Source: Pyrinomonadaceae bacterium | GTDB taxonomy: Bacteria > Acidobacteriota > Blastocatellia > Pyrinomonadales > Pyrinomonadaceae | Assembly (NCBI GenBank): GCA_014380365.1 | Contig: JACMJZ010000025.1 | Span: 248,001-312,000, forward strand | DNA length: 64,000 nucleotides | Direction of reading: 5' to 3' | In this document: one piece after another, positions 1 to 64,000 of the stretch | Layout of the letters: each line of letters starts with the position of its first letter | Position numbering within the stretch: position 1 is the first letter of the stretch | The notes under the pieces: model-generated | Seen by the model: only the letters and a program-made list of their open reading frames with translations | Told to the model about the DNA's origin: nothing | Database searches by the model: none | Program-made: the position numbers and the translations under genes

Positions 1-1
1 G

Positions 2-745
2 GATGCAAAATCTGCTGGAAACGTCTCGCCCGCCCCCGTCGTCCACCTGGCGACGACCCAGGCGCCTCTCTTGGTTGATTACCGGCATGGCCACGGCAGC
101 ATTGTCTTGTTGAGCGATTCTTACATGGTCTCGAACAATGGGATTTCCCTCAAAGACAATCTGCGGCTCGCGATTAATCTTCTTGGTGGAAATCCCGGCT
201 CGAGTTCTGAGGGAATGATTGCCTTCGATGAATTTCATCAGGGACGGATGACGACCAGCAATGCGTTTGTCGGCTACTTCGCCGGAACTCCGGTGCTGGC
301 CATCGCCGGCCAAATAGTCCTGTTGGTGATGCTTATTCTGTGGACGAGAGGACGGCGGTTTGCGCGTCCAGTGCCCCTGGTGCAGGTTGATCGCAGATCG
401 AGTCTTGAATTCGTGGCTACGATGGCCGAACTCCAACAACGCGCCCACGCGTATGATCTGGCAATTGAGAATATCTACTCACGAACGAGGAGAGTGCTCG
501 CGCGATATGCGGGGGTAGACTACAACAGCCCGCGGGCGGAGATCGCCGCGCGAGTCGCATCGCGCTCAACCCTAACTGCACATCAAATCGAAACGCTGAT
601 GCGACAATCAGAGGAAGCCATCAATGGCGGTGGGATAAGCGAACGACAGTCGATTCATCTGGTGAAGCGTCTGCGCGAAGTTGAGAACGCACTGGGACTG
701 CGCATGCGTTCACGCGAAGCGAAACAGACAGCACAGAACATTTGA
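2..745 (+). CDS. DUF4350-type membrane protein, C-terminal part (truncated at the window edge)
   Basis: The frame is open from base 2, so the true start lies outside the window; the TTG at 71 is only an internal codon. The visible part has a loop with a GMIAFDEFHQG motif, one membrane helix at about 286-345 (VLAIAGQIVLLVMLILW), then a charged helical cytoplasmic tail of about 130 residues. This arrangement, directly before MoxR and DUF58 genes on the same strand, fits the DUF4350 proteins that usually sit in such clusters. The biochemical role of the family is not established. The family call rests on the motif and context, not on a search. Confidence 0.75.
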   Translation, partial: DAKSAGNVSPAPVVHLATTQAPLLVDYRHGHGSIVLLSDSYMVSNNGISLKDNLRLAINLLGGNPGSSSEGMIAFDEFHQGRMTTSNAFVGYFAGTPVLAIAGQIVLLVMLILWTRGRRFARPVPLVQVDRRSSLEFVATMAELQQRAHAYDLAIENIYSRTRRVLARYAGVDYNSPRAEIAARVASRSTLTAHQIETLMRQSEEAINGGGISERQSIHLVKRLREVENALGLRMRSREAKQTAQNI

Positions 746-770
746 CGGAAGGTGATCACCGCCATGATTT

Positions 771-864
771 ACCGCAAAGAGCGCAAAGGCATTCGCAAAG
801 TGGCGCAAAGAAGCACCAAAACCGCTTTGCGATCCTTTGCGCGAAACTTTGCGTTCTTTGCGGT
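771..864. repeat. Inverted repeat of GCAAAG units
   Basis: Left arm 771-810 begins ACCGCAAAGAGCGCAAAG and right arm 825-864 ends CTTTGCGTTCTTTGCGGT. The arms are imperfect reverse complements around a 14-base loop, and each arm is itself a degenerate tandem of GCAAAG-like units. It fills the spacer between the DUF4350 and MoxR genes. Confidence 0.85.
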
Positions 865-929
865 TAGCTCCTGAATCGGTAAAACTCTGGACTGTTATTT
901 TCAGAATCTGAATCAATATCCAAAACCAT

Positions 930-1883
930 ATGATTGAATATGTCGCCTCAACCGTCGATCACATTCGGCGCGAACTCAGCAAAATAATCGTTGGCCAGGA
1001 TGAGCCCATCGAGCAGATCCTCGTGGCCCTGCTGGCGGAAGGCCACGCACTGATTGAAGGCGTTCCCGGTACCGCGAAGACGCTGACCGTGAAAACGCTG
1101 GCACGCATCATCAACGCGAATTTCGGCCGCATCCAATTCACGCCTGACCTGATGCCTTCGGACATCACGGGCACTAACGTCTTCAATGTCGCAACTTCCG
1201 AGTTCAATCTACGCCAGGGCCCGGTCTTCACCGACATACTCCTGGCTGACGAAATCAATCGCACGCCGCCGAAGACGCAGGCTGCATTGTTGGAAGCGAT
1301 GGAGGAGCGGCAGGTGACGATTGATGGCGACGCCCATCAGCTTTCGCCGATTTTCACCGTGCTCGCAACCGAGAATCCGATCGAGTATGAGGGTACGTAT
1401 CCCCTCCCGGAGGCCCAACTCGATCGTTTCATGTTGAAGATCCTGCTTGATTACCCGGGCGAGGAACACGAGCGCCAGGTGGTGGCAAACTGGGATGCAG
1501 GTTTCAATTCGCGCCGCCTGGGAGAAGTGGATATCCAGCCGCTCGCGGATGCGGATGCCATTGCTCGTTGCCGTCGTGAGGTGAGCACCTCGCGCATGGA
1601 GCTCGGCGTCCAACATTACGCCGTCGACCTGGTGCGTCGCACTCGCTCACATCCGTTTATTCACTACGGCGCCAGCCCGCGCGCTTCAGTTGCGCTGCTA
1701 TTGTGCTCCAAAGCCCTGGCCGCGATTCGTGGGCGCGAGTTTACGACGCCGGACGACGTGCGCGACGTGGCCCGTCCCGTCCTGCGTCACCGATTGAGCC
1801 TGCGCGCTGAAGCCGAACTCGACGGCGCCACGCCCGATGCAGTGATTACCGATATTCTGAGGAGCGCGGAAGTACCACGGTAG
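930..1883 (+). CDS. MoxR-family AAA+ ATPase
   Basis: A 317-residue AAA+ ATPase of the MoxR branch. Walker A is GVPGTAKT at 44-51, Walker B is LLADEIN at about 104-110, and the sensor-like ATENP is at 146-150, followed by the C-terminal lid. MoxR proteins act as chaperone-like ATPases that help mature or activate partner proteins. The DUF58 gene 140 bases downstream is the usual partner, and a DUF4350 gene lies upstream. Length is normal for the family, and the ATG at 930 leaves no missing N-terminal sequence. Confidence 0.95.
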
Positions 1884-1891
1884 AACGTCGG

Positions 1892-2020
1892 AAGTCAGAA
1901 GTCAGAATACAGAACACAGAAGTAGAAAACCGACGCTTCAGCTGCCACTGAGACCACTCATGATTGCCTACATCCGACACCCTACTTCTGAATTCTGTCT
2001 TCTAAATTCTGTCTTCTGAC
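1892..2020. repeat. AGAAGTCAGA-type inverted repeat
   Basis: Left arm 1892-1925 (tandem AAGTCAGA/ACAGAA units) and right arm 1982-2020 (TTCTGTCTTCT units) are imperfect reverse complements. The same family recurs at 24873-25006, 38176-38205 and 61818-61920, and as the outer arms of the composites at 31494 and 34173. Here it fills the spacer between the MoxR and DUF58 genes. Confidence 0.85.
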
Positions 2021-2023
2021 TTT

Positions 2024-3343
2024 ATGCGATTTGTCTTCAGCAAACTCTTCTACCTCCTCGTCGCCGGCGGCTTCATTATCCTTTCGCTTTCATGGGGTCG
2101 CCCGTGGCTGCGTTGGGTCGCGCTTGCTTACGACGTCGCCCTAATCACTCTTGCGATCATCGATGCGCGCCGCAGCAAGCTTCCACTAGCCATCAACATT
2201 ACGCGCGAGTTTGGTGGCCGCTTTGCGGTAGGCGCAAAGACGGAAGTGCGTATTAGCGTGCAGAACGCGCAGGCCCACGCGCTTTCCCTCGTCATCAAAG
2301 ACGAATACCCGGCTCGGATGAAGCTATCGGATTTGCGTGAGGGGGCGATGCGCGTTGATGCGCAAACCTCGGCCGCATTAGTTTACGGACTGACGCCGCC
2401 CAAGCGCGGGCGATTCGAGTTTGGACAAATCGTCGTGCGCTTTCTCTCGCAGTGGAACCTTGCATGGGTTGAAACGCGGATTGGCGAGCCCGTAAATGTA
2501 AAAGTCTATCCAAACATGCGACGCGCGCGCGAGGCGGAGTTGAAAGCCCTGGGCGCGCGCTCCCTGGTGGCTTCACATCGGAAGACTTCCTGGCGCGGCG
2601 AGGGTCGTGAGTTTGAATCGCTTCGTGATTACGTGCGTGGCGATGAGTTGCGCCACATCTCCTGGACCGCCACGGCCCGGCGAGGGAAGTTGACCACGCG
2701 TCAATATCAGATCGAGCGGGACCAGACAATTCTGATTGCCATTGACGCCGGGCGTCTGATGACCGCGCGTATCGAACAAGAAACAAAACTGGATTCCGCG
2801 GTCCATGCAGCGCTTGCGCTGATGTCGGCGGCAGCGCGCGCAGGCGATAACGCCGGCTTGCTGGTTTTTGGCCGCAAGATCAAAAGTTACTTGCCTCCCA
2901 GCCGCGGCCGTGATCACATGGATGCGGCGCTCGAAGCTCTCTACGCGGTCGAGCCCGATATGATCGAACCTTCTTACTCGCACGCGTTGGAGTTTATCGC
3001 CGCCCACAGCAAGCGTCGGTCGCTGGTCGTGCTGCTGACGGATTTGGTTGACGAAGAAGGTTCGAAGGAATTGCTGGCCTCACTGCGGCTGCTCAGGCCT
3101 CGTCATCTTCCCCTCGTGGTGACCATTGCGGATCGCGACCTCAAGGCGGTGGTGAGTAACGTTCCGGAGAACGCGCGCGATCTGTTTACGCAATCAGTGG
3201 CCGAGGAGATCATGTACCTGCGAGAAGCTGCGTTGCGCCGCGTCGAATCACAAGGCGGTTTGGCGCTAGACGTAACAGCCGCAGCACTCGCGCCCTCGTT
3301 GTTGGAAAAATACCTGCAAGTGAAAGAAAGAGGACTGTTGTAA
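2024..3343 (+). CDS. DUF58 domain protein
   Basis: 439 residues. Two hydrophobic segments lie within the first 45 residues, followed by a beta-rich region. The diagnostic DUF58 block is at 192-232, including GREFESLRDYVRGDELRHI and W214 in HISWTATAR. A vWA-like C-terminal domain follows (LIAIDAGRLM at about 237-246). DUF58 proteins are almost always encoded after a MoxR ATPase, as here, and are thought to be its client or partner in envelope functions. Their activity is unknown. Confidence 0.93.
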   Translation: MRFVFSKLFYLLVAGGFIILSLSWGRPWLRWVALAYDVALITLAIIDARRSKLPLAINITREFGGRFAVGAKTEVRISVQNAQAHALSLVIKDEYPARMKLSDLREGAMRVDAQTSAALVYGLTPPKRGRFEFGQIVVRFLSQWNLAWVETRIGEPVNVKVYPNMRRAREAELKALGARSLVASHRKTSWRGEGREFESLRDYVRGDELRHISWTATARRGKLTTRQYQIERDQTILIAIDAGRLMTARIEQETKLDSAVHAALALMSAAARAGDNAGLLVFGRKIKSYLPPSRGRDHMDAALEALYAVEPDMIEPSYSHALEFIAAHSKRRSLVVLLTDLVDEEGSKELLASLRLLRPRHLPLVVTIADRDLKAVVSNVPENARDLFTQSVAEEIMYLREAALRRVESQGGLALDVTAAALAPSLLEKYLQVKERGLL

Positions 3344-3519
3344 GTCAGTCCTTGGTCCGTCCTCCCAATACGCAAGAGTCCTTGCATAAAAGTTAATTTG
3401 GACACTCACGAGCAGCGATTGAAGTATTGACGGAAGTCAGTGATCATGTCGCCGCTTTTCCCAACTCTTATTTTGTTAATTGCGCGCACCCTGCGCGCCT
3501 CACTGAAATGAAGGATCAA

Positions 3520-3876
3520 ATGAAAAAACTACTTTCGGCAACTCTTTCGCTGCTTTTCGTCTTTGCGGCACTCGTCGTAGCTCAAAACACGAATAGCTCA
3601 ACCACCACCAGCTCCAATTCGAACACCGCCGTCAAACCAAAGAAACCCAGAAAGCCGATCTTCAGGGCCAACAAGGATCAGATCAAACAGGCCCAAAAGA
3701 TTCTCAAGGACCGCGCTTTTTATTCCGGTGAGGAAACAGGAAAACTCGACGCCGACACACGTGCGGGACTGAAGAAGTATCAGGCGGCCGAGACCATCAA
3801 GGTTACCGGCACGCTGAATAGAGTAACTCTGGAGAAGATGGGTATCGTGCTCACCGACAAACAGAAGGCAATGTAG
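3520..3876 (+). CDS. Secreted small peptidoglycan-binding domain protein
   Basis: 118 residues from the ATG at 3520, which has AAGGA about five bases upstream; the open frame extends back to 3427, but that part does not look coding. The signal peptide is MKKLLSATLSLLFVFAALVVAQ, followed by a Ser/Thr/Asn-rich linker and a lysine-rich patch. The C-terminal half (DQIKQAQKILKDRAFYSGEE, then DADTRAGLKKYQ) matches the PG_binding_1 helical repeat. It is probably exported and may bind cell-wall glycan. No enzymatic domain is present. Confidence 0.8.
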   Translation: MKKLLSATLSLLFVFAALVVAQNTNSSTTTSSNSNTAVKPKKPRKPIFRANKDQIKQAQKILKDRAFYSGEETGKLDADTRAGLKKYQAAETIKVTGTLNRVTLEKMGIVLTDKQKAM

Positions 3877-3899
3877 CCGGGCTGATTTGTGCGGGGGAG

Positions 3900-3965
3900 G
3901 CTTGTTTAGAGAACAAGCCCAAAGAGCGCGAGCGCGTTTCCCGACAAACGTGCTCGCGCTTTTCC
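3900..3965 (+). terminator. Double hairpin, probable Rho-independent terminator
   Basis: GCTTGTT/AACAAGC forms a first small hairpin at 3900-3918. The second, AGCGCGAGC (3925-3933) with GCTCGCGCT (3952-3960), is followed directly by TTTTCC. It lies 25-90 bases after the peptidoglycan-binding gene. Confidence 0.65.
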
Positions 3966-3996
3966 TGAACGATACTCGCCTAGCATTCTGTAAGTA

Positions 3997-4138
3997 GTAG
4001 CCGCGAAGTGGTGTGGCCTACATCCCAGGGTTGCCGCGCTTCGCGGCTACCCTGGGTACTTGGTGTGCCTGGGACAAACACTTCGACAGTCCGCGTAGCG
4101 GACTGGCTGCTTTTTGGGGACGGCTGCTTAGTGTCCCC
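3997..4138. repeat. Hairpin cluster between convergent genes
   Basis: The spacer 3877-4180 separates converging genes. After the terminator it holds GTAGCCGCGAAG (3997-4008), perfectly matched by CTTCGCGGCTAC (4039-4050). A second hairpin, AGTCCGC/GCGGACT, is at 4088-4104, and a third, GGGGAC/GTCCCC, at about 4116-4138. I see no gene here. Confidence 0.75.
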
Positions 4139-4180
4139 AGCCGTTACTGCACGTGGTAGTGACAATGCTTCTTTTTAAGT

Positions 4181-7129
4181 CTAGCTCAGAAGCCTTTCGA
4201 CGATCGCGTAGCTGGCTTCGAGGGCCTCGCCCAGTTTGTCTGCCTGGGTGCCGCCGCCTTCCGCCATGTCGGCTTTACCGCCGCCCTTGCCCCCGACCAT
4301 CGGCGCCAGCTCTTTGATTACTTTGCCGGCTGGAACCCGTCCGGTTAAATCATCCGACGTGCGCACAATCAACGAAACCTTGCCGTCACTGCTACGGCCC
4401 AGCACCACCACGCCTGACTTAATGCGCGCGAGCAACGTGTCAGAAAGCTGACGCATGCCCACGGAGTCGAGTCCGCTGGCTTCGCGCGCTACCACGCGCA
4501 CGCCTGCCACCTCGCGCGATTCATCACCGTTTGCAGCCGAAGAGATTGCCCCACTCGCGATTTTCATACGCAAATCGTCGGCTTCACGTCGTGCTTTCTT
4601 CAACTCATCCTGCAGCCTCTCAACTTGCGCTGGGAGTTCGGTGCGTGAAGTGCGCAGGCCTGCAGTTACCTGGTCGAGAATTGTTTCCGCGTCGCGAAAA
4701 CGCTCGAAGGCGTCAGTGCCGGTGACGGCTCTGATGCGCCGCACGCCGGAAGCAATCGATTCGTCGCTGGTGATTTTGAATAAGCCGATGTCGCCGGTCG
4801 CACGGACGTGCGTGCCGCCGCAAAGCTCTCTTGAGAAAATGTCTTCTGCGCCGCCCGCGCCTTTGATGGAAAGCACGCGGACCTTCTCGCCATACTTCTC
4901 GCCAAACAGCGCCATCGCGCCCGAACGCATCGCCTCTTCGGTCGCCATCTCATTGGTCTCGACCGGCTCATTGCGCAGGATGTGATAGTTGACGAGGCTC
5001 TCTATTTCTTTGATCTCGGCGGTGGTCAAAGGTTGATAGTGCGTGAAGTCGAAACGCAGATAGGTTGGCGCGACGACGGAGCCGGCTTGCTTAACGTGCG
5101 TGCCGAGCACTTCGCGCAACGCCGCATGCATCAGGTGCGTTGCCGTGTGATTCCGCCGCGTCGCATCACGCTTCTCAACGTCAACTTCAGCCGTGACCGC
5201 ATCACCTACCTTCAAGCTGCCCTTTTCGACTTTGATTTTGTGAACAATCAACCCCTGTGCTGGCGAATAGGTGTCAACAACCGACGCAATGAAGTCAGTA
5301 CCACCTGCGGTAGCGGGTGGGTTGTTTAGTCTCCCTACATCGCCAACCTGCCCACCGCTTTCGGCGTAGAAGGGAGTTTGGTCCAAGACTACTTCGCCTT
5401 CATCACCTTCCCTCAACTCCTGAACTTCATTGTCGCCCTTAATCAGAGCAGCAACTCGCGCATCATCCACCAGCGTTGTTTCGTAGCCTCGAAATTCGGA
5501 ATCAGTAGGTTTCTGCGCGACAGCAATATCCCTGCCACCAGCCAAGGCGCTTTGCCTGATTGCGATGCTGGCGATTTCGGTTTCAGGAGTATCTAGGATC
5601 GGATCATCGTTGCTCGTAATCATATACGTACGGGCAGTGCGAGCAGCAATACTTGAGTAGACAGTACCTGTTTTGGCCCTAACTTCGCCTTTTTCCGTCG
5701 CGCCCTTCTGCTGAAGCCGCTGCAAAGCCGCATCAAAGTTTTTGTTGAATTTCCCTTCGTCTATTGTAATGTTAGATTGATCTAGACTTGTGAAGTAATC
5801 AGGCATTGGTGGTCGATCACTTATGAAGCTTCGGCTTGTATGAATGTACCAACTTTCGATGCCTACTCGAATAAGATCACGAGGCAAGCCGAACGTGTCA
5901 TAAAGACGAACCAGCTCACTCATTTCTGGAACGATTGAACCACTTGCGACGCACAACTCATCTAATCGCTGAAGCCCAACACTTAACGCAGAAGCGAACC
6001 TGGTCTCCTCTAGGGTGACTATTCTCTCAATGAAGCCCCGCTGACTCTCGATCTCTGGGTATGCTTCTTTCATGTTGTCGACGACGAAATCAGTGATCTT
6101 GTAGAAAAAGGGCGCATTGAGAAAAAGATGTTGTCTCCCCTGATAGATTGCGCGGCGCATGATTTTCCGGATCACATAATTGCGTCCTTCATTGCCGGGC
6201 AGGATTCCATCTGCTATCGAAAATGCAGTTGATCGTGCGTGGTCCGCGATAACGCGCATTGCAAAACCCTGTGGAGTATGCGGTTGATACACGTGCTGTA
6301 CTGTCGCGGAAATGAAATCGATGATCGGACGAATCAGATCGGTTTCGTAATTTGAGTCTACGCCTTGCTTTGCCTCGACACCCTGCAGCACAACCGCCAA
6401 GCGTTCCAGGCCCATGCCGGTATCGACGGACGGTGCGGGCAGTGGTTCCAGTTTGAATTTGCCGGGCTCGACTTCGCTGCGATCAAACTGCATGAAGACG
6501 AGGTTCCAAATCTCGGTGATCGTGTCGCCGGGGCCGTTGACGTTGGCGGCGCAATTCTCCGCGTCGGCGGGGTCAGGGCCCATGTAGTAATGAATTTCGC
6601 TGCACGGTCCGCACGGGCCGGTGTCGCCCATCTGCCAGAAATTGTCTTTGCGATCAAAACGCAGGATTCTTTCGCGCGGCGCGCCGACCTGTTCCCAAAA
6701 CATTTCGGCTTCTTCATCGGGACCAACCTGATCGTCACCTTCAAAAACAGAGAACCACATTCGTGCCGGGTCGAGCTTGTATTCGTTCACCAGCAGGTCC
6801 CAGGCGAACTTGATCGCGTCTTCCTTGAAATAATCGCCAAACGAAAAATTGCCGAGCATCTCAAAAAACGTTTGATGCCGCGCTGTCTTGCCGACTTCGT
6901 CGAGGTCGTTGTGCTTGCCGCCCGCGCGCAGGCATTTCTGCGACGAGCACGCGCGCACGTAGTCGCGCTTCTCGAGGCCCAGGAAGACGTCCTTAAACTG
7001 ATTCATCCCGGCGTTGGTGAAGAGCAACGTCGGATCGTTGGCAGGCAACAAAGGCGACGAGCGCACGCGCGTGTGGCCCTGCCGCTCGAAATACTTCAGA
7101 AAAGTCTCGCGAATTTCGTTTCCAGTCAT
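4181..7129 (-). CDS. alaS: Alanyl-tRNA synthetase
   Basis: Charges tRNA-Ala. The class II catalytic core is at the N-terminus (FTNAGMNQFKDVFLG), and the editing-domain zinc motifs are present: HNHTATHLMHAALR near residue 656 and CGGTH near 768. The C-terminal region ends with a coiled coil and a glycine-rich GGKGGGKADMAEGGG block that follows the DHHA1 motif. At 982 residues it is about 100 longer than common AlaRS. Two oddities: the segment around 5560-6350 is clearly AT-richer than the rest, and 5300-5330 contains an in-frame copy of a dispersed repeat read as NPPATAGGT. The ATG at 7129 gives the standard family start, TGNEIRETFLKYF. Confidence 0.97.
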   Translation of the reverse strand: MTGNEIRETFLKYFERQGHTRVRSSPLLPANDPTLLFTNAGMNQFKDVFLGLEKRDYVRACSSQKCLRAGGKHNDLDEVGKTARHQTFFEMLGNFSFGDYFKEDAIKFAWDLLVNEYKLDPARMWFSVFEGDDQVGPDEEAEMFWEQVGAPRERILRFDRKDNFWQMGDTGPCGPCSEIHYYMGPDPADAENCAANVNGPGDTITEIWNLVFMQFDRSEVEPGKFKLEPLPAPSVDTGMGLERLAVVLQGVEAKQGVDSNYETDLIRPIIDFISATVQHVYQPHTPQGFAMRVIADHARSTAFSIADGILPGNEGRNYVIRKIMRRAIYQGRQHLFLNAPFFYKITDFVVDNMKEAYPEIESQRGFIERIVTLEETRFASALSVGLQRLDELCVASGSIVPEMSELVRLYDTFGLPRDLIRVGIESWYIHTSRSFISDRPPMPDYFTSLDQSNITIDEGKFNKNFDAALQRLQQKGATEKGEVRAKTGTVYSSIAARTARTYMITSNDDPILDTPETEIASIAIRQSALAGGRDIAVAQKPTDSEFRGYETTLVDDARVAALIKGDNEVQELREGDEGEVVLDQTPFYAESGGQVGDVGRLNNPPATAGGTDFIASVVDTYSPAQGLIVHKIKVEKGSLKVGDAVTAEVDVEKRDATRRNHTATHLMHAALREVLGTHVKQAGSVVAPTYLRFDFTHYQPLTTAEIKEIESLVNYHILRNEPVETNEMATEEAMRSGAMALFGEKYGEKVRVLSIKGAGGAEDIFSRELCGGTHVRATGDIGLFKITSDESIASGVRRIRAVTGTDAFERFRDAETILDQVTAGLRTSRTELPAQVERLQDELKKARREADDLRMKIASGAISSAANGDESREVAGVRVVAREASGLDSVGMRQLSDTLLARIKSGVVVLGRSSDGKVSLIVRTSDDLTGRVPAGKVIKELAPMVGGKGGGKADMAEGGGTQADKLGEALEASYAIVERLLS

Positions 7130-7458
7130 AACGGTAGAAGCAATCAGCAGTCAGTAAACAGCAATCAGCACGATGGAGGACTTACGACATAACCACGAGG
7201 CTGATTAATTTGAGTTTAGCACGCACGATTAGGCTCAATGAAATCAGCGAGATTCTGATACCTGTTGCATTTGAATTATCCCATCTCATACACAGCGCGG
7301 CTTTAGCTGATAGGTGGCGGCTGCGTTCCGGAAATGGAAACCGTTTAAACGGTTTCCGTTCCTCTTGAGGAGCTTGCTACACCGGGCTGAAGCCGCGGTG
7401 TGAATGAAAAGTGAAGACGTAGCGACTGGTGCCTGATTTCGATCGCTTAGTTACACGG
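7130..7458. repeat. Intergenic region with a perfect palindrome and the ACCGGGCTGAAGCC repeat
   Basis: There is no gene in this 329-base spacer. It contains a perfect 22-base palindrome at 7336-7357 centred on GTTTAAAC. ACACCGGGCTGAAGCCGCGG lies at 7380-7399, and its continuation TGTGAATGAA runs to 7409. The same two modules recur in diverged form at 20225-20360. A short CAATCAGCAGTCAGTAAACA repeat lies just upstream of the alaS start. Confidence 0.75.
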
Positions 7459-8004
7459 CTATTCAGTCTCTTCCAAATCTGCCCGCGAGGCGGCGCGGAC
7501 TTTGTCGCTGACCAGCTCAAAAGGGAAACCTTGCCGGAGCAAGTGATCGAAGAGGCTCTTGGCCTCGGTGCGGGTCTTGGGTGCGCCGCGGAGGCGCGTC
7601 CGCTTCTCGATGGCGCGATCGATTAGTTCTTCTTCCGAAGTTTCCGCGAACACTTCGTCCAGGGCGGCGTCTGCAACAACTCGCTCGACTTTCTTCATCG
7701 TGAGATCGCGTTCGAGACGGCGCCGGCCAATCGGTCGTTGTTTCACCTTCCACTGGGCGTAACCCACGGCGAAGCGGTCGTCATCGAGATAGCCGTATTC
7801 GCGCAGCCGCGCGATCACCGTTTCCACCACTTCCTTGTTGGTCGAGGGGCCCTCCAGCAGTCGCTCGCGCAATTCGGCAATCGAACGCGGCTTGGCCGCG
7901 AGAAGTTTCGCAGCCCGCTGGAACGTTCGCTCACGCATCTTCTCAGGGGTGGCTGGCTGCGCGCTCGAATCGTCTTTTGGCTTTCTTGAATTGACCCGCC
8001 GCAT
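7459..8004 (-). CDS. recX: Regulatory protein RecX
   Basis: 181 residues from the ATG at 8004 (an upstream TTG at 8022 is possible). Three-helix RecX repeats are visible: AAKLLAAKPRSIAELRERL, then YGYLDDDRFAVGYAQWK with the typical YLDDDRFA motif, then RPIGRRRLERDL and a C-terminal LFDHLLRQGFPFELV. RecX binds RecA filaments and limits recombinase activity. recA is not in the window. The first 15-20 residues are low-complexity and variable. Confidence 0.88.
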   Translation of the reverse strand: MRRVNSRKPKDDSSAQPATPEKMRERTFQRAAKLLAAKPRSIAELRERLLEGPSTNKEVVETVIARLREYGYLDDDRFAVGYAQWKVKQRPIGRRRLERDLTMKKVERVVADAALDEVFAETSEEELIDRAIEKRTRLRGAPKTRTEAKSLFDHLLRQGFPFELVSDKVRAASRADLEETE

Positions 8005-8045
8005 GGAGGTATTTAAGCACAAAGCACAATGAGGGCAATACTGAT

Positions 8046-8135
8046 GCAGTTTCAGGCCGGAAGTTCAGATTTCAGCCCTCATGCTGCGCTTCCCGAGCAG
8101 CAAGCTAAAGCTTGTACTCTGAACTTCAGGCTTGA
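8046..8135. repeat. GCTAAAGCTTGTACTCTGAA repeat (family B)
   Basis: The left part (TTCAGGCCGGAAGTTCAGA) and right part (AGCTTGTACTCTGAACTTCA) form an imperfect inverted pair around GCAGCAAGCTAAAGC. Related copies lie at 16340-16440, 29278-29342, 30729-30800 and 38229-38262. It sits between the divergent recX and truB genes. Confidence 0.75.
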
Positions 8136-8219
8136 TGCGGCTGCCGTGATCACGCGCAAGATGCGCGTGCCACATTTGGCGGAATCGCCAATCACTCGGC
8201 GGACAACTACAATGCAGGG

Positions 8220-9194
8220 ATGGACGGTGTTCTAGTTATCGACAAGCCTGCGGGACTGACTTCCCACGACGTGGTCGACCAGGTTCGACGAATTCTGCAT
8301 GTGCGACGTGTGGGACATACAGGCACGCTCGATCCATTTGCTACGGGCGTGCTCGTCGTGATGGTTGGTTGCGCAACTCGTCTGGCCCAATTTCTCAGCG
8401 GCGTAGAGAAAGAGTATGAAGCGGTCATTCGCCTGGGTTACGCCACGGATACGGGAGACATAACTGGACAACCAATTCCGGAGACTCGGAGTGAACCGGG
8501 TCCCGCGCGATTGTTAATCGGGAATGACGCCAAGCAGGAAATTGAAACTGCGCTGGCGCCTCTGCGCGGCGAGATCGATCAGGTTCCACCGATGTATTCG
8601 GCGAAGAAGCAGGCGGGGCGCAAGCTTTACGAGTTGGCGCGGCGCGGCGAAGAAGTCGAAAGAAAACCTGTCAGGGTTTGCATCTATGAACTTGAAGCGA
8701 TAAATCTCGCAAGTAAGCCCACCGCCGAGTTGCTCAAAGATAATCGCGACGGCACGTTTGATTTCCAGGTGCGAGTGGTCTGTTCGGCCGGAACGTATAT
8801 TCGAACGCTGGCGGAAGATTTTGGTAAGCGTTTAGGTGTGGGCGCGCATCTGGCGGAGTTGCGCCGAACGCGCGCGGGCGCTTTTAGAGTTCAGGAAGCG
8901 ACAACTCTGGAACAGTTGAAAGTGCACGTGGCGGAGGAGTCGTTGGGCCGGATCCTACATCTGCCGGATGAAGCGCTGGCGCGTTTACCTTTTGTGGATT
9001 TGAGCGCCGACGATTTGCGCCGCGTACGAAATGGCATGTCAGTTAAGATTTCAAACATGGATTGGAGTGACGGAGAGCAGGTGAGACTGCGCGATGAAGC
9101 GGGGCAACTGGTTGCAGTTGCCACATTCAACGGCGCTGACGGCTCGTTACACCCGGGCGTAGTCATCGCGCAGGACGCGACGCAAAAGTCATGA
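8220..9194 (+). CDS. truB: tRNA pseudouridine(55) synthase
   Basis: 324 residues. Converts U55 of the T-loop of tRNAs to pseudouridine. The TruB core is clear: GVLVIDKPAGLTSHDVV at the N-terminus, and GTLDPFATGVL with catalytic Asp38. The KKQAGRKLYELARRGEEV segment and CSAGTYIRTLAEDFG follow, with a PUA-like C-terminal tail. The stop overlaps the next gene's start (ATGA, 9191-9194), so translation is probably coupled to the hydrolase. Confidence 0.96.
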   Translation: MDGVLVIDKPAGLTSHDVVDQVRRILHVRRVGHTGTLDPFATGVLVVMVGCATRLAQFLSGVEKEYEAVIRLGYATDTGDITGQPIPETRSEPGPARLLIGNDAKQEIETALAPLRGEIDQVPPMYSAKKQAGRKLYELARRGEEVERKPVRVCIYELEAINLASKPTAELLKDNRDGTFDFQVRVVCSAGTYIRTLAEDFGKRLGVGAHLAELRRTRAGAFRVQEATTLEQLKVHVAEESLGRILHLPDEALARLPFVDLSADDLRRVRNGMSVKISNMDWSDGEQVRLRDEAGQLVAVATFNGADGSLHPGVVIAQDATQKS

Positions 9195-10141
9195 AGAAGC
9201 GCTACTGGATTGGAGGGCTGTCGGCATCGGCTTTGGCGTTTGTCGCGGCGAAGCTGTTGCTGCGCCCGCGCGATGTCGACTGGGAGAAAAACCGCGAAGC
9301 GATTTTCCACGCGGACTATTCACGTTTCGCCGAAGTTGACGGTGTGCGCGTGCATTACCAGGAGGCGGGCCGGAGCGACGCGCCACCAATGATCCTGATC
9401 CATGGGTTCGCGTCTTCCAATTTGGTGTGGAGCAAAGTGCTGTTGGAACACGCCGCCGCCGGGTTCAGGGTTATTGCGCCAGATCTGCTCGGTTATGGTT
9501 ATTCAGGAAAGCCTCGTGCGGTCGATTACACCATCGGCTCACAAGCCCGCACGATTGTCAGCCTGCTGAAGCAACTCGGAATCGCGCGCGCGGCGGTAGT
9601 GGGCAGTTCCTACGGCGGCGCGGTTGCGGCTACGATTGCGCTCGACAATCCGGCGGTCGTCGAGAAGTTAGTCCTGATTGGCGCTGTTACGAATAATGCT
9701 CCTACGCGGTATCTGCTGATGCGGCTGTTCGGCTCTCCAATCATTGGCGATCTTCTGTCGCCTTTTCTCATGAGTTCACGCCGTTTGCTGCGGGCGCGGA
9801 TGAAGCGCGTCTACGACCGGCATGCTTGGGTGCTTGATGAGCGACGAGTCAACGCGCGACACCTGCCTTTGCAAACGCGTGGAACGCATCGAGCAATCAT
9901 TCGCACCGTGCGCCGTTGGAACGCAGAGCGCATCTCGCGCGATGCGCATTTGATTACTCAGCAGACGCTGTTGCTCTGGGGCGATAACGACCGCGAGGTG
10001 CCGCTGGAGAATGGCGAGCGGCTCCAGGAGAAACTGCCGAATTCGCGGCTGATAGTTTTTCAGGAGTGTGGACACTTGCCGCACGAAGAGTATCCGGAGG
10101 CGTTCACGAAAGTGGTCACGGAGTTTCTCCGAGACGTTTAG
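9191..10141 (+). CDS. Alpha/beta hydrolase with N-terminal membrane anchor
   Basis: 316 residues. A hydrophobic N-terminal segment (about residues 5-24) is followed by an alpha/beta hydrolase fold. Oxyanion-loop HGFAS is at 71-75 and the nucleophile elbow GSSYGG (Ser140) at 138-143. The acid lies in LLWGDNDREVP (Asp265 or Asp267) and the base is His295 in ECGHLPHEEYP. It overlaps truB by four bases. The substrate cannot be told; sequence of this type includes esterases, C-C hydrolases and haloperoxidase-like enzymes. Confidence 0.9.
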   Translation: MKKRYWIGGLSASALAFVAAKLLLRPRDVDWEKNREAIFHADYSRFAEVDGVRVHYQEAGRSDAPPMILIHGFASSNLVWSKVLLEHAAAGFRVIAPDLLGYGYSGKPRAVDYTIGSQARTIVSLLKQLGIARAAVVGSSYGGAVAATIALDNPAVVEKLVLIGAVTNNAPTRYLLMRLFGSPIIGDLLSPFLMSSRRLLRARMKRVYDRHAWVLDERRVNARHLPLQTRGTHRAIIRTVRRWNAERISRDAHLITQQTLLLWGDNDREVPLENGERLQEKLPNSRLIVFQECGHLPHEEYPEAFTKVVTEFLRDV

Positions 10142-10208
10142 CCAGTCCCTATCTTGACTCCCTTGTGGCTCAACTTGAAGATGCACAACGGCGCCGCTAG
10201 CTGTAGCC

Positions 10209-10285
10209 AAGAGGAAACGATCCACGAAATCTCACGAAAAGACACCAAAAGGAATTCGTGCTGTTTCGTGTAATTTGGTGGATAA
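10209..10285. repeat. GATCCACGAAA / TTTCGTG inverted repeat
   Basis: AACGATCCACGAAATCTCAC pairs imperfectly with CGTGTAATTTGGTGGATAAC. Related pieces occur at 11571-11612 and 47985-48030 (CTTTCGTGTCTCTTCGTGTG then TTTTGGTGGATCGTTC). It lies between convergent genes. Confidence 0.7.
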
Positions 10286-10294
10286 CTGCTTTTT

Positions 10295-11530
10295 CTACGC
10301 CATGTTCAGTGCTTTGCTCACCGAGGGGTCGCGGCGGACGCGCCAGATTTTGGAGTCGAGGTAGTAATGGATAAAGGCGTAGCCCCAGAGGAATGAGATG
10401 CCTAATTGGGTGGCCATTGAGTGGGCGGCGCCGCCGATGTCGTTTCGCAAACTTGTGTAGCCGAGAAACTGTCGCGGCCCCTGGTAAATCAAGCCGAAAA
10501 GAATTCCGAAGGCGATGTAGAAGAGCAGCCGGCGGCTGATGAACTCGGCAGCGCCGTACTTCGCGCGGAGTGGTGACTCTCGATCACTCCTGGCGGAGGA
10601 GTCAGCGGATACGCCCTCCCTCACGGTCGGGCTACTGCACCGAAAACTTGCCTCATCCGCTTCGACGAGGCTGCGCCTCGTTGTTGCAGGCAGGATGCTT
10701 GCGCTCCCAGCGGCGCTCCCAGCCGTATATTTCTTGTTGTGAAACCAGATTAGGCGGTGATATTGCAGGTTGTGATAGATGGTCAGAATGGCGACGATGG
10801 CGATTGGCTTGTGCGGCATCGGCGTCAGCAAGACGATCCAATGCATCGGGATGGCGGCCGCGAGTAGCAAATACTTCGGGACATCGAGCGGTTCGCCAGT
10901 GGCCGCTCGTTGAATCTGACGACCTACCCAAGCCACGGCAAGGATAATTGTGCAGGCCAGCAGCATCGTCGCGAGCGTCGTTACGCCAGACTGTAGCGCC
11001 ACCGGCACGCGCGCCATCGCTTCGGGATCGCCGGCGATGAAAGCGACAAAGGGATAGTTGAACGCAAACAGCAGCAACAAACGGTCGAGCGCGTTATCAA
11101 CCGGCGCGAGGTCGTTGTTTTTCTTTTTGTAGAGCACCATGAAGCCATAGTGCTGTTTGACGAGGTGGTAGTAGGCCCACAGCGCGGCGAAGAAAAAGAA
11201 GATCAGACCCGCGCCGGCCAGCACCATGATTGGCCCGACCGCAAAAAAGAGTAACGAGCCCCAAAGCAGCCGGCCACGATTGTGCCGCTCGGTGCGATCG
11301 AAATAGGTTCGAGAGAATGTGCCGAAGACGTGCGGCGCGTCGATCAGGATGGCCCAGAGCGCAACCATGGGAACGAGGGGTAGCAGTCCGGCGACGTAGA
11401 GAATGAGCAACCCATAGCTGGAAGCAACTGAGCCGATGAACCAGATCAGATCGTCGCGCGCGCTGATGATCCAGCGTAACGAGATTACGCGCGCTTGGGG
11501 TTTAGCGATGAACTCAGCGGTGGCGGCCAT
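10295..11530 (-). CDS. Polytopic membrane protein of unknown function, carrying a repeat-derived loop
   Basis: 411 residues from the ATG at 11530 (GTG 11548 also possible). Hydrophobicity suggests eight or nine membrane helices. Conserved-looking polar residues lie between helices (IDAPHVFGTFSRTYFDRTE, YHLVKQHYGF, TIYHNLQYHRLIWFHNKKY), with several histidines that could bind metal or lipid. I do not recognise the family. Between two helices, the + strand segment 10565-10735 encodes about 55 polar residues assembled from three dispersed repeat families ([32 protein letters not shown]). The frame stays open and a normal helix follows, so the protein may tolerate the insertion. Confidence 0.8.
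   Translation of the reverse strand: MAATAEFIAKPQARVISLRWIISARDDLIWFIGSVASSYGLLILYVAGLLPLVPMVALWAILIDAPHVFGTFSRTYFDRTERHNRGRLLWGSLLFFAVGPIMVLAGAGLIFFFFAALWAYYHLVKQHYGFMVLYKKKNNDLAPVDNALDRLLLLFAFNYPFVAFIAGDPEAMARVPVALQSGVTTLATMLLACTIILAVAWVGRQIQRAATGEPLDVPKYLLLAAAIPMHWIVLLTPMPHKPIAIVAILTIYHNLQYHRLIWFHNKKYTAGSAAGSASILPATTRRSLVEADEASFRCSSPTVREGVSADSSARSDRESPLRAKYGAAEFISRRLLFYIAFGILFGLIYQGPRQFLGYTSLRNDIGGAAHSMATQLGISFLWGYAFIHYYLDSKIWRVRRDPSVSKALNMA
10565..10735. repeat. Three dispersed repeats stacked in frame inside a membrane-protein gene
   Basis: In order on the + strand: a CGCCCTCCCTCACGGTCGGG unit followed by CTACTG (family F, also at 49217 and 54713), an ACGAGGCTGCGCCTCGT hairpin (like those inside the 31.6 and 34.3 kb composites), and a GCAGGCAGGATGCTTGCGCT unit (family E, also at 25984, 27907 and 39777). 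All are read through on the minus strand without a stop. Confidence 0.85.
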
Positions 11531-11638
11531 TGATCGGGATTCTAGCACCTGGCAGGCTGCTGAAAAACTAAGAACGATCCACGAAACACACGAAGCTGCA
11601 CGAAACGAGACTCTTAATTCGAGTCATTGCAAAATCAC

Positions 11639-11848
11639 TTACGCGTTAGCGATTCTTTCTTCGATGCCGCAGCGCGGGCAAGTTAAGGTGTGGTGGGTTG
11701 CATCCGTCCAACTCGCAAGCGGCAGTCCATTAGGCAGATTTCCCTTTTCTGATGCATTTTGGATAAGGACGTTTTCGCTGTCCTCGGCGCTGCAGTGTTT
11801 GCAGAGCCAGCCGTAGCCGAGGTTAAAAAAGTGGTTGGATTGTTGCAA
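11639..11848 (-). CDS. Small zinc-ribbon-like protein
   Basis: 69 residues with two Cys-X2-Cys knuckles, CKHC at about 16-19 and CPRC at about 57-60, spaced as in a rubredoxin or zinc-ribbon fold. No signal peptide. It lies upstream of the membrane-protein gene on the same strand, 109 bases away. The paired knuckles argue that it is real despite its size. Function unknown; a metal-binding or nucleic-acid-binding role would be a guess. Confidence 0.55.
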   Translation of the reverse strand: MQQSNHFFNLGYGWLCKHCSAEDSENVLIQNASEKGNLPNGLPLASWTDATHHTLTCPRCGIEERIANA

Positions 11849-11849
11849 A

Positions 11850-11955
11850 GCAGGTGCCAGGTAGCAGGTGCCGGTGAAATCCGGGTGTCAGGTATCGGGT
11901 GCCGGTGAAATTCACTGTCATGCGACCGGCACCTGATACCTGACACCCGATACCT
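11850..11955. repeat. CAGGTGCCGGTGAAAT / GGCACCTGATACC hairpin
   Basis: The left half contains tandem CAGGTGCCAGGTAGCAGGTG and GGGTGTCAGGTATCGGGTG units. The right half, GACCGGCACCTGATACCTGA, is their reverse complement. A single unit (GGGTGCCGGGTATCGGGTGT) recurs at 25944-25970, before actB. It lies immediately downstream of the HtrA-like gene. Confidence 0.8.
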
Positions 11956-11958
11956 TTC

Positions 11959-13125
11959 TTACTGTCGTCTTAAGATTCCGCGTTTTGCGTCAGTTGACGC
12001 GGCGAGACGCACACTCACAGTCGAACGCCTACCATTACGCACTATTTCCACGCCGACCGTTTGCCCTGGTTGATGTTTCTCAAGCAGGCGATAGAGATCA
12101 TCTGAGTTGTCTACCTTTTCTCCATCAAGGCTGACAATGATGTCTCCCAAAGCGACTTCGCCGTCCTCGGTTTGGGTGACTCCGCGGAGGCCGGCTGCTG
12201 CTGCGGCGCCTCCAGGCGCTACTTGCCAGACCATTACACCGTCCGACACGGGTAGGTCCACCTGATTCCTGAGCTTCTCGATGTCGCGGGGGACGAAGTC
12301 GAGCTTGGGTCTGGTGACCGTTCCGCTGCGGATCAATTGCGGCACGATGCGCTTGGCGATATTCACGGGAACTGCAAAGCCAACCCCTGCGGAGGCGCCC
12401 GACGGCGAAAGCATTTGCGAGTTAATCCCAATCATACGTCCGTGGGAATCCAGCAGCGGACCACCAGAGTTACCCGGATTGATCGACGCATCTGTCTGGA
12501 TTGCGCCTTCGATCGTGCGATTGTTGCGCGCACGAATTGGTCGCTGGAGTCCGCTGATTACTCCTGTGGTTAGTGTTCGATCCAGACCAAACGGGTTTCC
12601 GATGGCCAACACCTTCTGACCAACGGAGAGCTTGTCGGAGTCGCCGAGGGGAACAACGGTCAAAGCTTCACGTGGTTTTTCCAGGAGTCGAATCACCGCA
12701 AGATCAGTGTCCGGATCACCGCCGATGACTTTTGCCGGGTAGTCTTTTTCGCCGCCCAGGCTGACGGAGAGCTTCTGGGCATTTTCGATTACATGATAAT
12801 TCGTGAGGATGTTTCCTTCCTGATCGAGGATCGATCCAGACCCTGATCCTTCCCGCGCGTCGACGAAGCCGAAGAAGTCGCGAGCGTAAGTAGTCGAATG
12901 AACGTTTACCACGCCCGGTGAAAGCGTGCGGTAGATTTCGATGTTGTTTTGTTCATCCGGGGCCGAGGCAGGGTCGGTGATGCCCGCCGGAGCGGTTTCC
13001 GTAAAGGCAGCTCCGGGCGGGTTAATTCGATTTGCCAAACGATCTACGACGGCGATGGTCCCGGCCGCGAACATACCGGAAACTAAGGCGACTATTAATA
13101 TTTGACGGGCTGACATTCTATACAT
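11959..13125 (-). CDS. HtrA/DegP-type periplasmic serine protease
   Basis: 388 residues. An N-terminal signal anchor (about 8-28) is followed by a trypsin-like domain with the complete triad: His111 in NYHVIENA, Asp141 in DPDTDLAVI and Ser220 in NPGNSGGPLL. One PDZ domain follows (about 275-370, with LGDIIVSLDGEKVDN). S1C proteases of this type degrade or refold damaged envelope proteins. Only one PDZ domain is present, as in DegS/HtrA2-like members, so a regulatory rather than bulk role is possible. A second ATG lies three codons in. Confidence 0.94.
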   Translation of the reverse strand: MYRMSARQILIVALVSGMFAAGTIAVVDRLANRINPPGAAFTETAPAGITDPASAPDEQNNIEIYRTLSPGVVNVHSTTYARDFFGFVDAREGSGSGSILDQEGNILTNYHVIENAQKLSVSLGGEKDYPAKVIGGDPDTDLAVIRLLEKPREALTVVPLGDSDKLSVGQKVLAIGNPFGLDRTLTTGVISGLQRPIRARNNRTIEGAIQTDASINPGNSGGPLLDSHGRMIGINSQMLSPSGASAGVGFAVPVNIAKRIVPQLIRSGTVTRPKLDFVPRDIEKLRNQVDLPVSDGVMVWQVAPGGAAAAAGLRGVTQTEDGEVALGDIIVSLDGEKVDNSDDLYRLLEKHQPGQTVGVEIVRNGRRSTVSVRLAASTDAKRGILRRQ

Positions 13126-13419
13126 GGCTTTATTCTCACCTGGTTATTCGTAGTGCAAAAATCACTTTCTGCGTGGTGCTGAGATGCAAAGCTGGCCGCC
13201 GTCGTTGTGTTATGACAGGCGCGACCCATATACATCAGCAGAGCCTAATCTAGGGTTCCATTCGGCTATTCGCAAGCACAAATCGAACACTCTATGGCAA
13301 GGCACAGTGGAACCTTTAGGCCCTAACGATTTGCAGGCCGAGTGGTTCCCCTTTTTTCTGAGGTGCGGGTTGTTGGGATGAGCGTTCGAAATCCGGAAAA
13401 CTGAATTATTGAACGTGGA
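13126..13419. other. Intergenic region without visible gene
   Basis: 294 bases between the HtrA-like gene and the DUF5658-like gene. I found no open frame with coding character, tRNA or strong hairpin. It presumably holds the HtrA promoter on the minus strand. Confidence 0.4.
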
Positions 13420-13788
13420 TCAGGAGAAGAAAGCGACGAAGGCACTGGGAAGGTTAACAAAATAGGAAAGTACTGTGGCTGGCGCTTCCCACCCCAAGGC
13501 TGAGAACCCGGTTGCGGCGTGCACGCCCATCAGCACGAGGTAAAGGCCTAACACCACTTGCATCCCGCGGCGGGCCATTGGTACTTCAGCAAAGCGATAG
13601 AGGATGTAACCGGCAAACGCGCCTACCGCAAGCTTCACGCCCAGAAAAGGCGCCTCGCCCAGATTCAGCACGCTGGCCATCAATCCGTTTCCTTCGGTCG
13701 CCACATTCATGCGCACCCACAGGATGGTTAACTGCGCGTCGAGCCAGTTCATCGCAAATAACAAAAGCGCTTTTGAGAGTGCCCCCAC
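13420..13788 (-). CDS. DUF5658-like small membrane protein
   Basis: 122 residues from a GTG start preceded by AGGAGC. Three or four membrane helices, with a conserved-looking NWLDAQLTILWV segment at the N-terminus and PFLGVKLAVGAFAGYILY in the middle. The pattern matches the DUF5658 family as I know it. No catalytic residues are evident and the role is unknown. Confidence 0.75.
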   Translation of the reverse strand: MGALSKALLLFAMNWLDAQLTILWVRMNVATEGNGLMASVLNLGEAPFLGVKLAVGAFAGYILYRFAEVPMARRGMQVVLGLYLVLMGVHAATGFSALGWEAPATVLSYFVNLPSAFVAFFS

Positions 13789-14057
13789 CGCTTGCTCCTT
13801 GGAAACGTTGTTAAACTCTGGTCCCTTAATACGCCAGAACCCCCAACGCCGAATGGCCTGGAGGTCCTGTCGCTTACGGAAGGAACGAGACTCATCGTCC
13901 TTGTGCTTAGGAGAAAGTCACAATGCGATGCGCGTTCCCGAAATCTTTCGAAGTCTCTGAAACTCCGAGGCCCCCGAGTGGATCAAACTTCTGTTGCCTG
14001 ACTGTGGGCAGTACTATATCCAAAAGAGTTGCAAACTTACAATTTGAATTTGAGGCT

Positions 14058-14930
14058 ATGAGGAGTTCAATCGCAGAAGCAATATTGCAGGGGACGCACA
14101 AGCTGCGTAAGGCCGGCGTGCCGGAAGCGCGTCGTGAGGCGGGATCACTCCTGGCACACGTTATCGATCGCGACCGCTCCTTTATCATCAGCCATGCCGA
14201 GGATCAGATCACTTCCGAAGAGATGGCAAGATTTGCTGACTTGGTCGATGGTCGTGCCAAAGGAAAACCGCTGCAACACCTCACCGGCCATCAGGAGTTT
14301 TTTGGCCTCGACTTTGAAGTTAACCAGGATGTCTTGATACCGCGACCCGAAACCGAACTGTTGGTTGAAACCGCGCTGAAACTCCTGCCAAACTCAGGAG
14401 CGGCAAATTCTATTTGCGATGTTGGCACTGGGTCCGGATGCGTTGCCGTGACATTGCTCCACGAACGGACGAACGCTTGCGGCGTGGCGCTGGATATTTC
14501 GCCCGCGGCGATCGAGGTGGCGAAACGAAACGCGGCGAGGCATGGGGCATTCGACCGACTCGAGTTTTTGGTTTCAGACTGTTTCGCGGAAGTAGATCGA
14601 GAACAAGCGTTCGATATGATCGTTTCAAATCCGCCATACGTCTCGCTGCACGACCTCGAAGGATTACAAAAGGAGGTGCGTGATTACGAACCGCACCTGG
14701 CGCTGGAGGCCGGCGCGGACGGGTTAGCTATCATTCGCCGCTTGCTGGTTGATGCGGGAACTTATTTGAAACCTGGAGGACACTTTCTGTTTGAGATTGG
14801 GTTTGACCAGCGCGCGGCGGTCGAGGGCTTGATCGCGCCAATGGTTAGTTCGGGGTCGTGGGAGCTCTTGGACATCTACCCTGACTTGCAGGGCATTCCT
14901 CGCACGGTGTCGTTAGAGAAACTCACCTAA
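14058..14930 (+). CDS. prmC: Peptide chain release factor N5-glutamine methyltransferase
   Basis: 290 residues from the ATG at 14058, the usual family length; the longer open frame from 13923 has no homology-like content. Methylates the GGQ glutamine of RF1/RF2 using SAM. Motif I is DVGTGSGC at 121-128 and the substrate-binding NPPY is at 191-194, after an N-terminal helical domain. No release-factor gene is adjacent in this window. An inverted repeat begins directly after the stop. Confidence 0.95.
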   Translation: MRSSIAEAILQGTHKLRKAGVPEARREAGSLLAHVIDRDRSFIISHAEDQITSEEMARFADLVDGRAKGKPLQHLTGHQEFFGLDFEVNQDVLIPRPETELLVETALKLLPNSGAANSICDVGTGSGCVAVTLLHERTNACGVALDISPAAIEVAKRNAARHGAFDRLEFLVSDCFAEVDREQAFDMIVSNPPYVSLHDLEGLQKEVRDYEPHLALEAGADGLAIIRRLLVDAGTYLKPGGHFLFEIGFDQRAAVEGLIAPMVSSGSWELLDIYPDLQGIPRTVSLEKLT

Positions 14931-14993
14931 CGCAAACTGTTAGTTTGCGTACGGCAGGGTGCTGCCAACCAAACCGCAAACTAACAGTTTGCG
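14931..14993. repeat. Paired CGCAAACTGTTAGTTTGCG hairpins
   Basis: CGCAAACTGTTAGTTTGCG at 14931-14949 and its exact reverse complement at 14975-14993. Each is also nearly self-complementary. It starts one base after the prmC stop codon and may act as a terminator for prmC. Confidence 0.85.
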
Positions 14994-15038
14994 AAACACT
15001 TTAACCTTTCTGATTTTTCCTCTAATCTGTTCTCCATC

Positions 15039-16367
15039 GTGGATAAGTTTCGGATTACTGGCGGGCGTGCACTCAAGGGTCGTGTCTCGATCAGTGGCGC
15101 GAAGAATTCCGCGTTGCCATGCATGGCGGCTGCTGTCCTCAGCGCTGAGACCGTCACGCTGCACAACCTTCCTTACGTCAAAGACATTATTACCCAGCGT
15201 CGTCTGCTCGAGGATCTGGGCGCGACGGTGCTGACGCCGGAGCTGCGGACCCATAAAATTACTGCCCGGCACATCGAGCTTTTCGAAGCGCCGTATGAGT
15301 TAGTTCGAACTATGCGCGCGTCGGTGTTGGCCCTGGGGCCATTGCTCGCGCGGTTTGGCAAGGCCAAGGTGTCACTTCCGGGAGGATGCGCAATTGGTAC
15401 CCGGCCCATCGACCTTCATCTCAAAGCGTTTGAAAAACTGGGCGCGGAGGTCAGGCTTGAATCGGGAAATGTCATTGCGCGCGCGCCGAAGGGGGGGCGC
15501 TTGATTGGCGGCGAGATCAATTTCGAGAAGGTAACCGTTACCGGCACGGAAAATCTAATGATGGCCGCCAGCCTCGCGCGCGGGATCACAGTTTTGCATA
15601 ACGCCGCCTGCGAGCCGGAGATCAGCGACCTTGCCGAGCTGCTAAACAAGATGGGCGCGCGAGTGCGTGGGGCGGGAACCAGCCGCATGGAGATTGAAGG
15701 CGTCGAAGCACTCGGTAGCGCCGAACACACAATCATTCCTGATCGGATCGAAACCGGCACGTTCATCGCTGCGGCGGCAATTACAAAGGGCGAACTCGAA
15801 ATAAAAGACTGCGAGCCGCTGCATCTCGCCGCCGTGATCGATAAGTTTCGCGATGCGGGTGTGGTGATTCAGGAACTCAATCCGAGTACGCTGCTAGTGT
15901 CCAGCCGTTCTGAGTTAAGCGCCAGAGACGTGAGGACCGAACCCTACCCGCAGTTTCCTACGGACATGCAGGCGCAGTACATGGCTTTGATGACGCAGGC
16001 TGAAGGTCTTGCAGTTATTGAAGAAACTGTTTTCGAGAATCGCTTCATGCATGCTTCGGAGCTGCAGCGCATGGGCGCGAACATTTCCGTCGATGGTCAC
16101 ACCGCCGTAGTGCAAGGCCCAACACCATTAACCGGCGCGCCTCTGATAGCGTCGGACCTGCGTGCTTCCGCGTCGCTGGTGCTGGCAGGCCTGGTCGCGA
16201 GTGGGGAAACGATTATCGATCGCGTCTACCATATCGATCGCGGTTATGAAAAGATTGAAGCGAAACTGCGCGCGGTCGGCGCTGATATCGAGCGGCTTCG
16301 GGATTCGGTGACGGCCCCGCTGGCGCAATCAGAGCAAGGTACAAGAAGTTCGGAGTACAACCTTTAG
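15039..16367 (+). CDS. murA: UDP-N-acetylglucosamine 1-carboxyvinyltransferase
   Basis: 442 residues from a GTG start. First committed step of peptidoglycan synthesis, transferring enolpyruvate from PEP to UDP-GlcNAc. Lys22-Asn23 lie in SGAKNSALP, and the active-site Cys117 is in the loop [12 protein letters not shown], so the fosfomycin target cysteine is retained. The domain repeats typical of EPSP-synthase-fold enzymes are intact. The last 15 residues run into repeat-like sequence. Confidence 0.96.
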
Positions 16368-16440
16368 GTTGCTGGTTAGGATGCAGCACTTTTCGGTGGC
16401 CAAAGGATGGCAAGCTAAAGCTTCTACTCTAAACTCCTGA
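16340..16440. repeat. Family B repeat between murA and the HIT gene
   Basis: AAGTTCGGAGTACAACCTTT (16347-16366) and GCAAGCTAAAGCTTCTACTC (16409-16428) form an imperfect inverted pair with the same core words as at 8046 and 29278. The murA stop lies within the left arm. Confidence 0.7.
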
Positions 16441-16489
16441 ACCGAGACCGCAGTCCGGTGACAGTTTGACTTACAAGGAGGGAAACAAA

Positions 16490-16840
16490 ATGTCAGAACC
16501 AAACTGCTTGTTCTGTCGGATGATCACGAAGGAGATTCCGGCCGACTTCATTCACGAGGACGATCGCGCGATAGTGATTCGCGATATCAACCCGCAAGCG
16601 CCTACGCACCTGCTGGTGATTCCGGTGGAGCATCTGGAGTCTCTGGACGAGGCTGGGAAAAAACATGAACCGGTCTTGGGTCACCTGCTTCGCGTCGCTG
16701 CGCGCGTCGCGAATGACGAGGGACTGGCCGAGAGTGGTTATCGCACAGTGATTAATACCGGCGCGGGCGCGGGTCAATCAGTTTTTCATCTTCACGTGCA
16801 CGTACTTGGCGGACGCCCGCTGAACTGGCCGCCCGGGTAG
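16490..16840 (+). CDS. HIT-family nucleotide hydrolase
   Basis: 116 residues. The ATG at 16490 follows a strong AAGGAGGG ribosome-binding site. Histidine triad HLHVHV at 100-105, with Cys6 and Cys9 (CLFC) forming the zinc site usual in bacterial HinT proteins. Members hydrolyse purine phosphoramidates such as AMP-lysine. Length and motif are complete. Confidence 0.94.
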   Translation: MSEPNCLFCRMITKEIPADFIHEDDRAIVIRDINPQAPTHLLVIPVEHLESLDEAGKKHEPVLGHLLRVAARVANDEGLAESGYRTVINTGAGAGQSVFHLHVHVLGGRPLNWPPG

Positions 16841-17108
16841 AATATCAAACGCTCCTCCTGTCCAGTAATAAAGAGAAAAATCCAAAAAAATAGATTGGGC
16901 TGCTCCCGTTTGAGTGTCGGAGATATACGGCGGTCGCAGTGTCCCTTTTAGAAATTGGGTGTCCGCGACCTTGGGCCCACTTTGCCAATTTTGGCATTGG
17001 GGTTGCTGGACTAATTTTGCTCTCCCCGTTGCTGAGAAACTCATGAAATTAGTAACGGCGCCGATCTGCGCGAGCGCAGGCGCCTAACAACTCACCGGGG
17101 AGGAAATC

Positions 17109-17813
17109 ATGATCAAGAAAGCAATGGTTTTGGCGACGCTGTTTGTCGCCTTCTCAGTTTGCAGTCAGCAAGCACTGGCGCAATCCGACGAAAAGAAGAT
17201 TGAGATTGGCGGACAGCTTTCGCTGCTTCGCGTTCCCACGCTCACCGTTAGATCGACCGGGATCGTTTGCGTAACTATCCCGTGTCCCACGACTGCTTTT
17301 TCGCAGGGCAGTGAAATCGATCCAGGTTTCGGCGCGCGGATTGGTTTCAACGTCGCACCCTATTTGACGCTTGAGGCTGAAGGTAATTTATTTCCGCGCG
17401 ATCGGGATCGGGAGGGAGGCCGGAAGGCGCAGGGCCTGTTTGGCGCGAAAGTAGGAAAGCGATTCGATAAGGCCGGCGTGTTTGCTAAAGCCCGGCCAGG
17501 CTTTGTGCGCTTTAGCAGAGGTGATTATCACTTCGGTCCCGGTGGCTGTATCGCGGTGTTTCCGCCGCCCATCGCCTGCTTCCAGCCCGTGGCCAAAACA
17601 AACTTCGCTCTCGACCTTGGTGGCGTTGTCGAATTCTATCCATCCAGTAACACGATTTTGCGTTTCGACGCCGGCGACACCATGATTCGTTTCCGCAGTC
17701 GCAACGCACCGGCTTTATCAACGACTGGGATAACAGGTCTGGTAGTGGTTCCTGTAGCTGGTGAAACAAAGCATAACTTGCAGGTCAGCGCGGGCGTGGG
17801 TTTTCGCTTCTAA
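17109..17813 (+). CDS. Secreted outer-membrane beta-barrel protein
   Basis: 234 residues with a clean signal peptide (MIKKAMVLATLFVAFSVCSQ, ending QALAQ) after GGGGAGGAAATC. The mature part alternates hydrophobic and polar residues (IGFNVAPYLTLEAEGNLF, LQVSAGVGFRF) and ends in Phe, typical of outer-membrane barrels in the OmpA-like beta-barrel class. Four cysteines occur in two CV..PCP / GCIAVFPPPIACF loops and may be disulphide-linked. Specific function unknown. Confidence 0.75.
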   Translation: MIKKAMVLATLFVAFSVCSQQALAQSDEKKIEIGGQLSLLRVPTLTVRSTGIVCVTIPCPTTAFSQGSEIDPGFGARIGFNVAPYLTLEAEGNLFPRDRDREGGRKAQGLFGAKVGKRFDKAGVFAKARPGFVRFSRGDYHFGPGGCIAVFPPPIACFQPVAKTNFALDLGGVVEFYPSSNTILRFDAGDTMIRFRSRNAPALSTTGITGLVVVPVAGETKHNLQVSAGVGFRF

Positions 17814-17833
17814 CGGCAAAACCTGGCATGAGT

Positions 17834-17871
17834 AAAGCCCTGGTTGTTCCCACCAGGGCTTGAGTGTTTTG
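17834..17871 (+). terminator. Rho-independent terminator
   Basis: AAGCCCTGG (17835-17843) pairs perfectly with CCAGGGCTT (17853-17861) and is followed by GAGTGTTTT. It lies 21 bases after the beta-barrel gene and between convergent genes. Confidence 0.8.
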
Positions 17872-17893
17872 TAGCGATTAATCCCGCGCAGAT

Positions 17894-19759
17894 CTAAAGC
17901 CGGCAGATGAGCAACTCGCGTTCGTAGATTGTTTCCGGTGGGAGCCGGTCGTGTAAATCCAAAAACAGCTCTTCGTGTCCGAGCACTTCCTCGCGCCAGG
18001 CCGCACGATCGAATGCCTGCAATTCATCAAACTTCTCTTTCGGAAAGTCGAGACCGTTCCATTCGATGTCTTCGTAATGCGGCATCCAGCCAATCGGAGT
18101 CTCTTTGCCGAGTGCGCGGCCGCGAGCGCGATCGACGATCCACTTCAGCACACGCATGTTCTCGCTAAACCCCGGCCACATGAATTTTCCGTCCGCATCC
18201 TTACGGAACCAGTTCACGTGAAAAATCTTGGGTGTCTCGCTCAGCGAACGCTGCATGCGGATCCAGTGGCGAAAATAGTCGCCCATGTGATAGCCGCAGA
18301 AAGGCAGCATGGCCATCGGGTCGCGCCGCACTTTGCCAATCGTGCCGGCTGCTGCTGCGGTCATCTCTGAACCCATAGTCGCGCCGATGTAGACTCCAGA
18401 GCTCCAGTTAAACGACTGATATACCAGCGGCATCGTGGTCGCGCGACGTCCACCAAAGATAATCGCGTTGATGGGCACTCCGCTTGGGTTCTCCCAATCG
18501 GGATCGATAGTCGGGCACTGCGAGGCAGGCGCCGTGAAGCGCGCGTTGGGATGCGCGGCTTTCGCGCCAGTCTCTTTTGCGATTTCGGGTGTCCACCTAT
18601 TTCCTTGCCAGTCCATGCATTCCGCAGGCGGTTCGTCAGTCATGCCTTCCCACCAGACGCCGCCTTCCGGAGTCAGCGCCACGTTCGTAAAGATTGAGTT
18701 CTTCGAGAGCGCGATCATGGCGTTGGGGTTGGTCTTGGCAGACGTTCCTGGCGCAACTCCGAAGAATCCGGCCTCGGGATTGATGGCCCGCAATCGTCCT
18801 TTTTCGTCCGGCTTGATCCAGGCGATGTCGTCGCCGACGGTCCAAACCTTCCAGCCTTCAAACCCGGCGGGCGGAATCAGCATGGCAAAATTTGTCTTGC
18901 CGCAGGCGCTTGGGAAGGCTGCTGTCACATACGTCTTTTCACCCTCCGGATTCTCGACGCCGACGATCAGCATGTGCTCGGCCATCCAGCCTTCATCGCG
19001 GGCGATGTTCGACGCGATGCGAAGCGCGAAACATTTCTTGCCGAGCAGCGCATTACCGCCGTAGCCCGAGCCGTAAGACCAAATCTCGCGCGTCTCGGGA
19101 AAGTGGACGATGTACTTCTCTTTATTGCAGGGCCAGGGCACGTCTTCCTGGCTTGGGTCGAGCGGGGCGCCCACTGAATGCATGCAGGGAACGACGCGTT
19201 TGTAATCCTTATCGATCTCCGCATAAACCGGCAAACCAATGCGCGCCATGATGCGCATGTTGACCACGACGTAGGGAGAATCAGTGAGCTGAACTCCGAT
19301 CTGCGACATGGGCGACCCGACCGGTCCCATGCTGAACGGCAGCACGTACATAGTGCGACCCCTCATCGAGCCGTCGAAGAGTTCTTTCAGCTTCCGGCGC
19401 ATCTTGTACGGCTCTTCCCAGTTGTTGGTGGGACCCGCGGCGTCTTTTGAAAGTGAACAGATGAACGTGCGCTCTTCGACCCGAGCGACATCGCTGGGCT
19501 GCGAGCGTGCGTAGTAGCAACCGGGCCAGAGTTCTTCGTTGAGCTTGGTAAACGTGCCGCCCGCCACCATCTGGGCCTTTAGCGCTTCGTCTTCTTCCGG
19601 CGAACCGTCGACCCAGTGAACGGCGTCCGGCTTTGTCAGATTGGCCATCTTTTCCACCCAATTGAGCAGATGAGCATTTTTGCTCAAGGGTGCGGATGTG
19701 TTCTTAGCGCCGGCGGTGGCCGCGTTTTCGTCTGCTGTCTGAGTGCGAATTGAAGTCAT
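17894..19759 (-). CDS. pckG: Phosphoenolpyruvate carboxykinase (GTP)
   Basis: 621 residues from the ATG at 19759, which has TTGGAGA six bases upstream. Interconverts oxaloacetate + GTP and PEP + GDP + CO2. The GTP-type kinase loop [13 protein letters not shown] and metal-binding [10 protein letters not shown] are present, as is [17 protein letters not shown]. Length is normal for the GTP form, about 600 residues. The N-terminal 25 residues are Ala-rich and unconserved-looking. Confidence 0.96.
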
Positions 19760-19820
19760 AAACGTCTCCAACCTTTATGCATGAAAACTATCCTGGTTCA
19801 GCATTCCCGTTGCGCTTCCG

Positions 19821-20057
19821 TTATTTAGCTGCTTCAGCGATGCGGCGTTGATGAGCTAGTTCGCGCAACGCAACTGACAGGTCGCGTGCCGCGCGTTCGA
19901 TGCGGTCGGCAACGGCCTCGAGTGCTTCGACCTCAGTAGTCGATCGGACAACTACGATTGCGAGCGCCTCTTCGATGTGTTCAATTAGCCGGGCTGCCTC
20001 GGTCTCCGTTTCCTGTTCGCCACGACTCATCTGCCGGGCTGAAGTTCCTTTTTCCAT
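19821..20057 (-). CDS. Small coiled-coil protein, unknown
   Basis: 78 residues, mostly a charged amphipathic helix (EAARLIEHIEEALAIVVV, then VEALEAVADRIERAARDLSV). No cysteine, no signal peptide, no recognised family. It has normal codon character and sits upstream of pckG on the same strand, but 62 bases away with no clear coupling. Confidence 0.5.
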   Translation of the reverse strand: MEKGTSARQMSRGEQETETEAARLIEHIEEALAIVVVRSTTEVEALEAVADRIERAARDLSVALRELAHQRRIAEAAK

Positions 20058-20432
20058 TGCTGTAATGCGACCCCTTAATCGCTACCCTAATAAATCCTGG
20101 ATTCGGTGGGCAAAGTCCGCTCAATTGATATTGAAAAGCCCTGTATTCTCATCCTGATATTGTAACCCGTGCGTCACTCTTACAACACCGGGGGCACCCG
20201 AAGCAAGAGCACACGTATGCTGTAGTGCTGTAGTGGTTCAACCTGAACCGTTTTAGCGGTTTTCAGGGCCCAATCATTCGCCGTTGGCAAACCGTTAAAA
20301 CGCTTGAAGAGATCAGCGACGATTCTTTACCACCGGGCTAAAGCGGCGGTGTGAATGAGGGCACATGGAGAACACTCAAGATAGGAGCGCGCTTTTGCGT
20401 TTCCCAAATTCATCTGCTAATAGCTCTTGCGG
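20058..20432. repeat. Intergenic region with the ACCGGGCTAAAGC repeat
   Basis: There is no gene here. 20225-20360 holds AACCGTTTTAGCGGTTTTCA, then CAAACCGTTAAAACGCTTGA, then CCACCGGGCTAAAGCGGCGG at 20331-20350, continuing TGTGAATGAG to 20360. This is the same pair of modules, in the same order, as at 7336-7409. Confidence 0.75.
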
Positions 20433-21164
20433 ATGAAAAGGAAGCAAGCAGAAGCCCGACCCCGGGGTCCCCGTGCGGGTAGCCCGCGTGGGGTGGGACG
20501 GTTAGGGAGGGCTCAAAGGACGCGGAAGCCGTCACAAGAGGTGTTCAGTAAAACCGAGTGGAGATTAATCCAATCCCTGGATACGCCGGCGAAAGTGCAG
20601 CGCTACTTCAGCCTGATGCCTTACAACTGGGAGCGCGAGGGCGGCACGCTGCGCTCGTTCCGCGAGACCGTGAAGCGAAACGAAGCGCACTGCCTGGAAG
20701 CTGCTGTCGGTGCGGCGGTGATCCTCGAGCAGCACGGGTTTCCACCCCTGCTGCTCGATATTGAGTCAGTGGATCTGCTCGATCACGTAATTTTCGTTTT
20801 TCAGAAGGACGGCCTGTGGGGCTCAATTGGTCGTTCGCGCGATATCGGGCTACACGGGCGCAAGCCGCTGTTTCGCACGCTTAGGGATTTGACCTGGAGT
20901 TATTTTGATCCGTACGTGGATTTCTCAGGCAGGATAAAAGGCTACGGGTTGACGAACCTTAATGATTTGGGGAATTACGATTGGCGCTTTTCGCCGCGGA
21001 ACATGACGAAGATTGAAAACCACCTGCGCGAATTGCCGCATCGCCACCTGAGTTCTTCCGACAAACGATACGAACAACTGCTCGCCCGCTACAAAAAATA
21101 CAAGAAGCGCTATCCGGACCGCTCGCCTGCTTACTATGACAACCGGCGCGACTGGATGCTGTGA
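20433..21164 (+). CDS. Transglutaminase-like (papain-fold) protein, tentative
   Basis: Up to 243 residues from ATG 20433. Codons 10-36 look like repeat sequence (GPRAGSPRGVGRLGRAQR), so the GTG at 20541, giving VFSKTEWRLIQSL, may be the true start. EAHCLEAAV supplies a possible nucleophilic Cys on a helix and LLDHVIFVF a His on a strand, the order and spacing of transglutaminase-like cysteine proteases. The C-terminus is very rich in Tyr, Arg and Lys. Substrate unknown. Confidence 0.65.
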   Translation: MKRKQAEARPRGPRAGSPRGVGRLGRAQRTRKPSQEVFSKTEWRLIQSLDTPAKVQRYFSLMPYNWEREGGTLRSFRETVKRNEAHCLEAAVGAAVILEQHGFPPLLLDIESVDLLDHVIFVFQKDGLWGSIGRSRDIGLHGRKPLFRTLRDLTWSYFDPYVDFSGRIKGYGLTNLNDLGNYDWRFSPRNMTKIENHLRELPHRHLSSSDKRYEQLLARYKKYKKRYPDRSPAYYDNRRDWML

Positions 21165-21200
21165 AAGGCTGTCGACCAGAAGTACCCTGTCTTATATCAG

Positions 21201-21329
21201 AGGGGGCAAGCCCGCCTTCCCGACCACGAGCTGCATAGAGTCTTTTCTAGTCCCAGGGTTGATAGGCTCCACGAGAGGATCACCAAGCGTGCAGATAGTC
21301 TCAAAGGTTGGGAAGGTGGGCTTGCCCCC
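21201..21329. repeat. GGGGGCAAGCCCGCCTTCCC inverted repeat (family G)
   Basis: GGGGGCAAGCCCGCCTTCCC at 21202-21221 is matched by GGGAAGGTGGGCTTGCCCCC at 21310-21329, with a 90-base spacer. A related element lies at 51312-51416. It separates convergent genes. Confidence 0.85.
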
Positions 21330-21345
21330 GCCGGTTAAGAAGAGA

Positions 21346-22353
21346 CTACGATTCAGTAACCACCAAACCTTCGCGCGAAAACTTCCAGTCGAGCACTTCG
21401 GCGCCGTCTTCCTGCATGAGCGCACGCTCGACCTCGGCTTTCCGTCCTTCGGCACAAAGAAAAGCGATGCAGCCTCCACCGCCGGCTCCGCAGATCTTTG
21501 CGGCTTCAGCGCCGTTCGCCAGCGCCTTCTCCACCAGCCGGTCCATTTGCGGAGTAGTCACACCCGGCGCCAGTCGTTTCCGGTTGGGATAGCCGGCGCG
21601 CATTGTGTCGCGCACCTCGTCCCAGTCGTTATTCAACAACGCCGCACGCATGCGCAACGTCGACTCGCGAATGCCATCGAAGAGCTCAAAGAGTTCGGAG
21701 TCGCCATCGACGTGGCGTTTGAAAATTTCCCAGTTGTTCGTTCCCGACAGGCGCGGCTCGCCCGTGTAGCAGATGGCAATCCGGCTCTCAAGTTTTGCTT
21801 CATCGATCTCCAGAGCTTCGCGCTCGATCCCATCGGCGCGAAAATGGATGCACGAAGCAGAGCCATACTGTGCGGCATAGTAATCCTGAAACCCTGCGGG
21901 CACTCGAATGACGGTGGTTTCGACGTTGGCGGCGATAGTGATGAACTTACGTTCGTCGTAGCGATTTCCGACCAGGCGATTGAGCGCGCCAATACAAGCA
22001 ATCGCGAGTGCTGAAGATCCACCAAGTCCGGCGCCAGCTGGAGCCGTACTGTTAGCTGTTAGATGAAACCCCGTGGTCGGCTTGAAAAAGTGAACCAGCT
22101 TCGAGATCAGTTCGAGCCGCTCTTCGCGGACGAGATCTTCGATGGCGGCCAGTTCTGTTTCAAACGCCACCTTGCGATCGCGCGACTCCAGCACGATGCG
22201 TCCATCGTCGCGGGTCCGGATTTGGCAATGCGCTCGAAGCGATGTAGCGAAATTTAGGGTTGCGGCGCCGGGGTGAAATAGATACAAGGGCCAGATGTCG
22301 ATCGTGCCGCCGGCCAGATCAACGCGTGTAGGTGCAGACGATTCAATAAGCAC
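21346..22353 (-). CDS. GHMP-family sugar kinase
   Basis: 335 residues from a GTG start. GHMP fold: N-terminal APTRVDLAGGTIDI substrate segment, ATP-binding PAGAGLGGSSALA, and the third motif KICGAGGGGCIAF. The DLAGG start resembles heptose-7-phosphate and fucose kinases more than galactokinase, so D-glycero-D-manno-heptose 7-phosphate kinase or a related sugar kinase is most likely. No heptose-pathway neighbour is present to decide. Confidence 0.85.
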   Translation of the reverse strand: MLIESSAPTRVDLAGGTIDIWPLYLFHPGAATLNFATSLRAHCQIRTRDDGRIVLESRDRKVAFETELAAIEDLVREERLELISKLVHFFKPTTGFHLTANSTAPAGAGLGGSSALAIACIGALNRLVGNRYDERKFITIAANVETTVIRVPAGFQDYYAAQYGSASCIHFRADGIEREALEIDEAKLESRIAICYTGEPRLSGTNNWEIFKRHVDGDSELFELFDGIRESTLRMRAALLNNDWDEVRDTMRAGYPNRKRLAPGVTTPQMDRLVEKALANGAEAAKICGAGGGGCIAFLCAEGRKAEVERALMQEDGAEVLDWKFSREGLVVTES

Positions 22354-22438
22354 TCAGTTTATCCAGTGATCCTTTGCAGTTCTTGCTAATGCCCTAATGC
22401 ATTCATGCCGAAACGGTACTGACAAATCGCGCGAGTTC

Positions 22439-23173
22439 TCAGTCGCTTTCAGCCTTGCCAGTTTTTGGATCATCTCGCTTCGGATCCTCCTGGCGCGCCG
22501 GCTTAAAGGGAATGTGTTCCTGAAACTCCTGTTTTAAGTCTTGCAGTTTTTCCTGGGCGGCGTGCTCGATCTCCTGGAAGCGTTCGGGGTCGGCCTCTTC
22601 CACTTTCTTCGAGAGCCAAAAGCGTTCGACCAGATAGAAGCCCACAATACCAACGACGACAATCACCAGCAGCACTTTACCGAGTCGTTGGAAGTCGCCG
22701 AGAAGGCCGATTACCGCGCCGCTGAAGAAGTAGCCGGCGCCGCTCAGAACCAATACCCACGTAAAGCAACTCGCCAGCGACAGTAGCATAAAGCGCAGGT
22801 ATGGCATCTTGCCAACGCCATAAAATATGCACGAGGCCCAGCGCAAACCGTAAATATATTTCGAAAGGAATATGGAAAGCGGACCAAAGTTGGTGGTCAA
22901 ACGTTCCATGCGAGGCTTGGCCGCCTGATAAAAGCGAATGTTTCGAACGCCTTTGCGAAACTCGCGGCCCATTAAGTAGGCAATGTTATCGCTGACAGCG
23001 CCGCCGAGAGTTCCGGCTAACAGGACCCAAGCAAAACTGTGATCGCCGAAAAAATAACTATGCGCCAGCACCCCGGCGAGCAGAAGGGTAATGTCGCCCT
23101 CAATCATCACGAGGACGAAGACGGCGTAGAGCCCATAGCGACCAATGAAGTCGTAAAGAAAATCGAGATGCAT
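22439..23173 (-). CDS. DedA-family membrane protein
   Basis: 244 residues. N-terminal amphipathic segment (LDFLYDFIGRYGLYAVFVLV), acidic EGD in MIEGDITLLLAG, then the DedA core with GTLGGAVSDNIAYLMGREF and the arginine-rich FLSKYIYGLRW. Members are lipid scramblases or transporters needed for envelope homeostasis. A 70-residue highly charged cytoplasmic tail (from about 175) is longer than in most DedA proteins. Confidence 0.9.
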   Translation of the reverse strand: MHLDFLYDFIGRYGLYAVFVLVMIEGDITLLLAGVLAHSYFFGDHSFAWVLLAGTLGGAVSDNIAYLMGREFRKGVRNIRFYQAAKPRMERLTTNFGPLSIFLSKYIYGLRWASCIFYGVGKMPYLRFMLLSLASCFTWVLVLSGAGYFFSGAVIGLLGDFQRLGKVLLVIVVVGIVGFYLVERFWLSKKVEEADPERFQEIEHAAQEKLQDLKQEFQEHIPFKPARQEDPKRDDPKTGKAESD

Positions 23174-23174
23174 G

Positions 23175-23238
23175 GTTAAAAAGTGAGCAGTTGGGAGCAG
23201 TTAAACCACAATTCTATTAACTGCTCACTGACCACTGC
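23175..23238. repeat. GTGAGCAGTT / AACTGCTCAC inverted repeat
   Basis: AAGTGAGCAGTTGGGAGCAG and TTAACTGCTCACTGACCACT are reverse complements across a short loop, in the 69-base spacer upstream of the DedA start. Confidence 0.75.
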
Positions 23239-23242
23239 AGCA

Positions 23243-23704
23243 CTACGCAGTTTCCGCTGGCGACGGTTTCACCACCATAACGGGGCATGGAGAATGGCGC
23301 ACTATCGCTTCTGCCGTCGAGCCGAAAAGGATTCGACCCAGTCCTGTCCGTCCATGTGATGAGACGACGATTAAATCAATATTTCTCTCTTTCGCGACCC
23401 GCACGATCTCGGCAGCCGCTTCGCCGTGGACAATCAATTCCTGCACGTCCAGACCCGCACACTCTTCGCGTTCCGCGATCTTCGGCAGCGCCCGACCTGC
23501 CGAGTCCTCCAGTTGCTCGCTGATATCAGCCAGAGGCAAAGGCTCCGTCATGCCGGAGTAACCCACTGCCGGCACCATCGGCTCAATGACGTGAACGCAA
23601 AGTATCGAAGCGCCAAAGGTCCGCGCCAACGACGTCGCATAAGGAAGCGCGTAGTCGCCGCATTCGCTGAAATCAGTGGGCAGGAGTATGGAGCGGATTT
23701 GCAT
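23243..23704 (-). CDS. Universal stress protein (UspA family)
   Basis: 153 residues from the ATG at 23704. The open frame runs back to 23755, but those codons are a dispersed GGACTTTGGACTTTGG-type repeat. MQIRSILLPTDFSECGDYAL is the classical Usp start, and the ATP-binding signature GRTGLGRILFGSTAEAIVRH followed by CPVMVV is complete. Probably an ATP-binding single-domain Usp. Confidence 0.93.
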   Translation of the reverse strand: MQIRSILLPTDFSECGDYALPYATSLARTFGASILCVHVIEPMVPAVGYSGMTEPLPLADISEQLEDSAGRALPKIAEREECAGLDVQELIVHGEAAAEIVRVAKERNIDLIVVSSHGRTGLGRILFGSTAEAIVRHSPCPVMVVKPSPAETA

Positions 23705-23915
23705 GAGTGATTTGGACTTTGGACTTTGGTCTTCGGTCTTTGCCAGCAACGCCAATGGTTAATCAAAGACGCAAGACCAAACCCGGGGGCCGTGCTTAGG
23801 GTTGGCATTCTACACGCAGAAAGTCTCGTTTGACAGCCCCAGTACCCTCCATTATGCTTCGCGTGGTTCTCCACTCGTCAGCGATCTCCGAACCGGCGCA
23901 CGGAAGGTTGTATAG

Positions 23916-24872
23916 ATGTCCACACCCCCAAAATCAGAAACAAGCTTCATTGGAATTGATCTGTGCGAAGCAAAACTACGCGCGGCGATCGTCAGCGGCG
24001 AAGGGGTGATAGGTGAACGCCGGGAAGCTGCGCTGCAACCTGAAGGCGTGGTTGAGCAGGTGGCGTCAGTCGTCAGCGATTTACGCGCCGCCGCCGGCGA
24101 GATCGGCGCGATTGGCATTGCGATACCAGGCTTGGTCAATCGCCAATCAGACCGTGTAATTGCGTCTCGCGACCTTCCCTCAACCGTGCGGGAAAACCTC
24201 CACGCGGAAGTGATGAAGGCGACGGGTCTGAGAGTTGAGCTGGAGAATGACGCCAATGCAGCCGCATATGGGGAGTACAAAATGGGCGCCGGTAGCGGCA
24301 GTCGTAATCTCTTCTATATCACTATCGGCGACGGAATAGGCGGCGCAATCATTTTGGACGGAAAACTGTGGACCGGCGCTTCCGGGTTCGCGGGCGAAGT
24401 TGGGCACATCACCATCGATACCGAAGGGTCGGAGTGCGAATGTGGCAACACCGGCTGCCTCGAGACTGTGGCGTCGGCCCCAAACATTGTGCGGCGCGCC
24501 AATGAGCGTCTCAACCGCGATTCAACCTCATCACTTTCAAAGTTGGCGATGAACAAGGACTTCACCGCGGGCGACATGGCCCACGAAGCGAAAGAGGGCG
24601 ATGACTTTTCCCTTATGATGATTGAGCGTACGGGAAAGTATATTGGGACAGGAGTCGCCAGTGTCATCAACCTTTTGAACATTGAGCGCATTGTGCTTGG
24701 TGGCGGAGTGATGCAGGCAGGCGACCTGATCCTGAACCCCATTATCCAGGAGGCAAAACGACGCGCCTTCCAACCTTGTTTTGAAGCCACCCAAATACTT
24801 GCCGCCGCTCTGGGCGAAGATGCTGCTATCGTCGGTGCGGCCCTGCTGGCGCGCGATGCGGCAACCACCTGA
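23916..24872 (+). CDS. ROK-family sugar kinase (glucokinase-like)
   Basis: 318 residues. ATP-binding GIDLCEAKLRAAIV at the N-terminus, catalytic ENDANAAAYGE, phosphate-binding TIGDGIGGAII, GEVGHITI, and the ROK zinc motif ECGNTGCLE. No DNA-binding domain is present, so it is a kinase rather than a repressor. Glucose is the most likely substrate, though N-acetyl sugars are possible. Confidence 0.92.
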   Translation: MSTPPKSETSFIGIDLCEAKLRAAIVSGEGVIGERREAALQPEGVVEQVASVVSDLRAAAGEIGAIGIAIPGLVNRQSDRVIASRDLPSTVRENLHAEVMKATGLRVELENDANAAAYGEYKMGAGSGSRNLFYITIGDGIGGAIILDGKLWTGASGFAGEVGHITIDTEGSECECGNTGCLETVASAPNIVRRANERLNRDSTSSLSKLAMNKDFTAGDMAHEAKEGDDFSLMMIERTGKYIGTGVASVINLLNIERIVLGGGVMQAGDLILNPIIQEAKRRAFQPCFEATQILAAALGEDAAIVGAALLARDAATT

Positions 24873-25006
24873 GAACAGAAGTCAGAGATCAGAAGGCAGA
24901 AGGCAAAAGGCAGAGTTCAAAGGGGTCGGTTCTGCTTTCTGCCTTCTGCCTTCTGCCTTCTGCCTTCTGCCTTCTGCCTTCTGCTCTGATCTCTGACCTC
25001 TGTCTT
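24873..25006. repeat. AGAAGGCAGA / TTCTGCCTTCTGCC inverted repeat (family A)
   Basis: Left arm 24876-24917 has AGAA/GTCAGA/GGCAGA units; right arm 24930-25006 has tandem TTCTGCC units ending CTGATCTCTGACCTCTGTCT. The right arm has at least six TTCTGCC copies in a row. It begins immediately after the ROK gene and could terminate it. Confidence 0.88.
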
Positions 25007-25061
25007 TTTTAACGAAGTCAACACGAAATTCCTCAATTACCTCTTCGCGGCTGACATTGAG

Positions 25062-25089
25062 TTGAAAATTTTTTGTCATCTGCTAAAGT
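25062..25089 (+). promoter_or_regulatory. Candidate sigma70-type promoter of the act-cox operon
   Basis: TTGAAA (25062-25067), a 16-base spacer, and TAAAGT (25084-25089). The spacer 24873-25267 has no gene; after the family A repeat it contains this promoter candidate and a leader of about 170 bases before actA. Sequence match only. Confidence 0.4.
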
Positions 25090-25267
25090 ACCTGCACCGT
25101 GCAAGCAAGTAGTCTGGGCCGAGAGGTTTTTTGGGCCCCTCTGTCTAGTGCGGCTGTCTGTCGCCCCCGCGTTCTGAGTGCAGTTCGGTTCCGAGTTTGT
25201 CCGCCCGCTACCCCGACGAGTCGGGGTTCTGACAATACTGTTTTGAAGGATTAACAAAGCTGCGGCA

Positions 25268-25936
25268 ATGCCACAGATTTTTCATCACAGCACTAACGCG
25301 CTCGCAAAGCTGACAATCTATGGCGCGATTTTTATTCTGGTCGCCGCACTTTGGGTGACCGCAGAACTGAATCGTTCATCATGGAACACGGGCCAGTGGG
25401 TTGAACGACAACAACCGGTGCAGTTTAGTCATAAGCACCACGTGGGCGACGACGGCATTGATTGCCGCTACTGCCATACGTCCGTCGAGACTGCGGCGTC
25501 TGCCGGAATTCCGTCAACCGAAACCTGCATGAACTGTCACAAACAGATATGGGCTGATAGTCCTTATCTGGAGCCGGTCCGTGCCAGCTTTCGTACGGGC
25601 AAGCCGATCGAATGGATTCGGGTGCACGACCTGCCTGACTATTCTTATTTCAATCACAGCATTCATGTGAAAAAGGGAGTGGGTTGTTCGACGTGCCATG
25701 GCCGCGTGGATCAGATGCCAATTGCCTACCAGGCATCGACGCTGCAAATGGAATGGTGCCTCGAGTGTCACCGGGCGCCGGAGAATTTTGTACGGCCGGT
25801 CAGTAAAATCTTTGATATGGAGTGGCGGCCGGTTAACACGACGAAAGAAGAGATTGCTGAAGGGAAGTCGCTCGTTTCGAAGTATCGCATTCAAGGGGCG
25901 AACGTATTGACGAGTTGTTCCACCTGTCATCGCTAA
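25268..25936 (+). CDS. actA: Alternative complex III subunit ActA (pentaheme cytochrome c)
   Basis: 222 residues. One N-terminal membrane anchor (about 15-33), then five CXXCH haem sites at 66, 87, 140, 164 and 217. In alternative complex III this subunit carries electrons to the monohaem ActE and on to the oxidase. It is the first gene of the operon, about 100 bases before actB. The pentahaem pattern and position match ActA exactly. Confidence 0.95.
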   Translation: MPQIFHHSTNALAKLTIYGAIFILVAALWVTAELNRSSWNTGQWVERQQPVQFSHKHHVGDDGIDCRYCHTSVETAASAGIPSTETCMNCHKQIWADSPYLEPVRASFRTGKPIEWIRVHDLPDYSYFNHSIHVKKGVGCSTCHGRVDQMPIAYQASTLQMEWCLECHRAPENFVRPVSKIFDMEWRPVNTTKEEIAEGKSLVSKYRIQGANVLTSCSTCHR

Positions 25937-25983
25937 TTCGGTCAGGGTGCCGGGTATCGGGTGTCGGTTGGAAACGTAAAGCT

Positions 25984-26025
25984 GGGAGCGCAGGCATCTT
26001 GCCTGCAATGAGCGCGAAGCGCGAA
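25984..26025. repeat. GGGAGCGCAGGCATCTTGCC repeat (family E)
   Basis: GGGAGCGCAGGCATCTTGCC followed by TGCAATGAGCGCGAAGCGCG. Copies or half copies are at 10684, 27907, 39777 and 39875. It precedes actB and creates a false upstream ATG at 26008. Confidence 0.85.
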
Positions 26026-26037
26026 CAAACTGAAACG

Positions 26038-29000
26038 ATGTCTGAAGATCGACATATAAACTTCAAGCTGATGCGGGAACGCATACTGGCGCTGCAGTCA
26101 GAACCGCCTGCGGTAGCGGGCGGGCCAAGCGACGCTCTGAACGGCCCACCCGCTAACGCAGGCGGTTCTGACAGATCGCCGGGTGGCGGCACCAAATATT
26201 GGCGCAGCCTGGAAGAACTCGCCGACGCGCCGGAATTCCGCGAGTTTGTCGAACGCGAGTATCCACAGCAAGCTGAAGAGTGGAACGATCCATTTGAGCG
26301 CCGCACGTTTCTAAAGTTGATGGGTGCTTCTCTGGCGCTCGCAGGTCTCAGTGGCTGCGCGTTTCAACCTCCCGAAAAGATCGTTCCTTACGTCACGCAG
26401 CCGGAAGGCACACCCGGCAAGTCACTCTTCTTCGCCACCGCTTCTTCGCTCGGCGGAATTGCCACACCGCTCCTGGCCCGTAGCAACGAAGGCCGCCCGA
26501 CGAAAGTTGAGGGAAACCCCGATCATCCGAACAGCCGCAACAGTGACCCTCAGGATCGCGGCTCCAGTGCCACCGACATTTTTGCGCAGGCGTCGATCCT
26601 GAGTCTCTACGATCCGGATCGATCACAGACGACGATGTTCCGCGAAGTCGCCCGCCCCTGGACTACCTTTGTCGGCGAGATTCGCACCGCGCTCGATGAA
26701 CAACGGCCGAAGCAGGGTGCCGGGCTGCGGTTTCTTACCGAGACGATTACGTCGCCTTCCATTGCTGCCCAGCTAAAAGGAATTCTGGCGGAGTTTCCGC
26801 AGGCAAAGTGGCATCAGTATGAGCCGGTGAACAACGACAACGCGCGCGCCGGTGCGGTCGCGGCATTCGGCCAGCCGGTCAACACCGTCTACGACTTCAG
26901 CAAAGCCGACCGCATTCTTTCGCTCGACGCAGATTTCCTTGCAGCCCATCCCGGAACGCTGAAGTACGCGCGCGACTTCGCGGCGCGTCGGCGAATCACG
27001 GAAGGCAAGCACGAGATGAGCCGGCTCTACGTGATTGAAACCACACCGACGACGACGGGCGCGGCGGCGGATCATCATTGGGCCGTGAAGCCGAGTGAAC
27101 TAGTGAAGGCAGCTAGTGCCATCGCAGTGCGAGTCGGAGTTAGTGGGGTTTCCGGCGAGAGTTCGACCAGCGGCCTCGAGGCTGTCGCGCGCGATCTTCA
27201 GCAGCACAAAGGCACGAGCATCGTAATCGCCGGCAGAGAGGCACCGCCTGCTGTACACGCCGTAGCCCACACGATAAATGCTGCGCTCGGCAACGTGGGT
27301 AAGACAGTTCTTTACACCGATCCAATTGAAGCGAACCCAGTTGACCAACGACAGTCGCTTCAGGAACTCGTCAAGGATATCGACGGCGGACGCGTTGAGA
27401 TGCTGGTGATGGTGGGCGGCAATCCGGTCTACAACACGCCTGCTGATCTCAAGCTCGATAAAGACCGGTTGTTCAGAACAAAGCTGCGCGTTCATCTGAG
27501 CCAGTATAAAGATGAAACATCCGAGCTTTGTCATTGGCACATTCCGGAAACACACTACCTCGAAGCCTGGAGCGATACGCGTTCCTTCGACGGCACCGTG
27601 ACTATCGTCCAGCCGCTGATCGAGCCGCTTTATCAGAACAAGAGTGCGCATGAGCTGCTGGCAGTGTTCACGCCAAAATATGATCAGAAGCCTTACGAGA
27701 TCATTCGGGAGTACTGGAAAGGACAGGGGCAGACGGCAGGAGCAGGAAGAGCAACTGCAGGTGTTCAGCCAACGCCTGCTCCGGCCGCGACGCCGTCGGC
27801 TGACTTCGAAAGCTGGTGGCGTCAGTGTGTTCACGATGGCTTTGTTGCTAATACGGCGCTGGCGGCGAAGACTGTCTCCCCAAGTGCTGGAGGGACTTCA
27901 CAGGATGCAGGCAGGATGCCTGCGCTCCCAGCGGGCGGCTCAGGTGGAACATTCGAGATCGTCTTCCGGACGGACCCGACGATCTACGACGGGCGTTTTG
28001 CCAACAACGGCTGGTTGCAGGAGCTGCCGAAGCCGCTCACGAAAATAACCTGGGACAATGCGGCGTTAATTAGTCCGAACACTGCGAAGCAACTTGGAAT
28101 TACTAAGACGATTGGCGAAAAAGGCGGCGACATCCACGTCGATACGCTGAAGATCACTCATCAGGGACGCACGATCGGCGAGCCAGTTCCCACTTGGATC
28201 ACGCCCGGACAACCAGACGACGTTGTCACTCTGCATCTTGGTTATGGCCGCCGTCGCGCGGGCCGTGTCGGCAACGATCACGGATTTAGCGCCTACGAGA
28301 TTCGCACGTCTGATTCGCCATGGTCCGCTTCGGGTGTGCAGGTGGAAAAAGGCGTCGAGCAACACCTGCTGGCTGTTACCCAACTCCACTTCAACATGGA
28401 GGACCGCGACTTCAGCAAAGAAGATCGCGACATCCTGCGTTCGCAAACCTTGGAAGAGTATCTGCATCACGGCGCAGACTATCACCAGACCCACGTGCCG
28501 CGGGAAGATGAGACGCTCTACGATCCGAAGCAGTACGACTACAAAGAGCAGGGCATGGGTTACGCCTGGGGCATGGCGATAGACCTGAACAACTGCGTCG
28601 GCTGCAACGCCTGCACCATCGCCTGCCAGTCAGAAAACAACATTCCGGTGGTGGGTAAAGAGCAGGTGGTGCGCAGCCGCGAGATGCACTGGATTCGCGT
28701 CGACACTTATTTCAAAGGTGACGACCCGGCCGCTCCCGAAGCTACTAACTTCATGCCCGTGCCATGCATGCATTGCGAGAACGCGCCCTGCGAGCCTGTC
28801 TGTCCGGTACATGCAACCGTGCACAGCGCCGAAGGCTTGAACGACATGGTCTACAACCGTTGCGTCGGCACGAAGTACTGTTCGAACAACTGTCCTTACA
28901 AGGTGCGCCGTTTCAACTTCCTGCTTTACCAGGATTGGGAGACGCCGACGTACCAGTTGATGCGCAACCCGGACGTGTCGGTGCGTAGCCGCGGCGTGAT

Positions 29001-29280
29001 GGAGAAATGCACTTACTGCGTGCAGAGGATTCAGGGAGCGAAGATTCAGTCGGAACTCGAGGGACGGAAAGTGCGCGATGGCGAGATCGTTACTGCTTGT
29101 CAGGCAGTGTGTCCGACCGAGGCGATCGTGTTTGGCGATGTAAACGATCCGAATAGCAAGGTTTCGAAATTGAAGGCCGAGCAGCGGAACTACGGACTGC
29201 TCGCGGATTTGAACACCAAGCCGCGCACGACTTATTTGTCGGCGTTGCGTAACCCAAATCCGGAGATAAAAGAAGTTTAG
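26038..29280 (+). CDS. actB: Alternative complex III subunit ActB (molybdopterin-like and iron-sulfur fusion)
   Basis: 1080 residues from ATG 26038. Upstream codons in the same frame are repeat sequence, so this start is preferred over 26008. Tat-like ERRTFLKLMGASLALAG is followed by a molybdopterin-oxidoreductase-fold domain, then a ferredoxin-like domain. The iron-sulfur domain has 15 ligand cysteines (CVGCNACTIAC, CMHCENAPCEPVC, CVGTKYCSNNC, CTYC, CQAVC), as expected for three 4Fe-4S and one 3Fe-4S cluster. Two dispersed repeats are read in frame: PPAVAGG...PPANAGG near residues 20-45, and AGRMPALPAG near 625. ActB faces the periplasm and receives electrons from quinol oxidation. Confidence 0.95.
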   Translation: MSEDRHINFKLMRERILALQSEPPAVAGGPSDALNGPPANAGGSDRSPGGGTKYWRSLEELADAPEFREFVEREYPQQAEEWNDPFERRTFLKLMGASLALAGLSGCAFQPPEKIVPYVTQPEGTPGKSLFFATASSLGGIATPLLARSNEGRPTKVEGNPDHPNSRNSDPQDRGSSATDIFAQASILSLYDPDRSQTTMFREVARPWTTFVGEIRTALDEQRPKQGAGLRFLTETITSPSIAAQLKGILAEFPQAKWHQYEPVNNDNARAGAVAAFGQPVNTVYDFSKADRILSLDADFLAAHPGTLKYARDFAARRRITEGKHEMSRLYVIETTPTTTGAAADHHWAVKPSELVKAASAIAVRVGVSGVSGESSTSGLEAVARDLQQHKGTSIVIAGREAPPAVHAVAHTINAALGNVGKTVLYTDPIEANPVDQRQSLQELVKDIDGGRVEMLVMVGGNPVYNTPADLKLDKDRLFRTKLRVHLSQYKDETSELCHWHIPETHYLEAWSDTRSFDGTVTIVQPLIEPLYQNKSAHELLAVFTPKYDQKPYEIIREYWKGQGQTAGAGRATAGVQPTPAPAATPSADFESWWRQCVHDGFVANTALAAKTVSPSAGGTSQDAGRMPALPAGGSGGTFEIVFRTDPTIYDGRFANNGWLQELPKPLTKITWDNAALISPNTAKQLGITKTIGEKGGDIHVDTLKITHQGRTIGEPVPTWITPGQPDDVVTLHLGYGRRRAGRVGNDHGFSAYEIRTSDSPWSASGVQVEKGVEQHLLAVTQLHFNMEDRDFSKEDRDILRSQTLEEYLHHGADYHQTHVPREDETLYDPKQYDYKEQGMGYAWGMAIDLNNCVGCNACTIACQSENNIPVVGKEQVVRSREMHWIRVDTYFKGDDPAAPEATNFMPVPCMHCENAPCEPVCPVHATVHSAEGLNDMVYNRCVGTKYCSNNCPYKVRRFNFLLYQDWETPTYQLMRNPDVSVRSRGVMEKCTYCVQRIQGAKIQSELEGRKVRDGEIVTACQAVCPTEAIVFGDVNDPNSKVSKLKAEQRNYGLLADLNTKPRTTYLSALRNPNPEIKEV
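26098..26173. repeat. In-frame hairpin inside actB (family D)
   Basis: Left arm 26098-26126 and right arm 26143-26173 are near-perfect reverse complements (27 of 29 positions by eye) around GCGACGCTCT. The left arm is identical, in reverse complement, to 62133-62161 over 29 bases. It encodes PPAVAGGPSDALNGPPANAG without breaking the frame. Confidence 0.92.
27900..27937. repeat. In-frame family E unit inside actB
   Basis: CAGGATGCAGGCAGGATGCC and TGCGCTCCCAGCG are read as DAGRMPALPAG in a linker between the molybdopterin-like and iron-sulfur domains. It matches the reverse complement of the element at 25984. Confidence 0.85.
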
Positions 29281-29342
29281 AGTTCAAGCTTTAGCTTGTG
29301 CCTGTCGAAGGCACGCAACCTAAAGGTTGAACTCTGAACTGC
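29278..29342. repeat. Family B hairpin between actB and actC
   Basis: AGAGTTCAAGCTTTAGCTTG pairs with AACCTAAAGGTTGAACTCTG. The spacer is otherwise empty. The element starts at the actB stop codon. Confidence 0.82.
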
Positions 29343-29348
29343 TTGAAA

Positions 29349-30725
29349 ATGGCTGACGAACCACACAATTTAGATCCGCAGCACACGACGACGCCGGTGG
29401 TGGCGCCGGGGTTAACGTTTGCTTCGGTGACCGACAAGATCAGTTCGATCGTCCTGAAACGGAAGACGCCGATCTGGTGGTTCGCCGGTTTTGCGATTTC
29501 GTTCATCCTCTTCCAACTCTTGCTGCTGACGATCACCCAACTGCTTTTTGTAGGTATTGGACTCTGGGGCATCAACATTCCCGTCGCCTGGGGAATGGAC
29601 ATCCTCAACTTTGTCTGGTGGATCGGAATCGGCCACGCCGGCACTTTGATCTCGGCGATTCTGCTATTACTCCGGCAACAATGGCGCACCTCGATTAACC
29701 GCTTCGCCGAAGCAATGACTCTGTTTGCCGTCGCCCAGGCCGGCATGTATCCGATCATGCACTTGGGCCGTCCGTGGCTGGCGTATTGGCTGTTTCCGTA
29801 TCCCAACACCATGGGAATCTGGCCGCAGTTTCGCAGTCCGCTAATGTGGGACGTGTTTGCCGTTTCCACTTATGCAACCGTCTCGGCGATGTTCTGGTTC
29901 GTCGGGCTGATTCCTGACTTCGCGACGCTGCGCGATCGCGCCAAGAGCAAGCCCTGGCAAATTCTTTACGGTCTGCTGGCGATGGGCTGGCGCGGATCCG
30001 CGCGCCACTGGCACCGATATGAAATGGCCTACCTCCTGTTGGCAGGACTAGCCACGCCGCTCGTGCTTTCCGTGCACACGATCGTCAGTTTCGACTTTGC
30101 GGTCGGCGTTCTGCCCGGCTGGCACGCCACGATCTTTCCGCCTTATTTCGTGGCCGGCGCGATCTACGCCGGGTTCGCGATGGTTCTGTTGTTAACGATT
30201 CCCTTGCGGAAACTTTACGGCCTTCAGGGCTTCATCACGATGCGCCACATGCACAACATGGCGAAGGTGATGCTCGCTACGGGCCTGATTGTCGGCTACG
30301 GCTACGTGATGGAAGCGTTCTTCGGTTGGTATAGCGGCAATCGGTTCGAGCGTTTCATGATTTGGAACCGCATGCACGGCCCCTACGCCGAGTACTACTG
30401 GGCCTTGATCGTTTGCAACATCGTGACGCCGCAGTTTCTCTGGATCAAGCGTGTGCGTTCGAACCTGCTGGTGCTGTGGTTGATCTCGATCGTGGTCAGC
30501 ATCGGGATGTGGCTAGAGCGATTTGTGATTGTGGTGACCAGTCTGCATCGAGACTTTTTGCCTTCGTCGTGGGGACAGTATCAGCCATCGATGTGGGACT
30601 GGACGATGTTTATCGGCACGATCGGATTCTTCTTTACGCTGCTGTTTCTGTTCATTCGCTTCCTGCCGATGATTTCGATTTTCGAGATGCGCACGATTCT
30701 GCCGGAAGCGGAAGTCGAGGAATGA
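29349..30725 (+). CDS. actC: Alternative complex III subunit ActC (NrfD-like quinol-oxidising membrane subunit)
   Basis: 458 residues from ATG 29349. About ten membrane helices of the NrfD/PsrC fold, with a polar RMHGPYAEYYWALIVCNIVT segment and a GRPWLAYWLFPYPN loop near the expected quinol site. In the complex it binds menaquinol or ubiquinol. It is flanked by family B hairpins on both sides within the operon. Confidence 0.94.
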   Translation: MADEPHNLDPQHTTTPVVAPGLTFASVTDKISSIVLKRKTPIWWFAGFAISFILFQLLLLTITQLLFVGIGLWGINIPVAWGMDILNFVWWIGIGHAGTLISAILLLLRQQWRTSINRFAEAMTLFAVAQAGMYPIMHLGRPWLAYWLFPYPNTMGIWPQFRSPLMWDVFAVSTYATVSAMFWFVGLIPDFATLRDRAKSKPWQILYGLLAMGWRGSARHWHRYEMAYLLLAGLATPLVLSVHTIVSFDFAVGVLPGWHATIFPPYFVAGAIYAGFAMVLLLTIPLRKLYGLQGFITMRHMHNMAKVMLATGLIVGYGYVMEAFFGWYSGNRFERFMIWNRMHGPYAEYYWALIVCNIVTPQFLWIKRVRSNLLVLWLISIVVSIGMWLERFVIVVTSLHRDFLPSSWGQYQPSMWDWTMFIGTIGFFFTLLFLFIRFLPMISIFEMRTILPEAEVEE

Positions 30726-30728
30726 AAC

Positions 30729-30800
30729 AGGAGTTTAGAGTACAAGCTTTAGCTTGCTGCTTTTGGAAACGGACAACCTGAAGGTTGAACTCTGAACTAC
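30729..30800. repeat. Family B hairpin between actC and actD
   Basis: CAGGAGTTTAGAGTACAAGC and TTTAGCTTGC pair with ACCTGAAGGTTGAACTCTGA; same core as at 29278. Confidence 0.8.
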
Positions 30801-30848
30801 TTGAGCGAAGGTAGAGTTGAACTGTTTTTTTGGGCGAAGTGAATCGCA

Positions 30849-31484
30849 ATGGCTGAAGACGAGAAACCAGAGGAACCCTGGGAACACGATCTGGAGGACC
30901 CGGAGCCGTTCCATCATGAGTCGGCGCATCCTGCCCATAGTCGCCGGCGAGGTGTGCCCGCGCTCTACGGGATCATGGCCGAGTTTGATAACCCCACGGC
31001 GCTCGTAGCCGCCGCGCGTAGCAGCTACGAAGCGGGCTATCGGCGCATCAACGGCTATTCGCCTTATCCGATTGAAGAACTCGACGAGGCGATTGGTTTC
31101 AAACACACCACTCTGCCGTTGATTGTTTTGATTGGCGGCATTCTCGGCGGGCTGGGTGGTTTTTTCATGCAGTACTGGATGGCGGTGATTAATTACCCAT
31201 TGAATGTTGGCGGAAAACCGCTGAACAGTTGGCCGGCATTTATTCCGATCACGTTCGAATGCACGATTCTGGCCGCCGCGACGGCCGCGGTGCTGGGGAT
31301 GCTCGCGCTAAACAAACTGCCGCAGCCCTATCATCCGGTTTTCAATAATCCGAATTTTGCGCTCGCGACGCGCGACCGGTTCTTTCTGGTTATTGAGGCA
31401 AACGATCCGAAGTTTACCCACGGCGAAGCGATGCAGTTTATGAGAACGCTGGGCGCGAGAGATGTTAGTGATGTTGAAGTATAG
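30849..31484 (+). CDS. actD: Alternative complex III subunit ActD (DUF3341)
   Basis: 211 residues. Two membrane helices (about 95-118 and 140-165) after a soluble N-terminal domain containing YGIMAEFDNPTALVAAAR. This is the standard DUF3341 layout of ActD, a structural membrane subunit. The first 40 residues are His/Pro/Glu-rich. Its 3' end overlaps the in-frame ATGs of actE. Confidence 0.92.
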   Translation: MAEDEKPEEPWEHDLEDPEPFHHESAHPAHSRRRGVPALYGIMAEFDNPTALVAAARSSYEAGYRRINGYSPYPIEELDEAIGFKHTTLPLIVLIGGILGGLGGFFMQYWMAVINYPLNVGGKPLNSWPAFIPITFECTILAAATAAVLGMLALNKLPQPYHPVFNNPNFALATRDRFFLVIEANDPKFTHGEAMQFMRTLGARDVSDVEV

Positions 31485-32391
31485 CGAAAAATTGGGCAGT
31501 GGGCAGTGGGCAGTGGGCAGAAAAGCTGGCCATGCTTTGCGGCTTTGCCGCCGCACCGTGCGGAAAGGCTCTGCCTTTCCGGCGGCTGTCATTTTTGGAC
31601 TTCGCCAGGCTGCGCCTGTCCACAGTTTGGGAGGCACAGCCTCCAGTTCCAACCCCGAGCTGCCGGAAAGGCACAGCCTTTCCGCACTGTGCGGCGGCAG
31701 AGCCGCACAGCGCCCGGCACTCTGCCTATTGCTTTCTGCCTTCTGCCTACTCGCAGCCGCAGGCTGCCGTCGCGACATGCAGGATCAACCGAAGATGAAG
31801 CCGTATCGCGCGTCGACCTTCTTCACGGATGGTTTGTCGTCGCGACCGCCCGTGGAGGGCACTGTCGCACGCGGGTATCTGATGACTGATACGGAGTTTT
31901 TCACGGGGAAGAAGCCAGGCAGAGGGGTCGCCCCGGCTGGGACTCCAACGACGACTAACGCTGGAGCGAACTCGGGCGCGGCGGCTTATCCGGACGATGT
32001 GGAAGTTTTTCCGCTCACGATAACCAAAGAGAACGTGGTCCGCGGCAAAGAGCGTTACGAGATCTTTTGTTCCGCGTGCCACGGCCTGACCGGCAATGGA
32101 GATGGCATGATTGTGAGACGCGGCTTCCGGCGCGCTGCTTCGTTTAATGAGGAACGCTTGCGGCAGGCGCCCATTGGCCACTACTTCGACGCGATTACAA
32201 ACGGCTGGGGCGCAATGCCGAGTTACGCGACGCAAATTCCCGCCGAGGACCGCTGGGCGATCATCGCCTACATTCGTGCTTTGCAGTTGAGTCAGCAAAA
32301 GAGCGAGACGACCGCGGGCCAGGCCCCCTTAACAACAACGCCAGCGCCAGCGCAATCGCCCGCCGTTCACAGTGGAGGGCCAGCGCACTGA
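31462..32391 (+). CDS. actE: Alternative complex III subunit ActE (lipoprotein cytochrome c) with repeat-built signal peptide
   Basis: The mature protein starts at Cys in CLLAAAGCRRDMQDQPK, a lipobox followed by the ActE signature, and carries one haem site, CSACH, in a mono-haem cytochrome c domain. The only in-frame ATGs are 31462 and 31471, overlapping actD; GTG or TTG codons lie between. From there to the lipobox the reading frame is a nested palindromic element (31494-31747), giving about 90 unusual residues (RLCRRTVRKGSAF...). The right outer arm encodes LCLLLSAFCLL, the signal-peptide core. The stop overlaps the actF start (TGATG). Function is certain; the true start is not. Confidence 0.9.
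   Translation: MLVMLKYSEKLGSGQWAVGRKAGHALRLCRRTVRKGSAFPAAVIFGLRQAAPVHSLGGTASSSNPELPERHSLSALCGGRAAQRPALCLLLSAFCLLAAAGCRRDMQDQPKMKPYRASTFFTDGLSSRPPVEGTVARGYLMTDTEFFTGKKPGRGVAPAGTPTTTNAGANSGAAAYPDDVEVFPLTITKENVVRGKERYEIFCSACHGLTGNGDGMIVRRGFRRAASFNEERLRQAPIGHYFDAITNGWGAMPSYATQIPAEDRWAIIAYIRALQLSQQKSETTAGQAPLTTTPAPAQSPAVHSGGPAH
31494..31747. repeat. Nested palindromic composite element, copy 1
   Basis: Three concentric layers. Outer arms: GGGCAGTGGGCAGTGGGCAG from 31494, against CTGCC/TTCTGCC tandems 31719-31747. Middle arms: 31534-31582 (GCGGCTTTGCCGCCGCACCG onward) against 31663-31706 (CCGGAAAGGCACAGCCTTTC onward). Inner hairpins: CAGGCTGCGCCTG near 31607 and GGAGGCACAGCCTCC at 31630-31644. The same architecture and order recur at 34173-34486. 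Confidence 0.93.
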
Positions 32392-33578
32392 TGGTCTCTT
32401 ACGCACCACCAGCGAGCATCGCAAGATTTCAGCGTCTGGCGCTGATCGTCGGGATTGTGTTCACAGCCCTCTTCGTGGTCGGCTACTTCCTGGATCATGA
32501 CCAGTTTTTTCATTCCTATCTCTTTGCATTCAGTTTTTGGGCGGGCATCGCGATTGGCTCGCTCGCGCTTTTGATGCTGCAACATCTGACTGGCGGTGGC
32601 TGGGGGTTTGTAATTCGTCGCGTGCTCGAGGCCTCCACGCGCACGCTGCCGTTTGTAGCGCTCCTGTTTGTGCCCATCGTTCTTGGCGCCCACTCCATTT
32701 ATAGCTGGACGCACCCTGAACACGTGGCTCAGCACCCGGCGCTCGTGCTGAAGTCGAAATATCTGAACTTGCCGTTTTTCAGCATTCGCGCGGTTGTCTA
32801 TTTCGCGATCTGGTTTTTGCTCACGTTCTTTTTGAACCGCTGGTCGAAGCTGCAAGACACGACGGCGGAGCGGCAATTCAACAAGCGCATGCAAACGCTC
32901 AGCGGCCCAGGAATGGTGCTTTTAGTTTTCACGGTCACTGGCGCCTCGATCGACTGGTTCATGTCGCTCGACCCGGAGTGGTATTCCACGATTTACGGAT
33001 TTGTTTTTGTCGCCTCGTGGGCCTTGAGCGCCCTGGCTTTCGTGATTGCGGTGATGGCTTCGCTCGCAAAGCACGAGCCGATGAACGTGATCGTCGCGCA
33101 GTTACACTTCCACGATCTTGGCAAACTGCTGTTGGCCTTGGTGATGCTCTGGTCGTACTTTGCCTTTTCGCAGTTTCTGATTATTTGGTCGGCAAACTTG
33201 CCGGAAGAGATCCGCTGGTATTTGCCGAGAACCAAAGGCGGATGGGGCGTCATCGCCGTAAGCGTGATCGTGCTTCATTTTGCGTTTCCGTTTCTGTTTC
33301 TGCTGTCGCGTTCGTTGAAACGCAACGCCGGCAAACTGGTACTCGTTGCGTCGTTAATTCTGGTGATGCGTCTATATGATCTGCTGTGGATGATCGCGCC
33401 CACCTGGACGGGCGAACACTTCCGCGTCAGCTGGATGGACGTGGTGGCGCCCATCGGCATGGGCGGCTTATGGCTCGCTGCGTTTGCGCGCAGCTTGATG
33501 AATCGGCCTCTGATCCCCATTAACGATCCGCAGTATGAAAGCGTGCTGCAACAGGGACAGGCCCACGCGGGACACTAA
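32391..33578 (+). CDS. actF: Alternative complex III subunit ActF (NrfD-like)
   Basis: 395 residues, about ten membrane helices, starting inside the actE stop codon. FLDHDQFFHSYLFAFSFWAG near the N-terminus and FHDLGKLLLALVMLWSYFAF in the middle are typical of the second NrfD-like subunit. With ActC it forms the membrane core of the complex. Confidence 0.93.
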   Translation: MVSYAPPASIARFQRLALIVGIVFTALFVVGYFLDHDQFFHSYLFAFSFWAGIAIGSLALLMLQHLTGGGWGFVIRRVLEASTRTLPFVALLFVPIVLGAHSIYSWTHPEHVAQHPALVLKSKYLNLPFFSIRAVVYFAIWFLLTFFLNRWSKLQDTTAERQFNKRMQTLSGPGMVLLVFTVTGASIDWFMSLDPEWYSTIYGFVFVASWALSALAFVIAVMASLAKHEPMNVIVAQLHFHDLGKLLLALVMLWSYFAFSQFLIIWSANLPEEIRWYLPRTKGGWGVIAVSVIVLHFAFPFLFLLSRSLKRNAGKLVLVASLILVMRLYDLLWMIAPTWTGEHFRVSWMDVVAPIGMGGLWLAAFARSLMNRPLIPINDPQYESVLQQGQAHAGH

Positions 33579-33596
33579 AGATTTGTTTGGAACCGA

Positions 33597-34169
33597 ATGA
33601 TGTCTGGAAGTAAACACAAAGGTAACGGGAAGCTCCACGTAACTGAAACGCCCGACGTGAGTCACATCAAGAATCTCGATGTCACTCACGAAGCCAGCGA
33701 CGTCAGCGTCGGAGGCATTCTGAAGTTTGTCGTGGGCCTGACCATATTCGCCGTCGTAGTCCACGTGCTGATGTGGGGTATGTTCCGGCTGCTGAAGGCG
33801 CAGGAGGAAAAGGAGCCGTCGCCGGGGCCGATGGCCATGACTGAGCAGGAGCGACTGCCGCCAGCCCCCAGGCTGCAGGCGGCAACCGGCTTTGGCATCA
33901 AGCTGGAAAATGGGGAGTGGGTGAATCTGGAGAACAGAGAACCGGAGGCGGAGTACCGCGTGCTGCGCACTCAATGGGAACAAATTCTCAGCGGGGGTTT
34001 GAAGGATCAGTCTGGGAAGGTGGTAGGCATGCCAATCGACCAGGCGATGGAGAAGATTTTGGAAGCTGGCGTTCCTTCACGAAAGCAAAGCGAAGGTTCG
34101 ACGGGTACGGTCGACTCGCGGCTGAAGCTGCCGACGGCGGAGAGTTCAGGAAGAGTGGCGGGACAATAA
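33597..34169 (+). CDS. Single-pass membrane protein of the act-cox operon, unknown
   Basis: 190 residues. A polar N-terminus (about 40 residues) precedes one membrane helix (VGGILKFVVGLTIFAVVVHV at about 41-60), then a Pro-rich linker and a periplasmic domain containing YRVLRTQWEQIL and MPIDQAMEKIL. Position between actF and sco, plus TAATG coupling to the next gene, suggest a role in complex assembly or stability. I do not recognise a named family. Confidence 0.8.
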   Translation: MMSGSKHKGNGKLHVTETPDVSHIKNLDVTHEASDVSVGGILKFVVGLTIFAVVVHVLMWGMFRLLKAQEEKEPSPGPMAMTEQERLPPAPRLQAATGFGIKLENGEWVNLENREPEAEYRVLRTQWEQILSGGLKDQSGKVVGMPIDQAMEKILEAGVPSRKQSEGSTGTVDSRLKLPTAESSGRVAGQ

Positions 34170-35320
34170 TGACAGAAGGCAGTAGGCAGAGGGCAGTAGG
34201 CAGAAAGCAGAAGGCATTAGGCATAAGACAGAGTGCGCTTGGCCTTTCGCGGCTTTGCCGCCGCACCGTGCGGAAAGGCTTTGCCTTTCCGGTGCTAGTA
34301 ATTTTGAAATTTCGCAAGGCTGCGCCTTGCGATCTTTTCGGAGGCGGAGCCTCCGGAGATATTTCATCGCATTTGCCGGAAAGCCATAGGCTTTCCGCAC
34401 TGTGCGGCGGCACAGCAGCGGCTTCCGCGTCGGCTGTTCTAAGTGCGTGCGTCTGCATTCTGCTTTTTGCCTTCTGCCTTCTGCCTACCGCCCGCGCTCA
34501 GTTTAGCCAGACGCAGGGAAACTCGCCGCTTTACAGTTCGCGTCCTTATGAGGCGAGGGCTCCCAGTGGTTTGCCAAAAGCCCTGGCTGACGTCGGCATC
34601 GATCAGAAGCTCAACGAGCAACTGCCGCTGGACGCCGTCTTCAAAAACGAACATGGCGAAAGCGTGAAACTGGGCGACTACTTTGGAAAGAAGCCCGTGT
34701 TGTTGTCGCTCGTCTATTACGAGTGTCCGATGCTTTGCAACCAAGTGCTCAACGGCATGGTTACCAACTTCCGCGTGCTGGCGTTTCAGCCCGGACAGGA
34801 ATTTGAAGTGGTGACGGTTAGTTTCGACACTCGAGAAACTCCCGCGCTGGCGGCGGCGAAGAAGAAGACCTACATCGACTATCTGCCGGCGGCAAAGCGC
34901 GAGGGTGCGGCAAAGGGTTGGCATTTTCTGACCGGCAATGCAGCGAACATTAAGCGGTTGACTGAAGCGGTCGGGTTTCGGTATCGCTTCGACAGCGAGA
35001 CGAATCAGTTTGCGCACGGGAGCGGGATTTTTGTCGCGACGCCCCAAGGCAAGCTGGCGAGGTATTTCTACGGCATTGAATACGCGCCCCGCGACGTGAG
35101 GCTGGGTTTGATCGAGGCCGCGGAAAACAAGATCGGATCGCCCGTCGACCAGTTGCTGCTTTACTGTTTTCACTACGATCCCGCGACCGGGAAATACGGC
35201 GCGGTCGTAATGAACATGGTTCAGCTGGGAGGGATCCTAACTTTGATGGCTATAGGTGCGATGTTTTTTGTGATGCGCCGTCGGGTGCGTGCGCGCGGAC
35301 TCAGGGAGCGCGTGGTTTAG
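34169..35320 (+). CDS. SCO1/SenC-type copper chaperone with repeat-built signal peptide
   Basis: Delivers copper to the CuA site of the oxidase encoded just downstream. The thioredoxin-fold core has YYECPMLCNQ (CXXXC copper ligands) and the distal His in FAHGSGIF, and ends with a membrane helix (GGILTLMAIGAMFFVM). The ATG at 34169 overlaps the previous stop (TAATG). Codons from there to about 34490 are the second copy of the nested palindrome, and its right outer arm encodes ILLFAFCLLPTARA, which ends at a good signal-peptidase site before QFSQTQ. So the exported protein begins near 34499, while the start codon is about 330 bases upstream. Confidence 0.88.
   Translation: MTEGSRQRAVGRKQKALGIRQSALGLSRLCRRTVRKGFAFPVLVILKFRKAAPCDLFGGGASGDISSHLPESHRLSALCGGTAAASASAVLSACVCILLFAFCLLPTARAQFSQTQGNSPLYSSRPYEARAPSGLPKALADVGIDQKLNEQLPLDAVFKNEHGESVKLGDYFGKKPVLLSLVYYECPMLCNQVLNGMVTNFRVLAFQPGQEFEVVTVSFDTRETPALAAAKKKTYIDYLPAAKREGAAKGWHFLTGNAANIKRLTEAVGFRYRFDSETNQFAHGSGIFVATPQGKLARYFYGIEYAPRDVRLGLIEAAENKIGSPVDQLLLYCFHYDPATGKYGAVVMNMVQLGGILTLMAIGAMFFVMRRRVRARGLRERVV
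34173..34486. repeat. Nested palindromic composite element, copy 2
   Basis: Outer arms: AGAAGGCAGTAGGCAGAGGG from 34173 to 34216, against tandem CTTCTGCC at 34453-34486. Middle arms: 34247-34292 against 34376-34410, sharing the words GGCTTTGCCGCCGCACCGTG and CGGAAAGGCT with copy 1. Inner hairpins: GCAAGGCTGCGCCTTGC at 34314-34330 and GGAGGCGGAGCCTCC at about 34340-34354. Confidence 0.93.
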
Positions 35321-35420
35321 TCTCTGTGCGTCCTCGGTGTTCTCTGTGTCTCAGTGGTGAGTCTTGATCAGCATTTATTTACCACAGAGACACAGAGAAC
35401 ACAGAGGACGCACAGAGAGA
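35321..35420. repeat. ACCACAGAGACACAGAGAAC inverted repeat (family M)
   Basis: TCTCTGTGCGTCCTCGGTGT... (35321-35358) and ACCACAGAGACACAGAGAAC... (35381-35420) are almost perfect reverse complements over about 38 bases with a 22-base loop. It lies between sco and coxB, inside the operon. Confidence 0.9.
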
Positions 35421-35442
35421 CGGTAGACGTTAATAGACGCTG

Positions 35443-36459
35443 ATGAGTTTTATGCAGACTTCGTGGATTCCATTCATTCCGGAAAGTGCCTCGACCTACG
35501 CGCCGCAGGTTGATGCGCTGTATTTCTATTTGTCCGGTGTGACTGTCTTTTTTACGCTGCTTATCTCGATCGTCCTGATTTTCTTCGTCATCAAGTATCG
35601 CCGCCGCTCGCTCTATGAAATTCCACGGCCTATCGCCGGGTCACACAAGCTGGAGACGCTGTGGTCAGTCGTCCCATTCATTATCGCGATGAGCATGTTT
35701 GCCTGGGGAGCGCAGATCTATTTCCATCAGTATCGCACTCCGAAGAATGCGGATGAGATTTACGTAGTTGCGAAGCAGTGGATGTGGAAGATTCAACACT
35801 CGACCGGACAGCGCGAGATAAATGAACTGCACGTACCGGTGGGACGGAAGATCAAGTTGATCATGACTTCCGAAGACACGATTCACGATTTCTTCGTGCC
35901 GGCGTTTCGCATGAAGGCCGACGTGCTGCCAGGGCGTTACACCACCCAGTGGTTCGAAGCGACCAAGCCCGGGACCTATCATCTTTTCTGCGCCGAGTAT
36001 TGTGGAATGAATCACTCGGGGATGATTGGATCGGTCATCGTCATGCAGCCCACCGACTTTGACAACTGGTTGAGCGGCAACGCCAGCCAGCAGGCGCCGG
36101 CCGTGGCGGGCCAGCAACTTTACGAGTCGCTCGGTTGCGTTTCCTGCCATGGCGCAAAAGGCGAAGGCGGGCGCGGCCCGTCGCTCGCGGGTTTGTTTGG
36201 TCGCCGGGTTTTTCTAACCAATAGCCAAACGGTGACCGCCGATGAAGGCTACATTCGCGAGTCGATTGAAAACCCGCAGGCAAAATTGGTTTCGGGGTTT
36301 GGTCCAATCATGCCGACGTTTCAGGGACAAGTAAGTCCCGAGCAGTTGATTCAAATGATGGCGTTTATTAAGTCGCTGCAGGTGACAGGGCCGCAGCCGG
36401 CAACATCAGCAGCGCCCAGCCCGCAGGCGGGGGCTCAAACATTGCCGACGCCAAGGTAA
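35443..36459 (+). CDS. coxB: Cytochrome c oxidase subunit II with fused cytochrome c (caa3 type)
   Basis: 338 residues. Two N-terminal membrane helices, then a cupredoxin domain with the full CuA set (His149, Cys183, Cys187, His191, Met194 in CAEYCGMNHSGM), then a C-terminal cytochrome c with CVSCH at 232-236. The fusion lets electrons enter the oxidase without a separate soluble cytochrome, fitting the upstream complex. The last 25 residues are Ala/Pro-rich. Confidence 0.96.
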   Translation: MSFMQTSWIPFIPESASTYAPQVDALYFYLSGVTVFFTLLISIVLIFFVIKYRRRSLYEIPRPIAGSHKLETLWSVVPFIIAMSMFAWGAQIYFHQYRTPKNADEIYVVAKQWMWKIQHSTGQREINELHVPVGRKIKLIMTSEDTIHDFFVPAFRMKADVLPGRYTTQWFEATKPGTYHLFCAEYCGMNHSGMIGSVIVMQPTDFDNWLSGNASQQAPAVAGQQLYESLGCVSCHGAKGEGGRGPSLAGLFGRRVFLTNSQTVTADEGYIRESIENPQAKLVSGFGPIMPTFQGQVSPEQLIQMMAFIKSLQVTGPQPATSAAPSPQAGAQTLPTPR

Positions 36460-36476
36460 AGAGCAGTTTGTAGATT

Positions 36477-38174
36477 ATGAAAGCACCCGAAACATTTGAA
36501 ACTCCCGCGGCTGAGCGCGTTAATTATATCAACGCGCAGTATGGTCTGAAGTCGTGGCTGTTGACGAAAGATCATAAGCGCATCGGACTGCTCTACCTGG
36601 GATCGATCTCGTTTTTCTTCCTCATTGGCGGCCTCTACGCGATGTTCATTCGCCTGGAGTTGCTAACTCCACAGGGCGACTTCCTTTCCTCGGCGACATA
36701 CAACAAGGTCTTTACTCAACACGGAATCATCATGATCTTTTTCTTCCTGATTCCGTCGATACCCGCAACCCTGGGAAACTTCCTGGTGCCGCTGATGATT
36801 GGCGCCAAAGACCTCGCGTTTCCGCGCATCAATTTGCTGAGCTGGTACATTTATCTGCTCGGGGGAATCATCACGATCTACGCGCTGCTGGCTGGCGGGA
36901 TTGATACTGGTTGGACTTTCTACGTGCCGTACAGCACGACGTTTTCCAACTCCTACGTAATAGCCACCGGCGCCGGAATTTTCATTAGCGGCTTCTCGTC
37001 AATTCTGACGGGCTTAAACTTCATCGTCACCATTCACACGATGCGCGCTCCGGGCATGACCTGGTTCCGCATGCCGTTGTTTATCTGGGCCCACTATGCC
37101 ACGTCCCTAATCATGATTCTGGGAACCCCGGTGATCGCGATCACGATTTTGCTGCTGGCGTTTGAGCGACTGGCGCATGTCGGAATATTCGATCCGGCAA
37201 ACGGCGGCGACCCGGTGCTCTTCCAGCATTTGTTCTGGTTCTATTCGCATCCGGCTGTTTACATCATGGTCCTGCCCGGGATGGGAATTATTAGCGAGCT
37301 AATCGCCAACTTCTCGCGCAAGAATATTTTCGGATACTCGTTCGTGGCCTTCTCGAGCCTGGCGATTGCGGTCTTTGGTTTTCTGGTTTGGGGGCACCAC
37401 CTGTTCGTTGCCAGCCAGTCGGTGTATGCAGGGATGATCTTTTCGTTTCTGAGTTTTGCGGTGGCGATTCCGTCGGCAATCAAAGTCTTCAACTGGACCG
37501 CCACGCTCTACAAAGGCTCGATCTCCTACGACACGCCGATGCTCTACGCACTCGGTTTCATCGGGCTGTTTACGATTGGCGGGATGACCGGACTGTTTCT
37601 GGCCGCGCTCGCGGTGGACGTGCATTTGAGTGACACTTATTTCGTGGTGGCTCACTTCCACTACATCATGGTTGGTGGGACTTTGCTCGCTTACCTCGGC
37701 GGACTGCATTACTGGTGGCCGAAGATTACTGGGCGCATGTATCCCGAAGGGTGGGGCAGGTTTTCGGCGCTCACAGTTTTCGTTGGTTTCAATCTGACGT
37801 TTCTGCCGCAGTTCATCGCCGGATACATGGGCATGCCGCGTCGCTATCACGCCTATCCGCCGGAGTTTCAAGTGTTCAATGTGCTGTCTTCGGCAGGTGC
37901 ATCAATACTTGGCGTGGGGCTGTTGATTCCGTTGATCTATTTGATCTGGTCGATGCGTTATGGCAAACGCGCCGAAGCGAATCCCTGGCACTTGCCCGGG
38001 CTCGAATGGCGTACGCCTTCGCCGCCGCCAACGGAAAATTTCCTGGTAACGCCGGTGGTTACCTGGGAGGCATATGAGTTTGCACCGCCCGAAGAGTTGC
38101 GCGTGATAGGTATGTTCCGGGAAGACGAGGGGTTGGAAAATGCAGACGCGGTGATTGACGGGAAGCCGACGTAA
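36477..38174 (+). CDS. coxA: Cytochrome c oxidase subunit I
   Basis: 565 residues, 12 membrane helices. Haem-copper site residues are present: [11 protein letters not shown] (His-Tyr of CuB), [11 protein letters not shown] (CuB histidines) and HFHYIMVGG (haem ligands). Reduces oxygen to water and pumps protons. It starts 17 bases after coxB. The subunit III gene is separate. Confidence 0.97.
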
Positions 38175-38175
38175 C

Positions 38176-38262
38176 AGAGTTCAGAGGTCAGAAAGACGGA
38201 CTTAGTTCTAAGTCTCGGAACACGCTAGAAGTTTAGAGTTCAAACTTTAGTTTGTCTTTTGG
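38176..38262. repeat. Half units of families A and B between coxA and coxC
   Basis: CAGAGTTCAGAGGTCAGAAA at 38175-38194 (family A half) and AGAAGTTTAGAGTTCAAACT followed by TTAGTTTG near 38229-38256 (family B half). Neither has its complementary arm here. Confidence 0.65.
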
Positions 38263-39015
38263 ATGGGAGCACCATTGGCAGCAGCAGTGGAACATGAGCA
38301 CAGCCACCCGGCGCTACAGCACCACTTTGAGAACCTGGAGCAGCAGCGCGAGGCCGGCACGCTCGGAATGTGGGTTTTCCTGGTGACGGAGATCATGTTC
38401 TTCGGTGGGATGTTTTTTGCCTACACACTCTACCGCACGAAGTTTCCTGACTCCTTTGCCACTGCGAGCAATCACCTTTCGTTGCCCCTGGGCGCTGTCA
38501 ATACGGTGGTGCTGATCCTCAGCAGCTTGACGATGGCGCTGGCAGTTTACAGCGCGCAGGTCGGCAAGCGTCGCAATCTGATTCTTTTCCTGGTGCTGAC
38601 GATTGTCTTAGGCTCAGCATTTCTGGGGATCAAGGCAGTCGAGTATCGCGACAAGTATGTTGACCATCTCATTCCGGGGAAACTGATTCCGGGAAATCCA
38701 TTCAATCCGGCAGTGGCAGCGCACGGCGACACCGACCCGCATAAACTCCACCTGGTCGGCAACGCGAAGGTCAAGGAAGTGGAGATGTTCTACTGGATCT
38801 ATTTTGCCATGACTGGCATGCACGCCATCCACATGATTATCGGCGTGGCGCTGCTCTCGGTGCTGTTGTATTTCGCTTGGCGAGGGCGTTATGGTCCGGA
38901 GTATCACAATCCGGTGGAGATACTAGGGCTCTATTGGCACTTCGTAGACATCATCTGGATCTTCCTGTTCCCCCTGCTGTATTTGTTAGGAAGACATTTG
39001 CTGCATAGCGCGTAG
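38263..39015 (+). CDS. coxC: Cytochrome c oxidase subunit III
   Basis: 250 residues, about six membrane helices. Subunit III signatures are YWIYFAMTGMHAIHMIIGV and YWHFVDIIWIFLFPLLYL. A soluble loop (about residues 128-165) rich in His/Asp/Lys separates the middle helices and is longer than usual. The ATG at 38263 follows a repeat half unit rather than a clear ribosome-binding site. Confidence 0.94.
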   Translation: MGAPLAAAVEHEHSHPALQHHFENLEQQREAGTLGMWVFLVTEIMFFGGMFFAYTLYRTKFPDSFATASNHLSLPLGAVNTVVLILSSLTMALAVYSAQVGKRRNLILFLVLTIVLGSAFLGIKAVEYRDKYVDHLIPGKLIPGNPFNPAVAAHGDTDPHKLHLVGNAKVKEVEMFYWIYFAMTGMHAIHMIIGVALLSVLLYFAWRGRYGPEYHNPVEILGLYWHFVDIIWIFLFPLLYLLGRHLLHSA

Positions 39016-39022
39016 GACAGTT

Positions 39023-39310
39023 ATGAGCGAACACATCGTCTCTCTAAAAGTTTACTTCACGATTTTCATCGCCTTGATGGTGGGAACAGCTCTTACTGTC
39101 TGGGCGGGGCTGCAGGATTTTCCGGGGCCGCTGAACGTGATAGTGGCACTAACGATTGCCGTAATTAAAGCAACGCTCGTCGTGCTCTACTTCATGCACG
39201 TTCGCTACAGCTCGAGATTGATTTGGGTGGTTTTTGCGTCGGCGTTATTTTGGCTGGGAATCCTCTTCGCGCTCACCTTCGGCGACTACTGGACCCGAGG
39301 CTGGCTGTGA
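39023..39310 (+). CDS. coxD: Cytochrome c oxidase subunit IV (small membrane subunit)
   Basis: 95 residues, three membrane helices, with KATLVVLYFMHVRYSSRL, typical of prokaryotic caa3/bo3 subunit IV. It starts seven bases after coxC and ends the operon. Confidence 0.92.
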   Translation: MSEHIVSLKVYFTIFIALMVGTALTVWAGLQDFPGPLNVIVALTIAVIKATLVVLYFMHVRYSSRLIWVVFASALFWLGILFALTFGDYWTRGWL

Positions 39311-39335
39311 TTCGCTGGAGCCGCCCTGCTCCCCG

Positions 39336-39692
39336 TTAACTTTCCACTGCGTACAACTTCAAATCACGCACTCCCACCAGACGATTACAAGCTGGGCATT
39401 CCAGGCGAATAGCGGTGTCAGTCGTCTTGATGCCGGCCCCACAATAAGGACAGGGACCCGCAATCTCGTTCTGCTTGAATTGACCGCGCATCATCAGCAG
39501 CGGCACCAGCATTCCGGCGATGATCAAGGGAATTCCAAAAACCAGTCCAATGGTTGCGCCCTGACCAAACGTCAAACTGATAACCAATCCACCAATAAAC
39601 AAGAGCAGACCGATGGCAATCGCGAACGAAAAGCCGTAGGCGCCGTCAAAACTCTTTCCGGGCTTACCATAATCCGGTTCCTGGGAACTCAT
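39336..39692 (-). CDS. Membrane protein with C-terminal zinc ribbon
   Basis: 118 residues. Two membrane helices (about 21-43 and 47-68), then a zinc ribbon with CPYC (about 82-85) and CPAC (about 98-101). Convergent with the cox operon, with only 25 bases between. Function unknown. Confidence 0.78.
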   Translation of the reverse strand: MSSQEPDYGKPGKSFDGAYGFSFAIAIGLLLFIGGLVISLTFGQGATIGLVFGIPLIIAGMLVPLLMMRGQFKQNEIAGPCPYCGAGIKTTDTAIRLECPACNRLVGVRDLKLYAVES

Positions 39693-39776
39693 TTCTTAAC
39701 CTCCCCAAAGTAACGAGATGTGTTGAGTCGTGAATCGACTTTTACCCGCCTATGTAAATCTTGTCAACTTTCGCTG

Positions 39777-39905
39777 GAAGCGCAGACATCCTGTCTGCAA
39801 TGAGCGCGTCAGCGCGAACCGGCCGCTCATTACCTTCGACTACCGAAAGATCTTCGCGAGCTGCGCTCGCGTTTGCAGGCAGGATGCCTGCGCTCCCAGC
39901 GCTCC
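39777..39905. repeat. Family E inverted pair
   Basis: GGAAGCGCAGACATCCTGTC (39777-39796) and GCAGGCAGGATGCCTGCGCT (from about 39877) form an inverted pair. The latter is the same unit as inside actB and the 10.6 kb membrane gene. The spacer 39693-39950 has no gene. Confidence 0.85.
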
Positions 39906-39950
39906 GCTGTGAACTTTGCGGCAACGTGGTTATAATCACCGTTTCAAATT

Positions 39951-40952
39951 ATGACTACTAAAACCGACACTATCACCAATAGCCCACTCGAAACCTACTT
40001 AAGCCAGCACGACGAAGACGCCTGGGCGGCTGCCTTGACCACGCTGCTGCGCTCCATTCATGACGTGGACAAGAACGCTACCCAGATATGGTTCGCGTTT
40101 TACCCACTTTCCGTGTTTCACGCTTTTCAGGAGACTGATGACGCGGAAGAACTGGTGCGGCAACTGCTCATCAAGGGCAACTACCGCTTGAAAGATCAGA
40201 TTGATTCGTCGCACAAGTTTCTTTACGGCCACCGCTACTGGCCCAAGGTGAAGAGTGCGGTTGAAGCGTTTGCCGCGAGCTATGACTCAGCGGACGGCGA
40301 CAAACTTGCCGATCAGATTCTCAAGGTCGCGGGCGAGGTAGCCCGGGCCAACGGCTTCGATGAATCGTTGGTGGTCGGCATCACCGCGGTTGCCTTCATG
40401 ACGCTTCAGCAATCAGGGCTGGCGGCTTTCAAGAGTGCGAAGGGCGAAATGCTGCTTGACCGCAAGCATGCTAAACAGACGCCGGAACAGATCCTGCGCG
40501 AGCGGGCGAAGGACAACAGCCAGGGACTATTTGGATTCTTGAGGACTGTCGATAAGAAGTGGACCGTAACTTACGACGAAACCGACGACAGCGCTTCGTA
40601 CCAAATGAACAACGATCAGGACATGGCCTGGGGCGCCGCCGATGACCGCACGCGCAACTGGCGCGAGATCGATCCGCGACGTCCTGAAGGGCCTATTCCG
40701 GTCGAGTGTCGTTCGGCTTCATGTGGCACGTGCTGGGTGGGAATTCTTGGCGGCGCGGAAAAACTTTCCGACGTGGCGGTGCGCGAGGGCAAACAGATTA
40801 AGGACTTTGGTTACATCAACACTCCTGAGCCCAAACCGCTGATTCGACTCGCCTGTCAGGCCAAGACCTACGGTGCTGTTTCAATCGTAATCCCACCCTG
40901 GAATGGTGTGTTTGGAAAATATTTGAAAGATCAAAAGAGAACGACTGATTGA
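39951..40952 (+). CDS. 2Fe-2S ferredoxin-domain protein
   Basis: 333 residues. The N-terminal 200 residues are helical and of no family I recognise. The C-terminal domain has plant-type ferredoxin ligands CRSASCGTC and a fourth Cys in RLACQAKTYG. Likely a soluble electron carrier fused to a helical partner. Immediately downstream the base composition drops and the AT-rich cassette begins. Confidence 0.8.
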   Translation: MTTKTDTITNSPLETYLSQHDEDAWAAALTTLLRSIHDVDKNATQIWFAFYPLSVFHAFQETDDAEELVRQLLIKGNYRLKDQIDSSHKFLYGHRYWPKVKSAVEAFAASYDSADGDKLADQILKVAGEVARANGFDESLVVGITAVAFMTLQQSGLAAFKSAKGEMLLDRKHAKQTPEQILRERAKDNSQGLFGFLRTVDKKWTVTYDETDDSASYQMNNDQDMAWGAADDRTRNWREIDPRRPEGPIPVECRSASCGTCWVGILGGAEKLSDVAVREGKQIKDFGYINTPEPKPLIRLACQAKTYGAVSIVIPPWNGVFGKYLKDQKRTTD

Positions 40953-41012
40953 CTCTACACTGCCAAATTCTTGGTATTGCTTTGAGTTGATTAGCTGCGG
41001 CAATGACTTAGT

Positions 41013-41086
41013 ACCTATCGATAGTTCTGTTATTATTCCGTGAAAGTCAGGGTTGCAAAGATGACCGGTACTTTTGACCTATCGAT
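41013..41086 (+). promoter_or_regulatory. Repeated ACCTATCGAT before the methyltransferase gene
   Basis: ACCTATCGAT occurs at 41013-41022 and again at 41077-41086, two bases before the methyltransferase ATG. The first copy is part of the palindrome CTATCGATAG (41015-41024). TATTAT at 41031-41036 is a possible -10. The pair could be an operator or a site for autoregulation by the methylase; this is inference from placement. Confidence 0.35.
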
Positions 41087-41088
41087 TC

Positions 41089-41979
41089 ATGAGCATCCCA
41101 CAAATATTCGATGCGCTAAAAAGCAATATTATCACCAGCCCTAATTCCTGGCAGGGTGTATCGGCATCGAATGTCCCTTGGAGCATTCATGAGGGAGACG
41201 CTCGCACTGTCCTCACGCAACTCGACGATAATAGCTTCAATTGTTGTGTCACCTCGCCCCCGTACTACAATCTCAGAGACTACGGAGTCGAAAATCAATT
41301 AGGTTTGGAAGAGACAATAACGGAATACGTCGGGAAGCTTACCTCCGTCATGGACGAGGTCCGTAAAAAGCTCAAGACAGATGGCCTCCTTTTCTTGAAC
41401 ATTGGCGATACTTATTACTCAGGGAAAGGTCAATCGCAAGGAACGGATCGGAAAAGCAATAAGCGGAGATTCGGCCTTCGGCCGGTTGATAAGAGTGGTG
41501 GAGTTGGCATCGGCATTCAACGCAAATCCGTGATTGGGGTACCTTGGCGGGTCGCAATTGAAATGTCAAAAACCGATTGGGTGTTGCGTAGCGCCATCAT
41601 CTGGCATCGAGCGAGGGGTTTGCCCGAGGCCGTGTTGGATAGACCGCGTCGCAGTTACGAATATGTGTTCATGTTTGCGAAGGATCGAAAATATTACTTC
41701 AACCGACAGCCTTTGATAGAGAAAAACATCGATGAGGATGTCTGGACTATTCCCCCGCGCCCGAAGCTACCTGACGGCATTGATACCGCTCCCTATCCAG
41801 ATGAGCTGGTTCAAAGGTGTATTGATATCGGATGTCCTGAAGGGGGTGCGGTGCTGGATCCTTTTGCCGGAAGTGGCACCACACTAAGGGTTGCAATCAA
41901 GAACCATAGACCCGCGACCGGTATTGATCTCAATCCTGACTTCTGTCGCTACATGGTGACTGAACTGAGTAAATACTAA
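41089..41979 (+). CDS. Site-specific DNA methyltransferase (beta class, SPPY type)
   Basis: 296 residues from ATG 41089. Catalytic motif IV TSPPYYNLRDYG at 55-66 comes before SAM motif I DPFAGSGTT at 257-265, the beta-class order. SPPY is most common in N4-cytosine methylases, but N6-adenine cannot be excluded. The region between the motifs (about 110-150) would hold target recognition. The gene is AT-richer than its left neighbour and is followed nine bases later by the ATPase gene, with AAGGA between. In context it probably protects host DNA or marks self for the downstream ATPase and nuclease. No restriction gene of a known type accompanies it. Confidence 0.93.
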   Translation: MSIPQIFDALKSNIITSPNSWQGVSASNVPWSIHEGDARTVLTQLDDNSFNCCVTSPPYYNLRDYGVENQLGLEETITEYVGKLTSVMDEVRKKLKTDGLLFLNIGDTYYSGKGQSQGTDRKSNKRRFGLRPVDKSGGVGIGIQRKSVIGVPWRVAIEMSKTDWVLRSAIIWHRARGLPEAVLDRPRRSYEYVFMFAKDRKYYFNRQPLIEKNIDEDVWTIPPRPKLPDGIDTAPYPDELVQRCIDIGCPEGGAVLDPFAGSGTTLRVAIKNHRPATGIDLNPDFCRYMVTELSKY

Positions 41980-41988
41980 GGACCTTTC

Positions 41989-43893
41989 ATGTTTCTCAGT
42001 ATTGATCGCATCAAAGAGGCGGTAGAAAACCTCAACTCCGTGCATCCTTTTTACGGGCTTACTTTCCTAGCTTGTAAGAAGAATCGGCTTCCGGTGGGCG
42101 AAGCTGTTCCGTTTCCTATTAGCACCTACGAGACCGAACTTCTAGACGAGTACTACCGACCTGATAAAGGTGCAGAGTATTTCTATCAAGTGTTCAGGAC
42201 TTCAGTGAAGAAAGATCGCTGGGTTCCTAGAAAGAAATACGCCAGTTCAACTCTTCAAAGCACACGTACCCAGTCAGTTTTTCGCAATGCGTTTCTTCAC
42301 GACTCTGGCTCAGATAGTTGGGGATGGAAAGAGAACTATATCGAAATTTTGAGCGCGAATCTTTCACAAAATATTCCTCCTTACCGTGATATGCCGGTAC
42401 CGGCTTTTTATTTGGCGGTCTGGCTATATCGTGAGCGGGAGTGGGATGAAGATACTACCGCCCAAGACATCGTCGATGCATTTCGATCAGAATTCCTCCT
42501 TGACCATTTAGAGGTTGTGCTGTTCGATTTTTCTATCCCCGCCAGTCTCTTGCCAGCACCGTTGTTTGAAGACAAGCCGGTATCCTGGGAAGATTTGCGA
42601 GGGTTTTTAGGTTCGCCGCCTGACGCAAAACCTGAGGAAGGAGGGACTCTTGCGCTACTAGAGACCCAAGGGGTAGGTCCGTACAGAAGCCTGACCTTTG
42701 CACCAGCCGAGCGGCTCAATTTGATTACGGGCGACAACGGTCTTGGAAAGTCCTTTCTTCTGGAGTGTTCATGGTGGGCATTAACAGGCCAGTGGAACGA
42801 TTCCCATGCCGAAGCTTACCCACGAGAGATTGATGCTAAGCCGAAAATCACATTTGAAATAGCAGGTAGCAACAAATCGGAAAAGATTACGGTCTCGTAC
42901 GATTGGTCCACTCAAAGTTGGCCCTCGCCAAAAAAGCGGCCAACAATTCCTGGACTCGTAGTTTATGCTCGTGTCGATGGATCCTTCGCGATTTGGGATC
43001 CGGCGAGGAATCGACCCCTCTTATCCAACGATAAACCTAGTCCGCGCTATCAGCGGCCTATAGTCGTCACTCGGAGCCAAGTTTGGGGAGGACATGAAGG
43101 CACAATTGAAGGATTGGTGCGCGACTGGGTAACGTGGCAAAGTCGTCCAGAGAAACACCCGTTCGAGATTTTTCGAAAAGTGTTAGCTAAATTGTCTCCT
43201 CCGGATCTCGGCCCACTTGAACCAGGAGAACCTAGGCGACTTCCAGGTGAGCCAAAAGAAGTGCCGACTTTGAGGCATCCTTATGGAGAGATTCCAATCG
43301 TTCATGCCTCGGCAGGGGTCCGCAGAATCGTAACTCTAGCCTATTTGATCGTATGGGCCTGGAATGAGCATAAAGTCCACTCTGAGCTTGCTCGTGCTGA
43401 ACCGCAGAAGAGAATGGTCATTATGATTGATGAAATGGAAGCCCATCTCCATCCCTTGTGGCAACGTTCTGTTTTGCCAGCCCTAATGGAAGTTGGCACC
43501 GAATTGTCTCGCGATTTGCAGCCCCAAATATTAGTGGCCACGCATTCTCCTTTAGTCATGGCTTCCATTGAGTCTGGGTTCGATGAGAGTAAGGACAAGC
43601 TTTTCCATCTTGACTTATCCCAAGATGGAGAAGTTGCTTTTCAGGAGCTAAGATTTGTTCGCTATGGATCCATTGATGCTTGGCTGACCTCGGAAGTCTT
43701 TGACCTCCGGCACGCACGATCCTTAGAAGGTGAACGAGCCATAGAGAACGCAAGGGCGGTGCAAAGTCTGAAGCAGCCGACTTCCGAGGATATTGAGGCT
43801 GTTCATGCTCAATTGGCCAAATCGCTAGCTTCCGATGATGAGTTTTGGCCGCCGTGGCTTTACTTCGCGGAACAACACGGGGTGAAGCTATGA
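41989..43893 (+). CDS. ABC/OLD-like AAA ATPase of a Septu-like defence module (PtuA-like)
   Basis: 634 residues. The N-terminal ~220 residues are an unrecognised alpha/beta region. The ATPase has Walker A GDNGLGKS at 248-255, a degenerate ABC signature in HASAGVRRIV near 439-448, Walker B VIMIDEMEAHLHP at 477-489 and H-loop VATHSP at 516-521. This is the AAA_15/AAA_21 OLD-like arrangement used by PtuA, retron and Gabija-type ATPases. No Toprim domain is visible, so nuclease activity probably resides in the next gene, whose ATG overlaps this stop (ATGA). Known PtuA proteins lack a paired methylase in the classical two-gene system. Confidence 0.85.
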   Translation: MFLSIDRIKEAVENLNSVHPFYGLTFLACKKNRLPVGEAVPFPISTYETELLDEYYRPDKGAEYFYQVFRTSVKKDRWVPRKKYASSTLQSTRTQSVFRNAFLHDSGSDSWGWKENYIEILSANLSQNIPPYRDMPVPAFYLAVWLYREREWDEDTTAQDIVDAFRSEFLLDHLEVVLFDFSIPASLLPAPLFEDKPVSWEDLRGFLGSPPDAKPEEGGTLALLETQGVGPYRSLTFAPAERLNLITGDNGLGKSFLLECSWWALTGQWNDSHAEAYPREIDAKPKITFEIAGSNKSEKITVSYDWSTQSWPSPKKRPTIPGLVVYARVDGSFAIWDPARNRPLLSNDKPSPRYQRPIVVTRSQVWGGHEGTIEGLVRDWVTWQSRPEKHPFEIFRKVLAKLSPPDLGPLEPGEPRRLPGEPKEVPTLRHPYGEIPIVHASAGVRRIVTLAYLIVWAWNEHKVHSELARAEPQKRMVIMIDEMEAHLHPLWQRSVLPALMEVGTELSRDLQPQILVATHSPLVMASIESGFDESKDKLFHLDLSQDGEVAFQELRFVRYGSIDAWLTSEVFDLRHARSLEGERAIENARAVQSLKQPTSEDIEAVHAQLAKSLASDDEFWPPWLYFAEQHGVKL

Positions 43894-44516
43894 TTTTCGT
43901 TCGGCGGCAGCCCGAACCACCTAGCTTTCAGTCGAGCGTGAGACAGCCTGGGCTGGCGTTCCTTGCCCGGGTCCAGAATCCTCGCGGCGCAGACTTCAAA
44001 AAGCAACGTCATTGGAAGCATTGTTTATCCGATTTGCATGCTGCTTATGGTGGCATTTGCGCATACTCCGCTCATTGGATTCCTCCTGATGTATCCAGAG
44101 GAACAGTCGATCATTACTTACCAAGAGACTCGGCCCCGGAACTTGCTTACGAGTGGAGTAACTTTCGCCTCTGCACCGAAAAGATGAACAACTATAAAGA
44201 TTGTGAACTGGATGTGATGGATCCCTTTCACATTCAGAATGGATGGTTTGTCATCAACTTTACATCGTTTTTCATCGAAGCCGCGGACACCCTTCCGGAC
44301 TACCTCAAGGTCGCCGCGAAGGCAACGATTACCCGTTTAAGATTTAATATTGATAACGCACTCATGAAGGAAAGATTCAACTGGGTGAAACTTTATGCTA
44401 ACGGTGACGTTTCCTTTGACTTCCTACTAAGAAGATATCCCTTTATTGCATGTGAGCTCGAACGACAAAACCTAAAGGACGACATCAAAACGAGGTTCAG
44501 GGGACCTAGAATCTAG
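43890..44516 (+). CDS. HNH endonuclease-like protein (PtuB-like)
   Basis: 208 residues from the overlapping ATG at 43890. GGICAYSAHW (55-64), GTVDHYLPRD with His75, and YEWSNFRLCTEKMNNYKD with Asn91 form an HNH/His-Me core of the type in PtuB and McrA-like nucleases. The structural zinc cysteines are half lost: Cys57 and Cys95 remain, while their expected CXXC partners are Ser60 and Met99 or similar. The C-terminal ~90 residues are helical. Strongly AT-rich (20 of 60 bases G/C in 44341-44400 by hand count). Probably the effector nuclease activated by the ATPase. Confidence 0.82.
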   Translation: MIFVRRQPEPPSFQSSVRQPGLAFLARVQNPRGADFKKQRHWKHCLSDLHAAYGGICAYSAHWIPPDVSRGTVDHYLPRDSAPELAYEWSNFRLCTEKMNNYKDCELDVMDPFHIQNGWFVINFTSFFIEAADTLPDYLKVAAKATITRLRFNIDNALMKERFNWVKLYANGDVSFDFLLRRYPFIACELERQNLKDDIKTRFRGPRI

Positions 44517-44539
44517 TTCAATATTCCGGCCTCGTATTG

Positions 44540-45463
44540 ATGTCTACGCACCTTCCTAGCATCGAAAATGATGAGGAGCCGTCGGCTCATCCGCTGCTAT
44601 TTGTCATCGCGGCCGCGGTGCTATGGAGCACTGGTGGCCTGTTCATCAAATGGACCTCAATCTCCGGGCTGGAACTTTCCTTTGGTCGATCGCTGCTGGC
44701 GGCAGTAACGGTTGCAATTTTCACCAGACATGAAGGGTTTCGTCTAAACAAAGTGACGGCATTGGCTGCGGTTCTGTACGCGGCGCTGTTGCTGCTCTTC
44801 GTCCTGGCGACGAAGGAAACCACCGCCGCGAACGCGATCTTTCTGCAATACACCGCGCCAGTCTATTTGCTGATTCTCGAGCCGCTGTTCTACAAGGAAA
44901 AGTTTCGCCGGCGCGATCTGATTACCGTGACCGCTTGCGTGATTGGGATGTCGCTCTTCTTTGTGGGCAAGCTGCGACCGCAGGATGTCACCGGCAATCT
45001 GCTGGCGCTCGCCTCCGGACTTTGCTTCGCCTGCTACTTCCTATTACTCCGGCACAAGACAGCGCGCGACGTGAATCGCGCCTCGTCCGTAATCTATGGA
45101 AATCTTTTGCTAGTGCTGGTTGCCGCGCCGGCAGGACTGAAGGTGTTGCCCCACCTTTCGCTTCACGACGCCTTGAGTGTTGCCTATCTCGGAGTAGTGC
45201 AAATCGGAGTCGCGTATACGCTGTTCACGGTAGCGATGGCTCGCGGGGCTCGCTCGCTGGACGCCGGAATTGTCGGCTACGTCGAACCAGTCTTGAATCC
45301 GGTTTGGGTGTTTTTGGTGATTGGCGAGCGCCCAAGTCAGTGGGCTTTGATTGGCGGTGGCATTATCGTGCTGGCAGTAGTCTGCCACATGCTGATGGAA
45401 GCTAAACGCGGCCGACCATCCGCAGATTTCGCCGATTACGCTGATGGAAAACCAGCGAAGTAA
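44540..45463 (+). CDS. EamA-family (DMT) transporter with repeat-derived C-terminal tail
   Basis: 307 residues from ATG 44540. Ten membrane helices in two EamA repeats (AAAVLWSTGGLFIKW near the start and VQIGVAYTLFTVAMARGARS in the second half). Exporter of small metabolites or amino acids. The last residues, SADFADYADGKPAK, match a dispersed CCGCAGATTTCGCCGATTAC repeat, so the tail and stop seem to come from repeat DNA. Base composition is again GC-rich, marking the right edge of the cassette. Confidence 0.88.
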   Translation: MSTHLPSIENDEEPSAHPLLFVIAAAVLWSTGGLFIKWTSISGLELSFGRSLLAAVTVAIFTRHEGFRLNKVTALAAVLYAALLLLFVLATKETTAANAIFLQYTAPVYLLILEPLFYKEKFRRRDLITVTACVIGMSLFFVGKLRPQDVTGNLLALASGLCFACYFLLLRHKTARDVNRASSVIYGNLLLVLVAAPAGLKVLPHLSLHDALSVAYLGVVQIGVAYTLFTVAMARGARSLDAGIVGYVEPVLNPVWVFLVIGERPSQWALIGGGIIVLAVVCHMLMEAKRGRPSADFADYADGKPAK

Positions 45464-45560
45464 ACGGGTCGATAGGCTAATAAACTCGTCGTCGAAACTC
45501 GTCGTCGTTATGAAACTTGGGTTTTTGCCGAATCCAGAATCCGCGTAATCTGCGGATAGT
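45418..45560. repeat. CCGCAGATT...CG inverted repeat spanning the EamA stop
   Basis: CCGCAGATTTCGCCGATTAC (about 45419-45438) and its diverged complement CCGCGTAATCTGCGGATA (about 45541-45558). The left arm is coding. Confidence 0.65.
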
Positions 45561-45564
45561 TCCG

Positions 45565-46539
45565 TCAGCCGCCGTCGGCACGTTGCTTTGCCGCGGCGGC
45601 GACTGCTCGTAGTCGTTCAACTTTCTGTTCGAAAGTTTCGCCCGGCACGGGTCCGGTGTCCACGACGCCGCAATACGTGGAGCGGAGCATCAGCGTCCGA
45701 TCAGCCTGGCCGGTTGGTTTGTTTTCTGTGGCAGCGGCCGGGGCAACAAGAGCCGAAGGTGAATCCGCGTTAGGCGCCACACCCACAGTTTCGGCCTCAG
45801 GCGGCGGAGTCATCGCCGACTCAAGTACTGACGCTACAACAGGAGAATCGGGACTGACCGCGGCGGGCGCTGTTTCGCCTCCGCCTTCATCGGCACGTTG
45901 CTTAGCCGCCGCAGAGACGGCTTTGAGCCGCTCCACTTTCTGTTCAAAAGTTTCACCCGGCTGTGGGCCAGCATCCACCACACCCGCATAGGTGTAGCGT
46001 TTCATCAGGGCCCGATCCGGATCCGCTCCGGCTTTGGGCGCCGCAGCTTTCGACGCCGGCGCGGTGGCGGGCTTCGCAGCCGCAGGTGTCGCGACCTTCG
46101 GTGCGGAAGCAGGCGCGGCTGCAGCTGATGGAGCTGGCTTCGCCGGCGCGTGAGCGGCGCTGGTCTCCATCACAAACACTCCGCGCGCGTCCTTCCTGAT
46201 AATAGGCATCGTGCCGCCTGCGGCTTGCAGCAACGCGGAAAGTTCGGCTTCAACAAAACGACTTTGCTTTTGAGGATCGCGGACGTGTCCGAGTGGCGGG
46301 CCCATGTAAAGCGTGCCGCAGATATTGCATTTGGAAAGCACGTCGTCGCCGCGCAAGTGGACCACCGCCGCTTCTCCGGCGGTATTCAGTTGCTTGAGGT
46401 GCCCATTGCAGAGTTTTCCCTTCGCGTTCTTCTCGTTACAGACAGTTTGCGCGTTGGTGATCCTCTTCGGGACCGCCGCCGGGACGGAAGTAGCGGGAAC
46501 CTTGTCGCTGGAGCTGGCTTCGGAGACAGTTGCTGTCAT
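45565..46539 (-). CDS. Zinc-ribbon protein with a duplicated C-terminal module
   Basis: 324 residues. N-terminal zinc ribbon with Cys34, Cys44, Cys71 and Cys74 (CNICGTLYMGPPLG). A long Ala/Pro/Lys-rich linker follows (about 127-172). Then two copies of a ~44-residue module at 175-218 and 280-323, each with YxGVVDxGPxPGETFEQKVE and KVERLxAVxAAAKQRAD. The two modules are separated by another low-complexity linker. No enzyme domain or signal peptide. The module may be a short helical binding unit; I know no named family. Confidence 0.8.
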   Translation of the reverse strand: MTATVSEASSSDKVPATSVPAAVPKRITNAQTVCNEKNAKGKLCNGHLKQLNTAGEAAVVHLRGDDVLSKCNICGTLYMGPPLGHVRDPQKQSRFVEAELSALLQAAGGTMPIIRKDARGVFVMETSAAHAPAKPAPSAAAAPASAPKVATPAAAKPATAPASKAAAPKAGADPDRALMKRYTYAGVVDAGPQPGETFEQKVERLKAVSAAAKQRADEGGGETAPAAVSPDSPVVASVLESAMTPPPEAETVGVAPNADSPSALVAPAAATENKPTGQADRTLMLRSTYCGVVDTGPVPGETFEQKVERLRAVAAAAKQRADGG

Positions 46540-46624
46540 AGCTGCTGGTTGCTTTCCGAGAATTGTGTTGGTGATTCCAGAACGAATATTACAGATCGAA
46601 TCAAATGCCCGTCAATGAAAGCCG

Positions 46625-46702
46625 ATTGCAGGGGCAGGGCTTGTCCCTGCCCGCGTTCTAGATGAAGAAGCAATCGTGCAGGGTCAAGCCCTGCCCCTAC
46701 AA
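46625..46702. repeat. CAGGGGCAGGGCTTGTCCCT hairpin
   Basis: GCAGGGGCAGGGCTTGTCCC (46629-46648) pairs with GGTCAAGCCCTGCCCCTACA (46682-46701). It lies upstream of the NUDIX gene and extends its open frame artificially to 46662. Confidence 0.85.
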
Positions 46703-46709
46703 TTCAGCC

Positions 46710-47201
46710 ATGGTATGCTGGATTGACATGCTACACGATCTCCTCGGAGCTATCTGGCGTGGAGTGCCAAAGAGTCTGAGACGCTGGACGATTCGCGTGT
46801 CACAGTCTCATTTCGCGGTGAGCGCAGGAGCGATTATCACCGATAACGAAGGCCGCGTGCTGTTGCTCAAACACCGTTTTCGCCCGAGTCCCGGTTGGGG
46901 AATCCCTGGCGGGTTCATCGAGAAAGGTGAACAGCCGGAGGACGCTTTGCGGCGCGAGTTGCGCGAAGAGGTCGAACTCGAAGTGAAGGACGTGAAGTTG
47001 TTGGCCACGAGGGCGTTCAATGAACCGAAGCAGATCGAAATACTCTTCACCGCCCGCGCTATCGACGATACTGAACGGCTGAGCTTCGAGATCCAAAAGG
47101 CCGCCTGGTTTTCTCTCGACGAATTGCCGCCGGATCTACCCAAAGATCAAGTGGAGCTAATCAAACGCGCTTTCACTGATGGAGTCACGACCAATGATTG
47201 A
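46710..47201 (+). CDS. NUDIX hydrolase
   Basis: 163 residues from ATG 46710 (ATG 46728 also possible). Upstream codons in frame are the hairpin at 46625. Nudix box GGFIEKGEQPEDALRRELRE followed by EVELE; the usual final Gly is Glu. The N-terminal 35 residues form an amphipathic helix. Probably hydrolyses a nucleoside diphosphate derivative; substrate unknown. Confidence 0.88.
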   Translation: MVCWIDMLHDLLGAIWRGVPKSLRRWTIRVSQSHFAVSAGAIITDNEGRVLLLKHRFRPSPGWGIPGGFIEKGEQPEDALRRELREEVELEVKDVKLLATRAFNEPKQIEILFTARAIDDTERLSFEIQKAAWFSLDELPPDLPKDQVELIKRAFTDGVTTND

Positions 47202-47228
47202 TGTATGCTGTGGGCGCAAAAACATAAA

Positions 47229-47306
47229 GCGACCGTGGACCGATGACCGACGACCGAAGAAGACACCCCGGTCGCCCGTCGTCGGTCTCCGGTCGGTCAT
47301 TACCCA
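47229..47306. repeat. GACCGATGACCGACGACCGA inverted repeat
   Basis: GACCGTGGACCGATGACCGA pairs imperfectly with TCGTCGGTCTCCGGTCGGTC. It fills the spacer before the PRPP-transferase gene. Confidence 0.75.
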
Positions 47307-47330
47307 TCACTGATCAGTTTGGAGCATAAA

Positions 47331-47939
47331 ATGGTAGATCTGATTCCGTCGTCTGACACCGTGATGCAGATGTTGAAGCGCACCGGTGCTTTTCGTGAAG
47401 GCCACTTCGTGTATCCCAACGGCAAGCATTCGCCTTACTACTTTCAAATGCCGCTGGCCTTTCGTTACTACGACACCGCGCGCGTCTTGGCAGTGGCCCT
47501 GAGCAGGAAATTCCGCGTCGACCGTGACATCTCCAGCCAGTTGCCAAAGGTTGCAGTGATTAGTCCCAGTTCGGGCGGCATCCCGGTGGCTTTCGGCGTA
47601 CGCGACGCGTTAAGCGCCGAACAGATCTATTGGGCCGAACAGGAAAATGGCAAACGCATGTTTCGGCAATACATCAATCAAGGCGAAGTGAATCCGTGCA
47701 TCATCGTTGACGACATAATCAGAAGCGGACACGCAACCGAGGAAACGGCCGGGCTCGTGAAGCAGTTAGGCTCGCGGGTTATTGGCTGCGGCGCGATTGT
47801 TAAGTTCACATCAGCAGACTCCAGCTTGGAGGATACGCCGATCAAGTCGCTGGTTGAGTTTGACGTGCAAATGTATGACAGTGGCGACGACTGCTCTGAT
47901 TGCAAGAAGAATGCGCCCGTCGAGCACGTGCGCTTCTGA
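47331..47939 (+). CDS. pyrE: Orotate phosphoribosyltransferase-like protein
   Basis: 202 residues from ATG 47331. PRPP-binding motif CIIVDDIIRSGHATEE and the N-terminal GAFREGHFVYPNGKHSPYYF are typical of OPRT, which makes OMP from orotate and PRPP. A C-terminal DSGDDCSDCKKNAP Cys cluster is extra and could bind a metal. No other pyr gene is near, so a different purine/pyrimidine PRT is possible. Confidence 0.8.
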   Translation: MVDLIPSSDTVMQMLKRTGAFREGHFVYPNGKHSPYYFQMPLAFRYYDTARVLAVALSRKFRVDRDISSQLPKVAVISPSSGGIPVAFGVRDALSAEQIYWAEQENGKRMFRQYINQGEVNPCIIVDDIIRSGHATEETAGLVKQLGSRVIGCGAIVKFTSADSSLEDTPIKSLVEFDVQMYDSGDDCSDCKKNAPVEHVRF

Positions 47940-48035
47940 AAAAGCAGAAGCAGAAAGCAGAAGGCAGAAAAAGGAAAGTTTGGGCGGGCCTCTTTCGTGT
48001 CTCTTCGTGTGTTTTGGTGGATCGTTCTGGTTCCT
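47940..48035. repeat. Half units of two repeat families after pyrE
   Basis: AAAAAGCAGAAGCAGAAAGC and AGAAGGCAGAAAA (family A left arm without its partner), then CTCTTTCGTGTCTCTTCGTG and TTTTGGTGGATCGTTC (same family as 10209). Confidence 0.7.
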
Positions 48036-48056
48036 ACAGAAGCTCAAAGCAGGCTG

Positions 48057-48671
48057 CTAGATTTCGTGACGGTTAGCGAGCGCCTTGTCCATCGTCACTT
48101 CGTCCACGTATTCCAGATCACTTCCCACCGGCATCCCCATGGCAATGCGCGTGACGCGCAGCCCGAGCGGCTTGAGCAGGCGGCTGATGTAGTTTGCCGT
48201 TGCTTCACCTTCGGTAGTCGGGTTCGTAGCGAGTATCACTTCACTCACTGCTACGCCATCATTGTTTTCCGGCTTGAGTCGAGGTAGCAGGTTGGCAAGG
48301 TGCAACTCATTGGGACCGATATGCCGCATCGGCGAGAGGCTGCCGTGTAGCACGTGGTAGACGCCTTTAAAGCTGCGGGTCTTTTCCACGGCGACCAGGC
48401 TATGAGGTTCTTCGACCACACAAATGACGGAGTGGTCGCGCGAAGTTGAGGAGCAGAAGCGGCAGGGATCCACTTCCGTAAGATTATTGCAGACGGTGCA
48501 GAGGATAATTCGTTGCTTTACTTCAAGCAGCGCGGTTATCAAGCGCTGGATCTCAGCGTCAGGTGTGCGCATGAAATGAAATGCCAAACGCTGCGCGGAC
48601 TTGTGCCCGATGCTGGGGAGGCGTTTCAGTTCGTCGATTAGTTTGGTGACGGGTTCGGCGTATTCGAGCAT
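48057..48671 (-). CDS. recR: Recombination protein RecR
   Basis: 204 residues from the ATG at 48671. The frame runs back to 48698 only through a CTCGAAACT-type repeat. Helix-hairpin-helix (LPSIGHKSAQRLAFH), zinc finger CTVCNNLTEVDPCRFC, and a Toprim domain (ICVVEEPHSLVAVEKT) are complete. With RecO it loads RecA onto gapped DNA. It lies downstream of ybaB on the same strand, the common pairing. Confidence 0.96.
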   Translation of the reverse strand: MLEYAEPVTKLIDELKRLPSIGHKSAQRLAFHFMRTPDAEIQRLITALLEVKQRIILCTVCNNLTEVDPCRFCSSTSRDHSVICVVEEPHSLVAVEKTRSFKGVYHVLHGSLSPMRHIGPNELHLANLLPRLKPENNDGVAVSEVILATNPTTEGEATANYISRLLKPLGLRVTRIAMGMPVGSDLEYVDEVTMDKALANRHEI

Positions 48672-48674
48672 GGC

Positions 48675-48762
48675 CCAGTTTCGAGTTTCGAGTTTCAAGT
48701 TTCAAGTTAACTCGGGTAACCGGCTTCGAACTCGAAACCTGAAACTCGAAACTCGAAACTTA
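48675..48762. repeat. TTTCGAGTTTCGAGTTTCAA inverted repeat
   Basis: Tandem GTTTCGAGTTTC units (48678-48710) mirror tandem CTCGAAACTCGAAACT units (48730-48762). It lies between ybaB and recR. Confidence 0.88.
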
Positions 48763-48767
48763 AGTAT

Positions 48768-49085
48768 TCAGCCCAGCAGCCCACCAAGACCCGGCGGTAA
48801 CATGCCGCCGAGTTTACCCTTCATTGCTTCATCCACTTTGCGGTTGGCTTCGTTGATCGCGGCAAGGATCATGTCCTGAAGCATTTCCACGTCGCCTTCT
48901 TTGACGGCTTCCGGATCAATCTTCAATGAGACGATTTCGTGGTTACCCTTCATCTCGACGTTTACGACTCCGCCGCCGGCGGAAGCGTCAACCAGGAGTT
49001 CCTGCATTTCCTTTTGCATCTTCTCCTGCATTACCTGCGCCTGCTTCATCATCTGCTGAATATTAAATCCGCCGGGAAACTTCAT
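48768..49085 (-). CDS. YbaB/EbfC-family nucleoid-associated protein
   Basis: 105 residues from ATG 49085, with AGAGGT upstream. [40 protein letters not shown] and a Gly/Leu-rich C-terminus are diagnostic. The protein binds DNA as a dimer and is often encoded with recR, as here. Confidence 0.94.
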
Positions 49086-49216
49086 TGCGCGCACCTCTCA
49101 GTGGTCGGTTGTTGTCGGATATCGTTTGCACGCATCGTAACTTCCCTTAGAAGCGAATGCAACGAAGCGGAAGATTGGGTAGGCTTCTGGTGTTGATAGG
49201 TTCAAAGCATATGACC

Positions 49217-49300
49217 GGGGGCACTAGCCCGACCGTCAGGGAGGGCTCGACTATCCAAGTCCTCGATCTGAGCCCTCCCTGACGGTCGGGCTAATGCCCC
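49217..49300. repeat. AGCCCGACCGTCAGGGAGGG hairpin (family F)
   Basis: The arms at 49217-49247 and 49271-49300 are near-perfect reverse complements of about 30 bases around a 23-base loop. Same family as 54713-54794 and the in-frame unit at 10600. Confidence 0.92.
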
Positions 49301-49391
49301 GCCCAGCATTTGGTTGTTGCCGAGGGCTGCACTGCTCATCGTTGAACGACAGGCTACCGGTTGCACGTCTATCTGTTATAAGCTTTTGCAA

Positions 49392-50087
49392 ATGAGTGAA
49401 ACCGAAGCTGGCCAAACGTTTGAGCGAACCCTTAAAGCTGGGATCAATCTCTATTACGACCTTCACACGCCAGCCGCGCTACCGGTGCCGCTGTTGATTG
49501 CGCTGCACGGGTATGGGGCAAACAAGAAGCAGATGATGCGCGAGGCGCTGGCGCTCGCGCCCGATGGTTTCGCGATCGTTTCGCTCCAGGGTTTTCATCA
49601 ACATATGAAGGAACCGAAGGAACCCGGCGGACCATTGCGGTTTGGATTTGGCTGGCTCACAAACTTTCACCCGGAAGACTCCGTGGCCGTTCATCATCAG
49701 GCGCTGCTGGAGATCATGCACAAGTTGGTAGGCGAGGGCCTGGCCGATCGTGAACGAATTTTCCTGCTTGGTTTCTCCCAGAGTTGCGCACTCAACTATC
49801 GTTTTGCTTTCACCAACTCTGATGTGCTGCGCGGCGTGATTGGAATTTGCGGCGGGTTACCGGGAGACTGGGATACGTGCCGTGACTATTCGCCCACGCG
49901 GGCCGCCGTGCTTCATCTCGCGGGAACGCGCGACGAGTACTATCCGCCCTCACGTGTTGCTAATTATGCCGAGCGACTGCGCCTGCGCGCTCAGAGTGTT
50001 GAGTTCAAGAGCTACGACGCGGCGCATGAAATCGTGCCCTCGATGCGTGATGATGTCAGGGAATGGTTAGGCCAGCATGCGGAATAA
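49392..50087 (+). CDS. Alpha/beta hydrolase (phospholipase/carboxylesterase-like)
   Basis: 231 residues from ATG 49392; the longer frame from 49314 is not supported. ALHGYGANK, nucleophile elbow GFSQSC, and a C-terminal AAHEIVP supplying the His, with Asp in GTRDEYYPP. The layout matches the YpfH/carboxylesterase 2 group. The stop overlaps the next gene's start. Confidence 0.9.
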   Translation: MSETEAGQTFERTLKAGINLYYDLHTPAALPVPLLIALHGYGANKKQMMREALALAPDGFAIVSLQGFHQHMKEPKEPGGPLRFGFGWLTNFHPEDSVAVHHQALLEIMHKLVGEGLADRERIFLLGFSQSCALNYRFAFTNSDVLRGVIGICGGLPGDWDTCRDYSPTRAAVLHLAGTRDEYYPPSRVANYAERLRLRAQSVEFKSYDAAHEIVPSMRDDVREWLGQHAE

Positions 50088-50754
50088 AAGAATACCATCT
50101 AACTGGCTGCAGGTTCTGCCAGGTTGTTTAATACTGCTCGTGGCAGCGGGTTGTAACAAAACCAGCTTGATGCGCAGCTCGGCAACCGTGGCGCCAGTGC
50201 CGTCACCGACCGCGATGCCGCTGCCCGCAAACGCGTCACCCCAGCTCAAACAATTCGTCGCAGCAGCGATTGACCAGAGCAAGATAACAACCGGCTACGA
50301 TCCGGCCTGGGTCAAAATCGATTATCCCAACGGCGATGTGCCTCCTGAAACCGGTGTTTGTTCCGATGTGGTCGTCCGCGCTTTTCGCAAGGCAGGTATC
50401 GATCTGCAAAAGGAAGTTCACGAAGATATGAAGCGCGCGTGGTCGGCGTATCCAACAAGGTGGGGAGCGCGCGGGACGGATACCAATATCGATCACCGTC
50501 GAGTCCTGAACCTCATGACCTACTTCGGGCGACAAAGTAAGTCTCTGCCACTTAGCACTGAACGCGCCGACTATCTACCGGGCGACGTGGTGGCCTGGGA
50601 GCTAAGTGAGGGTGTCGAGCATATCGGAGTCGTGACAAACCTCTCGTCGGAAACCAACAAGAACTTTTTGATTGTGCACAACATCGGCGCGGGCGCGCGA
50701 GTGGAAGACGTGCTGCTGGCATGGAAGATTATCGGCCACTATCGTACCTTCTGA
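50077..50754 (+). CDS. DUF1287 lipoprotein
   Basis: 225 residues. Lipoprotein signal (LPGCLILLVAAGC). The mature domain has TTGYDPAWVKIDYPNGDVPP, GVCSDVVVRAFR, DTNIDHRRVLNL, DYLPGDVVAW and a late HIGVVT, matching DUF1287, a putative NlpC/P60-like cysteine hydrolase family with Cys in GVC and His in EHIG. It overlaps the hydrolase gene by 11 bases. Confidence 0.9.
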   Translation: MRNKRIPSNWLQVLPGCLILLVAAGCNKTSLMRSSATVAPVPSPTAMPLPANASPQLKQFVAAAIDQSKITTGYDPAWVKIDYPNGDVPPETGVCSDVVVRAFRKAGIDLQKEVHEDMKRAWSAYPTRWGARGTDTNIDHRRVLNLMTYFGRQSKSLPLSTERADYLPGDVVAWELSEGVEHIGVVTNLSSETNKNFLIVHNIGAGARVEDVLLAWKIIGHYRTF

Positions 50755-50812
50755 GCTATAGTCGGCACCCCGAGCATGGGTTAACCTATCGCGATAAGGA
50801 CGCACATAAACC

Positions 50813-51277
50813 ATGAAGCGTAACTCGCTCTTCGGCACATTTCTTCTGCTGGCGATCATTCCATCATTTGTAGCGGCGCAAAATTCAGCAAACAAGCGCG
50901 AGGTTAAGACTATTGCTGCAATTCGGGCCGTGCTCGACGCACAGAGTGCCGCGTGGAATCGTGGAGATGTTGAAGGGTACATGAATGGGTATGAACGTTC
51001 CGGAGCAACGGTTTTGGTTTCTGGGGACAACGTCACGCGAGGTTGGCAAACCGTGCTCGACCGCTACAAGAGGAATTACAATTCGCGCGAGAAGATGGGG
51101 ACGCTGACTTTTTCTGAGCTTGAATTCAATTTGATTGGGAGCAACACCGCCACCGTGCTCGGACGCTGGCATCTGAAACGCAGCAGCGACGAACCGCATG
51201 GTCGTTTCACATTAATCTTCAAGAAAACAAAACAAGGCTGGAGAATCGTTCACGATCACACGTCGAGCGCAAGTTAG
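50813..51277 (+). CDS. Secreted SnoaL/DUF4440-like protein
   Basis: 154 residues with a signal peptide (MKRNSLFGTFLLLAIIPSFV, cleaved after VAAQ). NTF2-like cone fold: VLDAQSAAWNRGDVEGYMNG near the N-terminus and RFTLIFKKTKQGWRIVHDH near the end. A paralogue with the same tail lies at 59592-60248. Function unknown. Confidence 0.85.
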   Translation: MKRNSLFGTFLLLAIIPSFVAAQNSANKREVKTIAAIRAVLDAQSAAWNRGDVEGYMNGYERSGATVLVSGDNVTRGWQTVLDRYKRNYNSREKMGTLTFSELEFNLIGSNTATVLGRWHLKRSSDEPHGRFTLIFKKTKQGWRIVHDHTSSAS

Positions 51278-51311
51278 GTGTCTCAATCAACTGCGAATGG
51301 CTCATGGTTGG

Positions 51312-51416
51312 GAAGGGGGCTTCCACCCCAGCGGGGCTGCCCCGACGGGGACCCCGGGCTTGCCCCGCTCGACTTGGCAGCTATTCAATTGAAGCGGGGG
51401 CAAGCCCCCTTCCTGA
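51312..51416. repeat. GGGGCAAGCCC-type inverted repeat (family G)
   Basis: GGAAGGGGGCTTCCACCCCA and GCGGGGCTGCCCCGACGGGG in the left part pair with GCGGGGGCAAGCCCCCTTCC on the right, with the extra GACCCC/GGGGTC-like arms between. Spacer before the permease. Confidence 0.85.
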
Positions 51417-51458
51417 CCTGGAGATTTTCGATCTTGATATTTCGCTGGTGTCTATCTC

Positions 51459-52919
51459 TTGGCTAACGATACTCAAACACCAACATCGCCGCCTTCCAAA
51501 CTCGCCGCACTCGAAAGCGATGTTGAATCTCGCAGCGCCGTCTTCAAAAAAGAACTTGGCCTCTTCGACTTGGTTCTGACTCAGATTGTATTTGTGGTTG
51601 GGACGATCTGGGTGGGCTGGGCCGCCAAGCTCGGCGACCACCAGATGGTATTTTGGCTGCTCGCCATCGTTACGTTTTATCTGCCTCTGGCTGCGGTAGT
51701 TATTTTTCTCAACCGCTTGATGCCGCTCGAAGGTGGGGTCTATCAATGGGCCAAGCTGGCGTTCAACGACTTCGTTGCTTTCATGGTGGCCTGGAACCTC
51801 TGGATCTTTGGCATTCTGGTGATGTCAGGCATCGGGTTGATCATCAAGAGAAGCATCATTTACGCCATCGGGCCGCGCGCTGACTGGATGCGCGAGAATC
51901 GGTTGATGACTACTTTGATCTGCACTCTGTTGATGGTCATGATGATTGCGGCGTCGCGGCGAGGCCTGGTGCTCGGCAAATGGGTCCAGAATTTCGGCGG
52001 CGCGTTTTTGCTGATAACGTTTGCAACTCTGATTCTGCTGCCGTTCATCACCGCCGGCCGGGGCACGCTCGCTAACTACCACCCGTTTTCGACCAGTTTT
52101 CCAGAACTAAGTACCTACAACATTAACGTCTTCAGCAAACTTGCGGTGGGGGCACTCTCAGGCTTTGAATACATCGCCATTCTTGCAGGTGAATGTCGCG
52201 CGCCCGCGCGTAATATCAGTCGCTCGGTAATGATCTCCGCACCCATCATTGCTCTGATGTTTATCCTGGGCACGGGCTCGGTGCTGGCCTTTGTCCATCC
52301 GGACAACGTCGATCTAATCGGTCCCATCCCCCAAGTGCTCAGCCTGGCTTTCAGTTCGTTTGGCTGGGTATCAATGCTGGTATCACTCACTATTTTCGGT
52401 ATCGCGGCGCGGCAGATCGCTTTGATGAGTATTTACTTCGCCGGGAACACGCGTTTGCCGGTGGTTGCAGGCTGGGACAATTTGCTGCCGGAATGGTTTG
52501 CGCGTTTGCATGAGCGCCATCGTACACCGGTAAATTCGATCCTCTTTGTCGGCCTGATAACTCTGGCTTTCAGTCTTGCCAGCCTGATCGGCGTAAAGGA
52601 ACAGGAAGCGTTCCAGTTACAAGACAACGCGGCCACCACTTTCTATGCCTTGATTTACCTCGTGCTCTTTGCGATTCCCCTCGTGGCGATAAAGCGGTTT
52701 GGCGTCAAGGCCCCTCTCTGGCTCAAAGTTGCGGCGATTTCGGGTTTCCTGGTGTCGGTGGTTGCCTGTTTCTTCAGTCTCGTTCCAATTACTCAGGTCA
52801 GCAACCCTTTAATGTTTGCAATGAAGATAGTCGCAGTGGTGATTGGCGCTAACGCATTTGGAGTTGCGCTCTACAAGTTCCGCAAGAAGACAAGTTCAAC
52901 GACCATATCGTCGGGTTAG
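51459..52919 (+). CDS. APC-family amino acid permease
   Basis: 486 residues from a TTG start; no better start in frame before the first helix. About 12 membrane helices. N-terminal helix 1 FDLVLTQIVFVVGTIWVGW lacks the usual GSGI, and GFEYIAILAGECRAPARNIS is the conserved helix-6 loop. Substrate probably an amino acid or amine; not determinable here. Confidence 0.88.
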   Translation: MANDTQTPTSPPSKLAALESDVESRSAVFKKELGLFDLVLTQIVFVVGTIWVGWAAKLGDHQMVFWLLAIVTFYLPLAAVVIFLNRLMPLEGGVYQWAKLAFNDFVAFMVAWNLWIFGILVMSGIGLIIKRSIIYAIGPRADWMRENRLMTTLICTLLMVMMIAASRRGLVLGKWVQNFGGAFLLITFATLILLPFITAGRGTLANYHPFSTSFPELSTYNINVFSKLAVGALSGFEYIAILAGECRAPARNISRSVMISAPIIALMFILGTGSVLAFVHPDNVDLIGPIPQVLSLAFSSFGWVSMLVSLTIFGIAARQIALMSIYFAGNTRLPVVAGWDNLLPEWFARLHERHRTPVNSILFVGLITLAFSLASLIGVKEQEAFQLQDNAATTFYALIYLVLFAIPLVAIKRFGVKAPLWLKVAAISGFLVSVVACFFSLVPITQVSNPLMFAMKIVAVVIGANAFGVALYKFRKKTSSTTISSG

Positions 52920-53008
52920 TCACATAACGCTAGCCTTCAGATCAATCCTGTGATAAACCCTCCGCACGCAGAACGCGAAAAGTTCCTAAGCCCCAAAGGA
53001 GATTGAGG

Positions 53009-53428
53009 ATGAGTGTAAACACTGGACGGGTAGTGCTGGGCGGTTTACTTGCAGGACTCGTGCTGAACATCGGAGAGTTTATTTTTAACGACTTCGTGGT
53101 CGGGACGCAGATGAAAGCCTGGCTCGCCGCGCATAATTTTGCTGAGCCGACAGGAAAATTCGTCGCCACAGCGGTTGGCCTCACTTTTGTTATGGGAATC
53201 GTGATGGTCTTTACATATGCGCTGATCCGTTCGCGACTCGGACCCGGCGTAAACACAGCCATCGTTGCTGGCTTGATCACTTGGTTTGCTGTTTACCTTT
53301 ATGTGGGGATCATCAACGGCGTGCTGTTTGGCTTTACGGTTAACATGATTGGAATATCTATCGTTTGGGGTCTCGTCGAATACGTGCTCGCCGCCATCGC
53401 CGGGGCCTGGCTTTACAAAGAAGCCTGA
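53009..53428 (+). CDS. Four-helix membrane protein, unknown
   Basis: 139 residues from ATG 53009, eight bases after AAAGGAG. Four hydrophobic helices with Gly-rich faces (VVLGGLLAGLVLNIGEFIF, IIWGLVEYVLAAIAGAWLY-like end). A polar loop FNDFVVGTQMKAW lies between helices 1 and 2. No family recognised. Confidence 0.75.
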   Translation: MSVNTGRVVLGGLLAGLVLNIGEFIFNDFVVGTQMKAWLAAHNFAEPTGKFVATAVGLTFVMGIVMVFTYALIRSRLGPGVNTAIVAGLITWFAVYLYVGIINGVLFGFTVNMIGISIVWGLVEYVLAAIAGAWLYKEA

Positions 53429-53444
53429 TAGGACAGCGTAGAAG

Positions 53445-54722
53445 TTGGCAAGTTCACTCGCCGTAATTAATTGCTCACAACTCGTCACTCTCAACGGGCC
53501 TGCTCGTCCGCGGGTCGGGGCCGAGTTGCGTGATCTGCAAATCATCAACGATGGCGCGATGCTCGTCGTGGGCGATCGAATCGATAAGGTTGGCCTACGA
53601 GCCGAAATCGAGCTTTTAATAGAAAATAGCTACGCCGATTCCGAGCTGATCGACGCCGGCGGTCGAGTTGTCATGCCGGGTTTTGTAGATGCGCACACGC
53701 ACCCGGTGTTTGTAGGCACGCGCGCCAGCGAGTTTGAAGAACGCGCTGCCGGCGCCACCTACCAGGAAATTGCCGCGCGCGGGGGCGGCATTCAATCCAC
53801 CGTAAACGCCACGCGCGCCGCGACCATCGATCAACTCGTGGCGGCGGGGCGCCGTTATTCCGAGTGGTTTCTGCGCACCGGCACTACGACGGTGGAAGCC
53901 AAGTCGGGCTACGGTCTTTCGCTTGCAGACGAGCTGAAGATCCTGCGGGCGATCAAGCAGCTCGACCAGGAAACCGCGCTTCGTTATGTGCCGACGTTTC
54001 TGGGCGCACACTCTATTCCGCCGGAGTATCGCTCGCGGCGGGGAGATTACATTTCGCTTATCGTCAATGAAATGCTGCCGCAGGTAGCGCGCGAGGAGCT
54101 GGCTGAGTTTTGCGATGTGTTCTGCGAGGAAAGTGTTTTTACTACTGCTGAGTCGCGGCAGATTCTTTCTGCGGCACGAAATCATGGGCTGGGACTTAGA
54201 ATCCACGCTGATCAGCTTTCGCTTTCGGGCGGGGCGAAACTGGCAGCCGAGCTACGCACCGCCACCGCCGATCACCTTGAACACACCGATGGGGCGGGAA
54301 TCGCCGCTTTGAAATCTGCCGGAGTTCAGCCAGTGCTTTTGCCGGGTTCAGTCTATGCGCTCGGCTCGAGTCGTTATCCGAAGGCAAGGGAAATGATTGA
54401 CGCGGGTCTCGCCCTGGTGCTGGCCACTGACTTCAATCCCGGTTCATCGCCCACGCCCTCGATGCCGATGGTTCTTTCGCTCGCTGCTACGCACATGAAG
54501 ATGTTGCCGGCGGAATCTGTGACCGCAACTACAGTCAATGCTGCTTACAGTCTTGGGCGCGGCGACGAGATTGGTTCACTGGAAGCGGGAAAGCGTGCCG
54601 ACTTTGTAGTTCATGACTGCGACGACTACCGCGACCTCGCGTACTTTTTTGGCATTGAACACCCCTGGAAAGTCTTTGCCGGTGGACGTCTGGCCCACCA
54701 GCGCGCATCGTCGGGGCAGTAG
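53445..54722 (+). CDS. hutI: Imidazolonepropionase
   Basis: 425 residues from a TTG start. Third enzyme of histidine degradation, hydrolysing imidazolonepropionate to formiminoglutamate. Metal motif [35 protein letters not shown] and [15 protein letters not shown] are diagnostic. No other hut gene is in the window. The last codons and the stop (GGGGCAGTAG) lie in the left arm of a family F hairpin. Confidence 0.95.
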
Positions 54723-54794
54723 CCCGACCGTTAGGGAGGGCGTCGTGCTTCCTCGTTGAGCAAACGCCCTCCCTGACTGTCGGGCTACTGCCCC
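54713..54794. repeat. Family F hairpin covering the hutI stop
   Basis: GGGGCAGTAGCCCGACCGTT... (54713-54741) and its complement ...TCGGGCTACTGCCCC (54764-54794). The hutI stop codon is inside the left arm. Confidence 0.9.
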
Positions 54795-54804
54795 AATATT
54801 TTTG

Positions 54805-54834
54805 TTGACGCTGCGATCCCCGGTATTTTATTAT
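54805..54834 (+). promoter_or_regulatory. Sigma70-type promoter for a small transcript
   Basis: TTGACG (54805-54810), 18-base spacer, TATTAT (54829-54834). The predicted start is near 54841. It is independent of hutI, being downstream of the hutI hairpin. Confidence 0.6.
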
Positions 54835-54870
54835 CCCCTCCAACACTGGAAAGGAGGTGATTGAAAATAT

Positions 54871-54906
54871 ATGAGTTTTAATTACAGTGAGGTGGCTGCG
54901 GCCTGA
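54871..54906 (+). CDS. 11-codon mini-ORF after a full-strength Shine-Dalgarno
   Basis: ATG AGT TTT ... GCC TGA, encoding MSFNYSEVAAA. It would be a leader-type peptide; the length and Ala run at the end give no clue to an amino-acid attenuator. Spacing from AGGAGG is 13 bases, longer than optimal. Confidence 0.35.
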   Translation: MSFNYSEVAAA

Positions 54907-55023
54907 CCTCTGAACCAAATCTGATTGTTAGGATTAGAGTTCAGTCGTCTAACTGCTAGTGCTCCTCCTTTTCAGGAAACAGCACTTGCCAGTTAGCCTC
55001 AGGCCAATCCGAACAGTTCACCG

Positions 55024-55058
55024 GAAGCCGTCCATGATTACTCGTGGACGGCTTCTTT
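55024..55058 (+). terminator. Rho-independent terminator
   Basis: GAAGCCGTCCA (55024-55034) pairs perfectly with TGGACGGCTTC (55045-55055) around a 10-base loop, followed by TTTC. It ends the small transcript. Confidence 0.75.
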
Positions 55059-55110
55059 CACGTTTGATTAGACCCGCGATGCGCGAAGCCGGATTCTGGA
55101 GAGAAACCAA

Positions 55111-56700
55111 TCACCAGCAGCCGGCCTCCCAACTAGCGACTTCATAACAACTCCAATCCGTTTCGCCGACGGGATCGCAGTGGTACAACACCCAATAGTA
55201 GGGCGTGCAGTCATTAATATGGCCGCCACCGGGTGGTTCGCCGGGTCCGGGTCCACCACCGCCAAGTGTGAAACATATCCACGAGCAACTCGGAGAAGGG
55301 AGAAACTCCAGTGTTCCAGAGCATTGAGGGGGTTCTGGGGTGGGTTGGGGACACGCCGGCCGGACGCAACAGTTACCCTCGGCATTGTAAAGCGGAGGGC
55401 AACCTCCGGTTTCTATGCCAATCTCCGGTAGGTCAGGATTTGTGCAGTAGTCCCTTGGGATACCACTCGTGCAGTTACCCGCAGCGGTAAACGGACACGG
55501 TATTGGTGTCGGCGAGGGTGTGGGAGTTGGTGTAGGAGTAGGCGTTGGCGTAGGAGTTGGAGTGGGAGTAGGAGTTGGGTTTGATGAGCAAGGGGAAGTG
55601 ACAGCATAGGGACAGTTGTGCCAATAACTGACTTCATCTTCCCACACATGACAAGCCCTGTAGTTGATGGTGACATTCTTGCAATTGCCGGGATAAAAAC
55701 AAAACCTCTCTTCGGTACGATGGACTAAACGGCAGTGGATCCCCGCGCAAGCGTAAGCATCATCGTATTCGTATACGTACAGACATCCCGCAGCTGTACA
55801 GCATGAGTCTGGTGTCGGATTCGCTTTGCTCGAAGTGGTTGTCACAAGACTTGAGGCTGCCGTAGAAAAAAAAGTAGCTGGCAGATTTCTCGCCAGCTCA
55901 CCTCCTAACCGCTTCCACGTAGCTAAGTCTCTTTTGACCGAGAATTGCGCATGGTGTGCTCTTGATGAGTCTAATTCAGGTACTTGCGGGCAAACGCCGG
56001 GGCCTGACTGTTTCTCCGGAGTTGGCCAAGGAGCACCATCGGTTGAGCGAAAGCCAGTCCCATCGCCGAAGTTAAGCTCTTGGAATATCAATTCGAATCT
56101 CTTCGGCTTTGGCCAGTCTTTACCCCGCCGATAATTGCCCCAATCCAGTTCGCTACCACCGTCGATCTTAAAAACATGAGTTTGACCGGGCTTCAGCGAT
56201 AAGTCGTCACTCTTCGCACCGGAAGCAAAGTTCAGAAACTTCGGGTCCCCAAATCGGAGGTCAAAAAGCATGTTACCTGTGCCGACCTGTAATTCGGGAA
56301 GATTCAAGAGCACTACGAGGTAATAGATCGGTTTGTTTCCGGTATTCTTGACCTCAAGCTCTAAATCGCGAACCCAGCGGTCATTGTTGAGATCCTTAAA
56401 TGCCTTCTCTTTCTCCGCCTTGATCTTGACCTTGATAGGCAGGTGCTGGGGCAGCTTGTCTTCAACCTGTCGTTCTTCCGAAAGTTGTGATTGTTTCTTT
56501 TCGTTTTCCTGAGTTGCTTTCAATAAAGCAATCTCCTGGCTGGTGGGCTTGTTTTTTATATGGTCCTTCCCGCGCAGCACTGTCATGCTGATTGGTTTCC
56601 GACGCTGGTTTGATTGACCGCTGATGTAACGGGTGCCAACGATTAAGCAGCCCGATATCACGAGGAACGAAAGGGCTAGACTGAGGCGCTTATGTAGCAT
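55111..56700 (-). CDS. Secreted Cys-rich protein with a PT repeat, paralogue 1
   Basis: 529 residues. Signal peptide MLHKRLSLALSFLVISGCLI. A conserved N-terminal ~230 residues has a beta-rich domain (ELEVKNTGNKPIYYLVVLL, FELIFQELNFGDGTGF). A cysteine-rich region with about 30 Cys follows, interrupted by a run of Pro-Thr dipeptides encoded by a GGAGTTGGTGTA-type microsatellite at 55505-55580. Extracellular, probably disulphide-bonded. The paralogue at 56884-57687 shares the N-terminal 230 residues. Unknown family. Confidence 0.82.
   Translation of the reverse strand: MLHKRLSLALSFLVISGCLIVGTRYISGQSNQRRKPISMTVLRGKDHIKNKPTSQEIALLKATQENEKKQSQLSEERQVEDKLPQHLPIKVKIKAEKEKAFKDLNNDRWVRDLELEVKNTGNKPIYYLVVLLNLPELQVGTGNMLFDLRFGDPKFLNFASGAKSDDLSLKPGQTHVFKIDGGSELDWGNYRRGKDWPKPKRFELIFQELNFGDGTGFRSTDGAPWPTPEKQSGPGVCPQVPELDSSRAHHAQFSVKRDLATWKRLGGELARNLPATFFSTAASSLVTTTSSKANPTPDSCCTAAGCLYVYEYDDAYACAGIHCRLVHRTEERFCFYPGNCKNVTINYRACHVWEDEVSYWHNCPYAVTSPCSSNPTPTPTPTPTPTPTPTPTPTPSPTPIPCPFTAAGNCTSGIPRDYCTNPDLPEIGIETGGCPPLYNAEGNCCVRPACPQPTPEPPQCSGTLEFLPSPSCSWICFTLGGGGPGPGEPPGGGHINDCTPYYWVLYHCDPVGETDWSCYEVASWEAGCW
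55497..55583 (-). repeat. Coding microsatellite (Pro-Thr)n
   Basis: Degenerate GGAGTTGGTGTAGGAGTAGG-like hexamers on the + strand encode alternating Thr-Pro on the minus strand. Length is likely variable between strains. Confidence 0.85.
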
Positions 56701-56883
56701 GGGGTCTCCTTAACGTTTGGGAGGACGGCTGGAGTCAATGGGTAACTGCTTGTTTCGATTCTGATCTAACCGTAAAGATGGCCAGGGGTCAATACTGAAA
56801 CGGTAGTTAGTTATTCCTAACGGGTACCCATGTACGCTGGAGACCGAAAGAGCGTTGCAATCGAGGCGGGGAAACGGGAACTT
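56701..56883. other. Intergenic region, first copy of the duplicated segment
   Basis: Shares words such as GGAGTCAATGGGTAACTGCT, CGATTCTGATCTA and GAAACGGGAACTTC with 57688-57864. It presumably carries the promoter of the paralogue on its left. Confidence 0.7.
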
Positions 56884-57687
56884 CTAAATGGTCAACAAAC
56901 CGAATCGTAACGAAACGGAATCATCGTCTAGGCGTTGTTGCTGGTGAGCCGCGTTTTCTTTCGCGTTACGCTCCGTAAGATCTTCAAGAGGCTGATTTGG
57001 GCAAATACCAAAGCTGGATTGTTGGTTGGTCTGGCGGGGCAGCGCAAGTCCGTCCGTTCCCGCGTAACCCGTGCCATCTCCGAAACTCAGGTATTGAAAT
57101 ACTATTTGGATCTTTTTCGGGTATGGGCGATTCTCTTTCCGCCAAACGACATCCCACGCCTCTAACTGGCCCGGATGAACCTTGAAAATGTATGACTCGC
57201 CGGACTTAATAGAGATATCGTCAGGATCCGCCTTCACCCTTAGGTCTCCCAGTTCAACTCTTCCATAATTGAGCGGGGCTATGATGCGGAACCCCTTAGC
57301 AGCCCTTACATCAGTGACCGCCAGCAAGGTCAGCGAGTAGATAGGTTTATCACCTGTGTTCGTAACTTCAAGCTCAAAGTCGCGCGCCCAACGCTCATTT
57401 TTCAAATCCCTAAACTCCTTTTCCTTCTCCTTCCTTATCTTGATTTTAAGTGGAACGTGCTTCGGAATCTCATCCTCTAGCTTTCTTTCGTTTTCTTGCG
57501 GAGCTTTGAAGTACGCAATCTCCAGGCTGGTGGGCTTGTTCTTAATATGGTGCTTCCCACGCAGCACTGTCATGCTTATTGGTTTCCGCTGCTGGCTTGA
57601 TTGACTGCTGACATAACGGGTAGCCACGCTTGAGCTGCCCGATATCACGAGGAACGAAAGGGCTAGACTGAGGCGCTTATGTAGCAT
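56884..57687 (-). CDS. Secreted protein, paralogue 2, truncated by the duplication joint
   Basis: 267 residues with the same signal peptide and N-terminal domain as 55111-56700 (MTVLRGKHHIKNKPTS, FGDGTGYAGTDGLALP). The Cys-rich and PT parts are missing. The last ~22 codons (AAHQQQRLDDDSVSLRFGLL) are antisense of a copied fragment of the start of the GT39-like gene. So the C-terminus is a product of rearrangement; function may be lost or altered. Confidence 0.8.
   Translation of the reverse strand: MLHKRLSLALSFLVISGSSSVATRYVSSQSSQQRKPISMTVLRGKHHIKNKPTSLEIAYFKAPQENERKLEDEIPKHVPLKIKIRKEKEKEFRDLKNERWARDFELEVTNTGDKPIYSLTLLAVTDVRAAKGFRIIAPLNYGRVELGDLRVKADPDDISIKSGESYIFKVHPGQLEAWDVVWRKENRPYPKKIQIVFQYLSFGDGTGYAGTDGLALPRQTNQQSSFGICPNQPLEDLTERNAKENAAHQQQRLDDDSVSLRFGLLTI
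56886..56965 (+). pseudogene. Copied 5' fragment of the GT39-like gene
   Basis: ATGGTCAACAAACCGAATCG at 56887 repeats the start of the gene at 57865, and similarity continues for about 80 bases with a one-base deletion (TAACGAAACGG against TAAGCGAAACGG) that breaks the frame. It then runs into the tail of paralogue 2. It marks the duplication joint. Confidence 0.85.
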
Positions 57688-57864
57688 ATTTTCTCCTTAG
57701 AGGTTGAGAGGACGTTGGAGTCAATGGGTAACTGCTCCGGCTTCGATTCGGATCTACCAGTAAAGAGGCCAGAGGTCAATGAGATCCTGTAAGCATAGTT
57801 AGCTGTTCCTACTGGAGTGCCTCAGGTCCGCTGATCGAAAAGCGCGTGAAACGGGAACTTCCTA

Positions 57865-59565
57865 ATGGTCAACAAACCGAATCGTAAGCGAAACGGAATC
57901 ATCGTCTATGCGTTGCTGCTGACGGCCGCGTTTTCTTTTCGCTTGGCGCTTGCTCGACTGTTGCCGAATGAGGAACCGGTTGATAGCCAGGTCTACGCTC
58001 AGCTTGCCCGCAACCTACTAGATCATCGCGTTTACTCACCTGCCATTGAACCGCCCTTTGAACCGTCGTTCATACGGCTCCCCGGTTATCCTCTGTTTCT
58101 CGCCGGGGTCTATTCCATATTTGGACTCGAAAACAACACGTCCGTTAGGGTGGTGCAGGCGCTCGTCGATACCCTGTCGTGCGGCCTGATAGCCTTGATG
58201 GCTTTCCTCTGGGAGCCTGATCGAAAGCTGAAACGCCGTACCTCGATTAACGCGTTGGCGCTTGCCGCCTTTTGTCCCTTCACCGCGATTTATGTGGCGA
58301 CCATTCTCCCTGAAACACTCACGATCTTTTTCTCCCTGGCTATGTGTTTGACGGCGACCCTCGCGTTCAAAGCAACGACGCAGAGAAACGTCGCATTGCT
58401 CTGGGGCGCAACCGGACTGCTGGCCGGCGCCGCCGTCTTAGTGCGCCCGGACAGCGGGCTCTTCGCCGCGGCCATCGGAATCACTCTGGTTGTCACCACG
58501 CTCGGGCGCGCCAGCGAAGCGTCGTTTACTAATAGAAGAGATGAAATCTTGTTTCGGTTTGCGCGCGCGTCGTACCTGGGCGCGCTGTTTTCGTTGGCCT
58601 TCTGCCTGGCGCTGGTTCCCTGGGCGATTCGCAACTCTCGCGTGTTCGGCGTGTTTCAGCCGCTCGCTCCGACGCACGCAGCGATGCCGGGCGAGTTTGT
58701 GCCGCGAGGGTATTTCGCCTGGCTGCGTACGTGGTTAGACGACAGCCGCTACGTTGGCCCGATGATTTGGGGGTTGGACGAGTTTCCCATCAAGCTGGAC
58801 GACATTCCTGATCAAGCATTTGACTCTCCGGAAGAAAAGTTGAGAGTCGCGACGCTGTTGGAAAAGTATAACCGTCCTGGCACAGCGCCGGGTGGGCTTC
58901 CTGACGATGGCTCGGAGGAACCGTCTCCATTAGAGGATCAACGCAATCAGGGTGATGAAGCAGAATCCGGCCAAACGTTTCCGGAGGAGCAAGCGGACGA
59001 AAGCGATGAACTCAGTGCGGACGAACTGTCTGCCGCTCAACCGAACAGTCAATCACCGCCGGGATCGTCGGAACAATCACCGGTTCAACCGGTCCAGATG
59101 ACTCCCGAGATCGACGCGGGTTTCGCCCGGATCGCGAAAGAGCGCGTGGCGCGAAACCGACTTCGTTACTATTTGCTGCTCCCAGCGAGACGTGGGGTCT
59201 CACTCTGGTTTGATACACACTCGCAGTACTATCCCTTTGAAGGCGAGCTCTTGCCGCTACAGAATCTTGACTCCAAATCGCAGCAGCAGATTTGGCTGCC
59301 ATTATTTGCCGGCCTGACACTTTTCTACACTGCGTTGGGAATCCTGGGCGGAAGGCGGTTGTGGCAGTCGAATGAGTTTGAGGCTCGACGGTGGTTGCTG
59401 CTGGCAACGCTACTGATCTTTCTGCGAATTGCTTATTTCGCTACGCTGGAGAACCCGGAGCCGCGCTACACCGTCGAACTCTTTCCCTTCCTGGCGATCC
59501 TGGGAGGGATTGCTGCAAGGAGCTTGGCGACGGAACTCAGCACTAAGGCAGGGAGGCGAAAGTAG
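57865..59565 (+). CDS. GT39-like polytopic glycosyltransferase
   Basis: 566 residues. About ten membrane helices with the PMT/ArnT-like first loop (acidic EEPVDSQVYAQLARNLLD, then FEPSFIRLPGYPLFLAGVYS). The acidic residues in the first periplasmic loop are the expected catalytic type. A long acidic, Gln/Ser/Pro-rich insertion (about 345-415) lies in the extracytoplasmic region and is atypical. Probably transfers a sugar from a lipid carrier to lipid or protein. Confidence 0.78.
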   Translation: MVNKPNRKRNGIIVYALLLTAAFSFRLALARLLPNEEPVDSQVYAQLARNLLDHRVYSPAIEPPFEPSFIRLPGYPLFLAGVYSIFGLENNTSVRVVQALVDTLSCGLIALMAFLWEPDRKLKRRTSINALALAAFCPFTAIYVATILPETLTIFFSLAMCLTATLAFKATTQRNVALLWGATGLLAGAAVLVRPDSGLFAAAIGITLVVTTLGRASEASFTNRRDEILFRFARASYLGALFSLAFCLALVPWAIRNSRVFGVFQPLAPTHAAMPGEFVPRGYFAWLRTWLDDSRYVGPMIWGLDEFPIKLDDIPDQAFDSPEEKLRVATLLEKYNRPGTAPGGLPDDGSEEPSPLEDQRNQGDEAESGQTFPEEQADESDELSADELSAAQPNSQSPPGSSEQSPVQPVQMTPEIDAGFARIAKERVARNRLRYYLLLPARRGVSLWFDTHSQYYPFEGELLPLQNLDSKSQQQIWLPLFAGLTLFYTALGILGGRRLWQSNEFEARRWLLLATLLIFLRIAYFATLENPEPRYTVELFPFLAILGGIAARSLATELSTKAGRRK

Positions 59566-59591
59566 GACAGGCATTCCTGCCTGTCCTAATC

Positions 59592-60248
59592 TCACGGAGT
59601 GGTCGAGGGGCTGGGCCGTTCAACCGGAAGAGCGCGGGCCGGGTCGGAAGTATGCAAGTGAATCACCTTCCAGTCTTTTGCCACGCGCTTGAAAACCAAA
59701 GTCATGCGGCCCGAAGCCGAGTCGGGCGCGCCCTTGAAAGTTTGCGACTGAGTCCACAGACAACTCACCACCGCGCCATCGCGACCGAGCATTGTGATCG
59801 AAACGTCGCGGACCTCAAGCTTTACGTCTTTCACGTCCTTGTAAGAGCTCTCACGGTTCCGTCGCATCTGCTCCCAACCTTTAGTCACGGAGCCGTTGCT
59901 GTTGAAAAGGATGAGACGGGGCGAGTTCCAATAGATCCTCGTGACAGCATTAACGTCTGCATTGCGAATACCATTGAGTAACGCATTGAAGGCTTCGGTG
60001 ACGCTCCCCGCGCCCGGTGCCGGCGTGGCGGCAACCTTCGGCTTCGGTTGAACGCGACGCGATGCCGGCGGCGTAGTCGTCGGCTTTTGCACGTCAGTAC
60101 TCTGACCGGGTTCCGTGGCAGCTTTATTTGTGTTTGTGGTCGCGGTGCGCGGGCGCACGGTCTGAGAGGAATTCGTGTTCTGAGCGAGGGCTGCTGTTCC
60201 CGAGATAGCGATAACCAAAAGGGCGCTGACTACGAGTCTTCTTAGCAT
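59592..60248 (-). CDS. Secreted SnoaL/DUF4440-like protein with Pro/Thr linker
   Basis: 218 residues. Signal peptide MLRRLVVSALLVIAISGTAA, cleaved near ALAQ. A Thr/Pro/Asn-rich linker (about 25-80) precedes an NTF2-like domain (FNALLNGIRNADVNAVTRIY, then RMTLVFKRVAKDWKVIHLHT). The C-terminal core resembles that at 50813-51277, so the two are probably distant paralogues. Confidence 0.82.
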   Translation of the reverse strand: MLRRLVVSALLVIAISGTAALAQNTNSSQTVRPRTATTNTNKAATEPGQSTDVQKPTTTPPASRRVQPKPKVAATPAPGAGSVTEAFNALLNGIRNADVNAVTRIYWNSPRLILFNSNGSVTKGWEQMRRNRESSYKDVKDVKLEVRDVSITMLGRDGAVVSCLWTQSQTFKGAPDSASGRMTLVFKRVAKDWKVIHLHTSDPARALPVERPSPSTTP

Positions 60249-60320
60249 AGGCTGTTCCTCTTAGAGTTTTGACTTTGGCGATGTGTGTTTATCTAAACGT
60301 CACCCAAGGCATTCATTGCG

Positions 60321-61814
60321 TCAAAACCATGGTACTCCACTACGCGATCTTTCAACAGAACGTTTTTGACCGAGAATATCAAATACTTCAAACATCGAAG
60401 GTCCGACAGCCTGGCCGGTAAGCATCGTTCGCGAGCCGTTGATTAGTAGCCCGGCCTTTACCTCGGACTCTTCCGCCAACTTACGAAGGGCTGCTTCAGC
60501 CGTCTCCGCGGTGAAGGTCTCCAACTCTTCCAGACGGTCAGCAAGTGCCGGCAATAATTCTCGCAGGCGAGGATCCTTCCGCAGGTTCTTGTTCACCGCC
60601 GCCTCATCAAAATCAAAATCATCAGAGAAGTAGGCGCGTCCCTGTTCAGAGAAGTCTTTGAGCGTGTGATAACGCTGCCGGATCAGGTCAAGCGTTTTTA
60701 CAAACCAGGCGCGGTCGTTATCGTCGTATTCCTCCCTCCAGAGTTTGTTGGCGCGCAACTCAGCCTTGACCATCGGCAGCAACTCTTCGACAGGCATGTT
60801 GCGCACATACTCCGCGTTCATCCAAAGCGCTTTTTCGTCCGTCCAGTGGCGCGGATCGTTTTCCTGAAAATTGAAAACAGCCGGTGAGCGATGAATTGCT
60901 TCGAGCGAAAACTGTTCGACGAGTTCGTCCACCGACAAGATCTCTTTTCCATCTGGCGGCGCCCAGCCGAGCAAGGCCAGAAAATTTCGAAAAGCCGCCG
61001 GAATGAATCCGCGATCGCGATAGGTGGTTAACGAAACCACTTCGCCGTGCTTTCGCTTGGAAAGTTTCCCCTTGTTTGGCGCCAGTATCAGTGGGAGGTG
61101 GGCAAACCGCGGAACCTCGGCGCCCAGGGCTCCATAAAGCAGAATCTGTTTGTGGGTATTGGTGAGATGATCCTGGCCGCGAATCACGTGCGTGATCCCC
61201 ATGTCGATATCATCGATCACGACCGAGAGGTTGTAGAGTGGATGGCCGTCGGAGCGCAGTAAAACCAGATCCTCAATTTCGGAGTAATCGCGGTCCTGGA
61301 CGCCATAAACAATATCTTCGAAGCGCGTCTTGCCTTCGCGCGGAATCTTCAATCGCACCGCAAAAGGCTCACCTGCGGCCGCACGCTGGTCAGACTCATC
61401 CTTTGATACATCACGGTAAGGATTGCTGCGCGCATCCACACCTTCCATCGCGTGCGCCCGCGCACGGTCTGCCACACCCTGCTTTACCGTGGCGTCGTCG
61501 CGCTCGCGCTTGGGCGTGAAGTCTCGATACGCCTTTCCTTCGGTGACGAGTTTGTTTGCGGCGGCCCGATGCTTGGCCGCGTTCGCCGACTGAAACACCA
61601 TCTCTTCTTCAAAGTCGAGACCGAGCCATTTGAGCCCTTCGATAATTGAAACCGTCGATTCTTCAGTGGAGCGTTGGAGGTCGGTATCTTCAATCCGCAG
61701 CAGAAACTTGCCGCCGGTTTTCTGGGCATAAAGCCAGTTGAAGAGCGCGGAGCGAGCGGCGCCAATGTGTAGATAACCGGTTGGGGATGGCGCGAAACGT
61801 ACGCGAAGAGACAT
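60321..61814 (-). CDS. gltX: Glutamyl-tRNA synthetase
   Basis: 497 residues. Class I motifs RFAPSPTGYLHIGAARSALF (HIGH-type at 16-19) and GKLSKRKHGEV (KMSKS-type) are present, with an anticodon-binding C-terminal helical domain. Whether it charges tRNA-Gln as well cannot be told. A family A hairpin lies just upstream. Confidence 0.97.
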   Translation of the reverse strand: MSLRVRFAPSPTGYLHIGAARSALFNWLYAQKTGGKFLLRIEDTDLQRSTEESTVSIIEGLKWLGLDFEEEMVFQSANAAKHRAAANKLVTEGKAYRDFTPKRERDDATVKQGVADRARAHAMEGVDARSNPYRDVSKDESDQRAAAGEPFAVRLKIPREGKTRFEDIVYGVQDRDYSEIEDLVLLRSDGHPLYNLSVVIDDIDMGITHVIRGQDHLTNTHKQILLYGALGAEVPRFAHLPLILAPNKGKLSKRKHGEVVSLTTYRDRGFIPAAFRNFLALLGWAPPDGKEILSVDELVEQFSLEAIHRSPAVFNFQENDPRHWTDEKALWMNAEYVRNMPVEELLPMVKAELRANKLWREEYDDNDRAWFVKTLDLIRQRYHTLKDFSEQGRAYFSDDFDFDEAAVNKNLRKDPRLRELLPALADRLEELETFTAETAEAALRKLAEESEVKAGLLINGSRTMLTGQAVGPSMFEVFDILGQKRSVERSRSGVPWF

Positions 61815-61817
61815 AGT

Positions 61818-61920
61818 AGTTAGAGGTCAAAGTGCTAGAGGTCAGAGGTCAGAAGTCAGAGGTCAGTAGGAACGAGCTAAAATTCTTACTGACCTCTGAA
61901 CTCTGACTTCTGACCTCTGT
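61818..61920. repeat. AGAGGTCAGAGGTCAGAAGT inverted repeat (family A)
   Basis: Tandem AGAGGTCAGA/AGTCAGA units (61821-61865) mirror ACTGACCTCTGAACTCTGAC and TTCTGACCTCTG units (61892-61920). It lies between gltX and tRNA-Ser. Confidence 0.88.
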
Positions 61921-61927
61921 TTACTGG

Positions 61928-62015
61928 CGGAGATGACAGGATTCGAACCTGTGAAGGGCTTTTGACCCTTAACGGTTTAGCAAACCGCCGCCTTCAGCCA
62001 CTCGGCCACATCTCC
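61928..62015 (-). tRNA. tRNA-Ser (anticodon GCT)
   Basis: 88 bases. Acceptor GGAGATG (from 62015) pairs with CATCTCC, discriminator G at 61928, no encoded CCA. The anticodon loop reads TTTGCTAAA, so GCT decodes AGC/AGU. A long variable arm (GTTAAGGGTCAAAAGCCCTT) and T-loop GGTTCGAATCC confirm a type II serine tRNA. Confidence 0.95.
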
Positions 62016-62132
62016 GCGCCCGGAAAGGCGAAAAATCATTCTAGTCGGCAGGTAAAGATTGTCAAGGCAACGTCACAACACTGATCGAGCAGGCGGGCCA
62101 TTGCGGCCATCTCAGCCTGTTGGCGGTAGTAA

Positions 62133-62161
62133 GGCCCGCCCGCTACCGCAGGCGGTTCTGA
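62133..62161. repeat. Family D half unit abutting the phosphatase stop codon
   Basis: 29 bases beginning GGCCCGCCCGCTACCGCAGG, identical in reverse complement to actB 26098-26126. On the minus strand it begins immediately after the TAG stop of the next gene. Confidence 0.92.
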
Positions 62162-63139
62162 CTACGCCCTTTGGATTGCCATCAAGGTCAAATCATCGAA
62201 AGGTGCGCGGCCGTTGGCAAAGGTCTTAAGTTCGCTGAGACTGAGGTCAAGTAAAGTGCGTGGCGGGTTGTCTGCTTTCTCCTGTAATAGACTCGAGAGA
62301 CGATCAATTCCAAACTCCTGGCCGCTCGAGTCAGAACCTTCAGAAAATCCATCCGTGTAGAGAAAAAGTGAATCGCCTTGCTGCATCTGGAATGAAGTGC
62401 AGGAAAAGCTCTCGCTGCAAAACACTCCTATTGGCAAGCCCGTCGCGCTGATGCGCGTGACCGTGCCTTGTTGGACCAACAACGGCGGCAGATGGCCCGC
62501 ATTGCAGATTTGCACTTCACCATTTGTGTTTGCTCGGCCGTAAACGAGGGTGGCGTATTGTGTCGGCAGAGTACTCTCGCAAAAAACGCGGCTGGCCCGT
62601 TCGACCATCTGTTCGAGCGGCAGGTTGACTGAGATCAACGTACGGAACATCGCGTGCAGGTGTGCCATCAGCATCGAGGCCGCGACGCCTTTCCCGGAAA
62701 CGTCCCCAAGCACGAAATGGAAAGAACCATCCTCACCTCTGATCAAGTCGCAATAGTCTCCGCTCACAGCGCCGGCTGGTTGATAGTGGTAGGCGACCTC
62801 CCATCCATCAATCCTCTGACTGGGTTGGGGAAGTAATCCATTTTGAATCTTCGCTGCCAATTCCAGGTCTTCTTCGAGTGCGCGTTGCTCGCGCGGAGTT
62901 AAATCGCCTAAACAAACGCGTACGAGCGGGTCGGCAAGCAATCGCTCCGGCTCGACCGGGTCATGGCAAACTTCACAAAGACCAAAAACCCCAATGTCCA
63001 TTCGATGTAAGGCAGCGTCCACTTCATGCAACAACCGGGTTAACTCAGCAGGCCGGTGAAAAGCACTGGCGGCGGATTCGAGTTTCTGCCGGCGATCAAT
63101 TAGCTGTTCACGAAGTAGTGGTTCAATAGCCGTAACCAT
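62162..63139 (-). CDS. PP2C-type (RsbU-like) phosphatase with a DksA-like zinc-finger N-terminus
   Basis: 325 residues. Residues 1-80 form a helix plus a TraR/DksA-like finger (GVFGLCEVCHDPVEPERLLA, third Cys at 76, fourth ligand position Asp79). Residues 88-325 are a SpoIIE/RsbU phosphatase with metal-binding GDVSGKG (Asp146), SGDYCD and the C-terminal FDDLTLM. RsbU-type enzymes dephosphorylate anti-anti-sigma factors in stress signalling. The finger could sense redox or bind a partner. Confidence 0.88.
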   Translation of the reverse strand: MVTAIEPLLREQLIDRRQKLESAASAFHRPAELTRLLHEVDAALHRMDIGVFGLCEVCHDPVEPERLLADPLVRVCLGDLTPREQRALEEDLELAAKIQNGLLPQPSQRIDGWEVAYHYQPAGAVSGDYCDLIRGEDGSFHFVLGDVSGKGVAASMLMAHLHAMFRTLISVNLPLEQMVERASRVFCESTLPTQYATLVYGRANTNGEVQICNAGHLPPLLVQQGTVTRISATGLPIGVFCSESFSCTSFQMQQGDSLFLYTDGFSEGSDSSGQEFGIDRLSSLLQEKADNPPRTLLDLSLSELKTFANGRAPFDDLTLMAIQRA

Positions 63140-63182
63140 TGTCAGTCCTTCCCTGTATCGAGCGTGCCGCCGCGTCGTTTAT

Positions 63183-63575
63183 CTACGCCACCAGACTCGC
63201 GGGCCTTGGCGCTCTCTGCAATTGCACCGGCAGCTTTGGTGCGCAACAAATCTTCGCCAGGCGAGCACGATCACCTAACATCGCCGAATCGCTCTCAAGC
63301 CATGCCCGAACTTCACGGAAGATGCTGGCGGCGTGCGTGTCTGGAGGTTCTACAAGCCGGTAGTGAATCCACTTTCCGTCTCGCCGAGCCGCAACCACCC
63401 CGGCGCGTCTCAGATAGGCTAAATGCCGCGAGATTTTCGGCTGGTTTATCTTCAAAACTTCCACGAAGAAACAGACGCAAACTTCGTCCTCGCCTATCAG
63501 ATTAATGAGCCGCAAACGCGTGCGATCCGCGAGGGCTTTGAAGAGAAGCGTGCGACTGTATTCTTTGATTCCCAT
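63183..63575 (-). CDS. ArsR-family transcriptional regulator
   Basis: 130 residues. Winged helix with ALADRTRLRLINLI and the recognition helix INQPKISRHLAYLRRAGVV. Cys33 and Cys35 (EVCVCFF) just before the recognition helix are the As(III)-site type of ArsR proteins, and a C-terminal CC at 110-111 could add ligands. It is divergent from the DUF3800 gene. A perfect inverted repeat lies 20 bases upstream of its start. Confidence 0.9.
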   Translation of the reverse strand: MGIKEYSRTLLFKALADRTRLRLINLIGEDEVCVCFFVEVLKINQPKISRHLAYLRRAGVVAARRDGKWIHYRLVEPPDTHAASIFREVRAWLESDSAMLGDRARLAKICCAPKLPVQLQRAPRPASLVA

Positions 63576-63594
63576 TGTGTGATTTGCTTACTAA

Positions 63595-63616
63595 TTCGTA
63601 GGTTAGTTATTACGAA
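63595..63616. promoter_or_regulatory. Candidate ArsR operator
   Basis: TTCGTA-N10-TACGAA, a perfect inverted repeat 20 bases before the ArsR start codon, in an AT-rich spacer. ArsR repressors bind such dyads near their own promoter, so autoregulation is likely; this is inference. Confidence 0.55.
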
Positions 63617-63667
63617 GTTGACGCAGTCAGAGTTCCTTTTTCATGCCTAATTTGGGCAATAATATAC

Positions 63668-63696
63668 TTGACGAATCATGGCGTCGGGTAGATTAT
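63668..63696 (+). promoter_or_regulatory. Promoter for the DUF3800 gene
   Basis: TTGACG (63668-63673), 17-base spacer, GATTAT (63691-63696). It supports the start at 63757 rather than the in-frame ATG at 63643, which would lie upstream of transcription. Confidence 0.5.
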
Positions 63697-63756
63697 ACAC
63701 CTGTCCGCGCTTTGCGGGCTTTATTCCCTTTCTCCGACAAGTCGAAGTGGATCGTT

Positions 63757-64000
63757 ATGATCTGGGGCTACATGGACGAAACCGGCCACTCTAAGGACGA
63801 GAGGCAGCGGTTCAACGGCATGGCAGGTTTGATAGCTCCCGCCGACCATTGGGAACAATTCGAGCGTGACTGGAAAAGGACGCTCAGAAAAGCTCACGTT
63901 CCCTACTTTCACATGAAAGACTTTGAGCATTCTGAGAAAGCAGCTCAGTCAACAAAATCAAAAAATCCTTTCAAGGGATGGAAGCCCGCAGACAAAGAGC
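63757..64000 (+). CDS. DUF3800 protein, N-terminal part (truncated at the window edge)
   Basis: The first 81 residues are visible. MIWGYMDETGHSKDERQRFN has the DUF3800 start motif, with Asp in YMDETG proposed as catalytic in this RNase H-like family, and VPYFHMKDFEH follows. The gene is AT-richer (24 of 60 bases G/C in 63901-63960 by hand count) than its left neighbours. DUF3800 proteins are common in mobile and defence regions; function unproven. Confidence 0.75.
   Translation, partial: MIWGYMDETGHSKDERQRFNGMAGLIAPADHWEQFERDWKRTLRKAHVPYFHMKDFEHSEKAAQSTKSKNPFKGWKPADKE

Follow-up and report, generated by a model that had tools for sequence, protein, structure and literature searches.

The window analysed here, a stretch of 64,000 nucleotides, derives from a soil bacterium of the family Pyrinomonadaceae (Blastocatellia, Acidobacteriota). 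In it, sco and oxidase genes come after an operon for alternative complex III. The actE ORF (31462..32391, plus strand), coding for the monoheme cytochrome c subunit of alternative complex III, begins at the ATG at 31462 or 31471, both of which overlap the end of actD (stop codon at 31482-31484), and the sco ORF (34169..35320, plus strand) begins at a coupled ATG at 34169 (TAATGA); both ORFs, as delimited here, include a repeat-encoded leader. Each runs unbroken from its coupled start across a composite repeat into the mature protein. The codons at the coupled starts recur in relatives, with M-(W/L/S)-K-S-E being kept in many of them for actE and M-K or M-R found in most sco genes. Gene starts and signal peptides were called by simple rules, and by these sequence rules AAAG↓C precedes the cytochrome c domain and ARA↓Q the SCO1/SenC domain. 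The Cys of the lipobox (codon at 31765..31767, plus strand) is the predicted residue 1 of mature ActE and is conserved among orthologues together with the following R-x-D-M-Q-D-Q-P, and the AQ junction at the predicted signal peptidase I site of Sco (34490..34501, plus strand, with the cut between 34498 and 34499) is likewise conserved. Judged by these leader motifs, ActE is predicted to be a lipoprotein and Sco a substrate of signal peptidase I; a lipobox with a lipid anchor has been proposed also for the ActE of Rhodothermus marinus (PMC5928083). The n-regions of both leaders are far longer than usual, the whole leaders comprising about 100-110 residues in the host genome.

One of the two composites lies between the actD end and mature ActE, the other between mature Sco and the ORF ahead of it. 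They are built of the same layers, with a palindrome of about 175 bp enclosed by a purine-rich heptad array on its 5' side and a pyrimidine-rich one on its 3' side. Both were present where a preliminary description had placed them, between coupled start and mature protein, and both are open in frame. In actE, the purine-rich outer 5' arm (R-arm, 31493..31520, plus strand) consists of four TGGGCAG units and opens the long n-region, the inner palindrome (31534..31711) has 54-nt arms with 91% complementarity, lies in frame in the n-region and folds as a single strand at -133.6 kcal/mol, and the outer 3' arm (Y-arm, 31721..31751, plus strand), of the CTTCTGCC type, encodes the h-region LCLLLSAFCLL; the left arm (TGGGCAG) is not an exact complement of the right arm (CTTCTGC). 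The corresponding layers in sco are an outer 5' arm of 8.6 units of the CAGAAGG type (34173..34232, plus strand), encoding EGSRQRAVGRKQKALGIRQ, an inner palindrome at 34246-34419, in the n-region, whose arms (34248-34292 and 34376-34420) are 87% complementary and of which a copy is also found in sco of the related genome G006, and a Y-arm (34452..34491, plus strand) encoding the h-region CILLFAFCLLP. The heptad tracts are short and imperfect, with four perfect units in actE and 75% matches in sco. The best hydrophobic window lies 97% inside the Y-arm array in actE and wholly within it in sco, in agreement with the earlier proposal that the outer right arm is translated as leader core, and LLLSAFCLLAAAGC and LLFAFCLLPTARA↓Q could be read from the actE and sco leaders as previously described. 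Internal GTG and TTG starts are present within the element; from the Y-arm to the mature protein there is no start codon in either gene, and with the Y-arm taken away no leader is left. These leaders are encoded, in the host genome, within an mRNA hairpin of about -190 kcal/mol. The heptad pair TTCTGCCTTCTGCC, with two mismatches at most, occurs 27 times in the window as compared with 0.59 expected from dinucleotide shuffles, and upstream of actA the same heptad family forms a hairpin in intergenic, untranslated DNA (24888..24985, with the R-arm at 24888-24915 and the Y-arm at 24930-24985). As a separate observation, the N-terminal part of an ActB-like ORF (window 25915-26130) contains a further repeat-like stretch, SEPPAVAGGPSDALNGPPANAGGSD, with AGRMPALPAGG deeper inside; these are possibly in-frame insertions of a third repeat family.

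Because 7 and 3 share no factor, a heptad tandem encodes the same peptide in any frame, with all three frames being traversed every 21 nt. A TTCTGCC arm thus reads FCLLPSA and a GGCAGAA arm GRRQKAE, cyclically, in every frame, with (CTTCTGC)n giving LPSAFCL and the inverted 5' arm the basic GRRQKAE. The right arms of actE and sco do give the peptides earlier reported for them, but their being read in the same frame, which had been taken as significant, carries no information, since heptads pass through every frame and such agreement is automatic. The informative point is which units occur, not their frame: a stop-free 5' arm of net positive charge combined with an uncharged hydrophobic 3' arm is encoded by 3.4% of all heptamers. 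On the antisense strand a codon with a central A, for a hydrophilic residue, becomes one with a central T, for a hydrophobic residue, and for this reason a purine-first hairpin with a unit coprime to 3 would read basic and then hydrophobic in every frame.

When orthologous 5' ends were compared, as the preliminary description had suggested, the upstream start and the mature protein were found to be kept around the arrays, rather than an ordinary start lying downstream of them. Arrays of 7- or 8-nt units were located between the conserved start and the mature protein in 17 of 21 actE and 18 of 30 sco orthologues, which share ancestry and are thus not independent samples. No arrays at lags 4, 5, 10 or 11 were seen in the leaders of these 21 actE and 30 sco genes, and the mature control stretches of the orthologues had no arrays at any tested lag. 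Wherever both arms were detected, the purine-rich arm was 5' and the pyrimidine-rich arm 3', and in genes with a detected 3' arm the best hydrophobic window fell mainly in the array (12 of 16 for actE, 15 of 16 for sco). Unit families vary among species at one and the same site, even at actE of G004 and G012, two sister species with 94.6% identity between their mature Sco proteins. Where an orthologue lacks the array, its leader can be of the ordinary kind, with about 21-28 residues (actE of G015, sco of G011). The 17 arrays before actE compare with none in 20 before the coupled actF (p 5e-8), and the 18 before sco with one in 30 after sco. An 8-nt unit family, ACGCGGAG/ACACGGAG, with 8 also being coprime to 3, was observed in the same leaders (actE of G001, G007, G009, G011, G014 and G017; sco of G007 and G013), with RHGDTETR and SPRLRVSA as examples of the peptides encoded; the 3' arm of this family shows weak hydrophobicity and usually stands ahead of a separate h-region.

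Genome surveys covered 1.64 Mb of the host genome and 0.4 Mb of G017, with the TTCTGCC pattern scan made over the whole genome. In the 1.64 Mb, tandem arrays of period 7 far outnumbered those of any other period below 14 (84 versus 0-16), and the heptad arrays were mostly intergenic, often beginning less than 20 nt from the upstream stop codon. Inverted heptad pairs were found in both polarities, 26 being purine-first and 12 pyrimidine-first. Leader arms differed from intergenic hairpins in having no stop codon in the 3' arm (0/36 versus 13/38, p 7e-5) and in the median hydropathy of that arm (1.19 versus -0.06, p 9e-7). Six of 17 TTCTGCC-type loci (whole-genome pattern scan), as against none of the 57 loci of other heptad families (1.64 Mb), lay in N-terminal leaders of exported proteins, with these two counts being drawn from unequal amounts of sequence. 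The search for further genes with leaders of this type, also proposed earlier, gave four loci beyond actE and sco: C6:5100 codes for a lipoprotein (MTTSRQKAQGSRQ...LLIFCLLPTAFCLLNC), C8:131373 for a secreted protein of about 1000 residues, C8:149274 for a SurA-like protein, in whose gene the R-arm precedes the ATG, and C1:9888 for a pilin-like protein, in which the array stands ahead of GFTLLELMIV. With all heptads pooled there was no enrichment at predicted signal-peptide genes (9/266 versus 88/1246), because most heptad families, including TTTGGAC, AGTTTCG and GATGAGT, encode stops or poorly hydrophobic peptides and remain intergenic; the leader signal is specific to the TTCTGCC type. Start-coupled genes showed a weak, merely suggestive enrichment (4/44 versus 8/244), and this, taken with the pooled null result, makes actE and sco exceptional.

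Some additional observations were made in these surveys. In the pilin-like gene (L012:3848-4342), the prepilin leader is made of TTCTGCC-type heptad arms, and repeat-made leaders may therefore not be limited to Sec signal peptides with sites for signal peptidase I or II. At C2:124079, C5:414671 and C20:354464 a purine-rich heptad arm forms the C-terminal tail of the upstream protein (e.g. ...SRYYRQKAEGRTQ followed by the stop), looking as if the array had replaced the original stop codon. A predicted lipoprotein leader at C23:315248 of G017 carries a different palindrome-like stretch (AGGEGGGGRGCRRAQPHPQPLPAHGEGRRP), which suggests that leaders take up other repeat families too. No Rfam family scored above its gathering threshold; two eukaryotic miRNA models gave matches far below theirs (56.4 versus 168 and 23.9 versus 90), which we regard as sub-threshold artefacts of a kind that any long hairpin might give.

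The nested palindrome, to which the signal-peptide cores had at first been attributed, turned out to be a separate repeat family with 39 full copies in the genome, most of them intergenic and mostly without heptads, the cores coming instead from the outer arm. It is also frequent in several other genera of Pyrinomonadaceae. Six copies are read through in frame by genes with coding signal, and five of these lie in signal-peptide n-regions, namely those of actE, sco, an amidohydrolase, a TolC-like protein and a PQQ-propeller protein, the last being the least certain case as its core has no upstream ATG; the sixth is in the C-terminal part of a transpeptidase-SpoIID protein. Five of six in n-regions is far beyond chance (3.8e-10, or 3e-6 when the actE and sco copies are left out), with a rough base rate of signal-peptide n-regions as about 1% of coding DNA. 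Since the palindrome is used in two different frames at signal-peptide genes, and heptads are indifferent to frame, the suggestion that insertion is tolerated in one frame only can be discarded. Within the TolC-like family, the insertion recurs in G006, where two 3-nt indels are seen, and apparent in-frame deletion scars are found in G004 and G012. Insertion-free orthologues have ordinary leaders. The amidohydrolase and TolC-like genes have a native-type h-region after the core, whereas in actE and sco the heptads supply it. The long protein that carries the sixth copy (L048:1037-4045, contig C33) has in addition, where its transpeptidase-like and SpoIID-like parts meet, an inverted repeat of octads (DAETQRKGDMETRG...SPRLRVPASPRR), with the palindrome copy nearer its C-terminus, and is possibly a gene fusion through repeats.

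We consider it probable, as read from the sequences, that hairpin repeats were captured at coupled junctions, tolerated where they happened to spell a leader, and then locked in. The outer arms would be members of the large set of inverted heptanucleotide arrays found between genes in this genome, which typically start about 20 nt or less past a stop codon; if the following gene begins at this very stop codon, as at actD-actE and at the junction before sco, there is no spacer and the array would join the downstream protein. Each arm, with its unit of 7 or sometimes 8 nt, would contribute one fixed peptide whatever the frame, and with GGCAGAA/TTCTGCC-type units the purine-rich 5' arm would be basic and hydrophilic and the complementary 3' arm hydrophobic, in the order of n- and h-region. 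Owing to this order the array would be tolerated before exported proteins and not before others, a filter that is seen statistically. An array landing in or beside a leader would have been nearly neutral, only lengthening the n- and h-regions, whereupon a redundant native h-region could decay and leave the array as the only good export core, which could not be discarded. Such indispensability, a lock-in step that we infer, would explain the occupancy of 81% at actE and 60% at sco. In the host genome, the unrelated palindrome would in addition have entered between the arms, in frame, merely lengthening the n-region. Exaptation and tolerance had been offered as alternatives; both seem to apply, with tolerance filtering the surviving repeats and exaptation following once the native core is gone, and the restriction to one frame has to be given up. 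Counting against this mechanism, the -190 kcal/mol mRNA hairpin might hinder translation.

It could also be that the actE and sco junctions attract or generate arrays, for instance by a nick or slippage at the stop/start, with leader function as a by-product. That these occupancies are far above those of other coupled exported genes (4/44), and that arrays begin right at the upstream stop codon, would fit such a hot spot, but on its own it would not give a filter for 3' arms that lack stops and are hydrophobic, actE-actF as the operon's next coupled junction is empty in all 20 cases, and TTCTGCC-type units also stand in leaders at the four other loci. We find it unlikely as the whole explanation, though it could contribute alongside the main mechanism. 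The two remaining readings were judged weaker. That the arrays are mere 5' or intergenic mRNA hairpins, acting in attenuation, stability or coupling, with starts located downstream and the open frame coincidental, seems very improbable: most genomic heptad arrays are indeed intergenic, the elements fold extremely stably and the SurA-like gene has its R-arm before the ATG, but the absence of any start between Y-arm and mature protein in actE and sco, the frames remaining open in the array-bearing orthologues (17/21 and 18/30) despite unit turnover, the lack in leader arms of the stops seen in intergenic arms and the two 3-nt indels and in-frame scars of the TolC-like family all speak against it. 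Phase variation of ActE and Sco through changes in heptad copy number, for which a 7-nt unit that is not a multiple of 3 would be suitable and which is reported to be driven by a heptanucleotide tract in HMW1A of Haemophilus influenzae (PMC8262952), is still harder to credit, as the leader tracts are short and imperfect and respiratory-chain subunits appear unlikely as switching targets.

Returning to capture with subsequent lock-in, we think the chances about evenly balanced that inverted arrays of heptads and octads serve the Blastocatellia generally as a source of new signal peptides that does not depend on frame, with leaders having been repeatedly replaced at coupled starts and retained after loss of the native core. 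Export by way of the array leaders is itself a prediction from sequence.

Short tandem repeats with 7-nt units are known under the name STRR. Intergenic heptameric tandem repeats in many copies are described for cyanobacteria and Xanthomonas (PMC4692102); the present arrays differ in being paired as inverted arms, read as protein and supplying a predicted signal-peptide core. One clear precedent was found in the enterobacterial RU-1, RU-2 and RU-3 elements, which are MITE-like (Delihas 2007, PMC2759123). They resemble the present repeats in being small, palindromic and mostly intergenic, with some fused in frame, and RU-2 makes up a portion of the signal peptide predicted for YPO1552, whose relatives have an unrelated one. 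Each RU, however, is there one fixed element in a particular frame, neither a tandem heptad nor frame-independent, and no recurrent replacement at orthologous sites, such as seen in actE and sco leaders, is reported in the parts of that account considered here. The inner core resembles, in its described features, the Rickettsia and Wolbachia RPE of Ogata and co-workers (cited in PMC2996958), which are palindromic and in frame within genes, typically in non-structured segments, since it too is multi-copy in coding and non-coding DNA with in-frame insertion compatible with function; the RPE occupy assorted housekeeping genes and positions, whereas five of six in-gene copies of the inner core are in n-regions of signal peptides predicted to be cleavable. 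In Borg elements, fast-evolving tandem repeats create protein segments and repeat proteins are enriched in signal peptides, but the unit lengths within ORFs are all divisible by three, while here, with units of 7 or 8, it is periodicity that removes the frame problem (PMC9879509). In the open-licence papers, which were those searchable, we found no description of heptad-encoded signal peptides.

The arrays would provide a concrete route, open to testing, on which non-coding repeats turn into functional parts of proteins without having to hit the right reading frame, and would account for repeats being kept in the leaders of exported proteins while being absent from cytoplasmic N-termini. Gene callers may misplace the starts of genes with such repeat-encoded leaders, and signal peptides would appear to be exchanged as disposable modules within one genus.

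Follow-up and report, generated by a model that had tools for sequence, protein, structure and literature searches.

The closest described relative of the element reported here is Ms_IGR-5 (RF02471), which Rfam describes as an sRNA of Actinobacteria. Its RNA has been observed in Streptomyces lividans, where it was validated by RNA-seq, and in S. avermitilis (PMC8079986 and PMC8780764), and it is ncMSMEG15794c in M. smegmatis (PMC10454040). According to PMC4974804, homologues in M. abscessus and M. smegmatis carry ribosome footprints. No paper that we found in the open-access literature, supplements aside, mentions an ORF in this RNA, and it is treated there as an sRNA. Two other kinds of system are useful for comparison. 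The CcsR or 'cuckoo' RNAs of alphaproteobacteria are small RNAs with a C-rich, anti-SD-like loop. In prfB-type internal Shine-Dalgarno (SD) sites, an SD-like hexamer close to the stop codon acts on the ribosome at termination.

We analysed a stretch of 64,000 nucleotides from a Pyrinomonadaceae bacterium (hereafter the window), in which a first-pass annotation had reported a promoter, an SD, a short ORF, an anti-SD loop and a terminator. All of these features are present in the sequence at the coordinates given (Table 1). Starting about 7 nt past TATTAT, the layout consists of AACACTGGAAAGGAGGTGATTG, the ATG at 54871 with its frame of 11 codons, then a branched RNA and a strong hairpin of terminator type. 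The predicted promoter matches at 10 of 12 positions (boxes at 54805-54810 and 54829-54834), and none of 200 shuffles of the RNA region folds as well as the native sequence (z -5.4). For the terminator hairpin, at about 55024-55054, the predicted energy is -27.3 kcal/mol; its U run is short, and a pattern scan did not list it. The hairpin reported earlier is there, its 11 bp being nearer 15 when inner pairs are counted.

Table 1. Coordinates of the element's features in the window
Feature	Position	Strand	Basis
Promoter TTGACG - 18 nt - TATTAT	54805..54834	+	pattern scan and relatives
Predicted transcript, ~216 nt	54842..55058	+	inferred start 7 nt 3' of the -10 box
P1 hairpin	54844..54889	+	fold, consensus fold, strand-swap tests
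SD1 AAAGGAGGTGAT	54850..54861	+	duplex energy, shuffles
Mini-ORF, 11 codons + TGA (54904-54906), MSFNYSEVAAA	54871..54906	+	reading of relatives, frame and drift tests
SD2 GAGGTG (read in frame as Glu and Val), nine bases 5' of the stop codon	54889..54894	+	
P2 5' strand	54891..54904	+	P2a GGTGGCTG 54891-54898; P2b GGCCT 54900-54904
GTTAGGATT, possible alternative partner of 55006-55014	54927..54935	+	statistics: Zixibacteria only
Lineage-specific hairpin presenting CCTCCTTTT (54964-54972)	54950..54998	+	genus-level conservation only
P2 3' strand with conserved motif AGGCC - AATCCGAA - CAG TT CACC	55001..55022	+	
Rho-independent-type terminator hairpin and short U run	55024..55058	+	fold

RF02471 is the Rfam family closest to the window element (22.6 bits, E 0.0023, compared to a gathering score of 45 bits), and none of the other families reaches threshold there. 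We also rejected tmRNA, which likewise combines structured RNA with an Ala-rich ORF end, since neither ARAGORN nor Rfam reports a tRNA-like domain or tag frame. Among 39 relatives, 17 match RF02471 at E 0.1 or better and none exceeds the cut-off, while 13 of 16 sources in another search match at that level and 5 pass (L204, L215, L162, L199 and L158). The matches over the cut-off fall at the homologous place in Acidobacteriota (L162, 50.6 bits; L158, 47.3 bits) and in Zixibacteria (L054, 55.9 bits; L199, L204 and L215). For comparison, all six actinobacterial loci tried score 66.9-179.4 bits and the Spirochaetia locus L065 scores 29.4 bits. In the reverse direction, a sequence-only model of 12 Acidobacteriota sequences recovered eight of eight loci tried from three other phyla, at E 6.2e-7 or better and at their known positions. 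The window element and Ms_IGR-5 share primary and secondary structure, namely P1, GTGAGGTGGCTG, P2 and the 3' motif. Taken together, the RF02471 matches and the recovery of other phyla by the Acidobacteriota model indicate, on sequence grounds, that the window element is a homologue of Ms_IGR-5 that lies outside the family at Rfam's own cut-off.

To describe its distribution we combined several searches. Of 59 related genomes, 33 have a BLAST match (E 0.1 or better) to positions 54790-55060 of the window, and the core is present in 29 of the 30 loci fetched from these matches (L030 lacks it). A pattern scan of species genomes gave at least 120 loci (L031-L150); the pattern matches listed are mostly from Actinomycetota, together with Acidobacteriota, one Zixibacteria and one Spirochaetia, and because the pattern fixes GTGAGGTGGCTG and the SD those bases are not countable as conserved in these loci. 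A model of 69 positions that includes the window sequence (R1) matches 57 of 247 Acidobacteriota genomes at E 0.001 or better, with 41 matches below 1e-6. At E 0.01 it matches 117 of 246 Actinomycetota genomes and 53 of 132 genomes of the phylum of Zixibacteria (47 below 1e-7), and 10 of 149 Spirochaetota genomes (7 below 1e-6; the other three are, on reading, not the element). Outside Spirochaetota, part of the weak matches were read. Nearly every matching genome has one match. The 5' core and the 3' motif are, by this comparison, common to at least four phyla, Acidobacteriota, Actinomycetota, Zixibacteria and Spirochaetota, where the last two names rest on L054 and L065 and the number is a lower bound set by the phyla that the searches covered.

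The comparative tests start from 246 loci. A finder (GAGGTG plus a stop at 15 or 18 bases) retained 237 of them, 227 of these had a 3' motif, and 111 were left once redundancy had been removed. The finder dropped L030, L080, L187-L189, L196-L198 and L242. In counts by clade, 'Actinomycetota' denotes every locus unassigned to another phylum. CACTGGAAAGGAGGTGATC is conserved, as are the mini-ORF with its GTGAGGTGGCTG and RGGCYAATCCCAACAGTTCACCG, after which comes a hairpin; conservation is found in the 5' part (P1 and the ORF) and in the P2 3' strand. In 28 of 29 core loci the sequence 3' of the motif has a folding energy between -23.6 and -38.9 kcal/mol; the remaining locus, L023, runs to a contig edge. 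All 13 non-redundant Blastocatellia-type loci have a promoter-like TTG/nAnnnT pair of score at least 8 at a like distance, as do 12 of the 17 other Acidobacteriota, 5 of the 6 Spirochaetota, 7 of the 16 Zixibacteria and 8 of the 59 Actinomycetota. Relatives keep promoter, SD, ORF, structure and terminator, in agreement with the first-pass description of a structured RNA that stands alone and has a translated mini-ORF; the hairpin that presents the CCTCCTTTT loop varies from clade to clade. Carriage by phages or plasmids was considered and rejected, as one pattern found 0 stretches on viral contigs and a plasmid search with the window element gave no match; the mycobacterial version has one 75.4 % match, on a 2.66-Mb replicon of Nocardia farcinica. 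The actinomycete MAG locus L106 also holds a c-di-AMP riboswitch (RF00379, 52.7 bits) at 3223-3389 on the forward strand.

The 12-base anti-SD complement of the first-pass annotation, AAAGGAGGTGAT, is found a single time in the window and never in 100 shuffles. Duplex energies were computed with a 13-nt 3' tail of 16S rRNA that we take to be representative, as distinct from this organism's own: the sole GATCACCTCCTT in the window's assembly (G000:C13, L247) falls outside any 16S gene, so the 16S 3' end seems to be missing. SD1 matches nearly the whole single-stranded part of this assumed tail, with -20.1 kcal/mol in the window, while for 60 window ORFs of at least 150 codons (spurious ones included) the mean is -4.1 and the best value -10.9 kcal/mol. 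Across loci, and with the same assumed tail, the mean is -21.1 kcal/mol for SD1 and -10.5 for SD2. SD1 is far stronger than ordinary SDs. Its distance to the start codon is mostly 10-15 nt, and the usual optimum is shorter. The second SD-like hexamer, GAGGTG, is present in every locus read, and when the stop codon is in the A site, the geometry of the sequence places SD2 at about initiation spacing from the P-site codon. Three Acidobacteriota loci (L154, L155 and L159) have a doubled ORF unit, SEV...RTREV, with two in-frame GAGGTG, as if SD2 had been duplicated.

Two helices enclose these elements. P1 combines CACTG (54844-54848) with CAGTG (54885-54889) and GTGAT (54857-54861) with ATTAC (54881-54885), two pairings that overlap at C54885; the SD core lies between the strands and the start codon in the loop. 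The minimum-energy fold of the window has a longer P1b in place of P1a. Over the 111 loci, P1 strands pair better with their own partners than with swapped ones (0 of 2000 permutations reach the observed value). Within clades this is clear only in Actinomycetota and Zixibacteria; it is weak in the Blastocatellia type (163 of 2000) and other Acidobacteriota (75 of 2000) and absent in the six Spirochaetota (1094 of 2000).

In P2b, the last ORF codons and the stop pair with the strand preceding AATCC, the 5' strand extending into the stop codon. Own strands average -15.4 kcal/mol compared to -9.4 for swapped strands, with 0 of 2000 permutations overall (111 loci), 0 of 2000 in four of five clades and 5 of 2000 in Spirochaetota. 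As the 3' motif site was picked among candidates by P2 pairing energy, this test somewhat favours own strands; conversely, the automatic motif is visibly misplaced in a minority of the 111 loci (for example L006, L016, L020, L031, L203 and L211), and retaining them should weaken it. The consensus fold of 29 loci has both-side changes in five, GGCC/GGCC becoming GACC/GGTC or GTCC/GGAC. Paired changes are also seen in P2a, such as CCTG with CAGG and GCCG with CCGG, and it is the 3' strand of P2a (CAG..CACC) that, within the RNA itself, complements SD2. Comparison of the loci thus indicates that the two halves of P2 co-vary and that the stop codon is buried in the predicted helix.

A start codon 6-15 nt past GGAGG and open to GAGGTG exists in the ORF frame in 104 of 111 loci, compared to 1 and 11 in the other frames. 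The stop lies five codons from GAG in 148 of 149 loci and six in one, and is TAG in 30, TGA in 8 and TAA in 3 of 41 non-redundant loci. The most upstream start is ATG in 54, TTG in 35 and GTG in 16 of the 111 loci; the remaining six, on reading, have CTG, ATT or ACG in that place. The same holds for individual loci (L200, L208, L211, L214, L235, L236, L241, and likewise L242, L245 and L246), where no ATG, GTG or TTG fits and CTG, ATT or ACG stands where relatives start; these would be unusual initiation codons. From the start up to the codon that precedes GAG, 103 close pairs, which are phylogenetically non-independent, differ by 32 synonymous and 114 non-synonymous changes, a synonymous share of 0.22 compared to 0.21 expected under neutrality, and the changes fall 50, 56 and 40 times on the three codon positions. 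Translation of the mini-ORF, and not the sequence of its peptide, thus appears to be conserved by evolution, although SD2, the fixed stop distance and P2 involve the same bases, so part of their conservation may be structural only. That the mini-ORF is translated, as proposed at the outset, is consistent with its retention in relatives and with the footprints on Ms_IGR-5 homologues in two mycobacteria (PMC4974804).

The interpretation we lean towards, tentatively, is that the element is a divergent, old, usually single-copy and free-standing Ms_IGR-5 homologue that works as a ribosome-gated RNA. Judged by comparison of loci, a 30S subunit would be offered the extended SD1 beside hairpin P1. 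It would enter a short ORF whose start, frame and stop position are kept while its variable codons drift neutrally, and would reach at the end of that ORF a second SD-like GAGGTG and a stop inside the co-varying P2. With the stop in the A site, the anti-SD of the ribosome could pair with GAGGTG at roughly initiation spacing, so that the terminating ribosome would linger. Because the P2 3' strand complements GAGGTG, the lingering ribosome would compete with P2, and the share of molecules with P2 open would then report ribosome loading and termination. The open state would free the conserved AATCC/CACC strand for a partner, an RNase or a base-pairing target. The earlier suggestion that ribosome occupancy exposes or hides structure survives in this form, with P2 in the place of the loop.

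Alternatively, the RNA may be a ribosome reservoir or decoy, an abundant short RNA on which SD1 and SD2 hold 30S or 70S, the ORF making the hold dynamic and no downstream target being needed. The very strong SD1, the position of SD2 at termination spacing, the neutral codons and the mycobacterial footprints (PMC4974804) would all fit. Such a function leaves the conserved AATCC..CAG..CACC motif and the co-varying P2 unexplained, and there is usually one copy per genome. We consider it unlikely.

The middle region bears on another alternative, a dual-function trans-acting sRNA with a mini-ORF, in which the 3' part or lineage-specific hairpins would pair with mRNAs; the first-pass annotation had proposed the CCTCCTTTT loop for this role. 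The unit is free-standing with a predicted promoter and terminator, CCTCCTTTT sits in a hairpin in the predicted fold, and all 14 loci from the window's genus have CCTCC/CTCCT. However, this anti-SD core is carried by the most variable region, which changes freely outside the genus, and is near chance in most other clades: 8 of 59 Actinomycetota loci (8.2 expected), 3 of 17 other Acidobacteriota (3.4), 1 of 16 Zixibacteria (1.7) and 1 of 6 Spirochaetota (0.3), with 5 of 13 in the Blastocatellia type (1.5), a set that includes the window's genus. We therefore rejected the anti-SD loop as the family's conserved part beyond the genus and did not retain it as the working part; it may be a local addition and not the family's device. 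Regulation in trans of this kind is rather unlikely in our view.

The loop had also been proposed to pair in cis with the RNA's own SD. The predicted probability of this pairing is 0.000 in the window and exceeds 0.2 in 3 of 14 loci of the genus (0.95, 0.46 and 0.27). A further proposal, switching through GTTAG at 54927, stands as a possible pairing: apart from one mismatch, GTTAG(GATT) is complementary to AATCCGAAC (55006-55014). Comparable pairings exceed shuffles in Zixibacteria only (z below -2 in 11 of 16 loci, compared to 1 of 13 in the Blastocatellia type), and pairing of AATCCCAAC with GTTGGG/GTTAGGATT was dropped as a general feature as its support is confined to that group. In the Zixibacteria loci L199-L217, GTTGGG of the middle region can pair either upstream in its hairpin or with ATCCCAAC of the 3' motif, and these predicted pairings could possibly form a mutually exclusive switch.

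A functional micropeptide, its conserved ...E-V-x-x-x terminus being active in the cell or within the ribosome tunnel, would explain why GAG GTG occurs in every locus read at a fixed distance to the stop. Against this, the codons for Glu and Val lack synonymous changes (all 89 covariance-model loci that were read have GAGGTG, although the locus finder demanded that hexamer), the same bases also pair in P2, the remaining codons drift neutrally, and ORF length ranges from 11 to 23 codons, start included. Examples of the peptides are MSSYHSEVAEA, LYSNRTREVAVR, LINTELSEVAAT, MQFNIRRTSEVAER and VSLPSFHSETREVPVT (first letters as the codon's ordinary meaning). We regard a peptide function as quite improbable.

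The neighbouring genes differ between clades. In Acidobacteriota the upstream gene is presumably hutI, in mycobacteria a pabC-like gene lies upstream and an Rv0813c-like gene is convergent, and in Streptomyces a pdxH-like gene is convergent, all names being our assignments from reading the proteins. In the window, the next long ORF downstream is on the opposite strand, so that no co-directional gene lies directly downstream. The downstream ORF clusters common to the largest groups are also on the opposite strand (45, 37 and 28 loci); one same-strand cluster of 46 loci covers nearly the same loci as that of 45 and looks like its antisense frames. The neighbourhood points to no target. A leader-peptide attenuator that would control a following gene in cis is very improbable given these opposite-strand clusters and changing neighbours. 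Its classical layout of short ORF, competing helices and terminator is present, and in some loci (Micromonospora, Spirochaetia) the ORF called next runs in the same direction as the RNA. Just upstream of the RNA's promoter, a long inverted repeat at 54713-54794 lies at the end of the hutI-like gene and is probably its terminator. Downstream, the proteins at 55111-56700 (-), which has a (PT)n stretch, and 56884-57687 (-) have near-identical N-termini (MLHKRLSLALSFLVISG...) and are likely tandem paralogues.

Returning to the ribosome-gated RNA, we also entertain a broader and more doubtful idea, that it represents an RNA class of at least four phyla that needs translation and not its product. 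The ribosome would be the ligand, the mini-ORF a sequence-neutral track, and SD1/SD2-P2 a sensor of initiation and termination; slow initiation would belong to the device, and for this reason starts would drift to TTG and near-cognates. The family that Rfam lists as a non-coding RNA of actinobacteria has a far wider range and carries marks of obligatory translation. This opens a direct test of the ribosome itself as the switch ligand of a bacterial RNA, irrespective of peptide sequence, for which Mycolicibacterium smegmatis and Streptomyces lividans are tractable hosts in which the RNA has already been seen.

Compared to known systems, the RNA resembles the Caulobacter sRNA CC2171 (RF01867), considered as a candidate relative in alphaproteobacteria, at its 5' end, CAACA..GAAAGGAGGTGA, in a match of 15.5 bits (cut-off 75, E 0.3) resting on about 20 bases; our search of the open-access literature found no paper on CC2171 in Caulobacter. 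The CcsR or 'cuckoo' RNAs, likened here by description, differ in that the anti-SD loop of our RNA is conserved in one genus only and the RNA is usually single-copy. With prfB-type sites it shares an SD-like hexamer just 5' of the stop, whereas the spacing is different and the frame ends at the stop with no frameshift product. Ms_IGR-5 differs in its middle region and in its description as an Actinobacteria sRNA. It has the same order of ACAC, SD, GTGAGGTGGCTG, P2, 3' motif and terminator hairpin, and by our reading its Rfam consensus has this frame too, as TTG ATT GAT TTA TGG ACA TGT GAG GTG GCT GCC CGC TAG.
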